From contig DATDEH010000016.1 in assembly GCA_036523395.1 (NCBI GenBank), forward strand, positions 1-49,358: a DNA stretch of 49,358 nt, written 5' to 3'. Below, in pieces: positions 1-49,358 of the stretch. The position numbers were made by a program, and so were the translations under genes. The DNA comes from Candidatus Limnocylindria bacterium. Its GTDB lineage: Bacteria; Chloroflexota; Limnocylindria; P2-11E. The notes beneath the pieces were generated by a model. That model saw only the letters and a list, made by a program, of their open reading frames with translations. It was not told where the DNA came from and made no database searches. Position 1 is the stretch's first letter. Every line of letters starts with the position of its first letter.

Positions 1-27
1 CAAAATCTAGTACCGAGCGCGCGGCGG

Positions 28-61
28 CCCCGGTGACCGACGTCGGAGGTCGGCGCCGGGG
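28..61 (-). repeat. GC-rich inverted repeat, possible weak terminator
   Basis: CCCCGG (28-33) pairs with CCGGGG (56-61), and CCGAC (37-41) with GTCGG (49-53), around a 7-nt loop. It lies 3' of the microprotein at 101-181 on the minus strand. No T-tract follows directly, so a terminator role is uncertain. The first 100 bases hold no gene I can support. Confidence 0.3.
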
Positions 62-100
62 TCCTTGTCCCGCGCCATCGATACGCCTGAAGGGATCGAC

Positions 101-181
101 TTAGTGGCCGACCCCGAGCAGGAACAAGAGAACGATGAGCAGGAGCGGCGCGCCGAGCAGCCAGAGCAGGATCAGGATCAT
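101..181 (-). CDS. 26-residue hydrophobic membrane microprotein
   Basis: This short reading frame starts with ATG and encodes 26 residues, beginning MILILLWLLGAP and ending FLLGVGH. Nearly the whole chain is one hydrophobic helix long enough to cross a membrane. A full AGGAGG Shine-Dalgarno sequence sits 7 nt before the ATG, which is the main argument that it is translated. It lies 15 nt downstream of the four-helix membrane protein gene, so the two are probably co-transcribed. No function can be assigned. It resembles other one-helix bacterial microproteins only in general character. Confidence 0.6.
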   Translation of the reverse strand: MILILLWLLGAPLLLIVLLFLLGVGH

Positions 182-196
182 CGCTCGCCTCCTCTA

Positions 197-751
197 TCAG
201 ATGCGCGTGGTTCGGTCGCCGCGGAGCGGCTCGACCCGCACGCGGTAACTGCCGACGGTCATCGGCTCACCACTGGCCATCCAGGCCCCGACCACGGGGC
301 CCATCAGGCCCATGAGGAGCGCGGCTGCCGCTGCGAGCGCGCCGTTTCGGGCAACGATGGCGACACTCGGGTCCACCGGCGAGCCGGGCACCGCTGGGAC
401 GGCCGGCGTCGGCGCGAGGCTTGTGTACCAGCCGTTGAAGATGGCGCCGGAGAGCCCGGCGACGATGAACATCACGAACACTGCGACCACCCAGCTGGTC
501 GCGCCGGTCAGGATGGCGGGTTCCGCGCGCCGGATGCCCGCGACGCGCACAGCCGCCCAAGCGCCGATGACGAACGCGAAGAACGATGAGATCACCGCGA
601 ATGCGAGCCCTGCGAAGCCGACGCCGCTCCACGAGGTGATGCGGCCCTCGGCCCCAGCCTTGTGCGCACCGATCGCGGTGCCGATGAGCCCGAAGAGCAC
701 GGTCGCGACGACCGCGGCCATCGCGCCAAGGATCACCGGACAAAGGAACAC
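197..751 (-). CDS. hypothetical four-helix membrane protein
   Basis: The product is up to 184 residues with about four hydrophobic segments (roughly residues 11-28, 44-70, 80-106 and 137-157), so it is an integral membrane protein. I do not recognise the family. The furthest start is the GTG at 751, but it lies inside the stem of the hairpin that follows ftsZ and has no spaced Shine-Dalgarno sequence. The ATG at 721, ten codons in, is a credible alternative. It follows ftsZ and precedes the 26-residue microprotein. The reading frame is well supported; the start and role are not. Confidence 0.6.
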   Translation of the reverse strand: MFLCPVILGAMAAVVATVLFGLIGTAIGAHKAGAEGRITSWSGVGFAGLAFAVISSFFAFVIGAWAAVRVAGIRRAEPAILTGATSWVVAVFVMFIVAGLSGAIFNGWYTSLAPTPAVPAVPGSPVDPSVAIVARNGALAAAAALLMGLMGPVVGAWMASGEPMTVGSYRVRVEPLRGDRTTRI

Positions 752-784
752 CCCCGCCGAGTGCGTTTTGACACGGCGGGGGTG
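749..784 (-). terminator. Intrinsic terminator after ftsZ
   Basis: An 11-bp perfect stem, CACCCCCGCCG (749-759) with CGGCGGGGGTG (774-784), encloses a 14-nt loop. On the minus strand it is followed by TTCCTTT. It stands 48 nt after the ftsZ stop and would end the dcw transcript. The GTG at 749-751 proposed as start of the next gene is part of the stem. Confidence 0.55.
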
Positions 785-831
785 CAGAGGTCATGCCAAG
801 CTGCGCTGGCCCGGAGACCCCGGGCGCCTGG

Positions 832-1953
832 TCAGCGGCGGCGGAGGAAGCTCGGCACCTCGAGGTCGTTCGGGTCGAATTTCTTCTCCTCGTGGACCTT
901 CGTCACGGTCGGCGCCGGTGCGACGGCGGCCATCGGACGCTCGGCGGCACGCTGCTCGACCTGCCGCTTGTACATCGGCTGTTCGATCCGCTTGAGCGGC
1001 CGCTGTTGGTCGAAGCCAGTCGCGATCACGCTGATCTTCACGTCCTGGCCCATGCGGTCGTCGATCACGGCGCCGAAGATGATGTTCGCCTCGGGGTCGG
1101 CAGCGGCGTGGATGATCTCGGCCGCCTCGTTGACCTCGAAGAGCGCGAGGTCCGGTCCGCCCGTGATGGTGAACAGCACGCCGCGCGCGCCGTCGATCGA
1201 TTGCTCGAGCAGCGGCGACTGGATCGCCTGTCGCGCGGCGTCCGCAGCACGCGTCTCTCCGGTGCCGTGGCCGATGCCCATGAGCGCGGATCCGGCGTTG
1301 GTCATGATCGTCTTCACGTCCGCGAAGTCGAGGTTGATCAGACCGGGCACCGTGATGAGGTCGCTGATCCCCTGTACGCCTTGGCGCAGAACGTCGTCGA
1401 CGATGCGGAACGCGTCGACCATGCTGGTGCGCTTCTCGACGACCTGCAGCAGACGGTCGTTCGGGATCGTGATGAGCGTGTCGACCTTGTCGACGAGATC
1501 CGCGATCCCCTGCTCGGCCAGCAGTCGCCGCTTCGCGCCCTCGAAGGCGAACGGCTTCGTGACCACGGCCACGGTGAGCGCGCCGATGTCCTTGGCGATC
1601 TCGGCGATGACCGGAGCGCCGCCGGTCCCCGTTCCGCCACCCATACCGGCGGTGACGAAGATCATGTCGGCTTCCTTGAGCGCCTCGTACAGCTTCTCGC
1701 TGTCGTCCTCGGCGGCTTTGCGCCCAATACTGGGATCGGCGCCGGCGCCAAGGCCCTTGGTGACCTTGTCGCCGATGCGGATCTTGTGTGGTGCGTCCGA
1801 GAGGAGCAGCGCCTGAGCGTCGGTGTTCACCGCGATGAACTCGACGCCCATGAGCTCCGCGCGGATCATGCGATTTACGGCGTTCGAACCGCCGCCGCCA
1901 ACACCGACGACCTTTATGAGAGCGAAATTCTCGATGTCGCTCCGGAGGGGCAT
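832..1953 (-). CDS. ftsZ: Cell division GTPase FtsZ
   Basis: FtsZ is the tubulin homologue that polymerises into the division ring under the membrane. The 373-residue product has the GTP-binding loop GGGTGTG at about residues 105-111, the T7 synergy loop NLDFADV at about 207-213, and a C-terminal conserved peptide [10 protein letters not shown] that binds FtsA and similar partners. A short, poorly conserved linker separates the core from this tail. I chose the ATG at 1953 over the GTG two codons earlier because a GGAG lies 7 nt before it. It is the last dcw gene and is followed by a strong hairpin. Confidence 0.97.
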
Positions 1954-2033
1954 GGGCACACTCCAAACCAGTTCCCTGCTGCTGCCCCTCCCCTGACGGC
2001 CCCAGCACGGAGTTCTTAAGTTGTTGACCTGAC

Positions 2034-2061
2034 TCTATACCCGAACGCAGCACCAGGTCGA
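2034..2061 (-). promoter_or_regulatory. Candidate promoter for ftsZ in the ftsA-ftsZ gap
   Basis: On the minus strand TCGACC (2056-2061) and TATAGA (2034-2039) are 16 bp apart, each matching four of six consensus positions. They sit in the 134-nt gap between the ftsA stop and the ftsZ start, the longest spacer in the dcw cluster. An extra ftsZ promoter here would raise FtsZ above the other division proteins. This is inference from motif match only. Confidence 0.35.
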
Positions 2062-2087
2062 GCGTTAGGGCCCGATCACCACGATGT

Positions 2088-3323
2088 TCACGGCATGAGC
2101 GAGCGGAAAAGTCGCGAGAGGCGGCCGCCCACACCGTCGAGAGAACGGGAAGCGACGCGGTCTTCGTCCGCGGACCAGTTCTTCGCACCCCAGACAAGGA
2201 GTCCCGAGGCCGCGGAGTAGGGCGGCGACGAGATCGAGTCGGTCAGACCGCCCAGCCCGTCCGGCGCCATCACTCGCGCGGCCATGCCGAGCTGGTCGCG
2301 CGCGGCCCGGGCGATGCCGGTGAGGAGCGAGCCGCCCCCCGTGAGCACGACACCGGCCTGGAGCCGGTTGGTGGCCCCGGCCGCCTCGATCTCCCGGGCG
2401 ACGTGGTCGAACAGCTCCGCCGTCCGTGCCTCGATGATCTGGGCCATATGCCGGCGCGTGATCGGCCGCGGCACCTCTTCGCCGATCGACGTGATCTGCA
2501 TGACCTCGTCGGGATCGACCTCCAGTGGCAGGGCCGTCCCCTGCTTGATCTTGAGGCTCTCCGCCACGTCGGGCGTGACCCGGAGGAGGAGCCCGAGGTC
2601 GCTCGTGACGCTTCGTGCGCCCATCTGGATGGTCGCGCAGTGACGGATCGAGCCGTCCTGGAAGACCGCGACGTCGGTCGTGTCGCCGCCGATGTCGCAG
2701 AGGACGACGCCGAGCTCTTTCTCCTCGTCGGTGAGGACGACCTCGGCCGTCGCGAGCGGTGTCAGGACCAGCTCGTCGATCTCGACACCGGCCTTCTGAA
2801 CGCACTTGGTGAGGTTCGTGACGCTCGAGGACGACGCCGTGACGATGTGCGCCTCGACCTCGAGACGGACGGCGCTCATCCCGATCGGGTCGCGCACGCC
2901 TTCCTGCCCATCGACGACGTAGCCACGCGGGATGACGTGGAGGATCTCACGCGTGTTTGGGATCGACACCGCGCGGGCCGCCTCGATCGCCCGCAGGGTG
3001 TCCTCCCGCGTCACGTCGTGCTGGCGGCCCGACACCGCGATCATCCCGCGCGAGTTCTGGGAGCCGACATGCATCCCGGAGATCCCCACGAACGCGGACC
3101 GCACCTTGAGTCCCGAGAGGCGCTCGGCCGCGTCCACGGCGGCGGCCACCGACTGCACGGTGCGGTCGATGTCGATGACGACGCCCTTGCGGAGGCCATC
3201 CGAGGGCGCTTGCCCGATGCCGATGACGTCGACCCCACCGCTGCGACCGCCCACCTCGCCGATGAGCACGCAGACCTTGGTGGTGCCGATGTCGATCGCG
3301 ACGAGCACGGTCTGGTCAGTCAC
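2088..3323 (-). CDS. ftsA: Cell division protein FtsA
   Basis: FtsA is the actin-like ATPase that tethers FtsZ to the membrane and recruits later division proteins. The 411-residue product starts with the phosphate-1 motif AIDIGTTKVC, contains the SHS2-type 1C region and a second phosphate motif LCDIGGDTTDV, and ends with the amphipathic helix RLSRLFRSLMP that acts as the membrane-targeting sequence. The GTG start is preceded by AAGGAAGGCGG. It lies between sbp and ftsZ. Confidence 0.96.
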   Translation of the reverse strand: MTDQTVLVAIDIGTTKVCVLIGEVGGRSGGVDVIGIGQAPSDGLRKGVVIDIDRTVQSVAAAVDAAERLSGLKVRSAFVGISGMHVGSQNSRGMIAVSGRQHDVTREDTLRAIEAARAVSIPNTREILHVIPRGYVVDGQEGVRDPIGMSAVRLEVEAHIVTASSSSVTNLTKCVQKAGVEIDELVLTPLATAEVVLTDEEKELGVVLCDIGGDTTDVAVFQDGSIRHCATIQMGARSVTSDLGLLLRVTPDVAESLKIKQGTALPLEVDPDEVMQITSIGEEVPRPITRRHMAQIIEARTAELFDHVAREIEAAGATNRLQAGVVLTGGGSLLTGIARAARDQLGMAARVMAPDGLGGLTDSISSPPYSAASGLLVWGAKNWSADEDRVASRSLDGVGGRLSRLFRSLMP

Positions 3324-3389
3324 GGGCGTCCGCCTTCCTTGACTCTCCTTCTGCTCCCCGCCCGCGTCCGCGTGACCGCCCGCCCGAGA

Positions 3390-3713
3390 TTAAAGGAAAT
3401 GCCGCCTGATTACAGCGACGTTCTGGAAGATCCGCCAGCCGAAGGCGAACAGGGCCACGAGATAGAGGTCGATACCCAGCCTGTCGCCCAGGAACGTGAG
3501 CGCGGCCGCGAGCAGCGCGTTCGTGTAGAAGCCCGAGAGGAAGATGCGGGTGTCGAAGTGCCCTTCGAGCTCCGCGCGGAAGGCACCCAGGAGCGAGTCG
3601 AGGGCCGCCAGGATGCCGACAGCGGTGTAGCGCGCCCACTCGATCGGGAGGTTGAAGCGGAGCGCGAGTCCGAGCAGCACCCCGGCGACCAATCCGAGGA
3701 GCGGAAGCCACAC
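3390..3713 (-). CDS. sbp: Small basic protein (DUF1290 family)
   Basis: The 107-residue membrane protein begins MWLPLLGLVAGVLLG and matches the small basic protein family found between ftsQ and ftsA in Gram-positive dcw clusters. It contains the family-typical stretch AALDSLLGAFRAELEG. Several hydrophobic segments indicate a membrane location. The role is not firmly known; the position argues for a part in division. The start is GTG, only 7 nt after the ftsQ stop, so it is translated within the same operon. Confidence 0.88.
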   Translation of the reverse strand: MWLPLLGLVAGVLLGLALRFNLPIEWARYTAVGILAALDSLLGAFRAELEGHFDTRIFLSGFYTNALLAAALTFLGDRLGIDLYLVALFAFGWRIFQNVAVIRRHFL

Positions 3714-3720
3714 CTAAGCG

Positions 3721-4494
3721 CTAATTCGGGCTGAAGACGATGCGGTCGGGGCTGCGCACGTCGACGTAGTCTAAGCGCCGCGTCGGGTTGTCCCTGAGGA
3801 AGCGCTTCGCGAGGGACAGCTTCTCGTCGAAGCGATCGGCGCCCCCGAATCGGATCTCCCACTTCGCGCCGGTGCGGAGCACAAGGCCGTTCGCGCCCGC
3901 CGTCATCACGACCCGCAGGTCCGTCGCATCGGTTCGCAGTTCGCCTGGCGCGAGCGCCGCGAGGCGCAGCGCGGCCTCGACGAGGGCGGGTGGGTCGATG
4001 AGCTCGCCCGCGCTCCGCGGACCGCGCTCGTCGAACACCCGCAGGTCGGGCGCACCCGTCCGATCGATCGAGGGGAACAGCACGCCACGGGCGTCGATGA
4101 ACCACTCCACGTTGTCGCTTGCGACCCAGCGGCCGACCGCCTCGCGCTCGACCAGCGTGATGCGCGCGGCGGAGGGCAACAGGATCTCGACCCGCGCGTC
4201 GCGCACCGCGGGCAGCGTTCGCAGCTGGGCGCGAGCGTCCGCCGCGCTGGCGCGGAACGTCGGCGCCCCGTCCAGCCCGCTTTGCGACCGCGCGGCGTCG
4301 CGCGACACGTGCTTCGCGCCGACCACGACGACCTCCTCGACGCGCGCGAGATCAGCGAGGCTCACGACGAGCAGCGCGGCGGCGCAGGCGATCGCGATCA
4401 CCGCGGCGAGCGCGCGCCCCGGATCCTTGATGCGGAACGCGGGCCGGCGGCGGCGGGCGGGTTTGCGGGTGGTGCGTCGGGAGCGAGTACTCAG
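3721..4494 (-). CDS. ftsQ: Cell division protein FtsQ/DivIB
   Basis: FtsQ is a bitopic divisome protein that links FtsL/FtsB to the rest of the complex. The 257-residue product has an Arg-rich cytoplasmic start, one membrane helix at about residues 27-47, then a POTRA domain (VEEVVVVGAKHVSRDAA onward) and the FtsQ beta domain. There is no ATG, GTG or TTG near the expected N-terminus. The frame stays open into ddl. The likeliest start is the CTG at 4492-4494, which overlaps the ddl stop in CTGA in the same way as the GTGA junctions elsewhere in the cluster. The gene is certain; the start is not. Confidence 0.88.
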   Translation of the reverse strand: MSTRSRRTTRKPARRRRPAFRIKDPGRALAAVIAIACAAALLVVSLADLARVEEVVVVGAKHVSRDAARSQSGLDGAPTFRASAADARAQLRTLPAVRDARVEILLPSAARITLVEREAVGRWVASDNVEWFIDARGVLFPSIDRTGAPDLRVFDERGPRSAGELIDPPALVEAALRLAALAPGELRTDATDLRVVMTAGANGLVLRTGAKWEIRFGGADRFDEKLSLAKRFLRDNPTRRLDYVDVRSPDRIVFSPN

Positions 4495-5576
4495 CGCGCG
4501 CGCCGGCGCGCGTCCTCGAGGGCCCAGTCGACGAAGCGCGCGAGGAGGTCGCCGAACTGGATGCCGGCGGCGCGCGCCGCCTTTGGCAGCAGGCTGTTCG
4601 CGGTCATGCCCGGGATCGTGTTCACCTCGAGGGTGACCATGCGATCGCCGGCCCACATGAGGTCGGTGCGAGACATCCCTCGACAGCCCAGAGCCTTGTG
4701 CGCGCGGACGGCGATGTCCTGCGCGCGGCGCGCGACGTCGTCGGGGATGCGCGCGGGAACGATCTCCTCGCTCTCACCGGTGCTGTACTTCGCGGTGTAG
4801 TCGAAGAACTCGCGCTTGGTGACGATCTCGATGACCGGCAGCGGCACGAGCTCGTCGTTGCCGATCACCGCGACGGTCAGCTCCGTTCCGCCGACAAGCT
4901 CCTCGACAAGTGCGCGCTCGTCATACTTCAGCGCCTCGACGATCGCCGGCGCGAGCTGCTCGGCGGACGTGACGATCGCCGCGCCGACGCTCGAACCGCT
5001 CGCGACCGGCTTCACGAACACGGGAAGGCCAACGGATCGCGCGCTGGTGAGGTCCGCGCCAGAAGCCGAGGTCACGACGACGCCCCGCGGGACATCGAGA
5101 CCCTCCGATGCGAGGACGCGCTTGGCCATGACCTTATCCATCGCGAGAGCAGAGGCCAGCACGCCCGACCCTGTGTACGGGATGCCGATCGTGTCGAGCA
5201 GGCCCTGGATCCGACCGTCCTCGCCCCACGTTCCGTAGACGGACAGCAGGACCACGTCGACCGGGCCGCCCGCGTTCGACATCGCGGTCGTTGCCGGCAC
5301 GAGCGATCGCTCAGCGCTCTCGATCTGCTGTTCGAGACCTTTCGGTAACGCGCGGGGTCGTTGGATCACGCCACCATCCAACAGCGCGCGAGCCTGATCA
5401 CGCTGGTGTTGGGTCAGCGCTGGGTTGCGGACCATCAGCGCAAGCGGGTCGAGGAGCACCGTTTCGAAACGATCCGCCGGAAGGCTGGCGGCTATCTGCG
5501 ATCCGGCAGCAAGAGAGATATCGCGCTCGGCGGATGCCCCACCAGTGAGGATGCCGACGCGGATCTTCTTCACCAC
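4491..5576 (-). CDS. ddl: D-alanine--D-alanine ligase
   Basis: Ddl joins two D-alanines with ATP to make the dipeptide that MurF adds to the peptidoglycan precursor. The 361-residue product is an ATP-grasp enzyme with the N-terminal signature GILTGGASAERDIS, a lid region, and the C-terminal metal and substrate motif LEVNTIPGMTANSLLPKAA. Two adjacent GTG codons (5574-5576 and 5571-5573) could start it. The second would give a GTGA overlap with the murB stop and better spacing from GGGGGAG. Confidence 0.95.
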   Translation of the reverse strand: MVKKIRVGILTGGASAERDISLAAGSQIAASLPADRFETVLLDPLALMVRNPALTQHQRDQARALLDGGVIQRPRALPKGLEQQIESAERSLVPATTAMSNAGGPVDVVLLSVYGTWGEDGRIQGLLDTIGIPYTGSGVLASALAMDKVMAKRVLASEGLDVPRGVVVTSASGADLTSARSVGLPVFVKPVASGSSVGAAIVTSAEQLAPAIVEALKYDERALVEELVGGTELTVAVIGNDELVPLPVIEIVTKREFFDYTAKYSTGESEEIVPARIPDDVARRAQDIAVRAHKALGCRGMSRTDLMWAGDRMVTLEVNTIPGMTANSLLPKAARAAGIQFGDLLARFVDWALEDARRRAR

Positions 5577-6442
5577 TCCCCCACCAGCTCGACCTCGGGC
5601 ACGAGATCCACGCCGAACTTCTCCTTCACCTCTCGCTGGCAGCGCTGCATGAGCTGCCAGACATCCATCGCGCTCGCGTCGCCGACGTTGACGATGAAGT
5701 TCGCGTGCTTCGTGCTGACCATGGCCCCGCCGATGGTCGCGCCCTTGAGCCCCGCGGCTTCGATCAAACGGCCGGCGTGGTCGCCCGGCGGATTGCGGAA
5801 GATCGAGCCCGTGTTCGGCTGCGCGAGGGGCTGCTTGGCGATCCGCTCGTTGGCGATCTCTTTGATGCGCTTCACCGCGGCCGCGCGATCGCCGGGCGAT
5901 CCGCGGAAGCGTGCACGCGCCACGACGATCGGCGTCTTTTGAAGCTTCGACGTCCGGTACGCGAATCCGAGCTCGGCCGCCGTCTCCGTCCAGCTGTCGC
6001 CGTTCAGATCCATGAGGGTCACGTCGACGAGCACGTCCTTCGTCTCACTACCGAAGGCACCGGCATTTCCATGAACGGCACCGCCGACGGTCCCGGGCAC
6101 CGTGGCCATCCACTCAAGCCCGACGATGCCGTTCCGTGCCGCAGCAGCGGCCACCGATGCCAGCGGTGTGCCGGACGCGGCGGTGATCGTCGTACCGTCG
6201 ACCGACGTCTCGCTCCAGTCGTTCTGCAGCACGACACCCCGCACGCCGCGGTCCGAGACGAGCATGTTCGTGCCGCCGCCGAGCATCGTCACCGGAAGCT
6301 CGTGCTCACGCGCGACGGCGATCGCGCCCACGAGGTCGCGCTCGGTCGTGACGCGCACGAAGTAATCGGCCGGCCCACCGATGTGCAGCGAGGTGTGCTT
6401 GCGCATCGGCTCGTCGCGCACACCGAACGGAAGAAGCTTCAC
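5570..6442 (-). CDS. murB: UDP-N-acetylenolpyruvoylglucosamine reductase MurB
   Basis: MurB reduces the enolpyruvyl ether to form UDP-MurNAc using NADPH and FAD. The 290-residue protein shows the FAD-binding motif MLGGGTNMLVSDRGVRG, the GNAGAFG motif, and NTGSIFRNPPGDHAGRLIE with the catalytic serine. It ends in the usual C-terminal block LVPEVELVGEW. The GTG start overlaps the murC stop by 4 nt. Placement between murC and ddl is a common dcw order. Confidence 0.96.
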   Translation of the reverse strand: MKLLPFGVRDEPMRKHTSLHIGGPADYFVRVTTERDLVGAIAVAREHELPVTMLGGGTNMLVSDRGVRGVVLQNDWSETSVDGTTITAASGTPLASVAAAAARNGIVGLEWMATVPGTVGGAVHGNAGAFGSETKDVLVDVTLMDLNGDSWTETAAELGFAYRTSKLQKTPIVVARARFRGSPGDRAAAVKRIKEIANERIAKQPLAQPNTGSIFRNPPGDHAGRLIEAAGLKGATIGGAMVSTKHANFIVNVGDASAMDVWQLMQRCQREVKEKFGVDLVPEVELVGEW

Positions 6443-7761
6443 ACCGGTGTCCGCAGCAGCTCGAGTAGCCGTTCTCCGACAGGCCTCACGTCCCCCGCGC
6501 CCATCACGAGGACGGTATCGCCCGGCGCCACGAGCTCGGCGACGATGTGCGCCGCCTCTTCGCCATTGCGGGCGTATCGGCCGTCGACCGCCTCCGCGAG
6601 CGCCATCGCGCGCGAGCTCTCTTCGGGTCGCTCGCGGGCGGATGAGAAGGTCTCGACGATCACGACCGCGCGAGCGCGACGAAGCACCGCGGCGAACTCG
6701 TCGAAGAACTTCGCCAGCCGGCTGGGCGTGTGTGGTTGGAACACGACGACCGCGTTCTCGAACGCGTTCAGCCCGACCGCGATCTCGGCAGGGTGGTGGG
6801 CGTAGTCGTCGAAGACCCGGACCCCGCCGGCCGTGCCAAGGGGCTCGAGCCGTCGTTCGACCCCGGAGAACTCCGACACGCCGAGCGCGGCGGCGGACCT
6901 GGTGACGCCGAGGGTGTGGGCCGCGAGGACCGCGCCGGCCGCGTTCAGCGCGTTGTGCTGACCGGGGATCTGCAGGCTGATGTGCGTGTCGCCGAGCGTG
7001 TAGACCTTGTCGGTGTCGCGCGTGATCGGCAGGTTCGCCTGTTCGCCGAATCCGTAGGTGAGAACTTCACGGCCAAGCTCGGTCGCCGTGTACTCCGCAA
7101 GCTCGCGTGCGCCTTCGTCGTCGATGCAGGTCACGAGTGTTCCGCGCGCCTCGATGCCGCGGACGAAGACGCGGAAGGCATCGCGGTACGACTCGCGGGT
7201 CGGGAACATGTCGACATGGTCGTGATCGACCGTCGTCACGACCGCGATGAGCGGCTGGAGTGCGTGAAAGGTGTTGTCGTATTCATCGGCCTCGATCACG
7301 AGAACGTCGCTGGTGCCGGCATGGGCGTTGGACCCGAGACCTCGCAAAACGGCACCGCAGATGAGGGAGGCATCGACGTCCCCCGCCCGCAGGGCCGCCC
7401 AGACGAGGGCCGTCGTGGTCGATTTGCCGTGGGTTCCCGCGACCGCGATGACGCGCTTGCCTTTCGCGAGGAAACGCCAGGCGTCCTCGCGCTTCCAGAC
7501 CGGTATGCCCCGCCTCAGCGCCTCGGCTACCTCGACGTTGTCCTCCTTATAGGCGCTTGAGCGCAACACGAGGTCGGTACCCGGCACGTTCTCGGCCGCG
7601 AAGCGCTCGTGGACCGCGGCACCCTGCCGCGCCAGGGCCTCCGACAGCGGCCAGCGACCGCTGTCCGAGCCGGTCACGGCGTGACCGCCCGCGAGGAGCA
7701 GCTTTCCGATCGCCGACATCCCCGCGCCGCCGATGCCGACGATGTGGATCCTCAACCGCAC
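6439..7761 (-). CDS. murC: UDP-N-acetylmuramate--L-alanine ligase MurC
   Basis: MurC adds L-Ala to UDP-MurNAc, the first step in building the stem peptide. The 440-residue Mur ligase has the N-terminal nucleotide fold HIVGIGGAGMSAIG, the ATP loop GTHGKSTTTALV, and EADEYDNTFHALQP of the central domain, which separate MurC from MurD and MurF. Start choices are GTG at 7761 and a TTG two codons later that would give a TTGA overlap with murG and better spacing from GGGAAG. Confidence 0.96.
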   Translation of the reverse strand: MRLRIHIVGIGGAGMSAIGKLLLAGGHAVTGSDSGRWPLSEALARQGAAVHERFAAENVPGTDLVLRSSAYKEDNVEVAEALRRGIPVWKREDAWRFLAKGKRVIAVAGTHGKSTTTALVWAALRAGDVDASLICGAVLRGLGSNAHAGTSDVLVIEADEYDNTFHALQPLIAVVTTVDHDHVDMFPTRESYRDAFRVFVRGIEARGTLVTCIDDEGARELAEYTATELGREVLTYGFGEQANLPITRDTDKVYTLGDTHISLQIPGQHNALNAAGAVLAAHTLGVTRSAAALGVSEFSGVERRLEPLGTAGGVRVFDDYAHHPAEIAVGLNAFENAVVVFQPHTPSRLAKFFDEFAAVLRRARAVVIVETFSSARERPEESSRAMALAEAVDGRYARNGEEAAHIVAELVAPGDTVLVMGAGDVRPVGERLLELLRTPV

Positions 7762-8894
7762 TTCCCAAGCGCGAGGAGCTCTCGTGCGATCTCCTGCGCG
7801 GCGTGAGGGCGACCCGCCGCGCGGGCCGCGTTCGCCATCCGGCGCAGGCGATCCGGGTTGTCGATCAGCCCACTCACCTGCGCCGTGAAACGGTCACCGT
7901 CCAGCTCGCCCTCGCGCATGCTGATCGCCGCGCCCGTCTCGACCATCGCGCGCGCGTTCGCATCCTGGTGGCCCTCCATCGCGGCGCCGAATGGCACGAG
8001 CAGGAGCGGTCTGCCGAACGCCAGGGGCTCGGCGATCGACGACGCGCCCGCGCGGCCGATGACCAGATCCGCCGCGGCGAGCGCCCCGCCCATCTCGTCC
8101 CCCAGGAACGCACGCACGATGTAGCGATCCCGCACCTCCGCGGCGAGATTCGCGCGGCGCGCGTCGGCGCGCGCTCCGTGCTTCTCCCCCGTGATGTGGA
8201 GCACGTATGCGCGCCGGAGGATGCGGCCGAGCGCGGACCACAGGGCGTCGTTGATCCTCTCGGATCCCTGGCTTCCCCCGCTGACGACGACGAGCATCGC
8301 GTCCGCCGGGACCGCGAACGTCTCGCGGCCTCTCTCGCGCGTCCACTTCAGCAGCGACGCGCGGATCGGTGTGCCGGCGAGGACGGTGCGCCCTCGCGGC
8401 AGCGAGCGGCGCGCCTGCTCGTACGAAACGCCGATGCGCGAGCAGAACGACGCGAGCAGCCGCGTCGCGCGGCCCGGCAGCGCGTTGCCATCCCAGAGAT
8501 AGACCGGCACAAGCGTGAGACGCGCGGCCAGCGTCACCGGGATCGCGACGATGCCGCCGGTCGTGCAGCACACGTCGGGACGAAATCGCGCCAGTTGAAC
8601 GAGCGCGTCGAAGAACGCGAGCGGCACGCTGACGAGCGTGCGCAGGAACGCGAGGCGCGAGTCCGGGTCTCGCAGCGACGGCATCGGTGTCGCGTGGAAC
8701 GGGATGCCCGCGGCCGGCACGAGCTCAGCTTCTTTGCCGCGACGCCCACCGAGGAAGAGGAATCCCACGTCCGGATCGATCTCGCGTAGCGCCTCCGCGA
8801 TCGCGAGCAGCGGGCTGACGTGCCCGCCCGTCCCGCCGCCGACGAGGAGCACGCGACACGGTCGCTGACGCCGGCGCGGCCTGCCGTCCAACAT
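7752..8894 (-). CDS. murG: UDP-GlcNAc lipid I transferase MurG
   Basis: MurG is the peripheral membrane glycosyltransferase that turns lipid I into lipid II. The 380-residue GT-B protein has the N-terminal loop LLVGGGTGGHVSPLLAIAE, the second glycine-rich loop VVVSGGSQGSERIND, and the donor-site region GRAGASSIAEPLAFGRP...EGHQDANA. I start it at the ATG at 8894. An ATG at 8945 is open too, and neither has a clear Shine-Dalgarno sequence. From 8894 its first 170 nt overlap the end of ftsW in another frame, which is unusual. Confidence 0.93.
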   Translation of the reverse strand: MLDGRPRRRQRPCRVLLVGGGTGGHVSPLLAIAEALREIDPDVGFLFLGGRRGKEAELVPAAGIPFHATPMPSLRDPDSRLAFLRTLVSVPLAFFDALVQLARFRPDVCCTTGGIVAIPVTLAARLTLVPVYLWDGNALPGRATRLLASFCSRIGVSYEQARRSLPRGRTVLAGTPIRASLLKWTRERGRETFAVPADAMLVVVSGGSQGSERINDALWSALGRILRRAYVLHITGEKHGARADARRANLAAEVRDRYIVRAFLGDEMGGALAAADLVIGRAGASSIAEPLAFGRPLLLVPFGAAMEGHQDANARAMVETGAAISMREGELDGDRFTAQVSGLIDNPDRLRRMANAARAAGRPHAAQEIARELLALGKCG

Positions 8895-9984
8895 TGAGGA
8901 GGATACCGACCGCGATGAGCCCGACGCAGAGTGACGATCCGCCATACGAGATGAACGGAAGCGTGATCCCCGTCATCGGGATGAGGCTCGCGACGACGGC
9001 CATGTTCACCCACGCCTGGAACACCAGCCACGTCGTGATGCCCGTCGCGACGAGCGCGCCCATCGCATCGGGCGCACGCAGCGCGATGCGCACGCCGCGA
9101 TACGCGAAGACGAGGAACAGCATGATCACCGCGAGCGTTCCGATGAGACCGAGCTCATCGCCAAGGATCGCGAAGATCGAGTCGGTGTACGGGAACGGGA
9201 GGAAGCCGAACTTCTCACGGCCGGCGCCAAGTCCCTCGCCAGACAGGCCGCCAAGCGCGAGACCGTACAGAGCCTGGATCGCCTGGTAGCCCGCGTCGCG
9301 CGGATCCTTCCACGGATCGATGAACGTCATGAGCCGCTCGACCCGCTCCGGATGCGCGAGCGCACCCGCGAGAGCGAGGACGCCGGAGAGCATCGCCAGC
9401 GCGGCGAACATCCAGAGGCGCGCGCCGGCGACGAAGTACATCGCGAGTGCGACCGCGCCGATGACGATCGCGGTGCCGAGATCCGGCTCGGCGAAGACGA
9501 GCACGCCGATGATGCCCGTGACGAGCACGAAGCCGACCGCTGTTCCGCTGCGTTCGATCCGATCGCGCCGCGCGCCGAGCCAGAAGGCGAGATAGAGGAT
9601 GAGCGCGAGCTTGGCGAACTCCGCCGGCTGGATGCCGACCGGCCCGGCGCGCAGCCAGCGCGCGGCTCCGTTGACGGTCGTCCCGACGCCGGGCACGAGG
9701 ACGGCGCTCAGCAGCAGGATGGCGACGGCGAGGAGCGGAAGGGCGAGCACGCGGTAGCGGTGATAGTCGACGCGCGCCGCCACGAGCATGCCGACCAGGC
9801 CGAGCGTCGCCCACAGCGACTGCCAGCCGAGGAAGTAGCGCGGATCGTCGAGCGCGTCGAGGGCCTTGATCCCGCTCGCGCTGTAGACCATCGCGATCCC
9901 CATCAGGGTGAGCGCGAGGACCACGACGAGGAGGACGAGGTCGTACGACGTCGTGCGTGGCATACCAGGTAGGCGCAGCCTCAC
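8725..9984 (-). CDS. ftsW: SEDS peptidoglycan polymerase FtsW
   Basis: FtsW polymerises lipid II at the septum with its partner PBP, here probably the FtsI product. The 419-residue protein carries about ten membrane helices, the SEDS motif ARWLRAGPVGIQPAEFAKLALI, the loop GEGLGAGREKFGFLPFPYTDSIFAILGDE, and the C-terminal GITLPFISYGGSS. After the last helix comes an Arg-rich tail of about 60 residues encoded within murG. The GTG start overlaps the murD stop in GTGA. If the tail is artefactual, a frameshift near 8890 is the likely cause. Confidence 0.93.
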   Translation of the reverse strand: MRLRLPGMPRTTSYDLVLLVVVLALTLMGIAMVYSASGIKALDALDDPRYFLGWQSLWATLGLVGMLVAARVDYHRYRVLALPLLAVAILLLSAVLVPGVGTTVNGAARWLRAGPVGIQPAEFAKLALILYLAFWLGARRDRIERSGTAVGFVLVTGIIGVLVFAEPDLGTAIVIGAVALAMYFVAGARLWMFAALAMLSGVLALAGALAHPERVERLMTFIDPWKDPRDAGYQAIQALYGLALGGLSGEGLGAGREKFGFLPFPYTDSIFAILGDELGLIGTLAVIMLFLVFAYRGVRIALRAPDAMGALVATGITTWLVFQAWVNMAVVASLIPMTGITLPFISYGGSSLCVGLIAVGILLNVGRQAAPASATVSRAPRRRRDGRARQPAARDRGGATRDRSGRGIPLPRWASRQRS

Positions 9985-11405
9985 GAGCGCACCGGTTCCG
10001 CGAACGACCGCACCAGCGCCGTGAAGCGGTCGCCACGCTCATCGGCGGAGGAGAACATGTCGAACGACGCACATGCCGGAGATAGCAGGACGACGTCGCC
10101 GGAGCGCGCCAGCCTGCGCGCGGCGGTGACCGCGTCTTCGAGCGTGCGAGCGCGCTCCACCGGGAACCCAGCTCGCGCAGCACCGGCGGCATCGAGAGCG
10201 CTCGCGATCTCATCCGCGGCGGCTCCGATGAGCACCGCGGCGCGGGCGCGTTTGGTGACCGCGCGCGCGAGCTCGCCGAAGTCGGCGCCCTTTCCGACAC
10301 CGCCGAGGATCACGACCGCGGGTCGTTCGAACGCCTCGAGCGCTTTGATCGTCGCGTCGGGGGTGGTCGAGGCCGAGTCGTTCACCCAGAGGATGCCGTC
10401 GCTTTCGGCGACCGTCTCGAGACGCCGTGCCACCCCCTCGAACGCACGAAGCTCCGCGCCGATGACGTCAGGCGGTATGTCAAAGATGTCACCGACGATC
10501 GCGGCGGCGAGCGCGTTGGCGATGTTGTGACGGCCCGGGATGCGGAGCTCGCGCGCCGACACGATCGGCGTACGCCGGTCGCCATCCGTCAACACGAGCC
10601 GCCCGTCCGATTCGAGAAAACCACCGTGACGCGGATGCATCGTGAGCGAGAAGCCGCGGACCATCGACGCGGCGCCGGTGTGTATGGCCGTCGTGGTCGG
10701 ATCGTCGAGATTGAGCACCGCGATGTCGCCCGCGCCCTGCCAGGCGACGATGTTGCGTTTGGCGGCGATGTAGTTCTCGCGCGTGCCGTGATGGTCGAGG
10801 TGGTCTTCGCCGATGTTGGTGACCACGGCGACGTGCGGACTGCGCCCGAGCGTTTCGAGCTGGAACGAGGAGAGCTCGAGCACGACGATGTCGTCGCGTG
10901 TCAAGGTGTCGAGCTCCTGGATGATCGCACGCCCGATGTTCCCGCCGACGACCACGCGCCGCGTACCGCGCGACAGGATGCGGCCGATCAGTGTCGTCGT
11001 CGTGGTCTTCCCCTTCGTGCCCGTGACACCGACGATCGTCGCCGGGCATAGCCGGAAGAACAGGCTGATCTCCGTCAACACCGGGATCCGCCGCTGGAGC
11101 GCGCGAAGGATCGTCGCCGAGCGCGGGCGAACGCCGTTGATCACGAACACGAACTCCGCGTCGGCGAGCGCTGCGTCGTCGCTCGATGGCCCGAGCACGA
11201 GCTCGACCGGCGTGTCGCCGACACGCCCGATGCCCTCCGCGAGCTGCTCACGCGATTTCGCGTCGGTGATCGTCACGTGCGCACCGGACGACACGAGGAA
11301 GCGCGCGAGTCCCGACGCGGTGCGCCCCTTGCCGAGCCCGACGATCGTGACGCGCCTGTCGCGGAAGTCCTCGCGTCGGACGTCGGCGTCGAACAGGAGG
11401 CTCAC
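9981..11405 (-). CDS. murD: UDP-MurNAc-L-alanine--D-glutamate ligase MurD
   Basis: MurD adds D-Glu to UDP-MurNAc-L-Ala. The 474-residue product begins with a Rossmann-type domain (VTIVGLGKGRTASGLARFL), followed by the ATP loop GVTGTKGKTTTTTLIG, the central motif NIGEDHLDHHGT, and the C-terminal ligase domain containing NDSASTTPDATIKAL. The frame is open far upstream, but the GTG at 11403-11405 gives a GTGA overlap with the pgeF stop and the right length for the family. Confidence 0.95.
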   Translation of the reverse strand: MSLLFDADVRREDFRDRRVTIVGLGKGRTASGLARFLVSSGAHVTITDAKSREQLAEGIGRVGDTPVELVLGPSSDDAALADAEFVFVINGVRPRSATILRALQRRIPVLTEISLFFRLCPATIVGVTGTKGKTTTTTLIGRILSRGTRRVVVGGNIGRAIIQELDTLTRDDIVVLELSSFQLETLGRSPHVAVVTNIGEDHLDHHGTRENYIAAKRNIVAWQGAGDIAVLNLDDPTTTAIHTGAASMVRGFSLTMHPRHGGFLESDGRLVLTDGDRRTPIVSARELRIPGRHNIANALAAAIVGDIFDIPPDVIGAELRAFEGVARRLETVAESDGILWVNDSASTTPDATIKALEAFERPAVVILGGVGKGADFGELARAVTKRARAAVLIGAAADEIASALDAAGAARAGFPVERARTLEDAVTAARRLARSGDVVLLSPACASFDMFSSADERGDRFTALVRSFAEPVRS

Positions 11406-12103
11406 GCCGGCCTCCCGATGAATCCGAGCTGGGTGCCGTACATCCCATCGGGACCGCGACCGCGGTACGACCAGAGATCCGCACCACCCGAGAGCGTGCA
11501 CACGCCGGACATCTCGATGCGCGTCACGCCCACCGATCGGAGCTGCGCGGTATTCGCCGCCCACAGGTCCATCACGATCCGGTCGCCGACCCTCCGGAGG
11601 CAGCTTTCGCCGATGCGCTCGTTCACAGTCGTCGCGCGCTCCATATCGATCACATAGCAGCACGGACCGATCGCCGGGCCCAGCGACGCGACGAGCCGTT
11701 CGCGGACGGCGCCTCCGGCGACCATGGCCTCAACGAGCGCCTCGGCGACACGCAGGGTCGTGCCCTGCCAGCCGGCGTGGGCGGCGCCGATCGGTCCCTC
11801 CGGATCGGCGACGAGCACCGGCACGCAGTCGGCCGCCGCGACGCCGAGGAGCAGGCCGGGTCGGTCGCTCCACATCGCGTCGGCGGTCGGCCACGGTTCC
11901 GCTGGAGCGTCGACGCGCACGACGTCACTACCGTGCACCTGCCTGACGCGTTTGATGCCGTCGAAGCCGAGCGTCCGCGCGAGCGCCGCGCGATTGCGCG
12001 CCTGCTCCTCGAGCGGATGGCGCGACCCGGCCATGCTCCCCTGCGCCCGCGTGGTGAAGCCGGCGACCAGGCCGAGCGAGCCCAGCAGCGGCGACCAGAG
12101 CAT
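11402..12103 (-). CDS. pgeF: Peptidoglycan editing factor PgeF (YfiH/laccase-domain family)
   Basis: The 233-residue protein belongs to the YfiH/YlmD family, shown in E. coli to remove mis-incorporated L-Ser from peptidoglycan precursors; other members act on purine nucleosides. Metal-site residues are visible as His57 (QVHGSD), Cys93 (ADCVPVL) and His109 (AAHAGWQG), with the family motif GPAIGPCCYVI. I use the ATG at 12103. The frame is open further upstream into mraY, but that part is arginine-rich shadow sequence. It lies inside the precursor-synthesis genes, between mraY and murD, rather than after ftsZ, where it often occurs. Confidence 0.88.
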   Translation of the reverse strand: MLWSPLLGSLGLVAGFTTRAQGSMAGSRHPLEEQARNRAALARTLGFDGIKRVRQVHGSDVVRVDAPAEPWPTADAMWSDRPGLLLGVAAADCVPVLVADPEGPIGAAHAGWQGTTLRVAEALVEAMVAGGAVRERLVASLGPAIGPCCYVIDMERATTVNERIGESCLRRVGDRIVMDLWAANTAQLRSVGVTRIEMSGVCTLSGGADLWSYRGRGPDGMYGTQLGFIGRPA

Positions 12104-12174
12104 CGCATCACGCTCGACCCAGGTCCCGCGCCAGGTCTTCTTCGGCGCACGCGCGGCGCTCCGATCGGCGCGGC

Positions 12175-13161
12175 TCACTTCGGCGTCGCATACGCGAGGA
12201 CCGCCGCCGCGATCCCCGCGACCGCACCGATGAGCCAGAAGCGGATGGTCACCTTCTCCTCGGCCCAGCCGATGAGCTCGAAGTGGTTGTGCAGCGGCGA
12301 CATGCGGAAGATGCGCTTGCCGCGGAGCTTGAAGCTGCCGACCTGGATCATCACCGAGACGGTCTCGGCGACGAAGATGATCCCTAGAACAGGCAGTAGG
12401 AGCACGAACCCGGTGGTCAGCGCGATCGTGGCGAGCGTCGCACCGAGCGCGAGCGCACCGGTGTCGCCCATGATCACTTCCGCCGGGTGCACGTTGAACC
12501 AGAGGAACGCGAGGATCGCGCCGACCATCGCGGCGCAGAAGACCGTGAGCCACGGGAAATTGATGGAGGCGGCGATGAAAGCGACGGACAGGAACGCGAA
12601 TACCGCGGTCCCGCCGGCGAGGCCGTCCATCCCATCGGTCAGGTTCACGCCGTTCGACATCGCGACGATGGTGAAGAGCGCGAGCGCCACGAACAGCGCG
12701 CCGCCGATCTCCCACTCACCGACGAGCGGGACGTACACACCGGTGATGCCGAAGTGGCGTTGGATGTAGATCGCCGCGACGAGACCGACGATGAGCTGCC
12801 AGACGAGCTTGTGGCGACCGCGGATGCCGAAGCCATAACGCACGTTGACGAGGTCGTCGATGGCGCCGAGCAGACCGACGGCGATGAGCGTTCCGATCGG
12901 CACGATCGTCTGCGGGATGAAGACGTCGCGCTGGACCTGCGGCAGCAGTACCAACACGAACAGCCACAGGACGCTCGTGACGCCGATGAAGAGAGCGCCG
13001 CCCATCGTCGGGATGCCCTGCTTGACGTAATGCGACTGCGGACCCTCGGGCCGGATGTTCTGTCCGATCCGGAGCCGCCGCAGCGCGCGGATGTACGGCG
13101 CGCCGAGCACGAGGCCGAGAAGGAACGCCGAGAGCAGCACTCCAAGAGCGAGGATCTCCAC
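12175..13161 (-). CDS. mraY: Phospho-MurNAc-pentapeptide transferase MraY
   Basis: MraY makes lipid I by moving phospho-MurNAc-pentapeptide to undecaprenyl phosphate in the membrane. The 328-residue protein has about ten helices and the family motifs GIPTMGG, GAIDDLVNVR, NLTDGMDGLAGG, MGDTGALALGA and the HNHFELIGWAEEKVTIRFW segment. The aspartates and histidine of the active site are all visible. The GTG start directly follows the murF TAG stop with no spacer. About 70 nt separate its stop from pgeF. Confidence 0.97.
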   Translation of the reverse strand: MEILALGVLLSAFLLGLVLGAPYIRALRRLRIGQNIRPEGPQSHYVKQGIPTMGGALFIGVTSVLWLFVLVLLPQVQRDVFIPQTIVPIGTLIAVGLLGAIDDLVNVRYGFGIRGRHKLVWQLIVGLVAAIYIQRHFGITGVYVPLVGEWEIGGALFVALALFTIVAMSNGVNLTDGMDGLAGGTAVFAFLSVAFIAASINFPWLTVFCAAMVGAILAFLWFNVHPAEVIMGDTGALALGATLATIALTTGFVLLLPVLGIIFVAETVSVMIQVGSFKLRGKRIFRMSPLHNHFELIGWAEEKVTIRFWLIGAVAGIAAAVLAYATPK

Positions 13162-14535
13162 CTAGACCGCGACCGGTCGCACGAGCGTGTCGGCCAACCG
13201 GTCGAGCGCGAGCGAGTGCGAGCCCTTCACCAGGATCGTGTCGCCCTGCTGCTGCATCCGTCGCAGGACGACGAGCGCCTCGCCCGGCTCGCTCGCCCAG
13301 TACGCCTCCGCTAAGCCGGCCGCGCGCGCCGCATCGACGGCGGTGCGCGCCAGCTCACCGATACCGATGAGGACGTCCGTGCTGCGCGCGGCATCGCGGC
13401 CGAGCGCTTCGTGCGCGTCCGCCGAGAAGGATCCGAGCTCGAGCATGTCGCCGAGCACCGCGATCCGCCGTCCGGGCACGTCGCGAAGGACCGCGAGCGC
13501 GGCCTCCACGGCCGCGGGACTCGCGTTGTAGCTGTCGTCGATGACCGTCACGCCGGGGCCGCGGCGCACCTCCATGCGATGCGCGGGCTGCTCCAGCGTC
13601 CCCAGCGTGAGCGCTGCCTCGTCGAGGGGCACACCCAGGGTGTGAGCCGCTCCGAGCGCCGCGAGTGCCGCAGGGACGAGCTGCCGACCGGGGATCGGCA
13701 GCGCAACGGGGACACGCTCGCCCTCGTACTGCGCCGTGAAGCGCAGTCCGGCGAGGCCTTCGGCTCGGATGTCCGTGGCCCGGAGCTGCGCGTCATCGCT
13801 CTCGCCAAAAAGCACGACGCGAGCGCGCGTCCGTGGCGCGAGCGCCCGGACACGCGGGCTGTCGGCGTTGAGCAACGCGATCCCATCGTCGGGCAGTGAC
13901 TCGATGAGCTCCGCCTTTCCCGCGGCGATCGCCTCGACATTCGGTGTGCGCGCGAAGTGGACGGGGATGGCGGGGATCTCCGTGATGATCCCGATGCGCG
14001 GACGTACGAGCCGGCAGAGATCCGCGATCTCGCCCGGGACGTAGAAGCCGAGCTCTATCACGGCGACCTCGTGTGTCGGCTCGAGGCGCAAGAACGTCAG
14101 CGGAACTCCGATCTCGTTGTTGAACGATGCCGCGGTCCGCAGCACGCGGAACCGCGCGCCGAGCGCTGCCGCGGTCGCTTCCTTCGTCGTGGTCTTGCCG
14201 ACGTTCCCGGTGATGCCGACAGCCGGGATCGGATGCGCATCGCGCAGGGCCTCGGCCAGGCGGCGCAGCGCGTGGAGCGGCTGCGAGACCTCGATGAGCA
14301 GCGCATCGTCGGGAGTGGGAACCGCGCGATCGACGACCGCCGCGCGCGCACCTCGCGCAAATGCGTCGGCCACGAACTCGTGGCCGTCCCGTTGATCGCG
14401 GAGCGCGAAGAACACCTCACCTGGCTGAACGATCCGGGAATCGAACGCACCGCCGACGAACCGCTCGTCTGCGCGCGGCGTGCCCTGGATCACACGCCCG
14501 CCCGTCGCCGTTAGTAATTGTTCAAGTGTGAACAC
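13162..14535 (-). CDS. murF: UDP-MurNAc-tripeptide--D-alanyl-D-alanine ligase MurF
   Basis: MurF attaches the D-Ala-D-Ala dipeptide to the UDP-MurNAc-tripeptide. The 457-residue ligase has the N-terminal uridine-binding domain (FDSRIVQPGEVFFAL), the ATP loop GNVGKTTTKEATAAAL, FNNEIGVPLTFL, and the C-terminal motif DDSYNASPAAVEAAL that is typical of MurF. The start is GTG, 20 nt after ftsI. murE, its usual neighbour, is missing here. Confidence 0.95.
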   Translation of the reverse strand: MFTLEQLLTATGGRVIQGTPRADERFVGGAFDSRIVQPGEVFFALRDQRDGHEFVADAFARGARAAVVDRAVPTPDDALLIEVSQPLHALRRLAEALRDAHPIPAVGITGNVGKTTTKEATAAALGARFRVLRTAASFNNEIGVPLTFLRLEPTHEVAVIELGFYVPGEIADLCRLVRPRIGIITEIPAIPVHFARTPNVEAIAAGKAELIESLPDDGIALLNADSPRVRALAPRTRARVVLFGESDDAQLRATDIRAEGLAGLRFTAQYEGERVPVALPIPGRQLVPAALAALGAAHTLGVPLDEAALTLGTLEQPAHRMEVRRGPGVTVIDDSYNASPAAVEAALAVLRDVPGRRIAVLGDMLELGSFSADAHEALGRDAARSTDVLIGIGELARTAVDAARAAGLAEAYWASEPGEALVVLRRMQQQGDTILVKGSHSLALDRLADTLVRPVAV

Positions 14536-14555
14536 CAGCGAATGGTAGCGAGCGA

Positions 14556-16238
14556 TCAGGGCCGGTCCGGCTGCACGCGCGCGTTACGGAGCACGTCAAG
14601 AGCGAGATCATGGAACGCATCCATCGCCGTGACGGTCCCGAGCAGCTTCGTCTGGGGCCGCTCGAGCACGACGACGACGGCAAAGCGAGGATCGCTCGCT
14701 GGGACGAAGCCCGCGAACGACGAGATGTAGGCATCGTCGACGTACCGGCCGTCGTCGCTGGGGATCTGCGCGGTGCCCGTCTTCCCGCCGACGCTGTAGC
14801 CAGGCAAGCTCGCTCCATGCGCGATGCCACGATCGACCGTGGACACGAGCATCGTGCGCAGCGTGTCGGCGGTGTCGGCACCGATCGGGCTGCGGATGGC
14901 GACCGGCGCGGTGCGGTGCTCCCCATCCGCATCGCGCGTCGCCGCCACCACGTGCGGCCGGTACAGCGTGCCGCCGTTCGCGATCGCCGCATACGCCATC
15001 GCGAGCTGCAGCGGGGTCACGGCGATGCCCTGACCGTACGCGACCGTGCCGACATCCACGGGATACCACTCCGCCAGTGGACGTACCGCACCCGAGGCCT
15101 CGGCGGCCAGATCGATGCCGGTTGCGTCTCCGAACCCGAAAGCGCGCAGGTACTGGTACAGCGGCTCCTGGCCAAGCTTGGACGCGACGAACACCGCGCC
15201 CGCGTTCGCGGAGCGCTCGAGGATCTGCGTGACGGTCGTCGTCCCATAGACCTTGCCCTGCGCGTTGCACAGCCGCCGTCCACCGATGACCATGCAGCCC
15301 TTGTCTTCGTAGGTCGTCGTCGGCGTCACGACTCCCTTGTCGATCCCAGCCGCGATCGTGACCGCCTTCATCGTCGATCCCGGCTCGAACGTCCATGACA
15401 CCGCGCGGTCTTGCAGTGACAAAGGATCTGCGACCGCGACGCGTGCTGGATCGAAGGTCGGCCAGGACGCGAGCGCGAGGATCGCCCCGTCGCGTGGGTC
15501 CAGGACGATGATCGAGCCGCCCGGAGCCTTCTCGCGTTCGACCGCGCGTCGGAGCGCCTGCTCGGCCGCGGTCTGCACGACGACGTCGATCGTGAGGACG
15601 AGATCCGCGCCGTTCTTCGGCGGCACGGCGGTCCGGAGACCGAGCGCGAGCTCGCGATCCTTCCCGTCACGTTCGACGACGAGCCGGCCTGGGACGCCGC
15701 GTAGCACCTTGTCGTACGCGCCCTCGACACCGTACTGGCCGACGCCCTCGTCGTTCACGAAACCCAGGACGTGAGCGGCCAGCGCGTCATTCGGATAAAG
15801 GCGCTTCGGCTCGGGCTCGAAACCCAGACCGGGGATCGCAAGAGCCTCGACCGCGCGCGCGACCGGCTCGGGCAGACGCCGTTTCAGGTAGAGCCATTCG
15901 GCGCCCGAGTCCAGCGCGGCGCGGATCGTCGCTGCGGGAGTCGCCAGGACAGGCGCGAGCTTCGCCGCCGCGACGGCGTGATCGGGGATCCGTTTCGGTA
16001 TGGCGTACAGGGAACGGAGGTCGACGGTCGTGGCGAGGACCTGACCGCTTCGGTCGCGGATCACCCCGCGCTGCGCCTCTACCACGAGCTCACTGCGCAC
16101 CTGATCCGTTGCGCCTTCGAGCAGAGCGGCCCGGCCAATGGTCTGCCAGTACCCGACGCGCAGCGAAAGCAGGAGCGTCGCGACGGCGAAGAGCGCGAAC
16201 AGGACGCGCAGACGGCTCCGCGAGATCCCTTCCGTCAC
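14556..16238 (-). CDS. ftsI: Septal penicillin-binding protein 2/FtsI transpeptidase
   Basis: This class B PBP cross-links septal peptidoglycan and partners with FtsW. The 560-residue protein has one N-terminal membrane helix (about residues 11-30), the PBP dimerisation domain with RGVIRDRSG, and a transpeptidase domain with the three catalytic motifs: STMK (Ser288, Lys291), SAN (343-345) and KTG (486-488). There is no PASTA domain. GGAGGAAGA lies just before the GTG start. The pair Cys315/Cys324 could form a disulfide outside the cell. Confidence 0.95.
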   Translation of the reverse strand: MTEGISRSRLRVLFALFAVATLLLSLRVGYWQTIGRAALLEGATDQVRSELVVEAQRGVIRDRSGQVLATTVDLRSLYAIPKRIPDHAVAAAKLAPVLATPAATIRAALDSGAEWLYLKRRLPEPVARAVEALAIPGLGFEPEPKRLYPNDALAAHVLGFVNDEGVGQYGVEGAYDKVLRGVPGRLVVERDGKDRELALGLRTAVPPKNGADLVLTIDVVVQTAAEQALRRAVEREKAPGGSIIVLDPRDGAILALASWPTFDPARVAVADPLSLQDRAVSWTFEPGSTMKAVTIAAGIDKGVVTPTTTYEDKGCMVIGGRRLCNAQGKVYGTTTVTQILERSANAGAVFVASKLGQEPLYQYLRAFGFGDATGIDLAAEASGAVRPLAEWYPVDVGTVAYGQGIAVTPLQLAMAYAAIANGGTLYRPHVVAATRDADGEHRTAPVAIRSPIGADTADTLRTMLVSTVDRGIAHGASLPGYSVGGKTGTAQIPSDDGRYVDDAYISSFAGFVPASDPRFAVVVVLERPQTKLLGTVTAMDAFHDLALDVLRNARVQPDRP

Positions 16239-16286
16239 TCTTCCTCCGTAATGAGGCGCTCGCTCCCCAGCAGCGCCTCCGCGACG

Positions 16287-16646
16287 TCAGCGCCTGGCGG
16301 CGATCGGCTCCGCTTGGACCACTTGGACCGCGGCGGCACGCACCAGGCCGAGGCGCCTCGCCTCGGCTTCGATGCGTGCGGGGGAATCGAGTCGCGCGCT
16401 CTCCACCTCGAGAAGGGCGTTCTGCCGTCGCAGCTCATCGCGCTGCTGCTCGAGGCGCTGCGCCTCGTAGCCGCGCGTCGCGACGGTGGTCGCCTGGGAG
16501 AGATAGAGGACGGTCAAGAGGAACACCGCGCAGATCGCCGCCGAGACGACGACGAACGTGCGCACTTCCCAGGTGGTGCCGGCCCCGTGCCGTCGGCGCG
16601 GAGTCGCGTGCGCGCTGCGCGAGCGCGACGGAAATTGGCGGCGCAT
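16287..16646 (-). CDS. ftsL: FtsL-like bitopic divisome protein
   Basis: The 119-residue protein has a basic cytoplasmic tail, one membrane helix (about residues 30-50, FVVVSAAICAVFLLTVLYL) and a Leu/Glu/Arg-rich coiled coil (about 55-95). This layout and the position between rsmH and ftsI are those of FtsL, which activates the FtsWI complex together with FtsB and FtsQ. Sequence identity in the family is low, so the call rests on architecture and synteny. The ATG start is 30 nt after the rsmH stop. Confidence 0.8.
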   Translation of the reverse strand: MRRQFPSRSRSAHATPRRRHGAGTTWEVRTFVVVSAAICAVFLLTVLYLSQATTVATRGYEAQRLEQQRDELRRQNALLEVESARLDSPARIEAEARRLGLVRAAAVQVVQAEPIAARR

Positions 16647-16675
16647 CGGCGCCGCCCTGACCGCCTGCGCGGCGA

Positions 16676-17659
16676 TCAGGAGATCTTCTCCGAGATGCGG
16701 AGGACTGCGCTGCGGGCGCGCGGGTTGCGTGCGACCTCCGCCGAGTCCGCACGAAGCGGACGCCGGGTAACGACACGCAAGCCCGCGCGATGCCCGCAGA
16801 CGCAGGTGGGGAGGTGGGGAGGACAGATGCAGTCGCGCGATTCCCGGACGAAGAACTGCTTCGCGATCCGGTCCTCGAGCGAGTGGAAGGAGATGACCGC
16901 GAGGCGGCCACCGGGGCGCAGCGCACGCATGGCGGCCTCGAGGCCCTGCTGAAGATTCTCAAGCTCGTGATTGACGGCGATGCGAAGCGCTTGGAACACA
17001 CGCGTCGCGGGATCGATACCGCGGCGGCGCTGCGTCTTCACGCCCGCGACAAAGCGACCGAGGTCGTCGGCCGACAGGAACGGCTCACGTGTGCGACGGC
17101 GCACGATGGCGGCGGCCACACGACCCGCCTCGGTCTCCTCGCCGAGCTCGCCGAACGAACGGCGCAGCTCGCGCTCGTCCCAGCTGTTCACGATGTCTGC
17201 CGCCGTGACGCTGAGGTCCGGGTCGGCGCGCATGTCCAGTGGGCCTTCCGCGCGAAAGCTGAAGCCTCGCCGCTCATCCGCGAGCTGGAGCGAGGAGAGA
17301 CCGAGGTCAAGGAGGACGCCGTCGAGCGGCGCGAGGCCGTGGCGCGCGGCCACGACGTCGAGAAGCGCGAAGTTGGATCGGACGAGGACCGCGCGCTCAC
17401 CGAAACGTGCGAGAACGCGGTGGGCTTCGGCGAGTGCCGCGGGATCGACATCGAGGCCGATGAGGCGCCCGCTCGGGCCGATGCGTTCGAGGATGGCCTC
17501 TGCGTGGCCACCCGCTCCCACCGTGCCATCGAGAAAGCGGCCACCTTCGCGGGGATCAAGCTGGGCGAGTACTTCGGCCAGGAGAACCGGCTCATGAAGC
17601 CTCCCATCACCATCAGCTGGAGTTCCACGATCAGATCCCGAGGTCCGCGAGGTCGTCAG
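16676..17659 (-). CDS. rsmH: 16S rRNA m4C1402 methyltransferase RsmH
   Basis: RsmH methylates N4 of C1402 in the ribosomal P site using SAM. The conserved frame runs from HEPVLLAEVL through the SAM motif DGTVGAGGHAEAIL, DLGLSSLQLADERRGFSF, and ISFHSLEDRIAKQFF to a C-terminal segment with three CxC-type cysteines. No ATG, GTG or TTG exists in this frame after the mraZ stop. The first possible non-canonical start going upstream is the CTG at 17657-17659 inside mraZ, giving 327 residues, normal for the family. A well-spaced GGGAGG-ATG nearby (ATG at 17594) is in a different frame, so an indel is possible. Confidence 0.88.
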   Translation of the reverse strand: MTTSRTSGSDRGTPADGDGRLHEPVLLAEVLAQLDPREGGRFLDGTVGAGGHAEAILERIGPSGRLIGLDVDPAALAEAHRVLARFGERAVLVRSNFALLDVVAARHGLAPLDGVLLDLGLSSLQLADERRGFSFRAEGPLDMRADPDLSVTAADIVNSWDERELRRSFGELGEETEAGRVAAAIVRRRTREPFLSADDLGRFVAGVKTQRRRGIDPATRVFQALRIAVNHELENLQQGLEAAMRALRPGGRLAVISFHSLEDRIAKQFFVRESRDCICPPHLPTCVCGHRAGLRVVTRRPLRADSAEVARNPRARSAVLRISEKIS

Positions 17660-18068
17660 CGATCTCGCTTTGGACGTTCGCGAGGTTGCTCCGCCAGCGT
17701 CCCGGCTCCCAGACCTCGAGGTGGTCGGAGTTGCCGATGACGACGGCTTCGTTCTTGAGGCCGGCGTACTCGCGGAGGTGCGCCGGGATGGTGAGGCGCC
17801 CCTGGGCGTCCGGGTCCGCTTCATGTGCTCCGGCAAGGATGAAGTGCCGGAAGCGGGTTGCCTTCGGATCGGTGCGCGGCCGCTTGGTGATGTCGGTATT
17901 GAGGGCGACCCACTCGGACTCCGGGAACACCGCGAGGCATTCCCCACCGCTCACCCAACGGGTCACGACCGCTCCCTCTTTGAAGCGCAGGCGGAACTTC
18001 GCCGGGATCGCGAGGCGGCCCTTTTCGTCGAGTGAATGGGCGAATTCGCCCGCGAAGAAACCTTCCAA
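17631..18068 (-). CDS. mraZ: Transcriptional regulator MraZ
   Basis: MraZ is a DNA-binding protein of the SpoVT/AbrB fold that represses its own dcw operon through TGGGN repeats. The 145-residue product carries two copies of the family motif: HSLDEKGRLAIPAKFR near residue 11 and ADPDAQGRLTIPAHLRE near residue 84. The TTG start is preceded by AGAAGGG. Matching operator boxes lie upstream at 18096-18120, which supports autoregulation. Confidence 0.96.
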   Translation of the reverse strand: MEGFFAGEFAHSLDEKGRLAIPAKFRLRFKEGAVVTRWVSGGECLAVFPESEWVALNTDITKRPRTDPKATRFRHFILAGAHEADPDAQGRLTIPAHLREYAGLKNEAVVIGNSDHLEVWEPGRWRSNLANVQSEIADDLADLGI

Positions 18069-18095
18069 TTACCCTTCTCGTCTCGGGGGAGGATG

Positions 18096-18120
18096 CCCCA
18101 CCCTTCCCCACTACTCACCA
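18096..18120 (-). promoter_or_regulatory. MraZ operator: three TGG[T/G]G boxes
   Basis: On the minus strand TGGTG (18116-18120), TGGGG (18106-18110) and TGGGG (18096-18100) are separated by exactly 5 bp each, a 10-bp period. This is the arrangement known for MraZ sites (TGGGN with N5 spacers). The boxes lie just downstream of the predicted -10 and upstream of the mraZ start, so binding would block the dcw promoter. Confidence 0.75.
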
Positions 18121-18130
18121 CGCAGTGGGC

Positions 18131-18158
18131 ATTCTCCACCACCCGCCAACTCTGTCAA
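18131..18158 (-). promoter_or_regulatory. dcw operon promoter
   Basis: A perfect TTGACA (plus-strand 18153-18158) is followed after 16 bp by GAGAAT (18131-18136), four of six matches to TATAAT. The start site would fall near 18124, just before the MraZ boxes. This is the best -35 hexamer I noticed in the window and stands at the head of the division cluster. Confidence 0.65.
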
Positions 18159-18181
18159 GAGGCCAATCCGATCCGCGACAC

Positions 18182-18220
18182 CGCTGAGACCGCGCGAGAC
18201 CGCGCGAGACGCGCTCAGCG
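18182..18220. repeat. Tandem 10-mer within an inverted repeat, fabH-mraZ spacer
   Basis: The unit GAGACCGCGC occurs twice in tandem (18186-18195 and 18196-18205) with a third partial copy, flanked by CGCTGAG (18182-18188) and CTCAGCG (18214-18220). It lies in the 289-nt gap between fabH and mraZ. No T-tract is present. The remaining spacer (18221-18357) shows no gene I can support. Confidence 0.5.
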
Positions 18221-18357
18221 AGGAGACGACCCGGACGACGATGCGGAGAACGACTTGGAAGAGCTGAAGGCTCCGCACGCGCATCACACGGTCAAGCGCA
18301 GTCAGCGCAGGATGCGCAGCGAGAAGGGCCTGACCGAAGGACGACCCAGCTGCGCGA

Positions 18358-19431
18358 CTAGACCGGACGCACCCGCTCGACGACGTCTTCGATCGCTTCG
18401 CGCGCGCGCTCAAGTGCCCCCGGTGGTCGCGCTCCGTCGAGCGTCCCGAACCACTCGAGGACGGATGCGCCCCATGTGAAGCCTCCACCGAAGGCGACCA
18501 GAAGCACCTTGTCCCCGCGGCGCAGCCGGCCGGTCGCCTCGGCCTCGCAGATCGCGATCGGTATCGAAGCCGCCGAGGTATTGCCGTAGCGCTGGATGTT
18601 CACGAACACGCGCTCCATCGGGAAGTGGAGGCGCTTCGCGACCTGCTCGATGATCCGGATGTTCGCCTGATGCGGGATCATCAGCGCGATGTCATCGAGG
18701 CCCAGTCCGGCCTCGGCCAGCGCTTCTTCCGCGGCGTCCGCCATCGACTTCACAGCGAGCTTGAAGACGTCTCCGCCCTGCATCGTGATGAGGTGCTGGC
18801 CACGATCGAGCGTGTCCTGCGTCGCAGGGATACGAGCGCCGCCCGCGGGGATCATGAGCTTGTCGCCCTGCGAGCCGTCACTGTGCAGGATCACCGACTC
18901 GATCCCGACCGAGGCGTTCGTCGCCTCGAGCACCACGGCGCCGGCACCGTCACCGAACAGCACGCACGTGGTGCGGTCCTTCCAGTTCAGGAATCGCGAC
19001 AGGGTCTCGGCACCGATGACCAGCGCGTTCTGTATCGCCCCCGAGACGATCATGCCGCGCGCCACCGCGAGTGCCGAAACGAAGCTCGTGCACGCCGCTT
19101 CGATATCGAACGCGCCGGCCTTGGTCGCGCCGAGGTCGTTCTGCACGAAGCAGGCGGTGGCCGGGAACACGTAATCAGGGGAGCAGGTGCCGACGATGAT
19201 CATCTGCAGGTCCTGCGGTCGGAGGCGCGCACGGTCGAGGGCCACGCGCGCCGCGCGCGTCGACATCGACGAGGTGTTCTCACCGTCAGAGGCGATGCGG
19301 CGCTCGCGGATGCCGGTGCGGCTCGCGATCCACTCGTCCGAGGTATCGACGATGCGCTCGAGCTCCGCGTTGGTCATGATGCGCGACGGTACGTAGAACC
19401 CCCAACCGGTGATGACCGCGTTCTTCGCCAC
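18358..19431 (-). CDS. fabH: 3-oxoacyl-ACP synthase III (FabH/KAS III family)
   Basis: KAS III enzymes condense acyl-CoA with malonyl-ACP to start fatty-acid synthesis. The 357-residue thiolase-fold protein has the catalytic triad Cys114 (EAACTSF), His254 (MIPHQAN) and Asn284 (RYGNTSAAS), plus the N-terminal motif TSDEWIASRTGIRERR. It is slightly longer than E. coli FabH because of a C-terminal helix. No other fab gene is adjacent. It follows the zinc-ribbon gene by 3 nt and is probably co-transcribed with it. Confidence 0.92.
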   Translation of the reverse strand: MAKNAVITGWGFYVPSRIMTNAELERIVDTSDEWIASRTGIRERRIASDGENTSSMSTRAARVALDRARLRPQDLQMIIVGTCSPDYVFPATACFVQNDLGATKAGAFDIEAACTSFVSALAVARGMIVSGAIQNALVIGAETLSRFLNWKDRTTCVLFGDGAGAVVLEATNASVGIESVILHSDGSQGDKLMIPAGGARIPATQDTLDRGQHLITMQGGDVFKLAVKSMADAAEEALAEAGLGLDDIALMIPHQANIRIIEQVAKRLHFPMERVFVNIQRYGNTSAASIPIAICEAEATGRLRRGDKVLLVAFGGGFTWGASVLEWFGTLDGARPPGALERAREAIEDVVERVRPV

Positions 19432-19434
19432 TTG

Positions 19435-19779
19435 CTAGGTCTCGGTCGAGCCGACGACCTTCCCTCTACCGGCGAATAGCGCACGCACGTCGCCGTCGAA
19501 GCCCTCAAGGAACTCGTGCGCGTCGATGACATCGTCCAACGAGACGGGCGGGCGCCGCGCGCGGACCGGCCGTTCGTTCATCGGCGCGAGCGAGGCGCGT
19601 TCGCGGTCGACGTAGACGAGCAGCTTGAACTGGGTCTCGCAGCGCGAGCACGTCACGCGGACGATCCATGCGGCCTCGAGTCGGCCGAGAAGGCGGATCT
19701 CGGAGTGGGCGTGATTTGCGCCGCAGACGCTGCAGTCGTATTCCTTCGCCTGCTCGCGAAGGCGCCGAAGGATGTTCAC
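19435..19779 (-). CDS. Hypothetical zinc-ribbon protein
   Basis: The 114-residue soluble protein has two CxxC pairs (Cys16/Cys19 and Cys44/Cys47), a zinc-ribbon arrangement, and an acidic C-terminal half with SLDDVIDAHEFLEGFDGDV. I do not recognise a named family; this type is usually annotated as a hypothetical protein. The GTG start overlaps the prolyl oligopeptidase stop in GTGA, and fabH follows after 3 nt, so the three genes form a unit. The frame is open about 16 codons upstream, but the overlap makes 19779 the better start. Confidence 0.8.
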   Translation of the reverse strand: MNILRRLREQAKEYDCSVCGANHAHSEIRLLGRLEAAWIVRVTCSRCETQFKLLVYVDRERASLAPMNERPVRARRPPVSLDDVIDAHEFLEGFDGDVRALFAGRGKVVGSTET

Positions 19780-21857
19780 CGTCGTTCGAGCATACCCGAG
19801 CCCGTCGGCCCGAGGCCCAGCCGCCACGAGAGGAACGAATACTGGTCGGCAAGGTCGTCGATCTGCATGTCAAGGGGCTTTCCCGCACCGTGCCCGGCAT
19901 CGCGGTCGACGCGCAGGAGGACGATCGCCTCCGGATCTTCGGCCGACTGCGCCTGGAGCAACGCGGCCATCTTACGCGCGTGCATCGGATCGACGCGGCT
20001 GTCGCCCTCGGCGGTCGTGAACAGAACGGCCGGATAACGGACGCCGTCGCGAACGTGGTGGTATGGCGAGTACTCGCGCAGCCACGCGTACTGCTCGGGA
20101 TCTTCCGCGGTGCCGTACTCGGCGATCCAGAGCCGAGCGATGAGGAAGTTCTGGTAGCGGAGCATGTCAAGAAGTGGCACCGAGCAACAGACTGCCCCGA
20201 ATAACTCGGGCCGTTGCGTCAGCGCCGCGCCCGTCAGCAATCCGCCGTTAGACCCTCCAGTGATCCCGAGGCGTTCGGGCCGCGTCCACCCGCGTGCGAT
20301 GAGCGCCTCGGCCGCGGCGTGAAAGTCGTCGAACACGTTCTGCTTCCGTTCCAGCATCCCGGCCCGGTGCCAGCGTTCGCCGTACTCCCCGCCGCCGCGC
20401 AGGTTCGGGAGCGCGAAGAGACCGCCCGCCTCGACCCAGGCGGCGGCACCGGCGATGTACTGCGGCGTTCGTGAGATGTTGAAGCCGCCGTAGCCGTTCA
20501 GGACCGTCGGCACGGCTCCATTCGCGACCACGTCTCGGCGATGCACCATGAACATCGAGACGTCGGTGCCGTCCTTCGACGAGTAGGTCGTCTGCTCCAC
20601 CACGATCGCGTCGGGATCGAATCCGGTCGGCGATGGAAGACGGACGAGCTCGCGTACGGCGCCTGTGCGCGCATCAGCAGCGAAAGCGATCGGTGGTTGC
20701 GTGAACGACTGGTAGGTGAAGCCAACGAGTTCCCCGGCATGATCGCCGCTCACGAACTCGACCATCCCCAGTCCCGGTAGGGCGACCTCGCGGTCGCGGC
20801 GGCCATCCTTCGTCCAGACGCTCACGCGCGACGTGGCACGCTCGAGCGTAACGACAGCGACATGGTCACGCGTGACGTGGAAGGCCGCGAGCGCGTGCTC
20901 GCTCGGGGGGACGATCGTCCGCCATCGCACGCGCTCGGGTGCCGCGAAATCGGCGCGCGCGACTCGATAGTTCGGCGCATCGAGATTGGTGCGTATCCAG
21001 ATCGCATCATCGCGGACGAAGCCCTCGCTGATCCCCTCCTCACCTTCGACGAGCACCTGCGGTCCGCGGCCAGGCGCGCGTCGATCGAGGAGATAAAGGT
21101 CACTCCGGGTCCAGCCTTTGAAGGCATGAAAAAGGACCCAGCGTCCATCGGGTGAGGTGCGCGCCCACACGATATCCTCCTTCGGCCGCCCCTCGCCGAA
21201 CACGGTCTCGTCGCGCGCTGGGTCGTCGCCGAGCCGGTGGAAGCGCACACGTCGGTGGTAGTGCTCTTCGCCAGGCGGGACGGAGCCGGGCGCTGGTTTG
21301 ACGGAGTAGTAGAAGCCTTCACCCGCCCACGCGACGGTCGAGAATTGCGTGTGCGGGATCCGCTCGGGCAGCTCGCGGCCGGTCGCGACCTCGATCACAT
21401 GGAGCGTCGACATCTCATCGCCACCGCGAGAGAGGCCATAAGCGACGTACTTCGCGTCGTGTGAGGGGTAGTACCAGTCAATGGTCACAAGGCCCGCGGC
21501 GTCCATCCGGTTCGGATCGACCAGCGCGCGGTCCGCTCCCGCCACACCGTCGCGGACATACAGGAGCGACTGACGCTGTGTTCCCGCACGGCGCGTGTGG
21601 AAGATGCGGCCGTTCACCGGCCGAGGGGTGTCCAAGAGCCCGACGGCAAGCAGTTCGCGCAGGCGCTGCGCGAAATATCCCCGCTGCGGTAGCTGGTCCA
21701 AGACCGCGCGCGTGCGCGCGTTCTGTGCATCGGTCCACGTTCGTGTCCGCTCGCTGGCGGTGTCCTCGAGCCACCGATAGTGGTCGATCACGCGATCGCC
21801 GTGCCACACGTCGACCGCTTCGTCGCGTGGGGTCACGGGCGGCGTTGGCAGGCGCAT
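19776..21857 (-). CDS. Prolyl oligopeptidase family serine peptidase (S9A)
   Basis: The 693-residue enzyme is predicted to cut short proline-containing peptides after Pro in the cytoplasm. It has the N-terminal signature DVWHGDRVIDHYRWLED, a beta-propeller region (about 70-400) and an alpha/beta-hydrolase domain with the catalytic serine in GGSNGG (Ser536), Asp619 (EGDSRVDP) and His656 (DAGHGAG). No signal peptide is evident. The ATG has no Shine-Dalgarno sequence but a TAATCT 6 nt before it, which suggests a leaderless transcript. Confidence 0.93.
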   Translation of the reverse strand: MRLPTPPVTPRDEAVDVWHGDRVIDHYRWLEDTASERTRTWTDAQNARTRAVLDQLPQRGYFAQRLRELLAVGLLDTPRPVNGRIFHTRRAGTQRQSLLYVRDGVAGADRALVDPNRMDAAGLVTIDWYYPSHDAKYVAYGLSRGGDEMSTLHVIEVATGRELPERIPHTQFSTVAWAGEGFYYSVKPAPGSVPPGEEHYHRRVRFHRLGDDPARDETVFGEGRPKEDIVWARTSPDGRWVLFHAFKGWTRSDLYLLDRRAPGRGPQVLVEGEEGISEGFVRDDAIWIRTNLDAPNYRVARADFAAPERVRWRTIVPPSEHALAAFHVTRDHVAVVTLERATSRVSVWTKDGRRDREVALPGLGMVEFVSGDHAGELVGFTYQSFTQPPIAFAADARTGAVRELVRLPSPTGFDPDAIVVEQTTYSSKDGTDVSMFMVHRRDVVANGAVPTVLNGYGGFNISRTPQYIAGAAAWVEAGGLFALPNLRGGGEYGERWHRAGMLERKQNVFDDFHAAAEALIARGWTRPERLGITGGSNGGLLTGAALTQRPELFGAVCCSVPLLDMLRYQNFLIARLWIAEYGTAEDPEQYAWLREYSPYHHVRDGVRYPAVLFTTAEGDSRVDPMHARKMAALLQAQSAEDPEAIVLLRVDRDAGHGAGKPLDMQIDDLADQYSFLSWRLGLGPTGSGMLERR

Positions 21858-21863
21858 CCGCCG

Positions 21864-21869
21864 AGATTA
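21864..21869 (-). promoter_or_regulatory. -10 element for leaderless prolyl oligopeptidase mRNA
   Basis: TAATCT on the minus strand ends 6 nt before the ATG at 21857, so transcription would start at or next to the start codon. Only 27 nt separate this gene from the divergent protease gene at 21885. No clear -35 is seen. Confidence 0.4.
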
Positions 21870-21884
21870 GAGCAGACTGCGCGC

Positions 21885-22739
21885 GTGTTCGACCTGAACT
21901 CGATCTTCTTCATCTTTTTCATCGCGCAGTTCTTCATCCCGCTGCTGCAGAAGAGGATGCTCGAGGCGCGGCGTCAGGCGGCGATCCGCGCGATCGAGCA
22001 GTCGCGGCACTCGCGACTCATCACGATGATCCACCGCCAGGAGACCATGAGCTTCCTCGGCTTCCCTATCGCGCGGTACATCGACATCGAGGATTCCGAA
22101 GACGTGCTGCGAGCGATCAGGTTCACTCCGCCCGACATGCCCATCGATCTCCTGCTGCACACGCCCGGCGGGCTCGTGCTCGCGTCGGAGCAGATCGCCT
22201 CCGCGCTCAAGCGGCGTCAAGGGAAGGTGACGGTGTTCGTCCCGCACTACGCGATGTCGGGCGGAACGCTGATCGCGCTCGCCGCCGACGAGATCGTGAT
22301 GGATCAAAACGCGGTGTTGGGCCCCGTCGACCCGCAGCTCGGGACTGCCCAGTCGTCGTTCGCCGCGGCCTCAGTGCTCAAGGCGCTATCTCAGCCGAAC
22401 CCGAACCGGGACGACACGACGCTCATCCTCGGCGATCTCGCGGAGAAGGCCCTTCGCCAGGTGCACGCGACCGTGCGAAAGCTGCTTCTCGAGCACCACA
22501 CCGAAGCCGAGGCCGAGCGCATCGCGAGCGCGCTCGCCGACGGTCAGTGGACGCACGACTATCCGCTCGACGTCGACCAGCTCCGCGAGCTCGGGATCAA
22601 AGTCGAAAGCGAGCTCCCGCGCTCGGTGTACGACCTCATGGACTTCTACCCACAGGCGACGCAGCGCCGTCCCGGCGTCGAGTACATCCCCATCCCGTAT
22701 CCGCAGCGGACTCCGGAGCCGAGCAAGACCGAGCGCTAG
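21885..22739 (+). CDS. SDH-family Clp-fold serine protease, membrane anchored
   Basis: The 284-residue product starts with one hydrophobic helix (about residues 7-22, IFFIFFIAQFFIPLL) and then has a Clp/SppA-type crotonase fold. Family motifs are LHTPGG (about 91-96), HYAMSGGTLIALAADEIVMD with the nucleophile Ser125, and LGPVDPQLG. This is the SDH_sah (PF01972) family of predicted membrane-bound proteinases. I chose the GTG at 21885; the frame is open further upstream, but that overlaps the divergent gene. Its TAG stop interlocks with that of the convergent GNAT gene in CTAG. Confidence 0.87.
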   Translation: MFDLNSIFFIFFIAQFFIPLLQKRMLEARRQAAIRAIEQSRHSRLITMIHRQETMSFLGFPIARYIDIEDSEDVLRAIRFTPPDMPIDLLLHTPGGLVLASEQIASALKRRQGKVTVFVPHYAMSGGTLIALAADEIVMDQNAVLGPVDPQLGTAQSSFAAASVLKALSQPNPNRDDTTLILGDLAEKALRQVHATVRKLLLEHHTEAEAERIASALADGQWTHDYPLDVDQLRELGIKVESELPRSVYDLMDFYPQATQRRPGVEYIPIPYPQRTPEPSKTER

Positions 22740-23710
22740 CCGGAGGCGGGCACGTCCTTCAGGAAGTTGATGCTGCCGACCGATTCGCGGTAGCCCATGG
22801 ACGCGTTGATGTGGAGGATCGGATCGTTCGCGCCGTCGTTGCCTGTGCGCACGCGGTCCACGCCGAGCGCGATCGCCTGCATCAACGTCTCGCATTTCAG
22901 CGCCCGTGCGATCCCGCGGCCGCGCACGCGTCGCGCGGTCGCTGTCCAGGCGGTGCCGACGATGCCGCGAACGGGCGGGTACTCGAGCACGGATACGCCG
23001 ACGACCTCGTCATTTTCGCGAGCGATCCAGAAACGATCCTCGTGCATGCCCGGTGACCGGAGCCAGCGCATCGTGTCCTCGAACGACCCCTCGACGATCG
23101 GCAGGGTCGTCGGCACGTCCTGCGCCGCGTCTTCGTTCATTCGCCAGACCTTGCGGTACTTCTCGGGATCGCGTTCTCGATCGAGGGTGACGAACGCGAT
23201 GCCCTCGTCTCGCATGCGCTCGCGGCTCTGTCGTGTCATGCGCTCGATGCGGTCGCGGTTCTCACCGAGATCGAGCACCCAGCGACGACCGCGGCGATCT
23301 TCACGGAATCCGCGACCGACGATCGCGTCGATGCGCACCTCATCGTCTTCGTTCGCGCGCGCGGCGATGCGCTTCGCGCCGTCGGCCGTGAGCCGGCGCT
23401 CCATCTCCGCGAGCAGCGTTTGCAGCGACGCACGATCGCGCTGGTCCGGCAGCAGATCACCGTAGATGTCGCCGTGTGGCACCTGCAGCCGCGCCGGTGC
23501 CCATGCCGGATGGTCGAACCCGGCGACGCCGATATCGTGTCCATCGCGCTGAACGATCCAGCGCCGCGACACGAACGTGTCGTCGGGCTGCTCCCACCAG
23601 TACCGCTCGATCACGGGATCGGTCGGCCGCGCCGGGAACACCGCGGTCTGAACGTCTGCGCTGAAGGTGGCGTCATCGAGCGTCGCCTCGCGGAACTGGA
23701 GGTCGCCCAT
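22736..23710 (-). CDS. GNAT-family N-acetyltransferase, probably two GNAT repeats
   Basis: The 324-residue protein has an N-terminal half resembling a degenerate GNAT domain (LQFREATLDDATF onward) and a C-terminal GNAT domain with the acetyl-CoA loop RRVRGRGIARALK and the terminal NASMGYR motif. It could acetylate a small molecule or a peptide; the substrate cannot be told. The ATG overlaps the permease stop in TGATG, so it is the third gene of the ABC exporter operon. That link suggests a role in resistance, which is inference. Confidence 0.83.
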   Translation of the reverse strand: MGDLQFREATLDDATFSADVQTAVFPARPTDPVIERYWWEQPDDTFVSRRWIVQRDGHDIGVAGFDHPAWAPARLQVPHGDIYGDLLPDQRDRASLQTLLAEMERRLTADGAKRIAARANEDDEVRIDAIVGRGFREDRRGRRWVLDLGENRDRIERMTRQSRERMRDEGIAFVTLDRERDPEKYRKVWRMNEDAAQDVPTTLPIVEGSFEDTMRWLRSPGMHEDRFWIARENDEVVGVSVLEYPPVRGIVGTAWTATARRVRGRGIARALKCETLMQAIALGVDRVRTGNDGANDPILHINASMGYRESVGSINFLKDVPASG

Positions 23711-24546
23711 CACCCGCTGCGCTTCAGACGGCCCGTGCGCTTCGCGTAGCGCTCCACCTCGATGAAGAGACGCAGGCCGAGCGGGACCGAAAGGACGCCG
23801 ACGACCAGAGCCGGCCACACCTTCGGCCAGAGCGTCACGAGATCGGCACCGTCGAGCAATGCCATGCGCATGCCCTCGATCACGTATGTCGCCGGCGAGA
23901 TCGTTGAGAGCGCCTGCATCCATCCGGGCAGAACGTCGACCGGGTAGTACACACCGGAGACGAGCAGCACGACGGCCTGGACGATGTACGCCATCTGCAG
24001 GCCCTTCTCGGTCCAGAGCAGCGGGAACGACGCCGACGCGATCCCGAGGCCGACGAACGCCATCGCACCGACCGCGAGAAGCACCACCGCGGACAGCACG
24101 TTCGCGCGCGACAGGTCGACCGGCACGAAGAGCGTGACCGCGCCGAGGATCGCGATGCTGAACGCGGTTGCGCGAACGAGCGTCGCGCCGCACATGCCGA
24201 TGAGGTGCGTGAAGCGCGGGACGGGCGACATGAACGTGTGCTCGATCGTCCCTTCCCAGCGCTCCCAGGCGATCACCTCTCCGATGTTCTCGAAGATGAT
24301 CCCGAGGAACCGCCAGGCGATCGTGCCGACGAGCAGGTAGAGGACGGTCCGCGAAACGACGGCCGGATCGACGGCGCCGCCACTTATGGTCGGCAGGGCG
24401 AGGCCGATGTACGCGACCGAGAGCGACGTCACGATGCCGTAGACGAGCCATACGAGCTCCCACGCCCAGTACCGCTTCGAGAGCGCGATCTCGCGCTCGA
24501 CGAATGCGTAGGCGAGTCCGAGCTGTCCGCCCATAGCGGTCATCAC
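23710..24546 (-). CDS. ABC-2 type transporter permease (DrrB-like)
   Basis: The 278-residue membrane protein has six hydrophobic segments and the ABC-2 layout, including the coupling-helix region [24 protein letters not shown] and the [30 protein letters not shown] block typical of drug and lipid exporters. It would form the transmembrane half of an exporter with the ATPase encoded just upstream. The start is GTG at 24546 or the ATG at 24543, both overlapping the ATPase stop. Confidence 0.88.
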
Positions 24547-25376
24547 TTCGTCTTCTCTTCAGCCGCCGCATCGGCCTCGTCGAGCCGCCGGCCGGTCACC
24601 GACATGAAGACGTCCTCGAGCGCCGTGGCGCCATGACGCGCCCGGAGCTCCTCGGCCGTGCCTTCGGCCACGAGACGTCCGTCGTGCAGGATCCCGATGC
24701 GGTCGGAAAGTCGCTCGGCCTCATCCAGGTCGTGCGTCGTCAGCACGATGGTTGCGTCGTGCTCGTCGCGAAGGTCTCGCACGAACGTTTGCACCTCGCG
24801 CTTGCTGCGGATGTCGAGTCCCGTCGTTGGCTCGTCGAGGAGCAGCAGCGTCGGAGCGGTCAGGAACGCGCGCGCGATCGCCACCTTCTGCTGCATGCCT
24901 CGCGAGAGCTTCTCGAGGGGCTCTTCCACCCGATCCATGTCCACACCGAGTCGCCTCAGGATGGCAAGCGCCTTCCCGCGCGAGTCGTCCGGCCCAACGC
25001 CGTAGAGACGCGCGGAGTACACGAGGTTTTCCATCGCCGAGAGCTTCTTGAAGAACGACGCCTCGACGGACACGCGATTGATGAGCCGCTTCACCGCATC
25101 CTCGTTTTCGCGGATGTCGAGACCGAACACGCGCACCCGGCCCTGATCGGGCGTGAGGAGCGTCGAGAACATGCGGATCAGCGTCGACTTCCCGGAGCCG
25201 TTCGCGCCGAGCAGCCCGTAGATCTCGCCGCGCACGACGCGCAGCGACACGTTGTCGACCGCTCGACGGACACCCTCACGGGAGGACTTGAACGTCTTGG
25301 TGACCGCGTCGGCCACGAGCGCGTCGCGGCCGGGCGTTCGTATGACTTCTGGTCTGGTCGCTGTCAGCGTGGCCAC
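24543..25376 (-). CDS. ABC transporter ATP-binding protein (DrrA-like)
   Basis: The 277-residue ATPase has Walker [10 protein letters not shown] (57-65), the signature LSRGMQQ (157-163), Walker B LLLLDEP (177-183) and the H-loop histidine at about 215. The C-terminal extension matches daunorubicin-resistance type exporters. GGGAG is 6 nt before the GTG at 25376, which I take as the start; the frame is open 22 codons further up through the terminator hairpin. Expression is probably controlled by the leader at 25405-25619. Confidence 0.92.
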
Positions 25377-25404
25377 TTCGTTCTCCCGTCGTTTCTTAGG
25401 AACC

Positions 25405-25432
25405 AAAAGACCGTGGGTCCTGGCCCACGGTC
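25405..25432 (-). terminator. Leader terminator (attenuator) of the ABC exporter operon
   Basis: A 9-bp perfect stem, GACCGTGGG (minus strand, 25432-25424) with CCCACGGTC (25417-25409), has a 6-nt loop and is followed by TTTT (25408-25405). It stands between the predicted promoter and the ATPase start, so it would stop transcription before the genes unless prevented. Confidence 0.65.
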
Positions 25433-25460
25433 CGAAGGTCACGAAGCGGGAGTCGGGTCC

Positions 25461-25544
25461 CTAGACCATTCGGAGAGTGGGCAGGCTCCGCCGCGGGCGG
25501 ACCGGCCCGACGGCACCAGAGCGCGCATTTGCGCTGATGAGCAC
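25461..25544 (-). CDS. Upstream ORF (27-residue leader peptide) of the ABC exporter
   Basis: A GTG-started frame of 27 codons ends in TAG 28 nt before the terminator stem. AAAGGAAG is 7 nt before the GTG. The peptide starts [12 protein letters not shown] and its second half is Arg/Pro rich ([13 protein letters not shown]). Its last codons lie over a sequence that can pair with the terminator stem, the usual layout of ribosome-controlled attenuation. It has no recognisable homologue and translation is inferred. Confidence 0.5.
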
Positions 25545-25590
25545 TGCGCCACTTCCTTTCAGCAAGTCACGCGTGAGCGTGCGAGTGGGC

Positions 25591-25619
25591 ACGATACCAA
25601 CGAGGGCGCGCGTCGTCAA
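25591..25619 (-). promoter_or_regulatory. Promoter of the ABC exporter leader
   Basis: TTGACG (25614-25619) and TATCGT (25591-25596) on the minus strand are exactly 17 bp apart. The start site would be near 25584, giving a leader of about 200 nt that contains the upstream ORF and the terminator. Confidence 0.55.
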
Positions 25620-25640
25620 CGGGATGACGACGGACAGAGC

Positions 25641-25673
25641 GAAACGGGCGAGGGGTCTCCCCTCGCCCGTTTC
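25641..25673. terminator. Strong hairpin terminator after the DUF5670 gene
   Basis: A 15-bp perfect stem, GAAACGGGCGAGGGG (25641-25655) with its complement (25659-25673), has a 3-nt loop. It is just 3' of the DUF5670 gene on the minus strand and upstream of the exporter promoter, so it insulates the two. Its A/T-containing base could work in both directions. Confidence 0.6.
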
Positions 25674-25688
25674 AATTCGGCGCTACGC

Positions 25689-25841
25689 CTAGAGCGCTAC
25701 GCGTCGGCCGCTCAGCAGCTGCAGCACGAGCACGACAAGCGCGATCACGAGCAGGAGATGAATGAGCGAGCCGGCCGCTGGCAATGCGACGACGCCAAGC
25801 AACCAGAGGACGAGAAGGACCAGGACTATGGTCCACAGCAT
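25689..25841 (-). CDS. DUF5670 (Lmo0937) family membrane microprotein
   Basis: The 50-residue product begins [16 protein letters not shown], contains [17 protein letters not shown] and ends SGRRVAL. This two-helix pattern with a short polar tail is that of the Lmo0937/DUF5670 family, small membrane proteins seen in many soil bacteria and often stress-linked. AAAGGAGGTG stands 8 nt before the ATG, a near-perfect Shine-Dalgarno sequence. A strong terminator follows. It is divergent from xylA. The function is unknown. Confidence 0.85.
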
Positions 25842-25955
25842 TTGCACGCACCTCCTTTTGTCACGCGACTCGCTCGCAAGGTCCGTGCCATGGGCGACGC
25901 GGCGCCCGCTCGCTCGCGTTGGAGCGCAGAATCGTCCACGCGCAGGAGGAGTGGT

Positions 25956-27326
25956 ATGAGCAGCGACTTTTTCACCGAAGTGCCAGAACGGATCGGGTAC
26001 GGCGGGCCCGAGTCCTCCGATCCACTGTCGTACGCCGTCTACCAGCCTGACCGGGATGTCCTTGGGAAACGGATGGAGGACCACCTGCGCATCGCCGTCT
26101 GTCTCTGGCATTCATTCAACTGGCCCGGCTCGGACGTCTTCGGTGTCGGCACATTCGATCGGCCCTGGCTCTCCGGCGGTCTCGATGTGGCGACTGCCTC
26201 GCGAACGAAGCTCGACGCGGCGTTCGAATTCATCGAAAAGCTCGGCGTGCCCTTCTTCACATTTCACGATCGTGATGTCGCGCCCGAGGGCCACAGCTAC
26301 GCCGAGACGCGGTCGAACCTCGCTGCCAGCGTGGACCAGATCGAACGACACATGGCCCGCACCGGCGCGCGTCTTCTGTGGGGCACCGCGAACCTCTTCT
26401 CACACCCCCGCTACGCCGCCGGCGCTGCGACGAATCCCGATCCCGCGGTGTTCGCGTACGCGGCGGCCCAGGTCAAGACCATGCTCGAGGTCACCCACCG
26501 TCTTGGCGGTGCGAACTACGTTCTGTGGGGCGGGCGCGAGGGCTACGAGACGCTGCTGAACACGGATCTCAGGCAAGAGGAAGCCCAATTCGCGCGTTTC
26601 CTGGCACTTGTCGCGGAGCACAAGCACAGGATCGGTTTCAAGGGCACGCTGCTCATCGAGCCGAAGCCACAGGAACCGACGAAGCACCAGTACGACTACG
26701 ACGTTGCGAGCGTCGTTGGATTTCTCCAGCGCCACGATCTTGCCGGCGAGTTTCGCCTGAACCTCGAGGCCAACCACGCGACGCTCGCGGGCCATAGCTT
26801 CCACCACGAGGTCGCCAGCGCGATCGCGCTCGACGCGTTCGGCAGCATCGACGTCAACCGCGGCGACTACCAGAACGGTTGGGACACCGACCAGTTCCCG
26901 AACTCGGTCGACGAGCTATCGCTGGCGGTCTACGAATGTCTCGCCGCTGGAGGCTTCACGACCGGCGGCTTCAACTTCGACGCGAAGCTGCGGCGGCAGA
27001 GCGTGAGTCGGACCGATCTCTTCCACGCGCACATCAGCGGCATCGACACTCTCGCGAGATCGCTGCTTGTCGCCGCGGATATGGTCGAACAGAGCACGCT
27101 CGCGGCCGTGCGCAAAGAGCGCTACGCGGGTTGGTCCGACGACCTCGGCACTGCGATCCAGTCGGGTTCGGTAACGCTCGCCGACCTCGAGCGCAGGGTC
27201 GCGGCCGGCGAGATCGATCCGCGACCGAGATCCGGTCAGCAGGAGCTGCTCGAAGGCCTGGTCAACCGCCGCGTCTGGGCTTCCGATCGATCGCGCGAGC
27301 GCGCAACGGAGACGCGACGCCGTTAA
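25956..27326 (+). CDS. xylA: Xylose isomerase
   Basis: XylA converts D-xylose to D-xylulose with two divalent metals. The 456-residue protein has the catalytic FHDRD (His104, Asp107), the metal ligand Glu235 in [15 protein letters not shown] with Glu271 and His274, and SIDVNRGD with Asp299. GGAGGAG precedes the ATG at 25956. The frame is open for 441 codons before this ATG, but that is the shadow of the exporter genes. The Arg-rich tail is longer than in most relatives. Its TAA interlocks with the stop of the convergent ABC ATPase in TTAA. Confidence 0.96.
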
Positions 27327-28135
27327 CCGTGTAGCTCGGCGAGCTCCTGTCGCGTGAGCTTCGTCGGCGGCTTGCCCAGGATGATCATCCCGAGGACCTC
27401 GTCGGTCGTCACATCGTTCTTGTTCACGGTCCCGACGAGCTTGCCGTGGTACATGACGCTGATCCGCTCCGACAGGTCGAACACGTCGTGGATGTCATGG
27501 CTGACGAGAAAGATTCCGATCCCCTCGCTCTTGAGCTGCCGAATGAGGTCGTGCACCTGCGCGGTCTCCGCCGGGCCGAGAGCGGCCGTTGGCTCGTCCA
27601 TGATCAGGGCGCGGGCGTTGAAGTGGATCGCGCGAGCGATCGCGACGGCCTGGCGCTGTCCACCCGACAGTCGAAGGACCGGCGTTTTGAAGTTCTTGAA
27701 GTTCGGGTTCAGGCGACCGATCACTTTCCGCGCGGCAGACTCCATCGCGGAGTCGTCCAGCGTCGCAGCGGTCTGTAGCTCGCGGCCGAGGAAGACGTTC
27801 GCCGGCGCATCGAGATTGTCGGCGAGGGCGAGGGTCTGGTAGATCGTTTCGATCCCGAATGTCTTGGCGTCACGCGGATTGCCGATCGTGACCGGCCGGC
27901 CGTTGACCAGGACCTGGCCCGAGTCGGGCGGACGTGCGCCGGAAAGGGTCCGCATGAGCGTGGTCTTGCCCGCGCCGTTGCCGCCGACCACGCCAACGAC
28001 CTCGCCTGGATACAGGTCCAGCGTCACGCCGGCGACGGCTCGGACACCGCCGAACGCGACGTGGATGTTCCGCAGCTCGACCAGCGGAATGCGCTGCGCC
28101 GCCACAGCCGGCGTCTCCGGCGTGTGCGTCAGCAT
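27323..28135 (-). CDS. Sugar (xylose) ABC importer ATP-binding protein
   Basis: The 270-residue protein is a single ABC domain with Walker [10 protein letters not shown] (51-59), the signature LSGGQRQ (156-162) and Walker B LIMDEP (177-182). E. coli XylG has two fused ABC domains; single-domain forms like this occur in the FrcA type and in some actinobacterial xylose systems, and would act as a homodimer. It is the last gene of the binding protein, permease, ATPase operon facing xylA. Confidence 0.9.
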
Positions 28136-28142
28136 CGGCAGC

Positions 28143-29510
28143 TCAACTCACTCTCCGGCGGAAGACGGCGTCGAGGCCGACGGCCGCAACGAGCACGATG
28201 CCGACAACGATGTCCTGGGTTGGCGAGTCGACGAGCAGCAGCACCATGCCTGAGCGTAGCGACTGCATGACGACAGCACCGAGGATCGCGCCGGGGACCG
28301 TCCCGATGCCACCGGAAAAAGACGTCCCGCCGATGACCGCGGCGGAGATCACGTCGAGCTCGTTCTGGACACCGAGGCTCGTCACCGCGGCGTTCAGGCG
28401 AGCCGTTTGCACCGCGGCACTCACCGCAGCGAGGCTCCCCATGAGCGCGAACGTCAGCATGATCGTTCGACGGACGTTGATGCCGGCGAGCGCCGCGGCG
28501 TCGGGGTTACCGCCGATCGCATAGACGTAGCGCCCGAAGCGCCGCCTGGTCGCGAGGAACGTCACGACGAGCGTCACGACGAGCATGATCACGACCGGGA
28601 ACGCCACGCCTGTCGGAATGAAGAGCCCACCCGGCGGGACCGAGATCCCGTGCTCCTGCGCGTACTGCTCGGCGACGGCGGGCGGCAGCGGATAGCTGTT
28701 GGCGACCCACACGGTCCCGAGAACGATGCCGCAGGCCACGGCGCCCACGAGCAACTCCGCCCAGAGCGGGCGGACGGGGAAGCCGTAGCGCCGCTTGCGG
28801 CGGCGGGACGCGATCAGCGTGCCGACGATCCCAAGGCAGAGCGCCACGCCGAGGATCCAGCTCGGCCACTCGCCTAGCGCGCCGACGTTCGTTCCTACTG
28901 TTCCACCACCCAGCATCTGAAAGGTCCGATCGAGCGGCGCGATCGTCTGGCCCTGCGCGTAACGAAAGAGGAGACCGCGCCAGATCAGGAGGCCGCCGAG
29001 CGTCACGATGAATGAAGGCACACCCCCGTAGGCCACCACGAACCCCTGCAATCCGCCGATCGCCGCCCCGAGCACGATCCCGAGCACCAGCGTGAGCACC
29101 CACGTGTACGGCTGCTCGAGCCCAAGCCCGAGGCTCTGCGGGACCCATACGGCCTGGAACATCGCCATCGTGTAGCCAAGGAATCCGAGCATCGATCCAA
29201 CCGAGAGGTCGATGTTGCGCGAGACGATCACCAGGACCATCCCGGTTGCCATGATCGCGATCGAGGCGCTCTGGACCGACAGGTTCCAGAGGTTCCGCGC
29301 CGAGAGGAACGTCCCGCCCGACAAGACGTTGAAGGCGACCCAAATGATGATCAGCGCCGCGATCATGCCGAGCATCCGCGTTTCGATCTCGAGAGACCGC
29401 AGCACCCCCGAGGCGGGCGCGAGCGCCGAAGTGACAGCCGTCACGAACGAGCGAGTGGAGCGAGCGGGCCCGCTTTCCGCGCCAGTCTCCTGTGGGACCG
29501 AAGCTCCCAT
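28143..29510 (-). CDS. xylH: Sugar (xylose) ABC importer permease, XylH-like
   Basis: The 455-residue membrane protein is of the RbsC/XylH family with about 11-12 hydrophobic segments. Family motifs are [33 protein letters not shown] and the coupling region [19 protein letters not shown], followed by [20 protein letters not shown] central charged insert ([14 protein letters not shown]) separates two groups of helices, as in long XylH proteins. Substrate assignment to xylose comes from xylA and xylB nearby. Confidence 0.88.
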
Positions 29511-29552
29511 CAGTCTGCTGCCTCGACCTCCGTCGTACGCCGTGATAGAGAC

Positions 29553-29585
29553 GCGCCCTGCCCGGCGCTAGCCGGGACAGGGCGC
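29553..29585 (-). terminator. Hairpin between the binding protein and permease genes
   Basis: A 14-bp stem with one A bulge, GCGCCCTGCCCGGC (29553-29566) against its complement (29571-29585), has a GCTA loop. It lies in the 99-nt gap after the binding protein gene. Such hairpins in sugar ABC operons limit read-through or protect the 3' end, giving more binding protein than permease. No T-tract is seen, so mRNA stabilisation is as likely as termination. Confidence 0.5.
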
Positions 29586-29609
29586 GCCATCACACGAGCT
29601 CCTATTGCA

Positions 29610-30659
29610 TCAACCGCAGGCGGCGGCCTTCCCGGCTGCCACGCCTTGGCACAGATCGGCCTTGGTGATCCAGCCTGCGTCGAGGACTTCCTTGAGGTTG
29701 TCCTTCGTGATCGGGTTTGGCGTCAGAAGGATCGAGTTGAGGCTGTTCCCACCGGGGGTCTTGAACACCGCTGTCGACTTCACCTTGCTCGGATCGGAGT
29801 TGTTGCACAGCTGCAGCGCAGCTTCGCCCGCGGTCTTTCCGAGCAAGCGAGCGTCCTTCCAGACGTCGACGGTCTGCGTGCCGAGCGCGACACGGTTGAG
29901 GGCGGCCTTGTCGCCGTCCTGACCGGACACCGGCACCTTGCCCGCGAGGCCCTGGGCCGTGAGCGCGGCGATCACGCCGCCGGCCATGCCGTCGTTCTCC
30001 GAGAGCACGGCATCGACCTTGTTCTGGTTCGCCGTCAGGATCTGTTCCATGTTGGTCTGCGCCTTCGCCGGGTCCCAGTTGTCCGTGTAGGTCTCGCCGA
30101 CGATCTTGATCTTGCCAGACTTCACCGCGTCGCCGATGACCTGGTCCATGCCACTGCGCAGGAAGTCCGCGTTCGCATCGGCCTTGTTGCCCTTGATGAT
30201 CGCGTAGTTGCCTTCGGGCTTCGCCTTGAAGACGGCCTGCGCCTCGAGCTTACCAACGAGGACGTTGTCGAAGGTGATGTACAGCGCCTTCGGATCCTCG
30301 ATGAGCCGGTCGTAGGCGATTGCCGGAACGCCGTTCTGGATCGCCTTCGCGACCGCCGGCTTGATGGCGGTGCCGTCCTGGGCAAGGATGATCACGACCT
30401 TCGCCCCTTGCGAGATCAGGTTGTCGACGTTGCTGGCCTGGGTCTCCGGTGACGACTTCGCGTCGTTGGAGATGTATTTCCCCTGACCGGCAGCGATGGC
30501 AGCCTTGATGGCCGGCTCGTCCCACTTCGCCCAGCGCTCTTCCTGATAGTTGTTCCACGAGACTCCGATCGTGCAGCCCGCGGCTGTGGTGGTGCCACCT
30601 CCGCACGCCGAGACGATCACGGTGAAGCCTGCTGCGAGCACCGCTAAGTACCTACGCAT
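29610..30659 (-). CDS. xylF: D-xylose-type ABC transporter substrate-binding lipoprotein
   Basis: The 349-residue protein has a lipoprotein signal peptide with the lipobox VSAC (Cys19) and a periplasmic-binding-protein type I fold. SWNNYQEERWAKWDEPAI, NLISQGAKVVIILAQDGTAI and AYDRLI are typical of the XylF/ChvE group. It should capture xylose outside the membrane for the permease encoded downstream. GAGGAGAGG precedes the ATG. It is divergent from the FG-GAP gene. Confidence 0.9.
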   Translation of the reverse strand: MRRYLAVLAAGFTVIVSACGGGTTTAAGCTIGVSWNNYQEERWAKWDEPAIKAAIAAGQGKYISNDAKSSPETQASNVDNLISQGAKVVIILAQDGTAIKPAVAKAIQNGVPAIAYDRLIEDPKALYITFDNVLVGKLEAQAVFKAKPEGNYAIIKGNKADANADFLRSGMDQVIGDAVKSGKIKIVGETYTDNWDPAKAQTNMEQILTANQNKVDAVLSENDGMAGGVIAALTAQGLAGKVPVSGQDGDKAALNRVALGTQTVDVWKDARLLGKTAGEAALQLCNNSDPSKVKSTAVFKTPGGNSLNSILLTPNPITKDNLKEVLDAGWITKADLCQGVAAGKAAACG

Positions 30660-30697
30660 CGAGCACCTCTCCTCACGTGAGCGCGACCCCGCTCGGA

Positions 30698-30711
30698 TGT
30701 CGCGGGCGACA
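30698..30711. promoter_or_regulatory. Inverted repeat, candidate operator in the xylF divergent spacer
   Basis: TGTCGC (30698-30703), a GG spacer, and GCGACA (30706-30711) form a short dyad in the 143-nt gap between xylF and the FG-GAP gene. It sits beside GCTAGC, which could be part of the xylF -10. No xylose regulator gene is in the window. Binding by such a regulator is inferred only. Confidence 0.3.
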
Positions 30712-30802
30712 CGCTAGCACCCTGCTCCCTGACATACGAATAGGGCGGTGGTCAGTCCGGCGCCTCGGGGCGATTCGCGCGACCATCGACGCATGGGGTG
30801 CG

Positions 30803-32497
30803 ATGACGCTGCACGCTGAACCGGGCACGCTCCGGGGGCCCCGCCGATGGCCTGCCACCCGGGTCGTGGTCGTCGTGATCACGTGTGCCGCGGTCGTTGG
30901 CGCCCTCGCGTCCGACGGTCTGCCTTCGGCGACACCGCTGGTCGCGCTCGGCACGCCGCATTTCGTCGACGAGACCGCCAGCGCGGGGATCGACCACGTC
31001 TACGGCGGCGGCTTCGAGCACGCCGTGGGCGGCGGGGTAGCCGTGTTCGATTGCAGTGGCGACGGAAAGCCTGACCTGTATCTCGCTGGGGGCAGCGCCT
31101 CGGCGGCGCTGTATCGGAACGACAGCTCCGTCGGTGGCGCCCTGCGATTCACTCGCCTCCCGGATCCGGCGACAGACCTGACCTCCGTCAACGGCGCTTA
31201 CCCCATCGACATCGACAGCGACGGGGTCACCGATCTCGTCGTACTCCGGAACGGTGAGAACGTCCTCCTGCGAGGCCTCGGCGGTTGCCGCTTCGACCGC
31301 GCGAACGAGAGATTGGGCTTGGGTCTCAGCCCTTCCGCCACCGAGGCGTTCAGCGCGACGTGGGAGGCCGCCGCGACGCTGCCGACCCTTGCCTTCGGGA
31401 ACTACGTCGATCCCGCCAGCAACGATCCGCACCATCTCTGTTTCGACAACGAGCTGGTGCGCCCGACGGCCACGGCGGCGACCTACGCACCACCGATCCC
31501 ACTGACCCCGAGCTGGTGCGCGCTCTCCATGCTGTTCAGCGATTGGAGTCGCTCGGGCCGAAGCGACCTGCGCGTGAGCAATGACCTGCACTACTACCTG
31601 CCCACGGATGGCCAGGAGCAGCTCTGGCGCGTGAGGCCGCGCGAGCGGCCTTCGCTGTACACGTCGGACGACGGATGGGTGACCGTGCAGATACAGGGGA
31701 TGGGTATCGCGAGCTACGACCTCAGCGGCGACGGCTACCCGGAGGTCTTTCTCACGAGCCAAACGGACAACCGGCTGCAGACGCTCACCGCCGGTCCGTC
31801 CCAGCCGACCTACCGCGACGTCGGGCTGAGACGCGGAGTCAATGCGCCCCGGCCATTCACCGGCGGCGACATCCGACCATCCACAGCCTGGCACGACGAG
31901 TTCGCGGACGTCAACAACGACGGCCTCATCGATCTCTTCATCTCGAAGGGCAATGTCACAGAGCAGGCCGACTACGCCCAGCGGGACCCGAGCGACCTTC
32001 TGCTCGGGCAGCCGGACGGAACGTTCCACGAGGCCGCCGATATCGCCGGCATCCTTAACTTCGACCGAGGCCGAGGAGCAGCGCTCGCGGACTTCAATCT
32101 CGACGGGCTGCTCGATCTTGTCATCGTCAATTACGGCGCGCCGGTCCGGTTATGGCGGAACGTCGGTGCAGGCGACGCATCGCGCTCGCGCGCAATGGGC
32201 AACTGGATCGCGCTACGTGTTCAGCAGACCGCGCCGAACGTCGACGCGATCGGAGCGTGGGTGGAGGTCCGCGTCGGCGAGCGCGTCCTTCGACGCGAGC
32301 TGACGATCGGGGGCGGTCACGCGGGCGGCCAGCTCGGCTGGGTCCACTTTGGGCTGGGCACGGCCGCGCGCGCCGACGTTCGCGTCGCGTGGCCGGGCGG
32401 CGAGATCGGCCCGTGGATCAACGTCACCGCGAATGAATTCGTGATCGTGACCCGCGAGGCGGCCGATGCGCGTAACTGGTCGCCGGGCGGAAGCTGA
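30803..32497 (+). CDS. FG-GAP/VCBS repeat protein with C-terminal ASPIC/UnbV domain (CRTAC1-like)
   Basis: The product has an N-terminal membrane or signal helix (about residues 20-36), then FG-GAP-like beta-propeller repeats with calcium-type loops (DCSGDGKPDLYLAGG, DIDSDGVTDLVVLR, DLSGDGYPEVFLT, DVNNDGLIDLFIS, DFNLDGLLDLVIV), and an ASPIC/UnbV domain ending in HFGLGTAARADVRVAWPGG. It should be secreted or surface-anchored; a binding or scaffold role is likely. I use the ATG at 30803 (564 residues); the frame is open 42 codons earlier. The next gene, 72 nt on, is a haloperoxidase. Confidence 0.85.
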   Translation: MTLHAEPGTLRGPRRWPATRVVVVVITCAAVVGALASDGLPSATPLVALGTPHFVDETASAGIDHVYGGGFEHAVGGGVAVFDCSGDGKPDLYLAGGSASAALYRNDSSVGGALRFTRLPDPATDLTSVNGAYPIDIDSDGVTDLVVLRNGENVLLRGLGGCRFDRANERLGLGLSPSATEAFSATWEAAATLPTLAFGNYVDPASNDPHHLCFDNELVRPTATAATYAPPIPLTPSWCALSMLFSDWSRSGRSDLRVSNDLHYYLPTDGQEQLWRVRPRERPSLYTSDDGWVTVQIQGMGIASYDLSGDGYPEVFLTSQTDNRLQTLTAGPSQPTYRDVGLRRGVNAPRPFTGGDIRPSTAWHDEFADVNNDGLIDLFISKGNVTEQADYAQRDPSDLLLGQPDGTFHEAADIAGILNFDRGRGAALADFNLDGLLDLVIVNYGAPVRLWRNVGAGDASRSRAMGNWIALRVQQTAPNVDAIGAWVEVRVGERVLRRELTIGGGHAGGQLGWVHFGLGTAARADVRVAWPGGEIGPWINVTANEFVIVTREAADARNWSPGGS

Positions 32498-32552
32498 CTT
32501 CGGACGTCGCCGGACTTCCGCTAGCGTGGCGTCGCGAGGAGAGGAAGAGCCA

Positions 32553-32573
32553 GTGCCGGCTTCGTCAACGTGA
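32553..32573 (+). other. Possible six-codon leader ORF before the haloperoxidase gene
   Basis: A strong Shine-Dalgarno tract (GAGGAGAGGAAGAG) precedes a GTG whose frame reads six codons and stops at TGA (32571-32573). That TGA overlaps the haloperoxidase GTG (32570) in GTGA, while the haloperoxidase start has no Shine-Dalgarno sequence of its own. This could be translational coupling through a mini-ORF. Confidence 0.3.
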
Positions 32574-34444
32574 TCCGACGGTTGCCACGGGGTGCGCGGA
32601 TCCGCGCCCTCGGGGCGGCGCTCGCCGTTGTCGTGGTGACCGGTGCGGTCATCGTGACGACGCGTCCATGGGAACAGACGCCGACGTGCCCGCCGATCGC
32701 GGACAACCCGACGTGGTCGGTGGCGCGGCGCTGGGACGAGGCGCTGCTCGACGCGATCCGACGCGCTCTGCCGAATCCTCCGGTGCACGCACGGAATCTG
32801 TTCCACGTCTCCGTCGCCATGTGGGATGCGTGGGCCGCTTACGACTCAACCGCATCCGGTTACATCTTCAAGGAGAAGGTCCATGCAGGCGACGTGAACG
32901 CCGCACGGAGTGAGTCGATCAGCTACGCGGCGTACCGCGTCCTGACCACGCGCTTCATCAAGGCCGTCGGCGCCGACAAGTCACTGGGCGAGTTCGACGA
33001 TCTCATGGACGCACTCTGCCTTCCGATCTCGACAACGACGACCGACGGCGATTCACCAGCGGCGGTCGGAAACCGGATCGCGAGGGCGGTGCTCGACTAC
33101 GGAAAAGCGGACGGCTCGAACGAGGTGAACGCCTACGCCGACCCGAGCTACAGGCCGGTCAACCCTCCGCTCATCGTCGCGAAACCGGGGATCACGCTGG
33201 TCGACCCGAACCGCTGGCAGCCGCTCCAGCTGGAGAACATGATCAGCCAGAACGGGATCCCGGTAGCGAACGGCGTTCAGCAGGCCGTCGGGCCGCACTG
33301 GGGCCACGTGACCCCGTTCGCGATCCCCGCCGGCGGCACATCCGGTACCCCTATAGATCCCGGGCCGCCTCCGCGCCTGGGTGACTCAGCGACCGATGCG
33401 GTCTACCACGCGCAGGCTCTCGAGGTCCTCCGAGACAGCGGCCTCCTCGATGCATCGAACGCGTCACCGATCGACATCTCGCCGCGCGCGATCGGCGCCA
33501 ACGGTCTCGGGTCGAACGACGGACACGGGTATCCGCTCAACCCCGTCACGGGCAAGCCGTACGCGACAGACCTCGTGCGACAAGGAGACTTCTACCGGGC
33601 CGTGGTGGAGTTCTGGGCCGACGGCCCGGCGTCCGAGACGCCTCCGGGCCATTGGAACGTCATCGCGAATTCAGTCTCGGACCAGCTCTCACCGAACCTG
33701 CGCATCGGAGGGACCGGTCCCGTCCTCGACCGGCTGCAATGGGACGTGAAGATGTACCTCGCGCTCAACGGCGCCGTCCACGATGCGGCGATCGCGGCGT
33801 GGGGCCTGAAGGGCCGATACGACGGGATCCGACCGATCTCGATGATCCGCTACATGGCGAGTCTCGGGCAGTCGAGCGATCCGTCGCGTGCGGCGTACAA
33901 CACGGAGGGACTGCCGCTCGTGCCCGGGCTCATCGAGCTGATCTCGAAAGATGACACGGCATCCGGCGCGAGGATGGCCGCTCTCGCAGGCCACGAAGGC
34001 GAGATCGCGGTACGCGCGTGGCAGGGGAACCCAGCGGATCCCAAGACGCAGAGCTCGCCAGTGGCGTGGATCCTCGGCATCGCGTGGGTGCCGTACCAGC
34101 TGCCAACGTTCGTGACTCCCTCGTTCCAGGGTTACATCTCGGGCCACAGCACCTTCAGCCGCGCCGCGGCGGAGGTCCTGACCGGGATCACCGGCAGTCA
34201 GTACTTCCCAGGCGGTCTCTACGAGTCGACCATCACACGCGGCTCGTTCAGGGTCGAGGCCGGGCCAAGCGCCGACGTCGTCCTGCGCTGGGCGACGTAC
34301 TACGACGCTGCGGATCAAGCTGGTCAGTCGCGTCTGTACGGCGGGATCCATGTGCAGGCGGACGACTTCACAGGTCGCATCGTGGGCTCGACGTGCGGCA
34401 AGGACGCCTGGATCGTCGCGCAGCGCTACTACTCCGGGCGGTAA
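32570..34444 (+). CDS. Vanadium-dependent haloperoxidase-family protein
   Basis: The 624-residue protein has an N-terminal membrane or signal helix (about 13-32) and an all-helical haloperoxidase/PAP2 domain. The full vanadate-binding signature is present: Lys414 and Arg421 in K-x6-RP, Ser524-Gly525-His526 (SGH), and Arg588 with His594 in SR-x5-H-x3-D. Such enzymes oxidise halide with peroxide to hypohalous acid; phosphatase activity is an alternative for this fold. It follows the FG-GAP gene and precedes xylB by 5 nt, so the three are probably one operon. The halide specificity cannot be read from sequence. Confidence 0.88.
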   Translation: MIRRLPRGARIRALGAALAVVVVTGAVIVTTRPWEQTPTCPPIADNPTWSVARRWDEALLDAIRRALPNPPVHARNLFHVSVAMWDAWAAYDSTASGYIFKEKVHAGDVNAARSESISYAAYRVLTTRFIKAVGADKSLGEFDDLMDALCLPISTTTTDGDSPAAVGNRIARAVLDYGKADGSNEVNAYADPSYRPVNPPLIVAKPGITLVDPNRWQPLQLENMISQNGIPVANGVQQAVGPHWGHVTPFAIPAGGTSGTPIDPGPPPRLGDSATDAVYHAQALEVLRDSGLLDASNASPIDISPRAIGANGLGSNDGHGYPLNPVTGKPYATDLVRQGDFYRAVVEFWADGPASETPPGHWNVIANSVSDQLSPNLRIGGTGPVLDRLQWDVKMYLALNGAVHDAAIAAWGLKGRYDGIRPISMIRYMASLGQSSDPSRAAYNTEGLPLVPGLIELISKDDTASGARMAALAGHEGEIAVRAWQGNPADPKTQSSPVAWILGIAWVPYQLPTFVTPSFQGYISGHSTFSRAAAEVLTGITGSQYFPGGLYESTITRGSFRVEAGPSADVVLRWATYYDAADQAGQSRLYGGIHVQADDFTGRIVGSTCGKDAWIVAQRYYSGR

Positions 34445-34449
34445 CGCAG

Positions 34450-35898
34450 ATGCGGCGGGTCTTTCTCGGCGTGGACTGCGGCACGCAGTCGACCAAGGTC
34501 GTGCTCCGCGATCCGGAGACGGGCGCGGTCATTGCCGTCGGTCGCGCGCCACATGAGCTCGTCGAGCGCGACGACGGCACGCGCGAGCAGGACCCCGACT
34601 GGTGGACCCGCGCGCTCCGTGGCGCGGTGCGCGATGCGATGCGCGGCGAGCGGTTCGAGGTCGGTGGCATCGGCGTGTCCGCGCAGCAGCACGGGCTCGT
34701 GTGCCTCGATCAGAGCGACAGACCAGTACGGGCGGCGAAGCTCTGGAACGACACGACGACCGCGCGGGAATGCGAAGAGCTCACGCGCAAGATCGGCGGC
34801 GCCGACCGAGTCAGGGAGCTGACGGGCAACCAGTTCCTACCCGGTTACACGGCGCCGAAGATCGTGTGGCTCGCCGCACACGAGCCGGCGTCGTACGCGC
34901 GCACCGCTCGGATGTGCCTGCCACACGACTATCTGAATCTGTGGCTCACGGGCGAGTTCATCAGCGAGGCCGGCGACGCATCGGGCACGGCGTACTTCGA
35001 CGTTCGCGCGCGCCGCTATAGCGAGGCCGTGCTTGCCGCGATCGACGGAGCACGCGACTGGGAACGCACGCTGCCAACGATCGCGCCGTCGCTCAGCATC
35101 ATCGGCACGCTGCGCCGCGAGGCCGCGGAGTCGCTTGGTCTCGAAGGGGCCGTCCCGGTCAGCGCCGGCGGCGGCGACAACATGATCGCCGCGATCGGCT
35201 GCGACGTCGTCGCCCAGGGTCCGGTCGCGGTGAGCCTGGGGACCTCTGGCACCGTGTTCGCGTACCGCGACGAACCCGCGGTCGACCCACTTGGCGAGGC
35301 CGCGGCGTTCTGCGACTCGACGGGTGGCTGGCTCCCGCTCGCGGCCACCCTCAATTGCACGAGCGCGACCGAGTGGGTGCGCGCACTGTTCGCGATGGAC
35401 CATGCGGATGTCGACGCGGCGATCACGCGTGAAGGCGCGCCCGGGCTCTCGTTCCTACCCTACCTCTCCGGCGAGCGAACGCCGAACCGGCCGGAGGGCG
35501 CTGGTGTCTTCGTCGGCATGCGTTCCAGTCACGGACGCGACGAGATCGTCCATGCTGTCGTCGAAGGCGTGACGATCGGGCTCGCGTACGCGCTCGATGC
35601 GCTACGGCGCACGGGCGTCGCACCGACCGTCGTAACGCTCATCGGTGGAGGGTCGGCGTCGGACCCGTGGGCGCAGCTGTGCGCCGATGTTTTCGAGCTC
35701 CCCGTCGTGCGTCCAGCATTCACAGAGGCCGCCGCGTCGGGCGCCGCGCGCCAGGCGCAGTGGGCTGTCGAGCGAAGGCGTCCCGACCTCGCGCCGACAT
35801 CCGCTCGACGGTTCGAACCGCGGCCCCGACCCGAGCTGCGAGAGGCCGCGGAGCGTATGGCCGCACTTCGCGAGATCGCGAGAGCGAATCGGCTGTGA
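34450..35898 (+). CDS. xylB: Xylulokinase
   Basis: XylB phosphorylates D-xylulose to xylulose 5-phosphate, the step after XylA. The 482-residue FGGY kinase has the N-terminal phosphate loop GVDCGTQSTK with Asp9, GIGVSAQQHGLVCLD, AKLWNDTTT, the SGTAYFDVR block, the central GGGDNMIAAIG, and the C-terminal ATP-site GGGSASDPWAQLCADVF. The ATG at 34450 fits the family N-terminus; the frame is open upstream into the haloperoxidase gene. Only 5 nt separate it from that gene. Confidence 0.94.
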   Translation: MRRVFLGVDCGTQSTKVVLRDPETGAVIAVGRAPHELVERDDGTREQDPDWWTRALRGAVRDAMRGERFEVGGIGVSAQQHGLVCLDQSDRPVRAAKLWNDTTTARECEELTRKIGGADRVRELTGNQFLPGYTAPKIVWLAAHEPASYARTARMCLPHDYLNLWLTGEFISEAGDASGTAYFDVRARRYSEAVLAAIDGARDWERTLPTIAPSLSIIGTLRREAAESLGLEGAVPVSAGGGDNMIAAIGCDVVAQGPVAVSLGTSGTVFAYRDEPAVDPLGEAAAFCDSTGGWLPLAATLNCTSATEWVRALFAMDHADVDAAITREGAPGLSFLPYLSGERTPNRPEGAGVFVGMRSSHGRDEIVHAVVEGVTIGLAYALDALRRTGVAPTVVTLIGGGSASDPWAQLCADVFELPVVRPAFTEAAASGAARQAQWAVERRRPDLAPTSARRFEPRPRPELREAAERMAALREIARANRL

Positions 35899-35925
35899 CG
35901 CCGTCGCTCCGCCTCGCCTGACGAC

Positions 35926-36783
35926 TCAGACCTTCCATGTCCATCGCTCGGTCGCGCGCAGGCTGTCTCCGGGCTCGAGTATCCGTAAGCCTGTATCGAA
36001 GACGCCTGACGCTGCGAGAACGGGTGCGTTCGGCCACATCGTCTGAGGTTCCACGCAGATCCCTTCTCCTGGCGTATGCACGACGACCGTCTGCACGCTC
36101 GCGTCATGTTCCATACGTAGCTCCAGATCGGGCCACCGCACGATGGCAGGGCCCTTGGTCCTCACGTAGACATGGTCCAGACGACGGTCGCCCACCAGGG
36201 GGCCGGACCGCAGGTCCTCATCACGAGTGACCCGTCGAACCTCGCCGGTCGGCACGAGGTCCGCGTCGAGCACGAGCACTTCGTACGCATCGACGACGAC
36301 GCCCACGTCGCCGCTCCGCGGTCGAGTGAACCACGGATGCCAGCCGAGGCCCGCGGGCCCCGCCTTCTCGTACCCGCCGACCTCCAGCTCGAGCTCGAGC
36401 GCGCCTGCGCCGAGTCTCAGCGTTTGCCGGGCATGGCCACCGAAGGGCCACCCACTGCCGCGCAGCTCACAGCTCATCGTGACCGCGGTCTCACTTCGCT
36501 TGACGATGTCCCACGATTTGTCGAAGGCAAGGCCATGAATGGCCGAAGGCGGAAGATTCGGCGCGAGCCGCACCTCACCTTCCTTCGTCGGGATACGGCC
36601 TCCCGAAAGCCGCCCCGCCCACGGCACCATCGGATAGCAGCCCCAATAGATCGCCGGCGCGCGCGCGCGAGCGCGCGCCTTCGGGAGGATCCGCTCCACG
36701 CCGGCGAGGACCAGCGAAACGATCCTGCCCCCTTCGGCGGGATCGATACGCGTGACGACGCCGCCCGCACTCAGCTCGATCAT
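35926..36783 (-). CDS. Aldose 1-epimerase family protein
   Basis: The 285-residue protein has the galactose mutarotase fold with the catalytic pair His83 (IHGLAF) and His149 (GWHPWF) and the general base Glu245 (CVEPQTMWPNA). It should interconvert alpha and beta anomers of an aldose, here perhaps xylose, feeding XylA. I use the ATG at 36783; the frame runs further up through a terminator hairpin and is not coding there. It is convergent with xylB, with a 27-nt gap. Confidence 0.87.
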   Translation of the reverse strand: MIELSAGGVVTRIDPAEGGRIVSLVLAGVERILPKARARARAPAIYWGCYPMVPWAGRLSGGRIPTKEGEVRLAPNLPPSAIHGLAFDKSWDIVKRSETAVTMSCELRGSGWPFGGHARQTLRLGAGALELELEVGGYEKAGPAGLGWHPWFTRPRSGDVGVVVDAYEVLVLDADLVPTGEVRRVTRDEDLRSGPLVGDRRLDHVYVRTKGPAIVRWPDLELRMEHDASVQTVVVHTPGEGICVEPQTMWPNAPVLAASGVFDTGLRILEPGDSLRATERWTWKV

Positions 36784-36823
36784 CACCACAGAGCGTCGAG
36801 CATGCACGGTCCTCCGGATACGC

Positions 36824-36855
36824 GAACGCCCCTCGGCCGAAGCCGAGGGGCGTTC
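36824..36855. terminator. UUCG-loop hairpin terminator after the CHRD gene
   Basis: A 14-bp perfect stem, GAACGCCCCTCGGC (36824-36837) with its complement (36842-36855), closes a four-base loop that reads TTCG on the minus strand, a very stable tetraloop. It is 3' of the CHRD lipoprotein gene and upstream of the epimerase gene. There is no T-tract. Confidence 0.55.
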
Positions 36856-36933
36856 CAGCGGAGGACGGACGGTCGTTACTGCGGCGTGGCGAAGCCACAC
36901 GCCAGGCAGATGAGCGCCGCAAAGGCGGCGCGA

Positions 36934-37515
36934 TTACTGCTTGACGAGCTGACCTCGGATGACTCCACCGGGGGCAAGCGTGGAGTGCCAGTTCATGTAG
37001 TAGTTCGCGGGGTTCGCGATGATGTCTGTCGCGAGGGCCGCAGCGGTAAGCCCTCCCGCATCGACGACGGTCGCCGTCTTGTTGATCTTCCCCGCGCCAG
37101 CGGTGAGCGTGAGCTCGCCCGCGGCAAGTCCGGAGTTCACGACGACGCCGCCGTTCGCGCCAGCCGCTGCCTTGTGGATGTGGCCGATGTTGATCTTGGT
37201 ATCGGCCGGGCAGCCGGTGACGTCCGTCTCGAACAACGCGATCGCCGCGGTGATGACGCCGGCGGCGTCCTTGGTTGTCGTCAGCGTGAACGTGCCCTTA
37301 CCCGCGCACGTCGCTTCCGGGCCGGTGATCGGAGGAACTTCGTTCGATGGCTTGAGGTCCGCGGTGAAGATGAACTTGAGCTGCGGCGTCGGCGCAGGTG
37401 TTGGCGTGGCCGCTACCGTCGGCTGGATCGTGGGCGACGCGGTCGGAGCGACTGCTGCGGGCCCGCAGGCGCCCAGCACGATCACCCCGGCAGTGAGCCC
37501 AGCAAGAAGACGCAT
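36934..37515 (-). CDS. CHRD-domain lipoprotein
   Basis: The 193-residue protein has a lipoprotein signal with lipobox LGAC (Cys17), a Thr/Pro/Ala-rich linker (about 20-48), and one CHRD domain with the NEVPP motif, GHIHKA and the terminal block YYMNWHSTLAPGGVIRGQL. CHRD domains are extracellular and of unknown biochemical role in bacteria. GAGGAGGTG precedes the ATG at 37515; the frame is open upstream into the RNase P RNA and is not coding there. A strong hairpin follows. Confidence 0.87.
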   Translation of the reverse strand: MRLLAGLTAGVIVLGACGPAAVAPTASPTIQPTVAATPTPAPTPQLKFIFTADLKPSNEVPPITGPEATCAGKGTFTLTTTKDAAGVITAAIALFETDVTGCPADTKINIGHIHKAAAGANGGVVVNSGLAAGELTLTAGAGKINKTATVVDAGGLTAAALATDIIANPANYYMNWHSTLAPGGVIRGQLVKQ

Positions 37516-37570
37516 AGACACCTCCTCGTGTACGGCCGTAGTACGGGCCCAACGCGATTCTGGATGAAGA

Positions 37571-37857
37571 CCCGAGCAGGCCAATAAGCCGGATCCCGTC
37601 GTGGACGGTCATCTCTCTGGGACGGAGGTCACCCTCCGCCTCTAGCGGCGCACCCGGGGACGGCGCGGGCCACGCCATCGCCCCCATACATCGCCTTGCT
37701 CCGGGAAGAGCTTGCCTCGTTTCACCCGCTTGCGCGGATCGTCACTGTGGCGCTGGTCCTCGCCTCGCGGCGGACGGGTGTTACCCGCTTCCCTGCCCTG
37801 TGGAGTCCGGACTTTCCTCGACGGCTTTCGCCGCCGCGACCGTCTGGCCTGCTCGGA
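37571..37857 (-). ncRNA. rnpB: RNase P RNA (bacterial class A)
   Basis: The minus strand carries the conserved 5' core GAGGAAAGTCCGGACTCC and ACAGGGCAGGG, and the 3' core GACGGGATCCGGCTTAT. P1 is an 11-bp helix between CCGAGCAGGCC at the 5' end (37856-37846) and GGCCTGCTCGG at the 3' end (37582-37572). The 287-nt size is a little short for class A. This catalytic RNA removes tRNA 5' leaders. Ends are set by P1 and may be off by a few bases. Confidence 0.93.
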
Positions 37858-37862
37858 CCACC

Positions 37863-37868
37863 ATTCTA
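37863..37868 (-). promoter_or_regulatory. rnpB -10 element overlapping the upstream stop codon
   Basis: TAGAAT matches five of six -10 positions and lies 6-7 nt before the predicted RNase P RNA 5' end. Its first three bases are the TAG stop of the phosphotransferase-like gene. A -35 is not obvious within the coding sequence upstream. Confidence 0.5.
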
Positions 37869-38633
37869 CTGGCGGGACGGGTGGTGAAGCAGGGCGTCCA
37901 TGCGCTTCGCGGCGCGGACGAGCGCGTCGTCTCTGGGGCCGCCGCTCTCGGCGACGTAGCGGTCGACGACCGCGTCGGCGTCAAGCGGCCGGCCACGGCC
38001 ACGCAGATCCGCCGCGAGTCGGACCGCATCGAGCAGCCCGCAGCCCAGGTGCGCGCCGGACCAGCGCACCAACACGACGCCACGGTCGGCGCGCGCAGCG
38101 TGTGCGCAGCTGAGATCGCCGTGCACCAACGCGACCGGCCAGGCCGCGAGCTCGCGCGCGGCCTCCTCCGCATTCGTATCGCCGCCCGCGTCGCGCACGA
38201 TGTCGGCTGGCGTGCGCACGGGCACGCCGAGCGCGCGCAGCGCGGGGCCGTCGGCGGCGACGGCGCGCTCGACCGCGATCTTCGCGCGAACGATGTCGGC
38301 GACATCGCCTTCGCAGGCGTCCGGCGCGCCGCTCAGATCCTCGAGCAGCAGCCATGGACCCAGCGACACGTGGGGCGGCGGGATCCCACGGGAGTGGACG
38401 CGCGGCACCTGATCGGTCTTACGAGCAAGGAACGGGAGCAGCTGCGCTTCGACGACCACGCCTCTGGCGCTGCGCTCGAAGAGGGCGGTCGTATCGCGAC
38501 CGTCGCGTGTGAAGTGCAGGCGTTTGCGCTCGATCCCGTCTGCCGCGTCGAGCTCTTCGGAGCGAACGCCTCGGACGTCGCCGCCGACACTTCGCGCGAC
38601 GAGCGAGCCGAGCGGATCGTCACTGTCGGTCAT
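37866..38633 (-). CDS. Aminoglycoside phosphotransferase-like protein, degenerate
   Basis: The 255-residue protein has the layout of the APH/choline-kinase family, with LLLEDLSGAP mid-chain and the Brenner motif HGDLS at 171-175. However, the usual Asn of HGDxxxxN is not in place, and the metal-binding Asp of the IDW motif is replaced (VLVRWSGAHLG). It may be an inactive or altered kinase. The ATG overlaps the rnhA stop in ATGA. Its stop codon forms part of the rnpB promoter. Confidence 0.7.
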   Translation of the reverse strand: MTDSDDPLGSLVARSVGGDVRGVRSEELDAADGIERKRLHFTRDGRDTTALFERSARGVVVEAQLLPFLARKTDQVPRVHSRGIPPPHVSLGPWLLLEDLSGAPDACEGDVADIVRAKIAVERAVAADGPALRALGVPVRTPADIVRDAGGDTNAEEAARELAAWPVALVHGDLSCAHAARADRGVVLVRWSGAHLGCGLLDAVRLAADLRGRGRPLDADAVVDRYVAESGGPRDDALVRAAKRMDALLHHPSRQ

Positions 38634-39034
38634 GCGGCGTCGTCGATCGCGCGGTTGGCGAGCAGATCGGCGATGGTGTTCTCCTCGCGTGGGATGTGCC
38701 GGATGCGTTTCTTGTGGAACTGCGCGAACAGCTCGCGCGCGCGGATCGCGAGCGGGATGAGCTTCGCGTCGCGCACGCGCCACTTCCCGTTCATCTGCTC
38801 GACCACGAGCTTCGAGTCCATGCGGACCTCGAGCTCCTCGACGTCATGCCGTCGCGCCTCCTCGAGGCCGATGATCAGGGCGGTGTACTCGGCCACGTTG
38901 TTCGTGCCATGGCCGAGAAAGCGCATCGCTTCGGCGACGACATGACCCTCGCCGTCAACGAGCGCCGCGCCGGACCCCGCGGGCCCGGGGTTGCCGCGGC
39001 AGGCGCCATCCGCATACAGCACGGCCCGCTTCAC
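38630..39034 (-). CDS. Ribonuclease HI family protein
   Basis: The 134-residue protein is a minimal RNase H fold with the four acidic residues Asp9 (YADGACRGNPG), Glu49 (NVAEYTAL), Asp73 (RMDSKLVVEQ) and Asp123 (NTIADLLAN). It would cut RNA in RNA-DNA hybrids. This is the short YpdQ/Rv2228c-type HI domain without the E. coli basic protrusion. The GTG start overlaps the dehydratase stop in GTGA. Confidence 0.9.
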   Translation of the reverse strand: MKRAVLYADGACRGNPGPAGSGAALVDGEGHVVAEAMRFLGHGTNNVAEYTALIIGLEEARRHDVEELEVRMDSKLVVEQMNGKWRVRDAKLIPLAIRARELFAQFHKKRIRHIPREENTIADLLANRAIDDAA

Positions 39035-39987
39035 GCGGCGAAGAACTCGGCGAGGCGGGAGAGATCGACGTTGCCGCCGGACACGATCGCGACGACGTTC
39101 TCTCCCGATCGCGGAACGACGCGCTCGGCGAGCAGCGCTCCGACGGCCGCGCCGCCGGCCGGCTCCGCAACGAGCCGCGCGCGCGACGCGAGGAAGCGCA
39201 CGCCGTCGAGGATCACGTCGTCGGGCACGACGACCACGTCGGCGACGAACCTACGGATGATCTCGAGGTTGCGAACGCCCGCGATCGGCGCGGCGAGCCC
39301 ATCCGCCACGGTCTGAATGCGTTCCAGCGGGACGGGCGAGCCGGCATCGAGAGCGCGCCGCACCGCGTTCGCGCCCTCTGGCTCCACTCCGATCACCCGC
39401 GCGCCGGGTCGCTTCGCCGCGACCGCGACGGCGATGCCGGAGATGAGCCCGCCGCCACCGACTCCGACAACGAACAGGTCGGCGTCGGGGAGATCGTCGA
39501 GCACCTCGAGGGCGCATGTGCCATGGCCCGCGATCATGCCGTCGTCGTCGTAGGGGTGAAGGAAGTAGGAGCCCTGGCGCTCCTGTATCTCCTTGACGAG
39601 CGCACGGAGACCCAGCATGTCCGGCGCGAAGACGATCTCGGCGCCGTAGCCTCGCGTCGCCTCGACCTTCGTCTTGGGCGCGGACTCTGGCATCGCCACC
39701 GTGACCTTCGCCCCGACGGCGCGTCCCGCGTAGGCGATGGCCTGCGCTGCGTTCCCGGCGCTCATGGTCACGATCCCGTTCGCGCGCTGCGCGCTCGTGA
39801 GGCCCAGGATCGCGTTGACCGCGCCCCGCGGCTTGAACGACCCCGTGCGCTGGAGGTTCTCGGCCTTCAGGAAGGCCTTTGCGCCGCAACGCTCGCCGAG
39901 CGACCGGCTCGTCAGGAGAGGGGTTCGGGTGATGTGCGTCGCGACCACGGCGCGGGCGCGTTCGACGTCCGTAAGCGAGACCGTCAG
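39031..39987 (-). CDS. Threonine/serine dehydratase, PLP fold type II
   Basis: The enzyme deaminates threonine or serine to a 2-oxo acid. The PLP lysine lies in TGSFKPRGAVN, and the glycine loop GVGGGGLISG binds the phosphate. There is no C-terminal ACT domain, so it resembles catabolic TdcB or serine racemase rather than biosynthetic IlvA. The first canonical start (GTG, 39948) would cut off a conserved N-terminal helix. A CTG at 39985-39987, 5 nt after GGGAGG, restores it (318 residues). I use the CTG with caution. Confidence 0.88.
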   Translation of the reverse strand: MTVSLTDVERARAVVATHITRTPLLTSRSLGERCGAKAFLKAENLQRTGSFKPRGAVNAILGLTSAQRANGIVTMSAGNAAQAIAYAGRAVGAKVTVAMPESAPKTKVEATRGYGAEIVFAPDMLGLRALVKEIQERQGSYFLHPYDDDGMIAGHGTCALEVLDDLPDADLFVVGVGGGGLISGIAVAVAAKRPGARVIGVEPEGANAVRRALDAGSPVPLERIQTVADGLAAPIAGVRNLEIIRRFVADVVVVPDDVILDGVRFLASRARLVAEPAGGAAVGALLAERVVPRSGENVVAIVSGGNVDLSRLAEFFAA

Positions 39988-40025
39988 AACACCCTCCCGA
40001 GGCAGTGGCCGGTCGTCGGTACCGG

Positions 40026-40099
40026 TGGGCCCGCTTGGATTCGAACCAAGGACCAGCAGATTATGAGTCCGCCGCTCTAGACCACTGAGCTACGGGCCC
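40026..40099 (-). tRNA. tRNA with CAT anticodon (Met elongator or Ile2)
   Basis: A 74-nt cloverleaf is read on the minus strand: acceptor GGGCCCG/CGGGCCC, D arm GCTC/GAGC, anticodon arm GCGGA-CTCATAA-TCTGC, T arm CTTGG-TTCGAAT-CCAAG, discriminator A. The anticodon is CAT. The D-loop and anticodon region look more like tRNA-Ile2 (lysidine-modified) than initiator Met, but elongator Met cannot be excluded. The 3' CCA is not encoded. Confidence 0.95.
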
Positions 40100-40106
40100 T
40101 AGGAGT

Positions 40107-40172
40107 GCCGCCGTGCGAGCTTGCTCGCCCTGGCGGCCGACGACGGGCCCGTCAGCTGAGCGATACGGGCCC
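40107..40172. repeat. Two hairpins upstream of the tRNA gene
   Basis: The first hairpin pairs GCCGCC (40107-40112) with GGCGGC (40132-40137) and has an inner GCGAG/CTCGC stem. The second pairs GGGCCCGT (40145-40152) with ACGGGCCC (40165-40172) around a 12-nt loop. On the minus strand the second also repeats the tRNA 5' end (GGGCCCGTA, then GCTCAG after a 2-nt insert). They fall in the tRNA leader or the Yip1 promoter region. Confidence 0.5.
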
Positions 40173-40182
40173 ACTTGAGCGC

Positions 40183-40188
40183 ATTATC
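40183..40188 (-). promoter_or_regulatory. Candidate -10 of the tRNA transcript
   Basis: GATAAT on the minus strand matches five of six positions and would start a transcript near 40176, about 77 nt before the mature tRNA. The same site reads ATTATC on the plus strand and could serve the Yip1 gene instead. No good -35 is visible. Confidence 0.3.
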
Positions 40189-40216
40189 AGCGCCGGATCG
40201 TCTGAGGAGGAAAGTC

Positions 40217-40831
40217 ATGGGAGTCGCCCAAAGCGTCATCTCACCCAAGCTGGTCGATCGCGTGAAGGCCATCCTGATGAAGCCGAAGACCGAGTGGCCA
40301 GTAATCGCAGCGGAGCAGACGGACATTTCGACGCTCTTCCGGGGCTATGTGATCCCGCTGGCGGCGATCGGACCGGTGGCGACGGCCATCGGCGGCGCGC
40401 TCATCGGCACGCCAACGATCGCCGGCGTCGGGGGACGCGTCCCGATCGTCACCGCGATCGTCGGAGCCGTCATCGCCTTCGCCCTCGCACTTCTGGGGAC
40501 CTACGTCGTGGCTCAGGTGATCGACAACCTCGCGCCGCGGTACGGCGGCACGCGAAACCTGACCCAGGCCTTCAAGGTCTCGGCCTACTCCAGCACCGCG
40601 CAGTGGCTGGCGGGGATATTCGCGCTGATCCCCGCCCTCGGCGGGCTCTCGATCCTCGGGCTGTACAGCCTGTACCTGCTGTACCTCGGCCTACCGGTGC
40701 TCATGAAGGTCCCTCAGGAGAAGGCCACGAGCTACACCGTGGCCGTGGTGGTCGTCGCCCTGATCGTCCTGCTCGTCATTGCGATCATCAGCGGGATCAT
40801 CATCGGCGGGGCCGCGATCGCGACCTTGTAG
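40217..40831 (+). CDS. Yip1-family integral membrane protein
   Basis: The 204-residue protein starts with an amphipathic segment and the family motif RVKAILMKPKTEWPVIAAE, followed by about five hydrophobic segments (near 37-60, 73-95, 124-145, 150-165 and 175-200). This is the bacterial Yip1 domain (PF04893) layout. The function in bacteria is unknown. GAGGAGGAAAG precedes the ATG at 40217. It is divergent from the tRNA and upstream of parAB with a 181-nt gap. Confidence 0.82.
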   Translation: MGVAQSVISPKLVDRVKAILMKPKTEWPVIAAEQTDISTLFRGYVIPLAAIGPVATAIGGALIGTPTIAGVGGRVPIVTAIVGAVIAFALALLGTYVVAQVIDNLAPRYGGTRNLTQAFKVSAYSSTAQWLAGIFALIPALGGLSILGLYSLYLLYLGLPVLMKVPQEKATSYTVAVVVVALIVLLVIAIISGIIIGGAAIATL

Positions 40832-40899
40832 AGGGCAGAAGCAGGGCTGACTGCCGGCCCCGGGCGCCTGCCAGGCGAACCAATTTGCGCTGTCTGTAC

Positions 40900-40927
40900 G
40901 TTGTCTTTGCGGAACTCAGGCTATGCT
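40900..40927 (+). promoter_or_regulatory. Candidate promoter of parAB
   Basis: GTTGTC (40900-40905) and TATGCT (40922-40927) are 16 bp apart. The start site would be near 40934, leaving an 80-nt leader before parA that includes the CACGTG repeat. Confidence 0.35.
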
Positions 40928-40950
40928 GGGTCGGGCGTCGCGAGGGGAGT

Positions 40951-40973
40951 CACGTGCACCGCTTCCGCACGTG
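40951..40973. repeat. Inverted repeat with two CACGTG cores upstream of parA
   Basis: CACGTGC (40951-40957) and GCACGTG (40967-40973) form a 7-bp inverted repeat with a 9-nt spacer. CACGTG is the centre of the bacterial parS site, but the flanks do not match the parS consensus. It may be an operator or an mRNA hairpin before parA. Confidence 0.4.
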
Positions 40974-41012
40974 CGCGTCGTAACCGGGGACGGAAACGAC
41001 GGGAGGAAGCGC

Positions 41013-41783
41013 GTGGGAACGGTCATCGCGGTCGCCAACCAAAAGGGTGGCGTCGGTAAGACGACGTGCACGATCAACCTCGGCGGCGCGCTCGCGTCGC
41101 TCGGGCATCGCGTTCTCTGCCTCGATCTCGATCCACAGGCGAATCTCACCGTGGGACTCGGCATCGATCTGAACACGGTCGAGAAGAACATCGCGAACGT
41201 CCTCATCGACCCCGACCTCAAGCTCACCTCGATCATCCGGCCGACGAAGACGAAGAATCTTGACGTCGCGCCCGCGACGCTCGAGCTCTCATCCGCCGAG
41301 GTGGAGCTGTTCAACGCGATCGGTCGTGAGATGGCGCTGCGCGACAAGCTGAGTCAGGACATCGTGCAGCGCTACTCGTACATCCTCATCGACTGCCCGC
41401 CGACGCTCGGGCTGCTGACACTCAATGCGCTCGTCGCGGCAAATGGCGTGATCATTCCGGTGCAGACGCAGTACTACGCGCTCAAGGGCGTGGCCGCGCT
41501 GCTGAAGATCATCAAGACCGTCCAGGGCCGCCTTAATCCAAAGCTGAGAGTGCTCGGACTCCTGCCGACGTTCTACGACTCGCGCACGATCCTCGGGCGC
41601 GACATGCTCGACTCGCTGCGCGAGCTCGGCGATCACCAGGTGTTCGACACCGTGATCCGGCAGTCGGTGAAGATCGGCGAGGCGCCGACAGCCGGCGTTC
41701 CCATCACCGTGTATGAGCCGCGGTCGGACGCGGCAAAGAGCTTTGTCGACCTCGCGAGGGAGGTGATCGGTGCTCACAAGTAG
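41013..41783 (+). CDS. parA: Chromosome-partitioning ATPase ParA/Soj
   Basis: ParA moves and separates ParB-parS origin complexes through ATP-dependent DNA binding. The 256-residue product has the deviant Walker A motif KGGVGKTT (11-18), DLDPQANLT, the Walker B-like IDCPPTLG and the C-terminal block EAPTAGVPITVYEPRSDAAKSF. I chose the GTG at 41013 because GGGAGGAAG precedes it; the frame is open 30 codons earlier. It overlaps parB by 14 nt. parAB is usually near oriC, but no other origin gene is visible. Confidence 0.94.
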   Translation: MGTVIAVANQKGGVGKTTCTINLGGALASLGHRVLCLDLDPQANLTVGLGIDLNTVEKNIANVLIDPDLKLTSIIRPTKTKNLDVAPATLELSSAEVELFNAIGREMALRDKLSQDIVQRYSYILIDCPPTLGLLTLNALVAANGVIIPVQTQYYALKGVAALLKIIKTVQGRLNPKLRVLGLLPTFYDSRTILGRDMLDSLRELGDHQVFDTVIRQSVKIGEAPTAGVPITVYEPRSDAAKSFVDLAREVIGAHK

Positions 41784-42714
41784 TCCGTCGTCACACAGGA
41801 AATCATTCCGCGACGCCGGTAATCGGATCTTCCAGCAGGAGACCGAGGCGCAGCCCGGCATCATCAGCCTGCTTGCGGCGCGAACACCGACCGCGGTGCG
41901 CGAGCTGCCGCTCGAGAAGGTCATCCCGAACCCGTCGCAGCCACGGATGACCTGGCATGAAGAGACGCTGCAGGAGCTCGCCGCGTCCATCAAGGAACAC
42001 GGCGTGCTGCAGCCGATCCTTGTCCGGCCGTCGGGCGACCAGTACGAGATCATCGCCGGGGAACGGCGCTGGCGGTCGTCGAAGATCGCGGGCAAGGAGA
42101 CCATCCCGGCGATCGTCGAACGGTTCGACGACGCAACTGCGCTCGAGATCGCGCTGATCGAGAACCTCCAGCGCGAGGATCTCTCGCCGCTCGACGAGGC
42201 CGTGATCTACAAGAAGATGACCGACGAGCTCGGCTACTCGATCCGCCAGCTTGCGGGGAAGCTCGGCAAGGACAAGGGCTACGTAGAGAACCGCCTCCGA
42301 CTCGCGAGCGCGCCGGACGATGTCCGCGAGATGGTCGCCAAGCGCTACGACACCCTGTCCGCGGCGTACGAGCTGATGAAGCTCGAGGACAAGCGCCGCC
42401 GCCGCTCGCTCGCCAAGCAGATCCTCGCCGGTCAGCTGACGCTCATCCGGCTCCACGACCGGGTCGAGCGCATCCTTCACCCGCAGGAGCGCGGCTCGAA
42501 AGCCGAGCCGGCGATCCCCGCGCTGCGCGACGACGCTCTCATCACGGCGACGCGGAAGCTGAACGAGGCGCTGACCGAGCTGTCCCGCGCGGCCGGTGAC
42601 GACGGGAAGCTGACGATCCCGGAGAGCGACCGTCAGAACCTGGCGAAGTTCCTCACGATCTCGCGGGCACGCCTGGACAACCTGGTGGCGCGACTGAAGA
42701 GCGGCCGCGCGTGA
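41770..42714 (+). CDS. parB: Chromosome-partitioning protein ParB
   Basis: ParB is the CTP-dependent clamp that loads at parS and spreads. The 314-residue protein has the N-terminal CTP-binding domain with LQPILVR and GERRWR (97-102), a helix-turn-helix region (about 155-190, YSIRQLAGKLGKDKGYVENRLRLA) and a C-terminal dimerisation part. The GTG start lies within parA. The stop overlaps the start of the next small gene in GTGA. Confidence 0.94.
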   Translation: MLTSSPSSHRKSFRDAGNRIFQQETEAQPGIISLLAARTPTAVRELPLEKVIPNPSQPRMTWHEETLQELAASIKEHGVLQPILVRPSGDQYEIIAGERRWRSSKIAGKETIPAIVERFDDATALEIALIENLQREDLSPLDEAVIYKKMTDELGYSIRQLAGKLGKDKGYVENRLRLASAPDDVREMVAKRYDTLSAAYELMKLEDKRRRRSLAKQILAGQLTLIRLHDRVERILHPQERGSKAEPAIPALRDDALITATRKLNEALTELSRAAGDDGKLTIPESDRQNLAKFLTISRARLDNLVARLKSGRA

Positions 42715-42890
42715 GCGACCAGCGGCTGTCGGGACGGGGAAGCGTCATGTCCTTCGTCCTGATGACGGGGCTGGTCACCGCGGCCGCGATGGGCCTATTT
42801 GTCCTGCTGGATCCCAGGGCGCAGCTGTTCTGGGTGCAGCGGTGGGAAGCGCTGGCCGGGTTCGTCCGCTCGCTGTTCGGAGGCGGCTAG
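42711..42890 (+). CDS. 59-residue membrane protein in the parAB operon
   Basis: A GTG that overlaps the parB stop in GTGA opens a 59-codon frame. The product has one strong hydrophobic helix (about 13-35, MSFVLMTGLVTAAAMGLFVLL), a Trp-containing amphipathic stretch (FWVQRWEALAGFVRSLF) and a glycine end. It looks like a one-pass membrane protein. No family is recognised. The tight overlap argues that it is translated with parB. Its TAG interlocks with the stop of the convergent small ORF in CTAG. Confidence 0.65.
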   Translation: MSDQRLSGRGSVMSFVLMTGLVTAAAMGLFVLLDPRAQLFWVQRWEALAGFVRSLFGGG

Positions 42891-43030
42891 GACTCGAGGC
42901 GGACGCTGTTCTGGGCGGTGACGCGCTCGCGCTGGCTGCGGGCGTCGCGAAGGATCGACACGGCCGTCGTGGCGAGGCCGACTGCCCCGAAGAGGAAGAT
43001 CACGCTGTCGTTCGTCAGTAGTTCAAGCAC
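42887..43030 (-). CDS. 47-residue putative membrane protein
   Basis: A GTG-started frame encodes 47 residues with one hydrophobic helix (about 10-28, VIFLFGAVGLATTAVSIL) and a charged tail (RDARSQRERVTAQN). No Shine-Dalgarno sequence is clear. The stop shares CTAG with the convergent parB-linked gene. I do not recognise a family. The hydrophobic-then-charged composition supports coding, but the call is tentative. Confidence 0.4.
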   Translation of the reverse strand: MLELLTNDSVIFLFGAVGLATTAVSILRDARSQRERVTAQNSVRLES

Positions 43031-43057
43031 GTCGCATGTACAAGCAACGCACGTGCC

Positions 43058-43096
43058 ACGAGCAAGCGGCGGGCCGCTCGTTACGGACTGGTAACG
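43058..43096. repeat. Nested hairpins in the intergenic gap before the CNNM gene end
   Basis: ACGAG (43058-43062) pairs with CTCGT (43077-43081), with GCGGC/GCCGC inside. CGTTAC (43079-43084) pairs with GTAACG (43091-43096). The two overlap and are mutually exclusive. On the minus strand they follow the CNNM gene stop and a CTTTTTCTCTC tract, so they may take part in 3' end formation. Confidence 0.4.
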
Positions 43097-43112
43097 GTTT
43101 GAGAGAAAAAGG

Positions 43113-44420
43113 TCACGGCGCCTTCCGCTGAGGTCGCGACTTCTGCACACGGACCTGCGAAACGCGCCGTCCGTCGACGCCGGTGACCTGAAAGCGGTAT
43201 CCCTCGACCTCGACGGTGTCACCGACCTGTGCCAGCCGGCCCAGCCGGCCGAACACCATGCCGCCGATCGTGTCATACGGCTCGTCATTCAGCTCGAGCC
43301 GTACGCGCTCGCGCAGCTCGGCCAGCCCGACCAGGCCGTCCACGAGGTACACGCCGGGGGCTTCCTCGCGGATCGGCGGCGCGGTGTCCTTCTCGAACTC
43401 GTCGCCGACCTCGCCGACGAGCTCCTCCAGAACATCCTCGAGCGTCACGAGGCCGGCAGTGCCGCCGTACTCGTCGATGACGATCGCCAGCTGGGCGTGC
43501 TGCCGCCGGAACTCGGCGAGCGCCTGGTCAAGACGTAACGTTTCGGGGATCGCCGGCACACGCCGCATGATGTCGTGGGCCTTGGCCTTCGACATGCGAT
43601 CGACACCGACCAGATCCTTCACATGAACGACCCCGACGATGTGGTCGAGGTCGTCGCGATACACCGGAAAGCGGGAGAGGCGATGCTGCCGCGCCATCGC
43701 GATGAGCCCGACGAGATCGAGCTCCTCAGGCACGGCGACGATCTCCGTGCGCGGCACCATGACCTGACGCACGAGCGTGTCGGCGAAGTCGAGCGCGTTC
43801 CCGACGATCACACGCTCACTTTCCTGGAGCACGCCTTGACGCGCCGACGCAGCGATGAGCATCTTGAGTTCCTCGTCGCTATGGACGTTCAGGTCGGCGC
43901 GTGGCTTGATGCCGATCCAGCGCAGCAGAGAGTTCGCGCTGCCGTTGACGAACCAGATGAACGGGAACATGACTCGATAGAACAGGTCAAGCGGGTACGC
44001 ACACAGGAGTGCGAGCTGTACCGCCCGCTGGAGTGCGAGGTACTTCGGCGCGAGCTCGCCGACGACGATGTGGACGTAGGTGATCGCGCCGAACGCGAGA
44101 AGGAACGCGATGACATGGAACACCGGCTCGGGAAGCCACCGGAAGAGCGGCTCGACGAGCGCCGCGACCGCAGGCTCTCCGATCCAACCGATCGCGAGCG
44201 AGGCGAGCGTGACGCCGAGCTGCGCCGCGGAGATGTAGGTGTCGAGGCGCGAGGAGATGTGCGCACCGAGCTTGGCGCGGGCGCTGCCTGCCTTTGCGAG
44301 TTCCTGCAGCTGCGTCCCGCGAACGCGAACGAACGAGTACTCGGCCGCGACGAAGAATCCGTTCGCGAGGACGAGAAGGACAGCGATGACGGCGCCCCGA
44401 AGTGCCTCGGCCGCGTCCAT
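43113..44420 (-). CDS. CNNM/CorC-family membrane protein with CBS pair (hemolysin C-like)
   Basis: The 435-residue protein has a DUF21 (CNNM) membrane domain with four hydrophobic segments (about 1-180), a CBS pair (about 200-325, with MVPRTEIVAVPEE and YGGTAGLVTLEDVLEELVGE), and a C-terminal CorC_HlyC domain (about 345-425). Family members transport or sense Mg2+ or Co2+. I start at the ATG at 44420, where the first helix begins; the frame is open 21 codons earlier. It is divergent from the moaDE gene. Confidence 0.92.
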   Translation of the reverse strand: MDAAEALRGAVIAVLLVLANGFFVAAEYSFVRVRGTQLQELAKAGSARAKLGAHISSRLDTYISAAQLGVTLASLAIGWIGEPAVAALVEPLFRWLPEPVFHVIAFLLAFGAITYVHIVVGELAPKYLALQRAVQLALLCAYPLDLFYRVMFPFIWFVNGSANSLLRWIGIKPRADLNVHSDEELKMLIAASARQGVLQESERVIVGNALDFADTLVRQVMVPRTEIVAVPEELDLVGLIAMARQHRLSRFPVYRDDLDHIVGVVHVKDLVGVDRMSKAKAHDIMRRVPAIPETLRLDQALAEFRRQHAQLAIVIDEYGGTAGLVTLEDVLEELVGEVGDEFEKDTAPPIREEAPGVYLVDGLVGLAELRERVRLELNDEPYDTIGGMVFGRLGRLAQVGDTVEVEGYRFQVTGVDGRRVSQVRVQKSRPQRKAP

Positions 44421-44464
44421 GCCCGGTGAATTCTCGCACCGAATAGACCTGCGCCGTTCGCGCC

Positions 44465-44470
44465 TAAACT
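44465..44470 (+). promoter_or_regulatory. -10 element for leaderless moaDE mRNA
   Basis: TAAACT ends 7 nt before the ATG at 44478, so transcription would start at the A of the start codon or one base before it. The only Shine-Dalgarno-like bases (AGGTGA) touch the ATG, which fits leaderless initiation better. The -35 is poor. Confidence 0.4.
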
Positions 44471-44477
44471 CAGGTGA

Positions 44478-45143
44478 ATGCACGTGCTGGTGCGGCTATT
44501 CGCCTCGTACCGCGAGGCCGCCGGCGTCGGTCGGATGGAGCTGGAATTGCCGCCGGGAGCGACCGTCAAGGACGCGATCGCGAGGATCGTCAAAGACCAC
44601 CCGCTCATCGCCGAGGGCCGCCAGGTCGTCATCGCGAAGAATCACGAATACGTGGCGCCGGACGAGCCGCTCGCGGACGGCGACGAGGTCGCCCTCATCC
44701 CGCCCGTCTCCGGTGGCGCCACGACCGTCGCGCCGATCGTCGTTTCCGGCTCGGCCCTGTCTGTCGACGACGCGCTCGCCGCGGTGCGCGACTCCGGGTT
44801 CGGCGGCATCGTCGTGTTCCTCGGGACGGTGCGCGACCGCAGCCGCGGCAAACGCGTGACGCATCTCGAGTACGAGGCCTACGCCGAGATGGCCGAGACG
44901 AAGATGCGCGAGATCGCGCAGCGGCTCCAGACCAAGCACGCGCCACTGCGCCTTGTGATGCATCACCGGATCGGCGACCTCGCGATCGGCGACATCGCCG
45001 TCATCGTCGCCGCCGGCGCGCCGCATCGAGACGCCGCGTTCACCGCCGCTCGCGCCGCGATCGACGAGCTGAAGACGGTCGTGCCGATCTGGAAGAAGGA
45101 GCACTCGGACGATGGGGCGGTCTGGATCGAGGATCATGCCTGA
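44478..45143 (+). CDS. MoaD-MoaE fusion, molybdopterin synthase
   Basis: Molybdopterin synthase adds two sulfurs to cPMP. The 221-residue protein joins a MoaD beta-grasp domain (1-80, ending PPVSGG) to a MoaE domain (about 82-221, with FLGTVRDRSRG, LEYEAYAEMAE, HRIGDLAIGD and PIWKKEH). MoaD must carry its thiocarboxylate on the last Gly, so in the fusion Gly80 has to be freed by cleavage, as reported for mycobacterial MoaX, or work otherwise. The EVE gene start overlaps its stop. No other molybdenum cofactor gene is nearby. Confidence 0.92.
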   Translation: MHVLVRLFASYREAAGVGRMELELPPGATVKDAIARIVKDHPLIAEGRQVVIAKNHEYVAPDEPLADGDEVALIPPVSGGATTVAPIVVSGSALSVDDALAAVRDSGFGGIVVFLGTVRDRSRGKRVTHLEYEAYAEMAETKMREIAQRLQTKHAPLRLVMHHRIGDLAIGDIAVIVAAGAPHRDAAFTAARAAIDELKTVVPIWKKEHSDDGAVWIEDHA

Positions 45144-45603
45144 GCTTAAGAATCACTGGCTGATCGTCACGAGCCCCGACAACTACGAGAAGACGCGCAA
45201 GCTGCGCTTCACGCAGCAGGGTGTGAAGAGCCGGCACCGGCGCAAGGCCGAGCGCATGGCACCGGGCGATCGCGTGTGCTGGTACCTCACCGGCATCCAA
45301 GCGTTCGCGGCGACGGCGACGATCACGTCGCCGTACTTCGAAGGCAGCGAGCCGATCTGGGTGAGCGAGAAGACCGGCGATACGTATCCGTGGCGCTTCA
45401 AGATCAAGAAGGATCACGCGGTCGATCCCGATCGCGCGATCAGAGCCGAGTCGCTGCTCGGGAAGCTCACGCACGTGAAGCGCTGGCCGAAGGAGCACTG
45501 GCGGCTCGCATTCCAGGGCAACGTCCACGAGCTCGACGCGAAGGACTTCGACGTCATCGAAGCGGCGATCGCCGCGGCAGAGGCCCAGCGGAGCGCGGCC
45601 TGA
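45136..45603 (+). CDS. EVE domain-containing protein
   Basis: The 155-residue protein has the PUA-like EVE fold seen in proteins that recognise modified bases: HWLIVTSPDNYEKTR at the start, PGDRVCWYLTGIQAFAATATITSPYFEG in the middle and PWRFKIKK plus HWRLAFQGNVHELDAKDFDVIEAAI at the end. The aromatic cage residues (Trp/Tyr) appear intact. Its ligand is unknown. The ATG overlaps the moaDE stop by 8 nt. The glcD gene follows immediately. Confidence 0.88.
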   Translation: MPELKNHWLIVTSPDNYEKTRKLRFTQQGVKSRHRRKAERMAPGDRVCWYLTGIQAFAATATITSPYFEGSEPIWVSEKTGDTYPWRFKIKKDHAVDPDRAIRAESLLGKLTHVKRWPKEHWRLAFQGNVHELDAKDFDVIEAAIAAAEAQRSAA

Positions 45604-45608
45604 CCGCG

Positions 45609-47042
45609 TTGCGCGGTCTCACCGGGGAGCTCGTCGCGATCTGCGGAGCCGAGCACGTCTTTTCGCAGCCGGACGATCTGCGCGTGTTCGAGTACGACGC
45701 GGGCTTCGATCGCCATCCGCCGATCGCCGTCGTCGTACCCGGCACGACTGAGGAGATCGCCGCGTGCGTGAAGGCTGCGGTCCGTGCCGGCGTAGCGGTG
45801 GTGCCGCGTGGCGCGGGCACCGGTCTTTCCGGCGGCACGATCGCGTGTGGCGGCGCGCTGGTCGTCGCGACGTCGCGCCTCCGACGCGTGCTCGCGATCG
45901 ACGCGGTCGGTCAGACCGCCCTCGTCGAGCCCGGCGTGCCGAACCTCCAGATCACGACCGCGGCGCGCGAGGCCGGTCTCTTCTTCGCGCCCGATCCCGC
46001 GAGCCAGCGCGTCTCGACGATCGGCGGGAACATCGGAACGAACGCGGGTGGCCCGCACGCCCTCCGCTACGGGTCGATCGTCAATCACGTTCTCGGCGTG
46101 GAGATGGTCCTGGCCGATGGCGAGATCGCGGTCTTCGGCGGACGCACCGCGGATCTCCCGGGATACGACTGCGTACCGTTCATCGTGGGCAGCGAAGGGA
46201 CCATCGGCATCGTGACGAAGGCGTGGGTCCGCTTGCTCCCCCTCCCCGAAGACACGCGCACGTTCGTCGCACTGTTCCGCGACGTCGAGTCCGGCGCCCG
46301 AGCCGCGAGCGAGATCATCGCCCGAGGCATCGTTCCGGCGGCGATGGAGATGCTCGACCAGACGACGATCCGCGCCGTGAACGCCGCCTTCGACGCCCAC
46401 CTGTCGGAGGAGGCTGGGTCGCTGCTGCTGGTGGAGGTCGAGGGCCTCCGCGAGGAGACCGCGGCGGCTGCGTCGGCGATCGTCACGGTGTGCGAGGCGC
46501 GGGGCGCGTTCGGCGTGCGCACGGCAGCGACACCGGCGGAGCGCGAGCTCTTATGGAAGGCGCGTAAGCTCGGCTACCCCGCGCTCGCGCGAATCCGCCC
46601 GAACAACTATCTCCACGACGCGGTCGTGCCGCGCTCGAAGCTTCCCGAGGTGCTCGCGCAGGTGAACGCGATCGCCGACCGCTACGGCTACGTCATCGCG
46701 AACATGTTCCACATCGGCGACGGCAACCTTCATCCGGTGCTGCTCTTCGACGGCGCGGTGGAGCCGATCGAGCGCGTCATGGAGGCCAGCGCGGAGATCC
46801 TCAAGGTCGCGATCGACGCCGGTGGGACCCTCTCGGGTGAGCACGGGATCGGACTCGAGAAGAACCACTTCATGTTCTGGGTCTTCGGGCCCGAGGACCT
46901 CGACGCGATGCAGCGCGCGCGCGGTGCGTTCGATCCGAACGGCACGATGAATCCTGGAAAGATCTTCCCCGGCGGCTCGACCTGCTCGGACATCCCGACC
47001 GAGCGCATCAAGCGCGGCCTCGCTGAGGGCATGTGGGTGTAG
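45609..47042 (+). CDS. glcD: Glycolate oxidase subunit GlcD, FAD-linked oxidase
   Basis: GlcD is the catalytic flavoprotein that oxidises glycolate (or D-lactate) to glyoxylate. The 477-residue product has a PCMH-type FAD domain (about 35-215; VVPRGAGTGLSGG, STIGGNIGTNAGGPHALRYGS, IVGSEGTIGIVTKA) and an FAD-oxidase C-terminal domain (about 220-460; NMFHIGDGNLHPVLL, SGEHGIGLEKNHFM). The start is the TTG at 45609, or the CTG at 45600, which overlaps the EVE stop in CTGA. It overlaps glcE by 10 nt. Confidence 0.93.
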   Translation: MRGLTGELVAICGAEHVFSQPDDLRVFEYDAGFDRHPPIAVVVPGTTEEIAACVKAAVRAGVAVVPRGAGTGLSGGTIACGGALVVATSRLRRVLAIDAVGQTALVEPGVPNLQITTAAREAGLFFAPDPASQRVSTIGGNIGTNAGGPHALRYGSIVNHVLGVEMVLADGEIAVFGGRTADLPGYDCVPFIVGSEGTIGIVTKAWVRLLPLPEDTRTFVALFRDVESGARAASEIIARGIVPAAMEMLDQTTIRAVNAAFDAHLSEEAGSLLLVEVEGLREETAAAASAIVTVCEARGAFGVRTAATPAERELLWKARKLGYPALARIRPNNYLHDAVVPRSKLPEVLAQVNAIADRYGYVIANMFHIGDGNLHPVLLFDGAVEPIERVMEASAEILKVAIDAGGTLSGEHGIGLEKNHFMFWVFGPEDLDAMQRARGAFDPNGTMNPGKIFPGGSTCSDIPTERIKRGLAEGMWV

Positions 47043-48223
47043 CCACGCAGGTCGCGGTCGGTGAGCGAGCGGTCGACGGCATGGTGCCGTCGCGCACGGT
47101 GCGGCCCGAGACGACCGAAGAGCTCGCCGGCGTCATCACCGCGGCTGGCGGCGCAGGCGAGGCCGTCGCCCTCTGGGGTGGCGGGACACGCATCGGCGTC
47201 GGCGATCCGCCGGAGCGATACGACATCGCGGTCGACCTCACCGGACTCACCGGCATCGTCGAGCACTCGCCGGCGGATCTGGTCTGCACCGTTCGCGCGG
47301 GCACGACCCTCGCCGAGCTCGCGAGCGCTCTCAGCGCGAGCGGTCAGCGTTGGCCGGTCGAGGCTCCGCGCCGCGAGCGGGCGACCGTGGGCGGCACGAT
47401 CGCGAGCGCAGCGGCCGGCCCATCGCGTCTGCGTTACCAGCATCCGCGCGACTGGATCATCGGCTGCACGGCCGTGCTCGGCGACGGCACCATCACCCGC
47501 GCTGGCGGACGGGTCGTGAAGAACGCGACCGGGTACGACCTCACGCGCCTGTACAGCGGTAGCTACGGAACGCTCGTCGCGCTCGCCGAGGTGACGCTGA
47601 AGCTGATGGCGCTGCCCGAAAGGACCGCGACCCTGCGCGCGACGGCAGCCGACGTTCGCGACGCCCTCCGCGTCGCGGCCGATCTGCGGGCGATGCATCT
47701 GCCGCTCGACGCGCTTGCAGTCGTGACGGGCGGCGCAGCCGAACGCGTCGGCGGCTCGCGCACGTGCGTGTTCATCCGCATCGCCGGCCCCGACGCCGCG
47801 GTCGAGCGGGTCACGAGCGCGGTGCGTGAACGCTTCGGCGCCACTCCGTTCGACGCCCGCGCCTGGGACGACATCACTTCGCTGCCCGCGACGTCGGATC
47901 GGGTCGCGCGGGCCGGGTGGCCCGCGGGCTACGACGTGCCGTCCGGGCTCGACCTTTCGAACGCCCTGATCTATCCCGGCAGTGGCATCGCCTTCGTACT
48001 GAGCGCCTTGGATGTCGAGGCGTTCGGCCGCATGCGCGCGAGCCTCGAAGCCGCGGACGGCGCGCTGATCGTCGAACGCGCCGACGCCGACTTCAAGCGC
48101 GCGGTGGGTGGAGCGTGGGGCCGTCCGCGCGTTCCGCTGTCGATCGCGCGCGCGCTGAAAGATCGCTTCGACCCGCATGGCGTCCTCGCGCCCGGCCGCG
48201 TCCCGTTAGCCTCGAGCACGTGA
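47033..48223 (+). CDS. glcE: Glycolate oxidase subunit GlcE, FAD-binding
   Basis: GlcE is the second FAD-binding subunit of the membrane-associated glycolate oxidase. The 396-residue protein has a PCMH FAD domain (ALWGGGTRIGVGD, ATVGGTIASAAAGPSRLRYQHPRD, GGRVVKNATGYDLTRLYSGSYGTL) and a shorter C-terminal domain that ends RFDPHGVLAPGR. It is somewhat longer than E. coli GlcE. The GTG start lies inside glcD, and the stop overlaps glcF in GTGA. Confidence 0.91.
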   Translation: MGVATQVAVGERAVDGMVPSRTVRPETTEELAGVITAAGGAGEAVALWGGGTRIGVGDPPERYDIAVDLTGLTGIVEHSPADLVCTVRAGTTLAELASALSASGQRWPVEAPRRERATVGGTIASAAAGPSRLRYQHPRDWIIGCTAVLGDGTITRAGGRVVKNATGYDLTRLYSGSYGTLVALAEVTLKLMALPERTATLRATAADVRDALRVAADLRAMHLPLDALAVVTGGAAERVGGSRTCVFIRIAGPDAAVERVTSAVRERFGATPFDARAWDDITSLPATSDRVARAGWPAGYDVPSGLDLSNALIYPGSGIAFVLSALDVEAFGRMRASLEAADGALIVERADADFKRAVGGAWGRPRVPLSIARALKDRFDPHGVLAPGRVPLASST

Positions 48224-49358
48224 CGCTCGCTCCGCTACGGGCGGTCGAAGGCGGCCTCCGCCAGTGCATCCACTGCGGGATGTGTCTCGAGGCCTGCCCG
48301 ACGTATCAGATCACTCGGCTCGAGACGGAGTCGCCGCGCGGTCGGATCCATCTCATGATCAACATGCTCGAGGGCGGACCGATCAGCGAGACGACGAAGC
48401 TGCATCTCGACCGCTGCCTCGCCTGTCGCGCTTGCGAGGTCGTATGTCCGTCCGGCGTCCCGTACGGCCAACTCATCGAGGCCGCGCGCACGGTCATCTC
48501 TGAAGACGCGGCCCCGCGGCGCGGCTGGCTTTCCGGTCGGCTTCGCCGTCTCGCGCTCCTCGTCCTCGCGGATCCGCCATCGCTCGCACGCGCCGCCGCC
48601 GTGCTCGGCCTCTACGAACGGCTTGGTATTCGCAGGTTGGCACACGCCATCGGTCTCACGCGCGTGTTGCCGCGCGGCCTGGGTCGCCTCGAGGCGCTCT
48701 ACCCGCCGTTCGGCCGCCCGCGCTACCGCGCGCCGGTGCCACCGCCCGCACCGCGCGCACGCGTCGCGCTGCTGCTCGGGTGCGTGATGCGCGTCGCGTA
48801 TGGCGACGTGCATACCGCTGCCGCTCGCATCCTGTCGCGGCAGAATGTCGCCGTCGTCGACGCGCCCGGCCAAACGTGCTGCGGTGCGCTTCACGCGCAC
48901 GCGGGTGAGCGCGAGGATGCGCGCGCGCTCGCGCGCCGGAACATTGCCGCCTTCGAGGACGCGGAGGTCGACGTGGTCGTCGTCGACGCCGCGGGCTGCG
49001 GGGCGCAGCTGAAGGGGTATGGGCATCTGCTCGCCGACGACTCCGTGTGGAAGGCCCGCGCCGCCGCGTTCGCCGCGAAAGTGCGCGACGTCAGCGAATA
49101 CCTTGTGGAGGTTGCCGGCGAACGGCTCGGACGTCTTGATCTTCGCGCGACGTACCAGGATCCTTGCCATCTCGCGCACGCGCAGGGGATCCGGAAGCAG
49201 CCGCGCGACCTCTTGTCGCGCGTGCACGGTCTCGAGCTGCTCGATATGGCCGACGCGGACGTTTGCTGCGGAAGCGCCGGCTCATACAACGTCACGCAGC
49301 CGGAGTATTCGGACCGGCTGCTAGCTCGGAAAGTTGATGCGATCCTCGCGACGGGCGC
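48220..49358 (+). CDS. glcF: Glycolate oxidase iron-sulfur subunit GlcF, cut by window end
   Basis: GlcF carries electrons from GlcDE to the quinone pool. The visible 379 residues start at GTG 48220 and contain two 4Fe-4S motifs, CIHCGMCLEACP (Cys16, 19, 22, 26) and CLACRACEVVCP (Cys66, 69, 72, 76), then two CCG-type domains (QTCCGALHAHAG and VCCGSAGSYN). No stop is reached before 49358, so the 3' end lies outside. The family is about 400-440 residues, so most of the gene is present. Confidence 0.92.
   Translation, partial: MTLAPLRAVEGGLRQCIHCGMCLEACPTYQITRLETESPRGRIHLMINMLEGGPISETTKLHLDRCLACRACEVVCPSGVPYGQLIEAARTVISEDAAPRRGWLSGRLRRLALLVLADPPSLARAAAVLGLYERLGIRRLAHAIGLTRVLPRGLGRLEALYPPFGRPRYRAPVPPPAPRARVALLLGCVMRVAYGDVHTAAARILSRQNVAVVDAPGQTCCGALHAHAGEREDARALARRNIAAFEDAEVDVVVVDAAGCGAQLKGYGHLLADDSVWKARAAAFAAKVRDVSEYLVEVAGERLGRLDLRATYQDPCHLAHAQGIRKQPRDLLSRVHGLELLDMADADVCCGSAGSYNVTQPEYSDRLLARKVDAILATG

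What the first reader, a model, noticed from the sequence alone, without database searches (positions are those of the whole stretch)
30803..35898. Secreted FG-GAP/ASPIC protein and vanadium haloperoxidase in one operon with xylulokinase
The three genes are on the plus strand, with gaps of 72 nt and 5 nt, inside a locus that holds xylA, a xylose-type ABC importer and an aldose epimerase. The haloperoxidase keeps every vanadate-site residue (Lys414, Arg421, Ser524, His526, Arg588, His594). Inference: hypohalous acid made outside the cell could attack lignin or lignin-xylan links and release xylose, with the FG-GAP/ASPIC protein as partner or anchor. I know of no described system that ties this enzyme to pentose catabolism.
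Basis: partly seen in the sequence, partly recalled or inferred. Interest (0 to 1): 0.7.

Follow-up and report, generated by a model that had tools for sequence, protein, structure and literature searches.

The report
Haloperoxidase pair in a xylose operon
In one class of Chloroflexota bacteria, an exported enzyme that should turn halide salts into bleach-like oxidants, together with a propeller-type partner protein, is built into the genes for taking up and using the plant sugar xylose, a link that holds across dozens of genomes and that I could not find described.

Summary
Window 30803-35898 (+) holds an FG-GAP/ASPIC protein, a vanadium haloperoxidase (VHPO) and xylulokinase (gaps 72 and 5 nt), divergent from a XylF-type importer and near xylA and an aldose epimerase. 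All named vanadate-site residues are present at exactly the spacings of Curvularia VCPO, plus its two putative halide-site residues; the predicted fold matches VHPO structures first.

VHPO orthologues were examined in 35 genomes: 29 have xyl genes within 4 kb, the other six lie near contig ends. None of 22 more distant VHPOs in the phylum has them. The set is arranged in at least four ways yet stays together. Across 101 relatives the FG-GAP gene and xylF are present or absent together (38/1/6/56). In the window's family FGGAP-VHPO-xylB is a conserved operon.

Outside the class, 43 of 80 VHPO relatives are fused or adjacent to an FG-GAP protein, with no xylose locus. So the pair is an old extracellular module, recruited to xylose use in this lineage.

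Lignin attack stays inference: no oxidase in the locus, no GH10 or above-cut-off GH43 in the genome, no expression data. Real, conserved, apparently undescribed: a new variant of a known kind.

The parts
30803..32497 (+). FG-GAP/ASPIC (CRTAC1-like) exported protein, 564 aa, N-terminal signal/anchor segment, FG-GAP Ca-loop repeats, C-terminal UnbV_ASPIC domain
   Evidence: Pfam PF13517, PF07593 above cut-off; N-terminal hydrophobic segment in 30 of 30 orthologues; orthologues in 39 of 101 relatives
32570..34444 (+). vanadium-dependent haloperoxidase, 624 aa, N-terminal signal anchor; vanadate site K414 R421 S524 G525 H526 R588 H594, halide-site positions W411 F519
34450..35898 (+). xylB, xylulokinase
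   Evidence: TIGR01312 513 bits, cut-off 380; gap to VHPO 3-20 nt in seven relatives with intact frames
30660..30802 (.). divergent control region between xylF and the FG-GAP gene; holds a GGTC-A-GACC type palindrome (degenerate in the window: GGTCAGTCC, 30750-30758)
   Evidence: perfect GGTCNGACC in the same place in nine or more relatives of the family, with other conserved blocks. In the window itself the motif is not above chance
29610..30659 (-). XylF-type sugar-binding protein (lipoprotein-like N-terminus)
   Evidence: best model TIGR02634 xylF 370 bits, just below cut-off
28143..29510 (-). sugar ABC importer permease (XylH/GguB-like)
   Evidence: PF02653, best NCBIfam GguB
27323..28135 (-). 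sugar ABC importer ATPase, single ABC domain (XylG-like)
   Evidence: PF00005, best NCBIfam xylose ABC ATPase PRK13549
25956..27326 (+). xylA, xylose isomerase (class II)
   Evidence: TIGR02630 626 bits, cut-off 533
35926..36900 (-). aldose 1-epimerase
   Evidence: PF01263

Best explanation
FGGAP and VHPO form a two-protein (elsewhere one-protein) haloperoxidase that is exported and probably held on the outer face of the membrane. In this Chloroflexota class it has become a standing part of the xylose-use locus and, in the window's family, is transcribed with xylulokinase. Most likely working: xylose (or the pentose it signals) switches on importer, kinase and haloperoxidase together; the VHPO binds vanadate, uses H2O2 made elsewhere to oxidise halide, and the hypohalous acid acts close to the cell on plant-derived material, with the FG-GAP/ASPIC propeller positioning the enzyme; liberated or scavenged xylose enters through XylFGH and goes through XylA and XylB. 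Shown here: genes, residues, fold, partnership, conserved xylose linkage. Inferred: export and anchoring (from N-termini), halide oxidation, co-induction, target. My odds for the steps: part of the xylose locus 0.9; haloperoxidase chemistry 0.75; target is plant polymer 0.35.
For: Linkage: 29 of 35 orthologues have a xyl gene within 4 kb and the other six lie near contig ends; 0 of 22 more distant VHPOs do. At least four arrangements keep the set together: FGGAP-VHPO-xylB opposite xylF; xylF opposite ROK/Gfo-Idh-MocA-VHPO-FGGAP; FGGAP divergent from VHPO; VHPO and FGGAP on opposite sides of xylFHG. Presence/absence with xylF 38/1/6/56 of 101 relatives, including concordant absence inside genera that hold it (G001, G003 in g1; G032 in g13). 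Where class II xylA is replaced by class I xylA (TIGR02631 above cut-off; L042, L072) the pair is still there; in L042 predicted transketolase and ribose-5-phosphate isomerase B (my reading of the sequence) follow it. Upstream oxidoreductase's best model is D-xylose 1-dehydrogenase Gfo6, below cut-off. Partnership: 36 of 80 outside relatives are fused to and 7 adjacent to FG-GAP proteins (domains confirmed by Pfam). Site: spacings equal those of Curvularia VCPO as listed in PMC9144378 (K353, R360, S402, G403, H404, R490, H496, W350, F397). Fold: model pLDDT 82, pTM 0.86, PDB matches are VHPOs. Exported: hydrophobic N-terminal segment in 27 of 28 VHPOs and 30 of 30 FG-GAP proteins; some Bacteroidota relatives carry Por secretion tails.
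Against: No H2O2-forming oxidase recognised in the locus; one GMC oxidoreductase lies elsewhere in the genome. No GH10 and no GH43 above cut-off, so no partner for polymer breakdown is evident. Outside the class the pair lives without xylose genes, so its chemistry does not need xylose. Some genomes have xylF without the pair (six), or the FG-GAP gene without VHPO (four). In families f3/f4 xylB is not in the VHPO transcript.
Confidence: 0.4

Rival explanations
1. The pair is a competition or signal-quenching device: when the cell feeds on xylose it makes hypohalous acid or haloamines outside to suppress neighbours that would take the sugar, or to destroy their signals. Same chemistry, different target.
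For: Haloperoxidases halogenate without substrate specificity and have been proposed to act in microbial antagonism (PMC4926216) and shown to inactivate quorum signals in a diatom (PMC3917277 abstract). The module occurs in many marine bacteria without xylose genes. The genome lacks GH10 and above-cut-off GH43, fitting a scavenger of free sugar.
Against: Does not by itself explain why the link is to xylose and not to sugar use in general; no immunity or signal genes recur in the locus.
Confidence: 0.25
2. The VHPO works as an extracellular phosphatase of the PAP2 superfamily, freeing sugars from phosphate esters before uptake.
For: VHPOs and bacterial acid phosphatases share the active-site pattern (PMC9144378); K-X6-R-P and S-R-X5-H-X3-D are present. 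This would link naturally to sugar uptake.
Against: W411, F519 and the two-bundle VHPO fold are kept; small acid phosphatases are far weaker structural matches (E about 0.05 against 1e-19). No xylose phosphate is a known outside nutrient (my knowledge).
Confidence: 0.12
3. The enzyme consumes H2O2 or alters the cell's own envelope or exopolysaccharide during growth on pentose; nothing outside is attacked.
For: Both proteins look membrane-anchored; in three loci without a nearby VHPO or at its edge the FG-GAP gene sits with a carboxymuconolactone decarboxylase/AhpD-like gene.
Against: No envelope or polysaccharide synthesis genes recur in the locus.
Confidence: 0.13
4. Hitch-hiking: an old neighbourhood kept by descent, without a functional tie.
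For: All xylose-linked VHPOs form one clade.
Against: Gene order and strand were rebuilt several times while the set stayed together; within-genus losses are concordant; isomerase type was swapped with the pair kept.
Confidence: 0.06

Closest known systems
Vanadium chloroperoxidase of Curvularia inaequalis (1VNC, 1IDQ) and bacterial NapH1/NapH3/XhnO11
   Same: Active-site residues and their spacings; two-bundle fold; PDB matches E 1e-19 (NapH1, XhnO11) and 1e-11 (VCPO). Proposed secreted oxidant of lignocellulose for the fungal enzyme (my knowledge).
   Different: Only 14-20% identity. In NapH3 and XhnO11 the acid-base His is replaced (SGF, SGS in the alignments); here SGH is kept. Partner FG-GAP/ASPIC protein and xylose locus are not part of those systems as I know them.
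CRTAC1 / ASPIC-UnbV FG-GAP proteins
   Same: FG-GAP repeats plus C-terminal UnbV_ASPIC domain above Pfam cut-off.
   Different: Standing partner of, or fused to, a VHPO; no paper in the held library joins the terms FG-GAP or CRTAC1 with haloperoxidase.
Bacterial xylose operons (xylFGH, xylA, xylB with ROK-type regulator)
   Same: xylFGH-type importer, xylA, xylB; ROK regulator in families f3/f4.
   Different: Carries an exported haloperoxidase pair; single-domain ATPase; often a Gfo/Idh/MocA oxidoreductase and an M24-like protein beside it.

Membership tests
vanadium-dependent haloperoxidase | vanadate-site Lys, Arg, Ser, Gly, Arg, His at VCPO spacing | tested here: met
   K414, R421 (+7), S524, G525, R588, H594 (+6); same offsets as K353/R360, R490/H496
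vanadium-dependent haloperoxidase | acid-base His two after the Ser | tested here: met
   H526, invariant in 45 sequences
vanadium-dependent haloperoxidase | halide-site aromatic residues (W350, F397 in VCPO) | tested here: met
   W411 (K minus 3) and F519 (S minus 5), invariant
vanadium-dependent haloperoxidase | two-helix-bundle VHPO fold | tested here: met
   model pTM 0.86; top 17 PDB matches all VHPOs or homologues
vanadium-dependent haloperoxidase | binds vanadate and oxidises halide with H2O2 | not testable with these tools
   needs protein
PAP2 acid phosphatase | KX6RP, PSGH, SRX5HX3D motif | tested here: inconclusive
   first and third present; second is ISGH, not PSGH; motif is shared with VHPOs
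CRTAC1/ASPIC-UnbV protein | FG-GAP repeats and UnbV_ASPIC domain | tested here: met
   PF13517 69.9 bits, PF07593 44.6 bits, above cut-off
xylose utilisation locus | xylA and xylB | tested here: met
   TIGR02630, TIGR01312 over cut-off
xylose utilisation locus | xylose-specific ABC importer | tested here: inconclusive
   XylF best model, 370 bits against cut-off 389.55
xylan polysaccharide utilisation locus | xylan hydrolases in locus or genome | tested here: not met
   no GH10, no GH43 over cut-off in a 95%-complete genome; other GH families not searched

The most novel reading that the evidence does not exclude
A bacterial pentose regulon that includes its own extracellular halide-oxidation machine: xylose induces a membrane-tethered FG-GAP/VHPO pair whose hypohalous acid loosens lignin-carbohydrate material, so that bacteria without xylanases can forage xylose oxidatively.
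Probability: 0.25. Interest if true: 0.88.

Novelty: new variant of a known kind. Interest (0 to 1): 0.62.

Why it matters
Physiological roles of bacterial VHPOs outside secondary metabolism are largely unknown, and natural organochlorine formation in soil lacks assigned enzymes and organisms (the question of PMC4926216). Here a VHPO with an intact site is tied, by conserved gene linkage over three families of one class, to use of a plant sugar, which gives a concrete testable condition (xylose or xylan) and a defined partner. The FG-GAP/ASPIC to VHPO fusion seen in several phyla also gives a first functional lead for the poorly understood ASPIC/CRTAC1 proteins.

Tried and rejected
Hitch-hiking by synteny: rejected as main reading because order changes while the set persists. 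A GntR-type operator (TGGTCNGACCA) shared by xylF and the FG-GAP gene: conserved in relatives but degenerate in the window and not above chance there; kept only as a lead. Transfer of the whole locus to family f55: VHPO and XylF trees place f55 differently and those genomes carry 6-8% contamination, so not claimed. G352's fused gene as a Chloroflexota example: its contig is 95% identical to an alphaproteobacterial MAG contig over the VHPO, probably mis-binned. Structure of the fused protein to see how the propeller docks: pTM 0.54, not usable. A VHPO-oxidase pair: a GMC oxidoreductase C-terminal fragment follows the pair in L072 only. Promoter scan of the locus: one match, equal to chance. Papers joining VHPO with FG-GAP, CRTAC1, xylose and Chloroflexi, or Chloroflexota: none in the held library.

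Full report
Observation. The three genes, their strand and their gaps are as described. Pfam and NCBIfam identify an FG-GAP/ASPIC protein, a VHPO (DUF6851 plus VCPO_2nd), xylulokinase, a XylF-type binding protein, a BPD_transp_2 permease, a single-domain sugar ATPase, class II xylose isomerase and an aldose epimerase. A review lists the vanadate ligands of Curvularia VCPO as K353, R360, S402, G403, R490, with H404 catalytic and F397 and W350 as putative halide-site residues (PMC9144378; H496 from its reference list); the window protein has the same spacings (K414/R421, S524/G525/H526, R588/H594, W411, F519). All of these are invariant in 45 relatives.

Fold. With 45 sequences AlphaFold2 gives pLDDT 82 and pTM 0.86. 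Foldseek's best PDB matches are bacterial VHPOs (XhnO11, NapH1, NapH3; E 1e-18 to 1e-20), then an iodoperoxidase and Curvularia VCPO; acid phosphatases appear only at E about 0.05. So it is a VHPO by sequence, site and fold; activity is untested.

Neighbourhood in relatives. The VHPO was found in 37 of 101 relatives at E up to 0.001; 35 orthologous loci (55-84% identity in the best segment) including two from another family of the phylum were examined with flanks. An FG-GAP orthologue lies beside the VHPO in 33, 4.9 kb away in one (L056), and is missing only where the contig ends (L061). In 29 a xylA, xylB, xylF, xylG or xylH gene lies within 4 kb; the six without (L039, L041, L052, L058, L059, L061) have a contig end within 3.4 kb on at least one side. 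Of 22 more distant VHPOs in the phylum (26-45% identity) none has such a neighbour.

Arrangements. In the window's family (f1) the order is xylA>, xylG<, xylH<, xylF<, FGGAP>, VHPO>, xylB>; the VHPO-xylB gap is 3-20 nt in the seven relatives with intact frames (two further assemblies have a broken VHPO frame). In f3/f4 it is xylA>, xylB>, xylG<, xylH<, xylF<, ROK regulator<, Gfo/Idh/MocA>, VHPO>, FGGAP>, M24-like>, often aldose epimerase>. In L054 FGGAP and VHPO are divergent; in L056 they flank xylFHG; in L058/L059 FGGAP-VHPO is followed by an aldose epimerase. Two loci (L042, L072) use class I xylose isomerase (TIGR02631 over cut-off) instead of class II and keep the pair. In L042 the downstream genes look like transketolase and ribose-5-phosphate isomerase B (read, not scanned).

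Phyletic pattern. Counting strong matches in 101 relatives, FG-GAP and xylF are both present in 38, FG-GAP alone in 1 (an incomplete genome), xylF alone in 6, neither in 56; VHPO and FG-GAP 35/0/4/62. Fisher p values (about 1e-20) ignore relatedness and are not quoted as evidence; more telling are near relatives that lack everything at once, such as G001 and G003 in the window's genus and the 99%-complete G032 in a genus whose other members have the set. Two of the six 'xylF alone' cases (G050, G070) end at a contig edge where the pair would lie.

Outside the class. In 36 the VHPO open frame also holds FG-GAP repeats and in 7 a separate FG-GAP frame is adjacent; Pfam confirms FG-GAP_3, UnbV_ASPIC, an InlB B-repeat and the VHPO domains in one 1252-aa protein (L073), and clustering finds a separate FG-GAP protein nearby in 11. 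Some Bacteroidota forms carry Por secretion tails and copper-binding MopE repeats instead. No xylose locus occurs there (one distant FGGY kinase, L130). The xylose-linked VHPOs form one clade apart from these. So partnership is old and general; the xylose link is a lineage-specific recruitment.

Export. 27 of 28 VHPOs and 30 of 30 FG-GAP proteins begin with a basic stretch and a hydrophobic segment, mostly without a clear cleavage site; two FG-GAP and two VHPO N-termini match a loose lipobox pattern. I read this as tethering outside the membrane (inference).

Regulation. The xylF-FGGAP intergenic region holds conserved blocks in f1, among them GGTCNGACC in nearly all relatives. In the window it is degenerate and not above chance. 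It looks like a GntR-type operator (my knowledge); untested.

Mechanism. H2O2 plus halide to hypohalous acid is the known reaction of the family. A xylose-linked, outward-facing enzyme could act on plant polymers, as has been proposed for fungal haloperoxidases (my knowledge), on competitors or on their signals. The genome has no GH10 and no GH43 over cut-off, which leaves room for both oxidative foraging and mere scavenging. No oxidase was recognised in the locus; one GMC oxidoreductase is elsewhere. I therefore accept the linkage and the chemistry, and hold the lignin target as one of several possibilities.

Limits. Genomes are drafts without names; that the phylum is Chloroflexota follows from G352, listed as same phylum, being the record 'Chloroflexi bacterium SB0662_bin_61'. 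Gene calls in relatives are crude. The literature search covers only the held open-access library.

Noticed in passing
window 27323-28135: The xylose-type importer's ATPase has a single ABC domain (270 aa) where the xylG, araG and rbsA models are about 500 positions long; conserved in all relatives' loci.
   Followed up: partly
L073 5555-9313 (G352); L109, L110, L112, L114 and others: FG-GAP/ASPIC and VHPO fused in single proteins of about 1200-1400 aa in sponge- and marine-associated Pseudomonadota; G352's copy is probably a mis-binned alphaproteobacterial contig.
   Followed up: yes
L048 5641-7215, L039 4754-6343 and ten other loci: An M24 (creatinase/aminopeptidase P-like) protein follows FGGAP in f3/f4 loci; Pfam score marginal (22.8 against 23), role unknown.
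   Followed up: partly
L090, L093, L105: FG-GAP orthologue next to a carboxymuconolactone decarboxylase/AhpD-like gene and an RnfD-like membrane protein, without VHPO beside it.
   Followed up: no
L141, L156, L176: Marine Alteromonadales VHPO + FG-GAP loci also hold a gene that looks like a flavin-dependent tryptophan-halogenase family protein (identified by eye).
   Followed up: no
L152 2380-5340: Saprospiraceae VHPO carries several MopE copper-binding repeats and a Por secretion tail.
   Followed up: no
window 36934-37584: Exported CHRD-domain protein upstream of the aldose epimerase, next to the RNase P RNA gene (37569-37855, -).
   Followed up: no
window 44-43 kb and 1-16 kb: The xylose locus sits between a cell-division/cell-wall cluster (FtsZ-, FtsA-, Mur-like frames, about 0.8-16 kb) and ParA/ParB-like genes (40.9-42.7 kb), identified by eye.
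   Followed up: no
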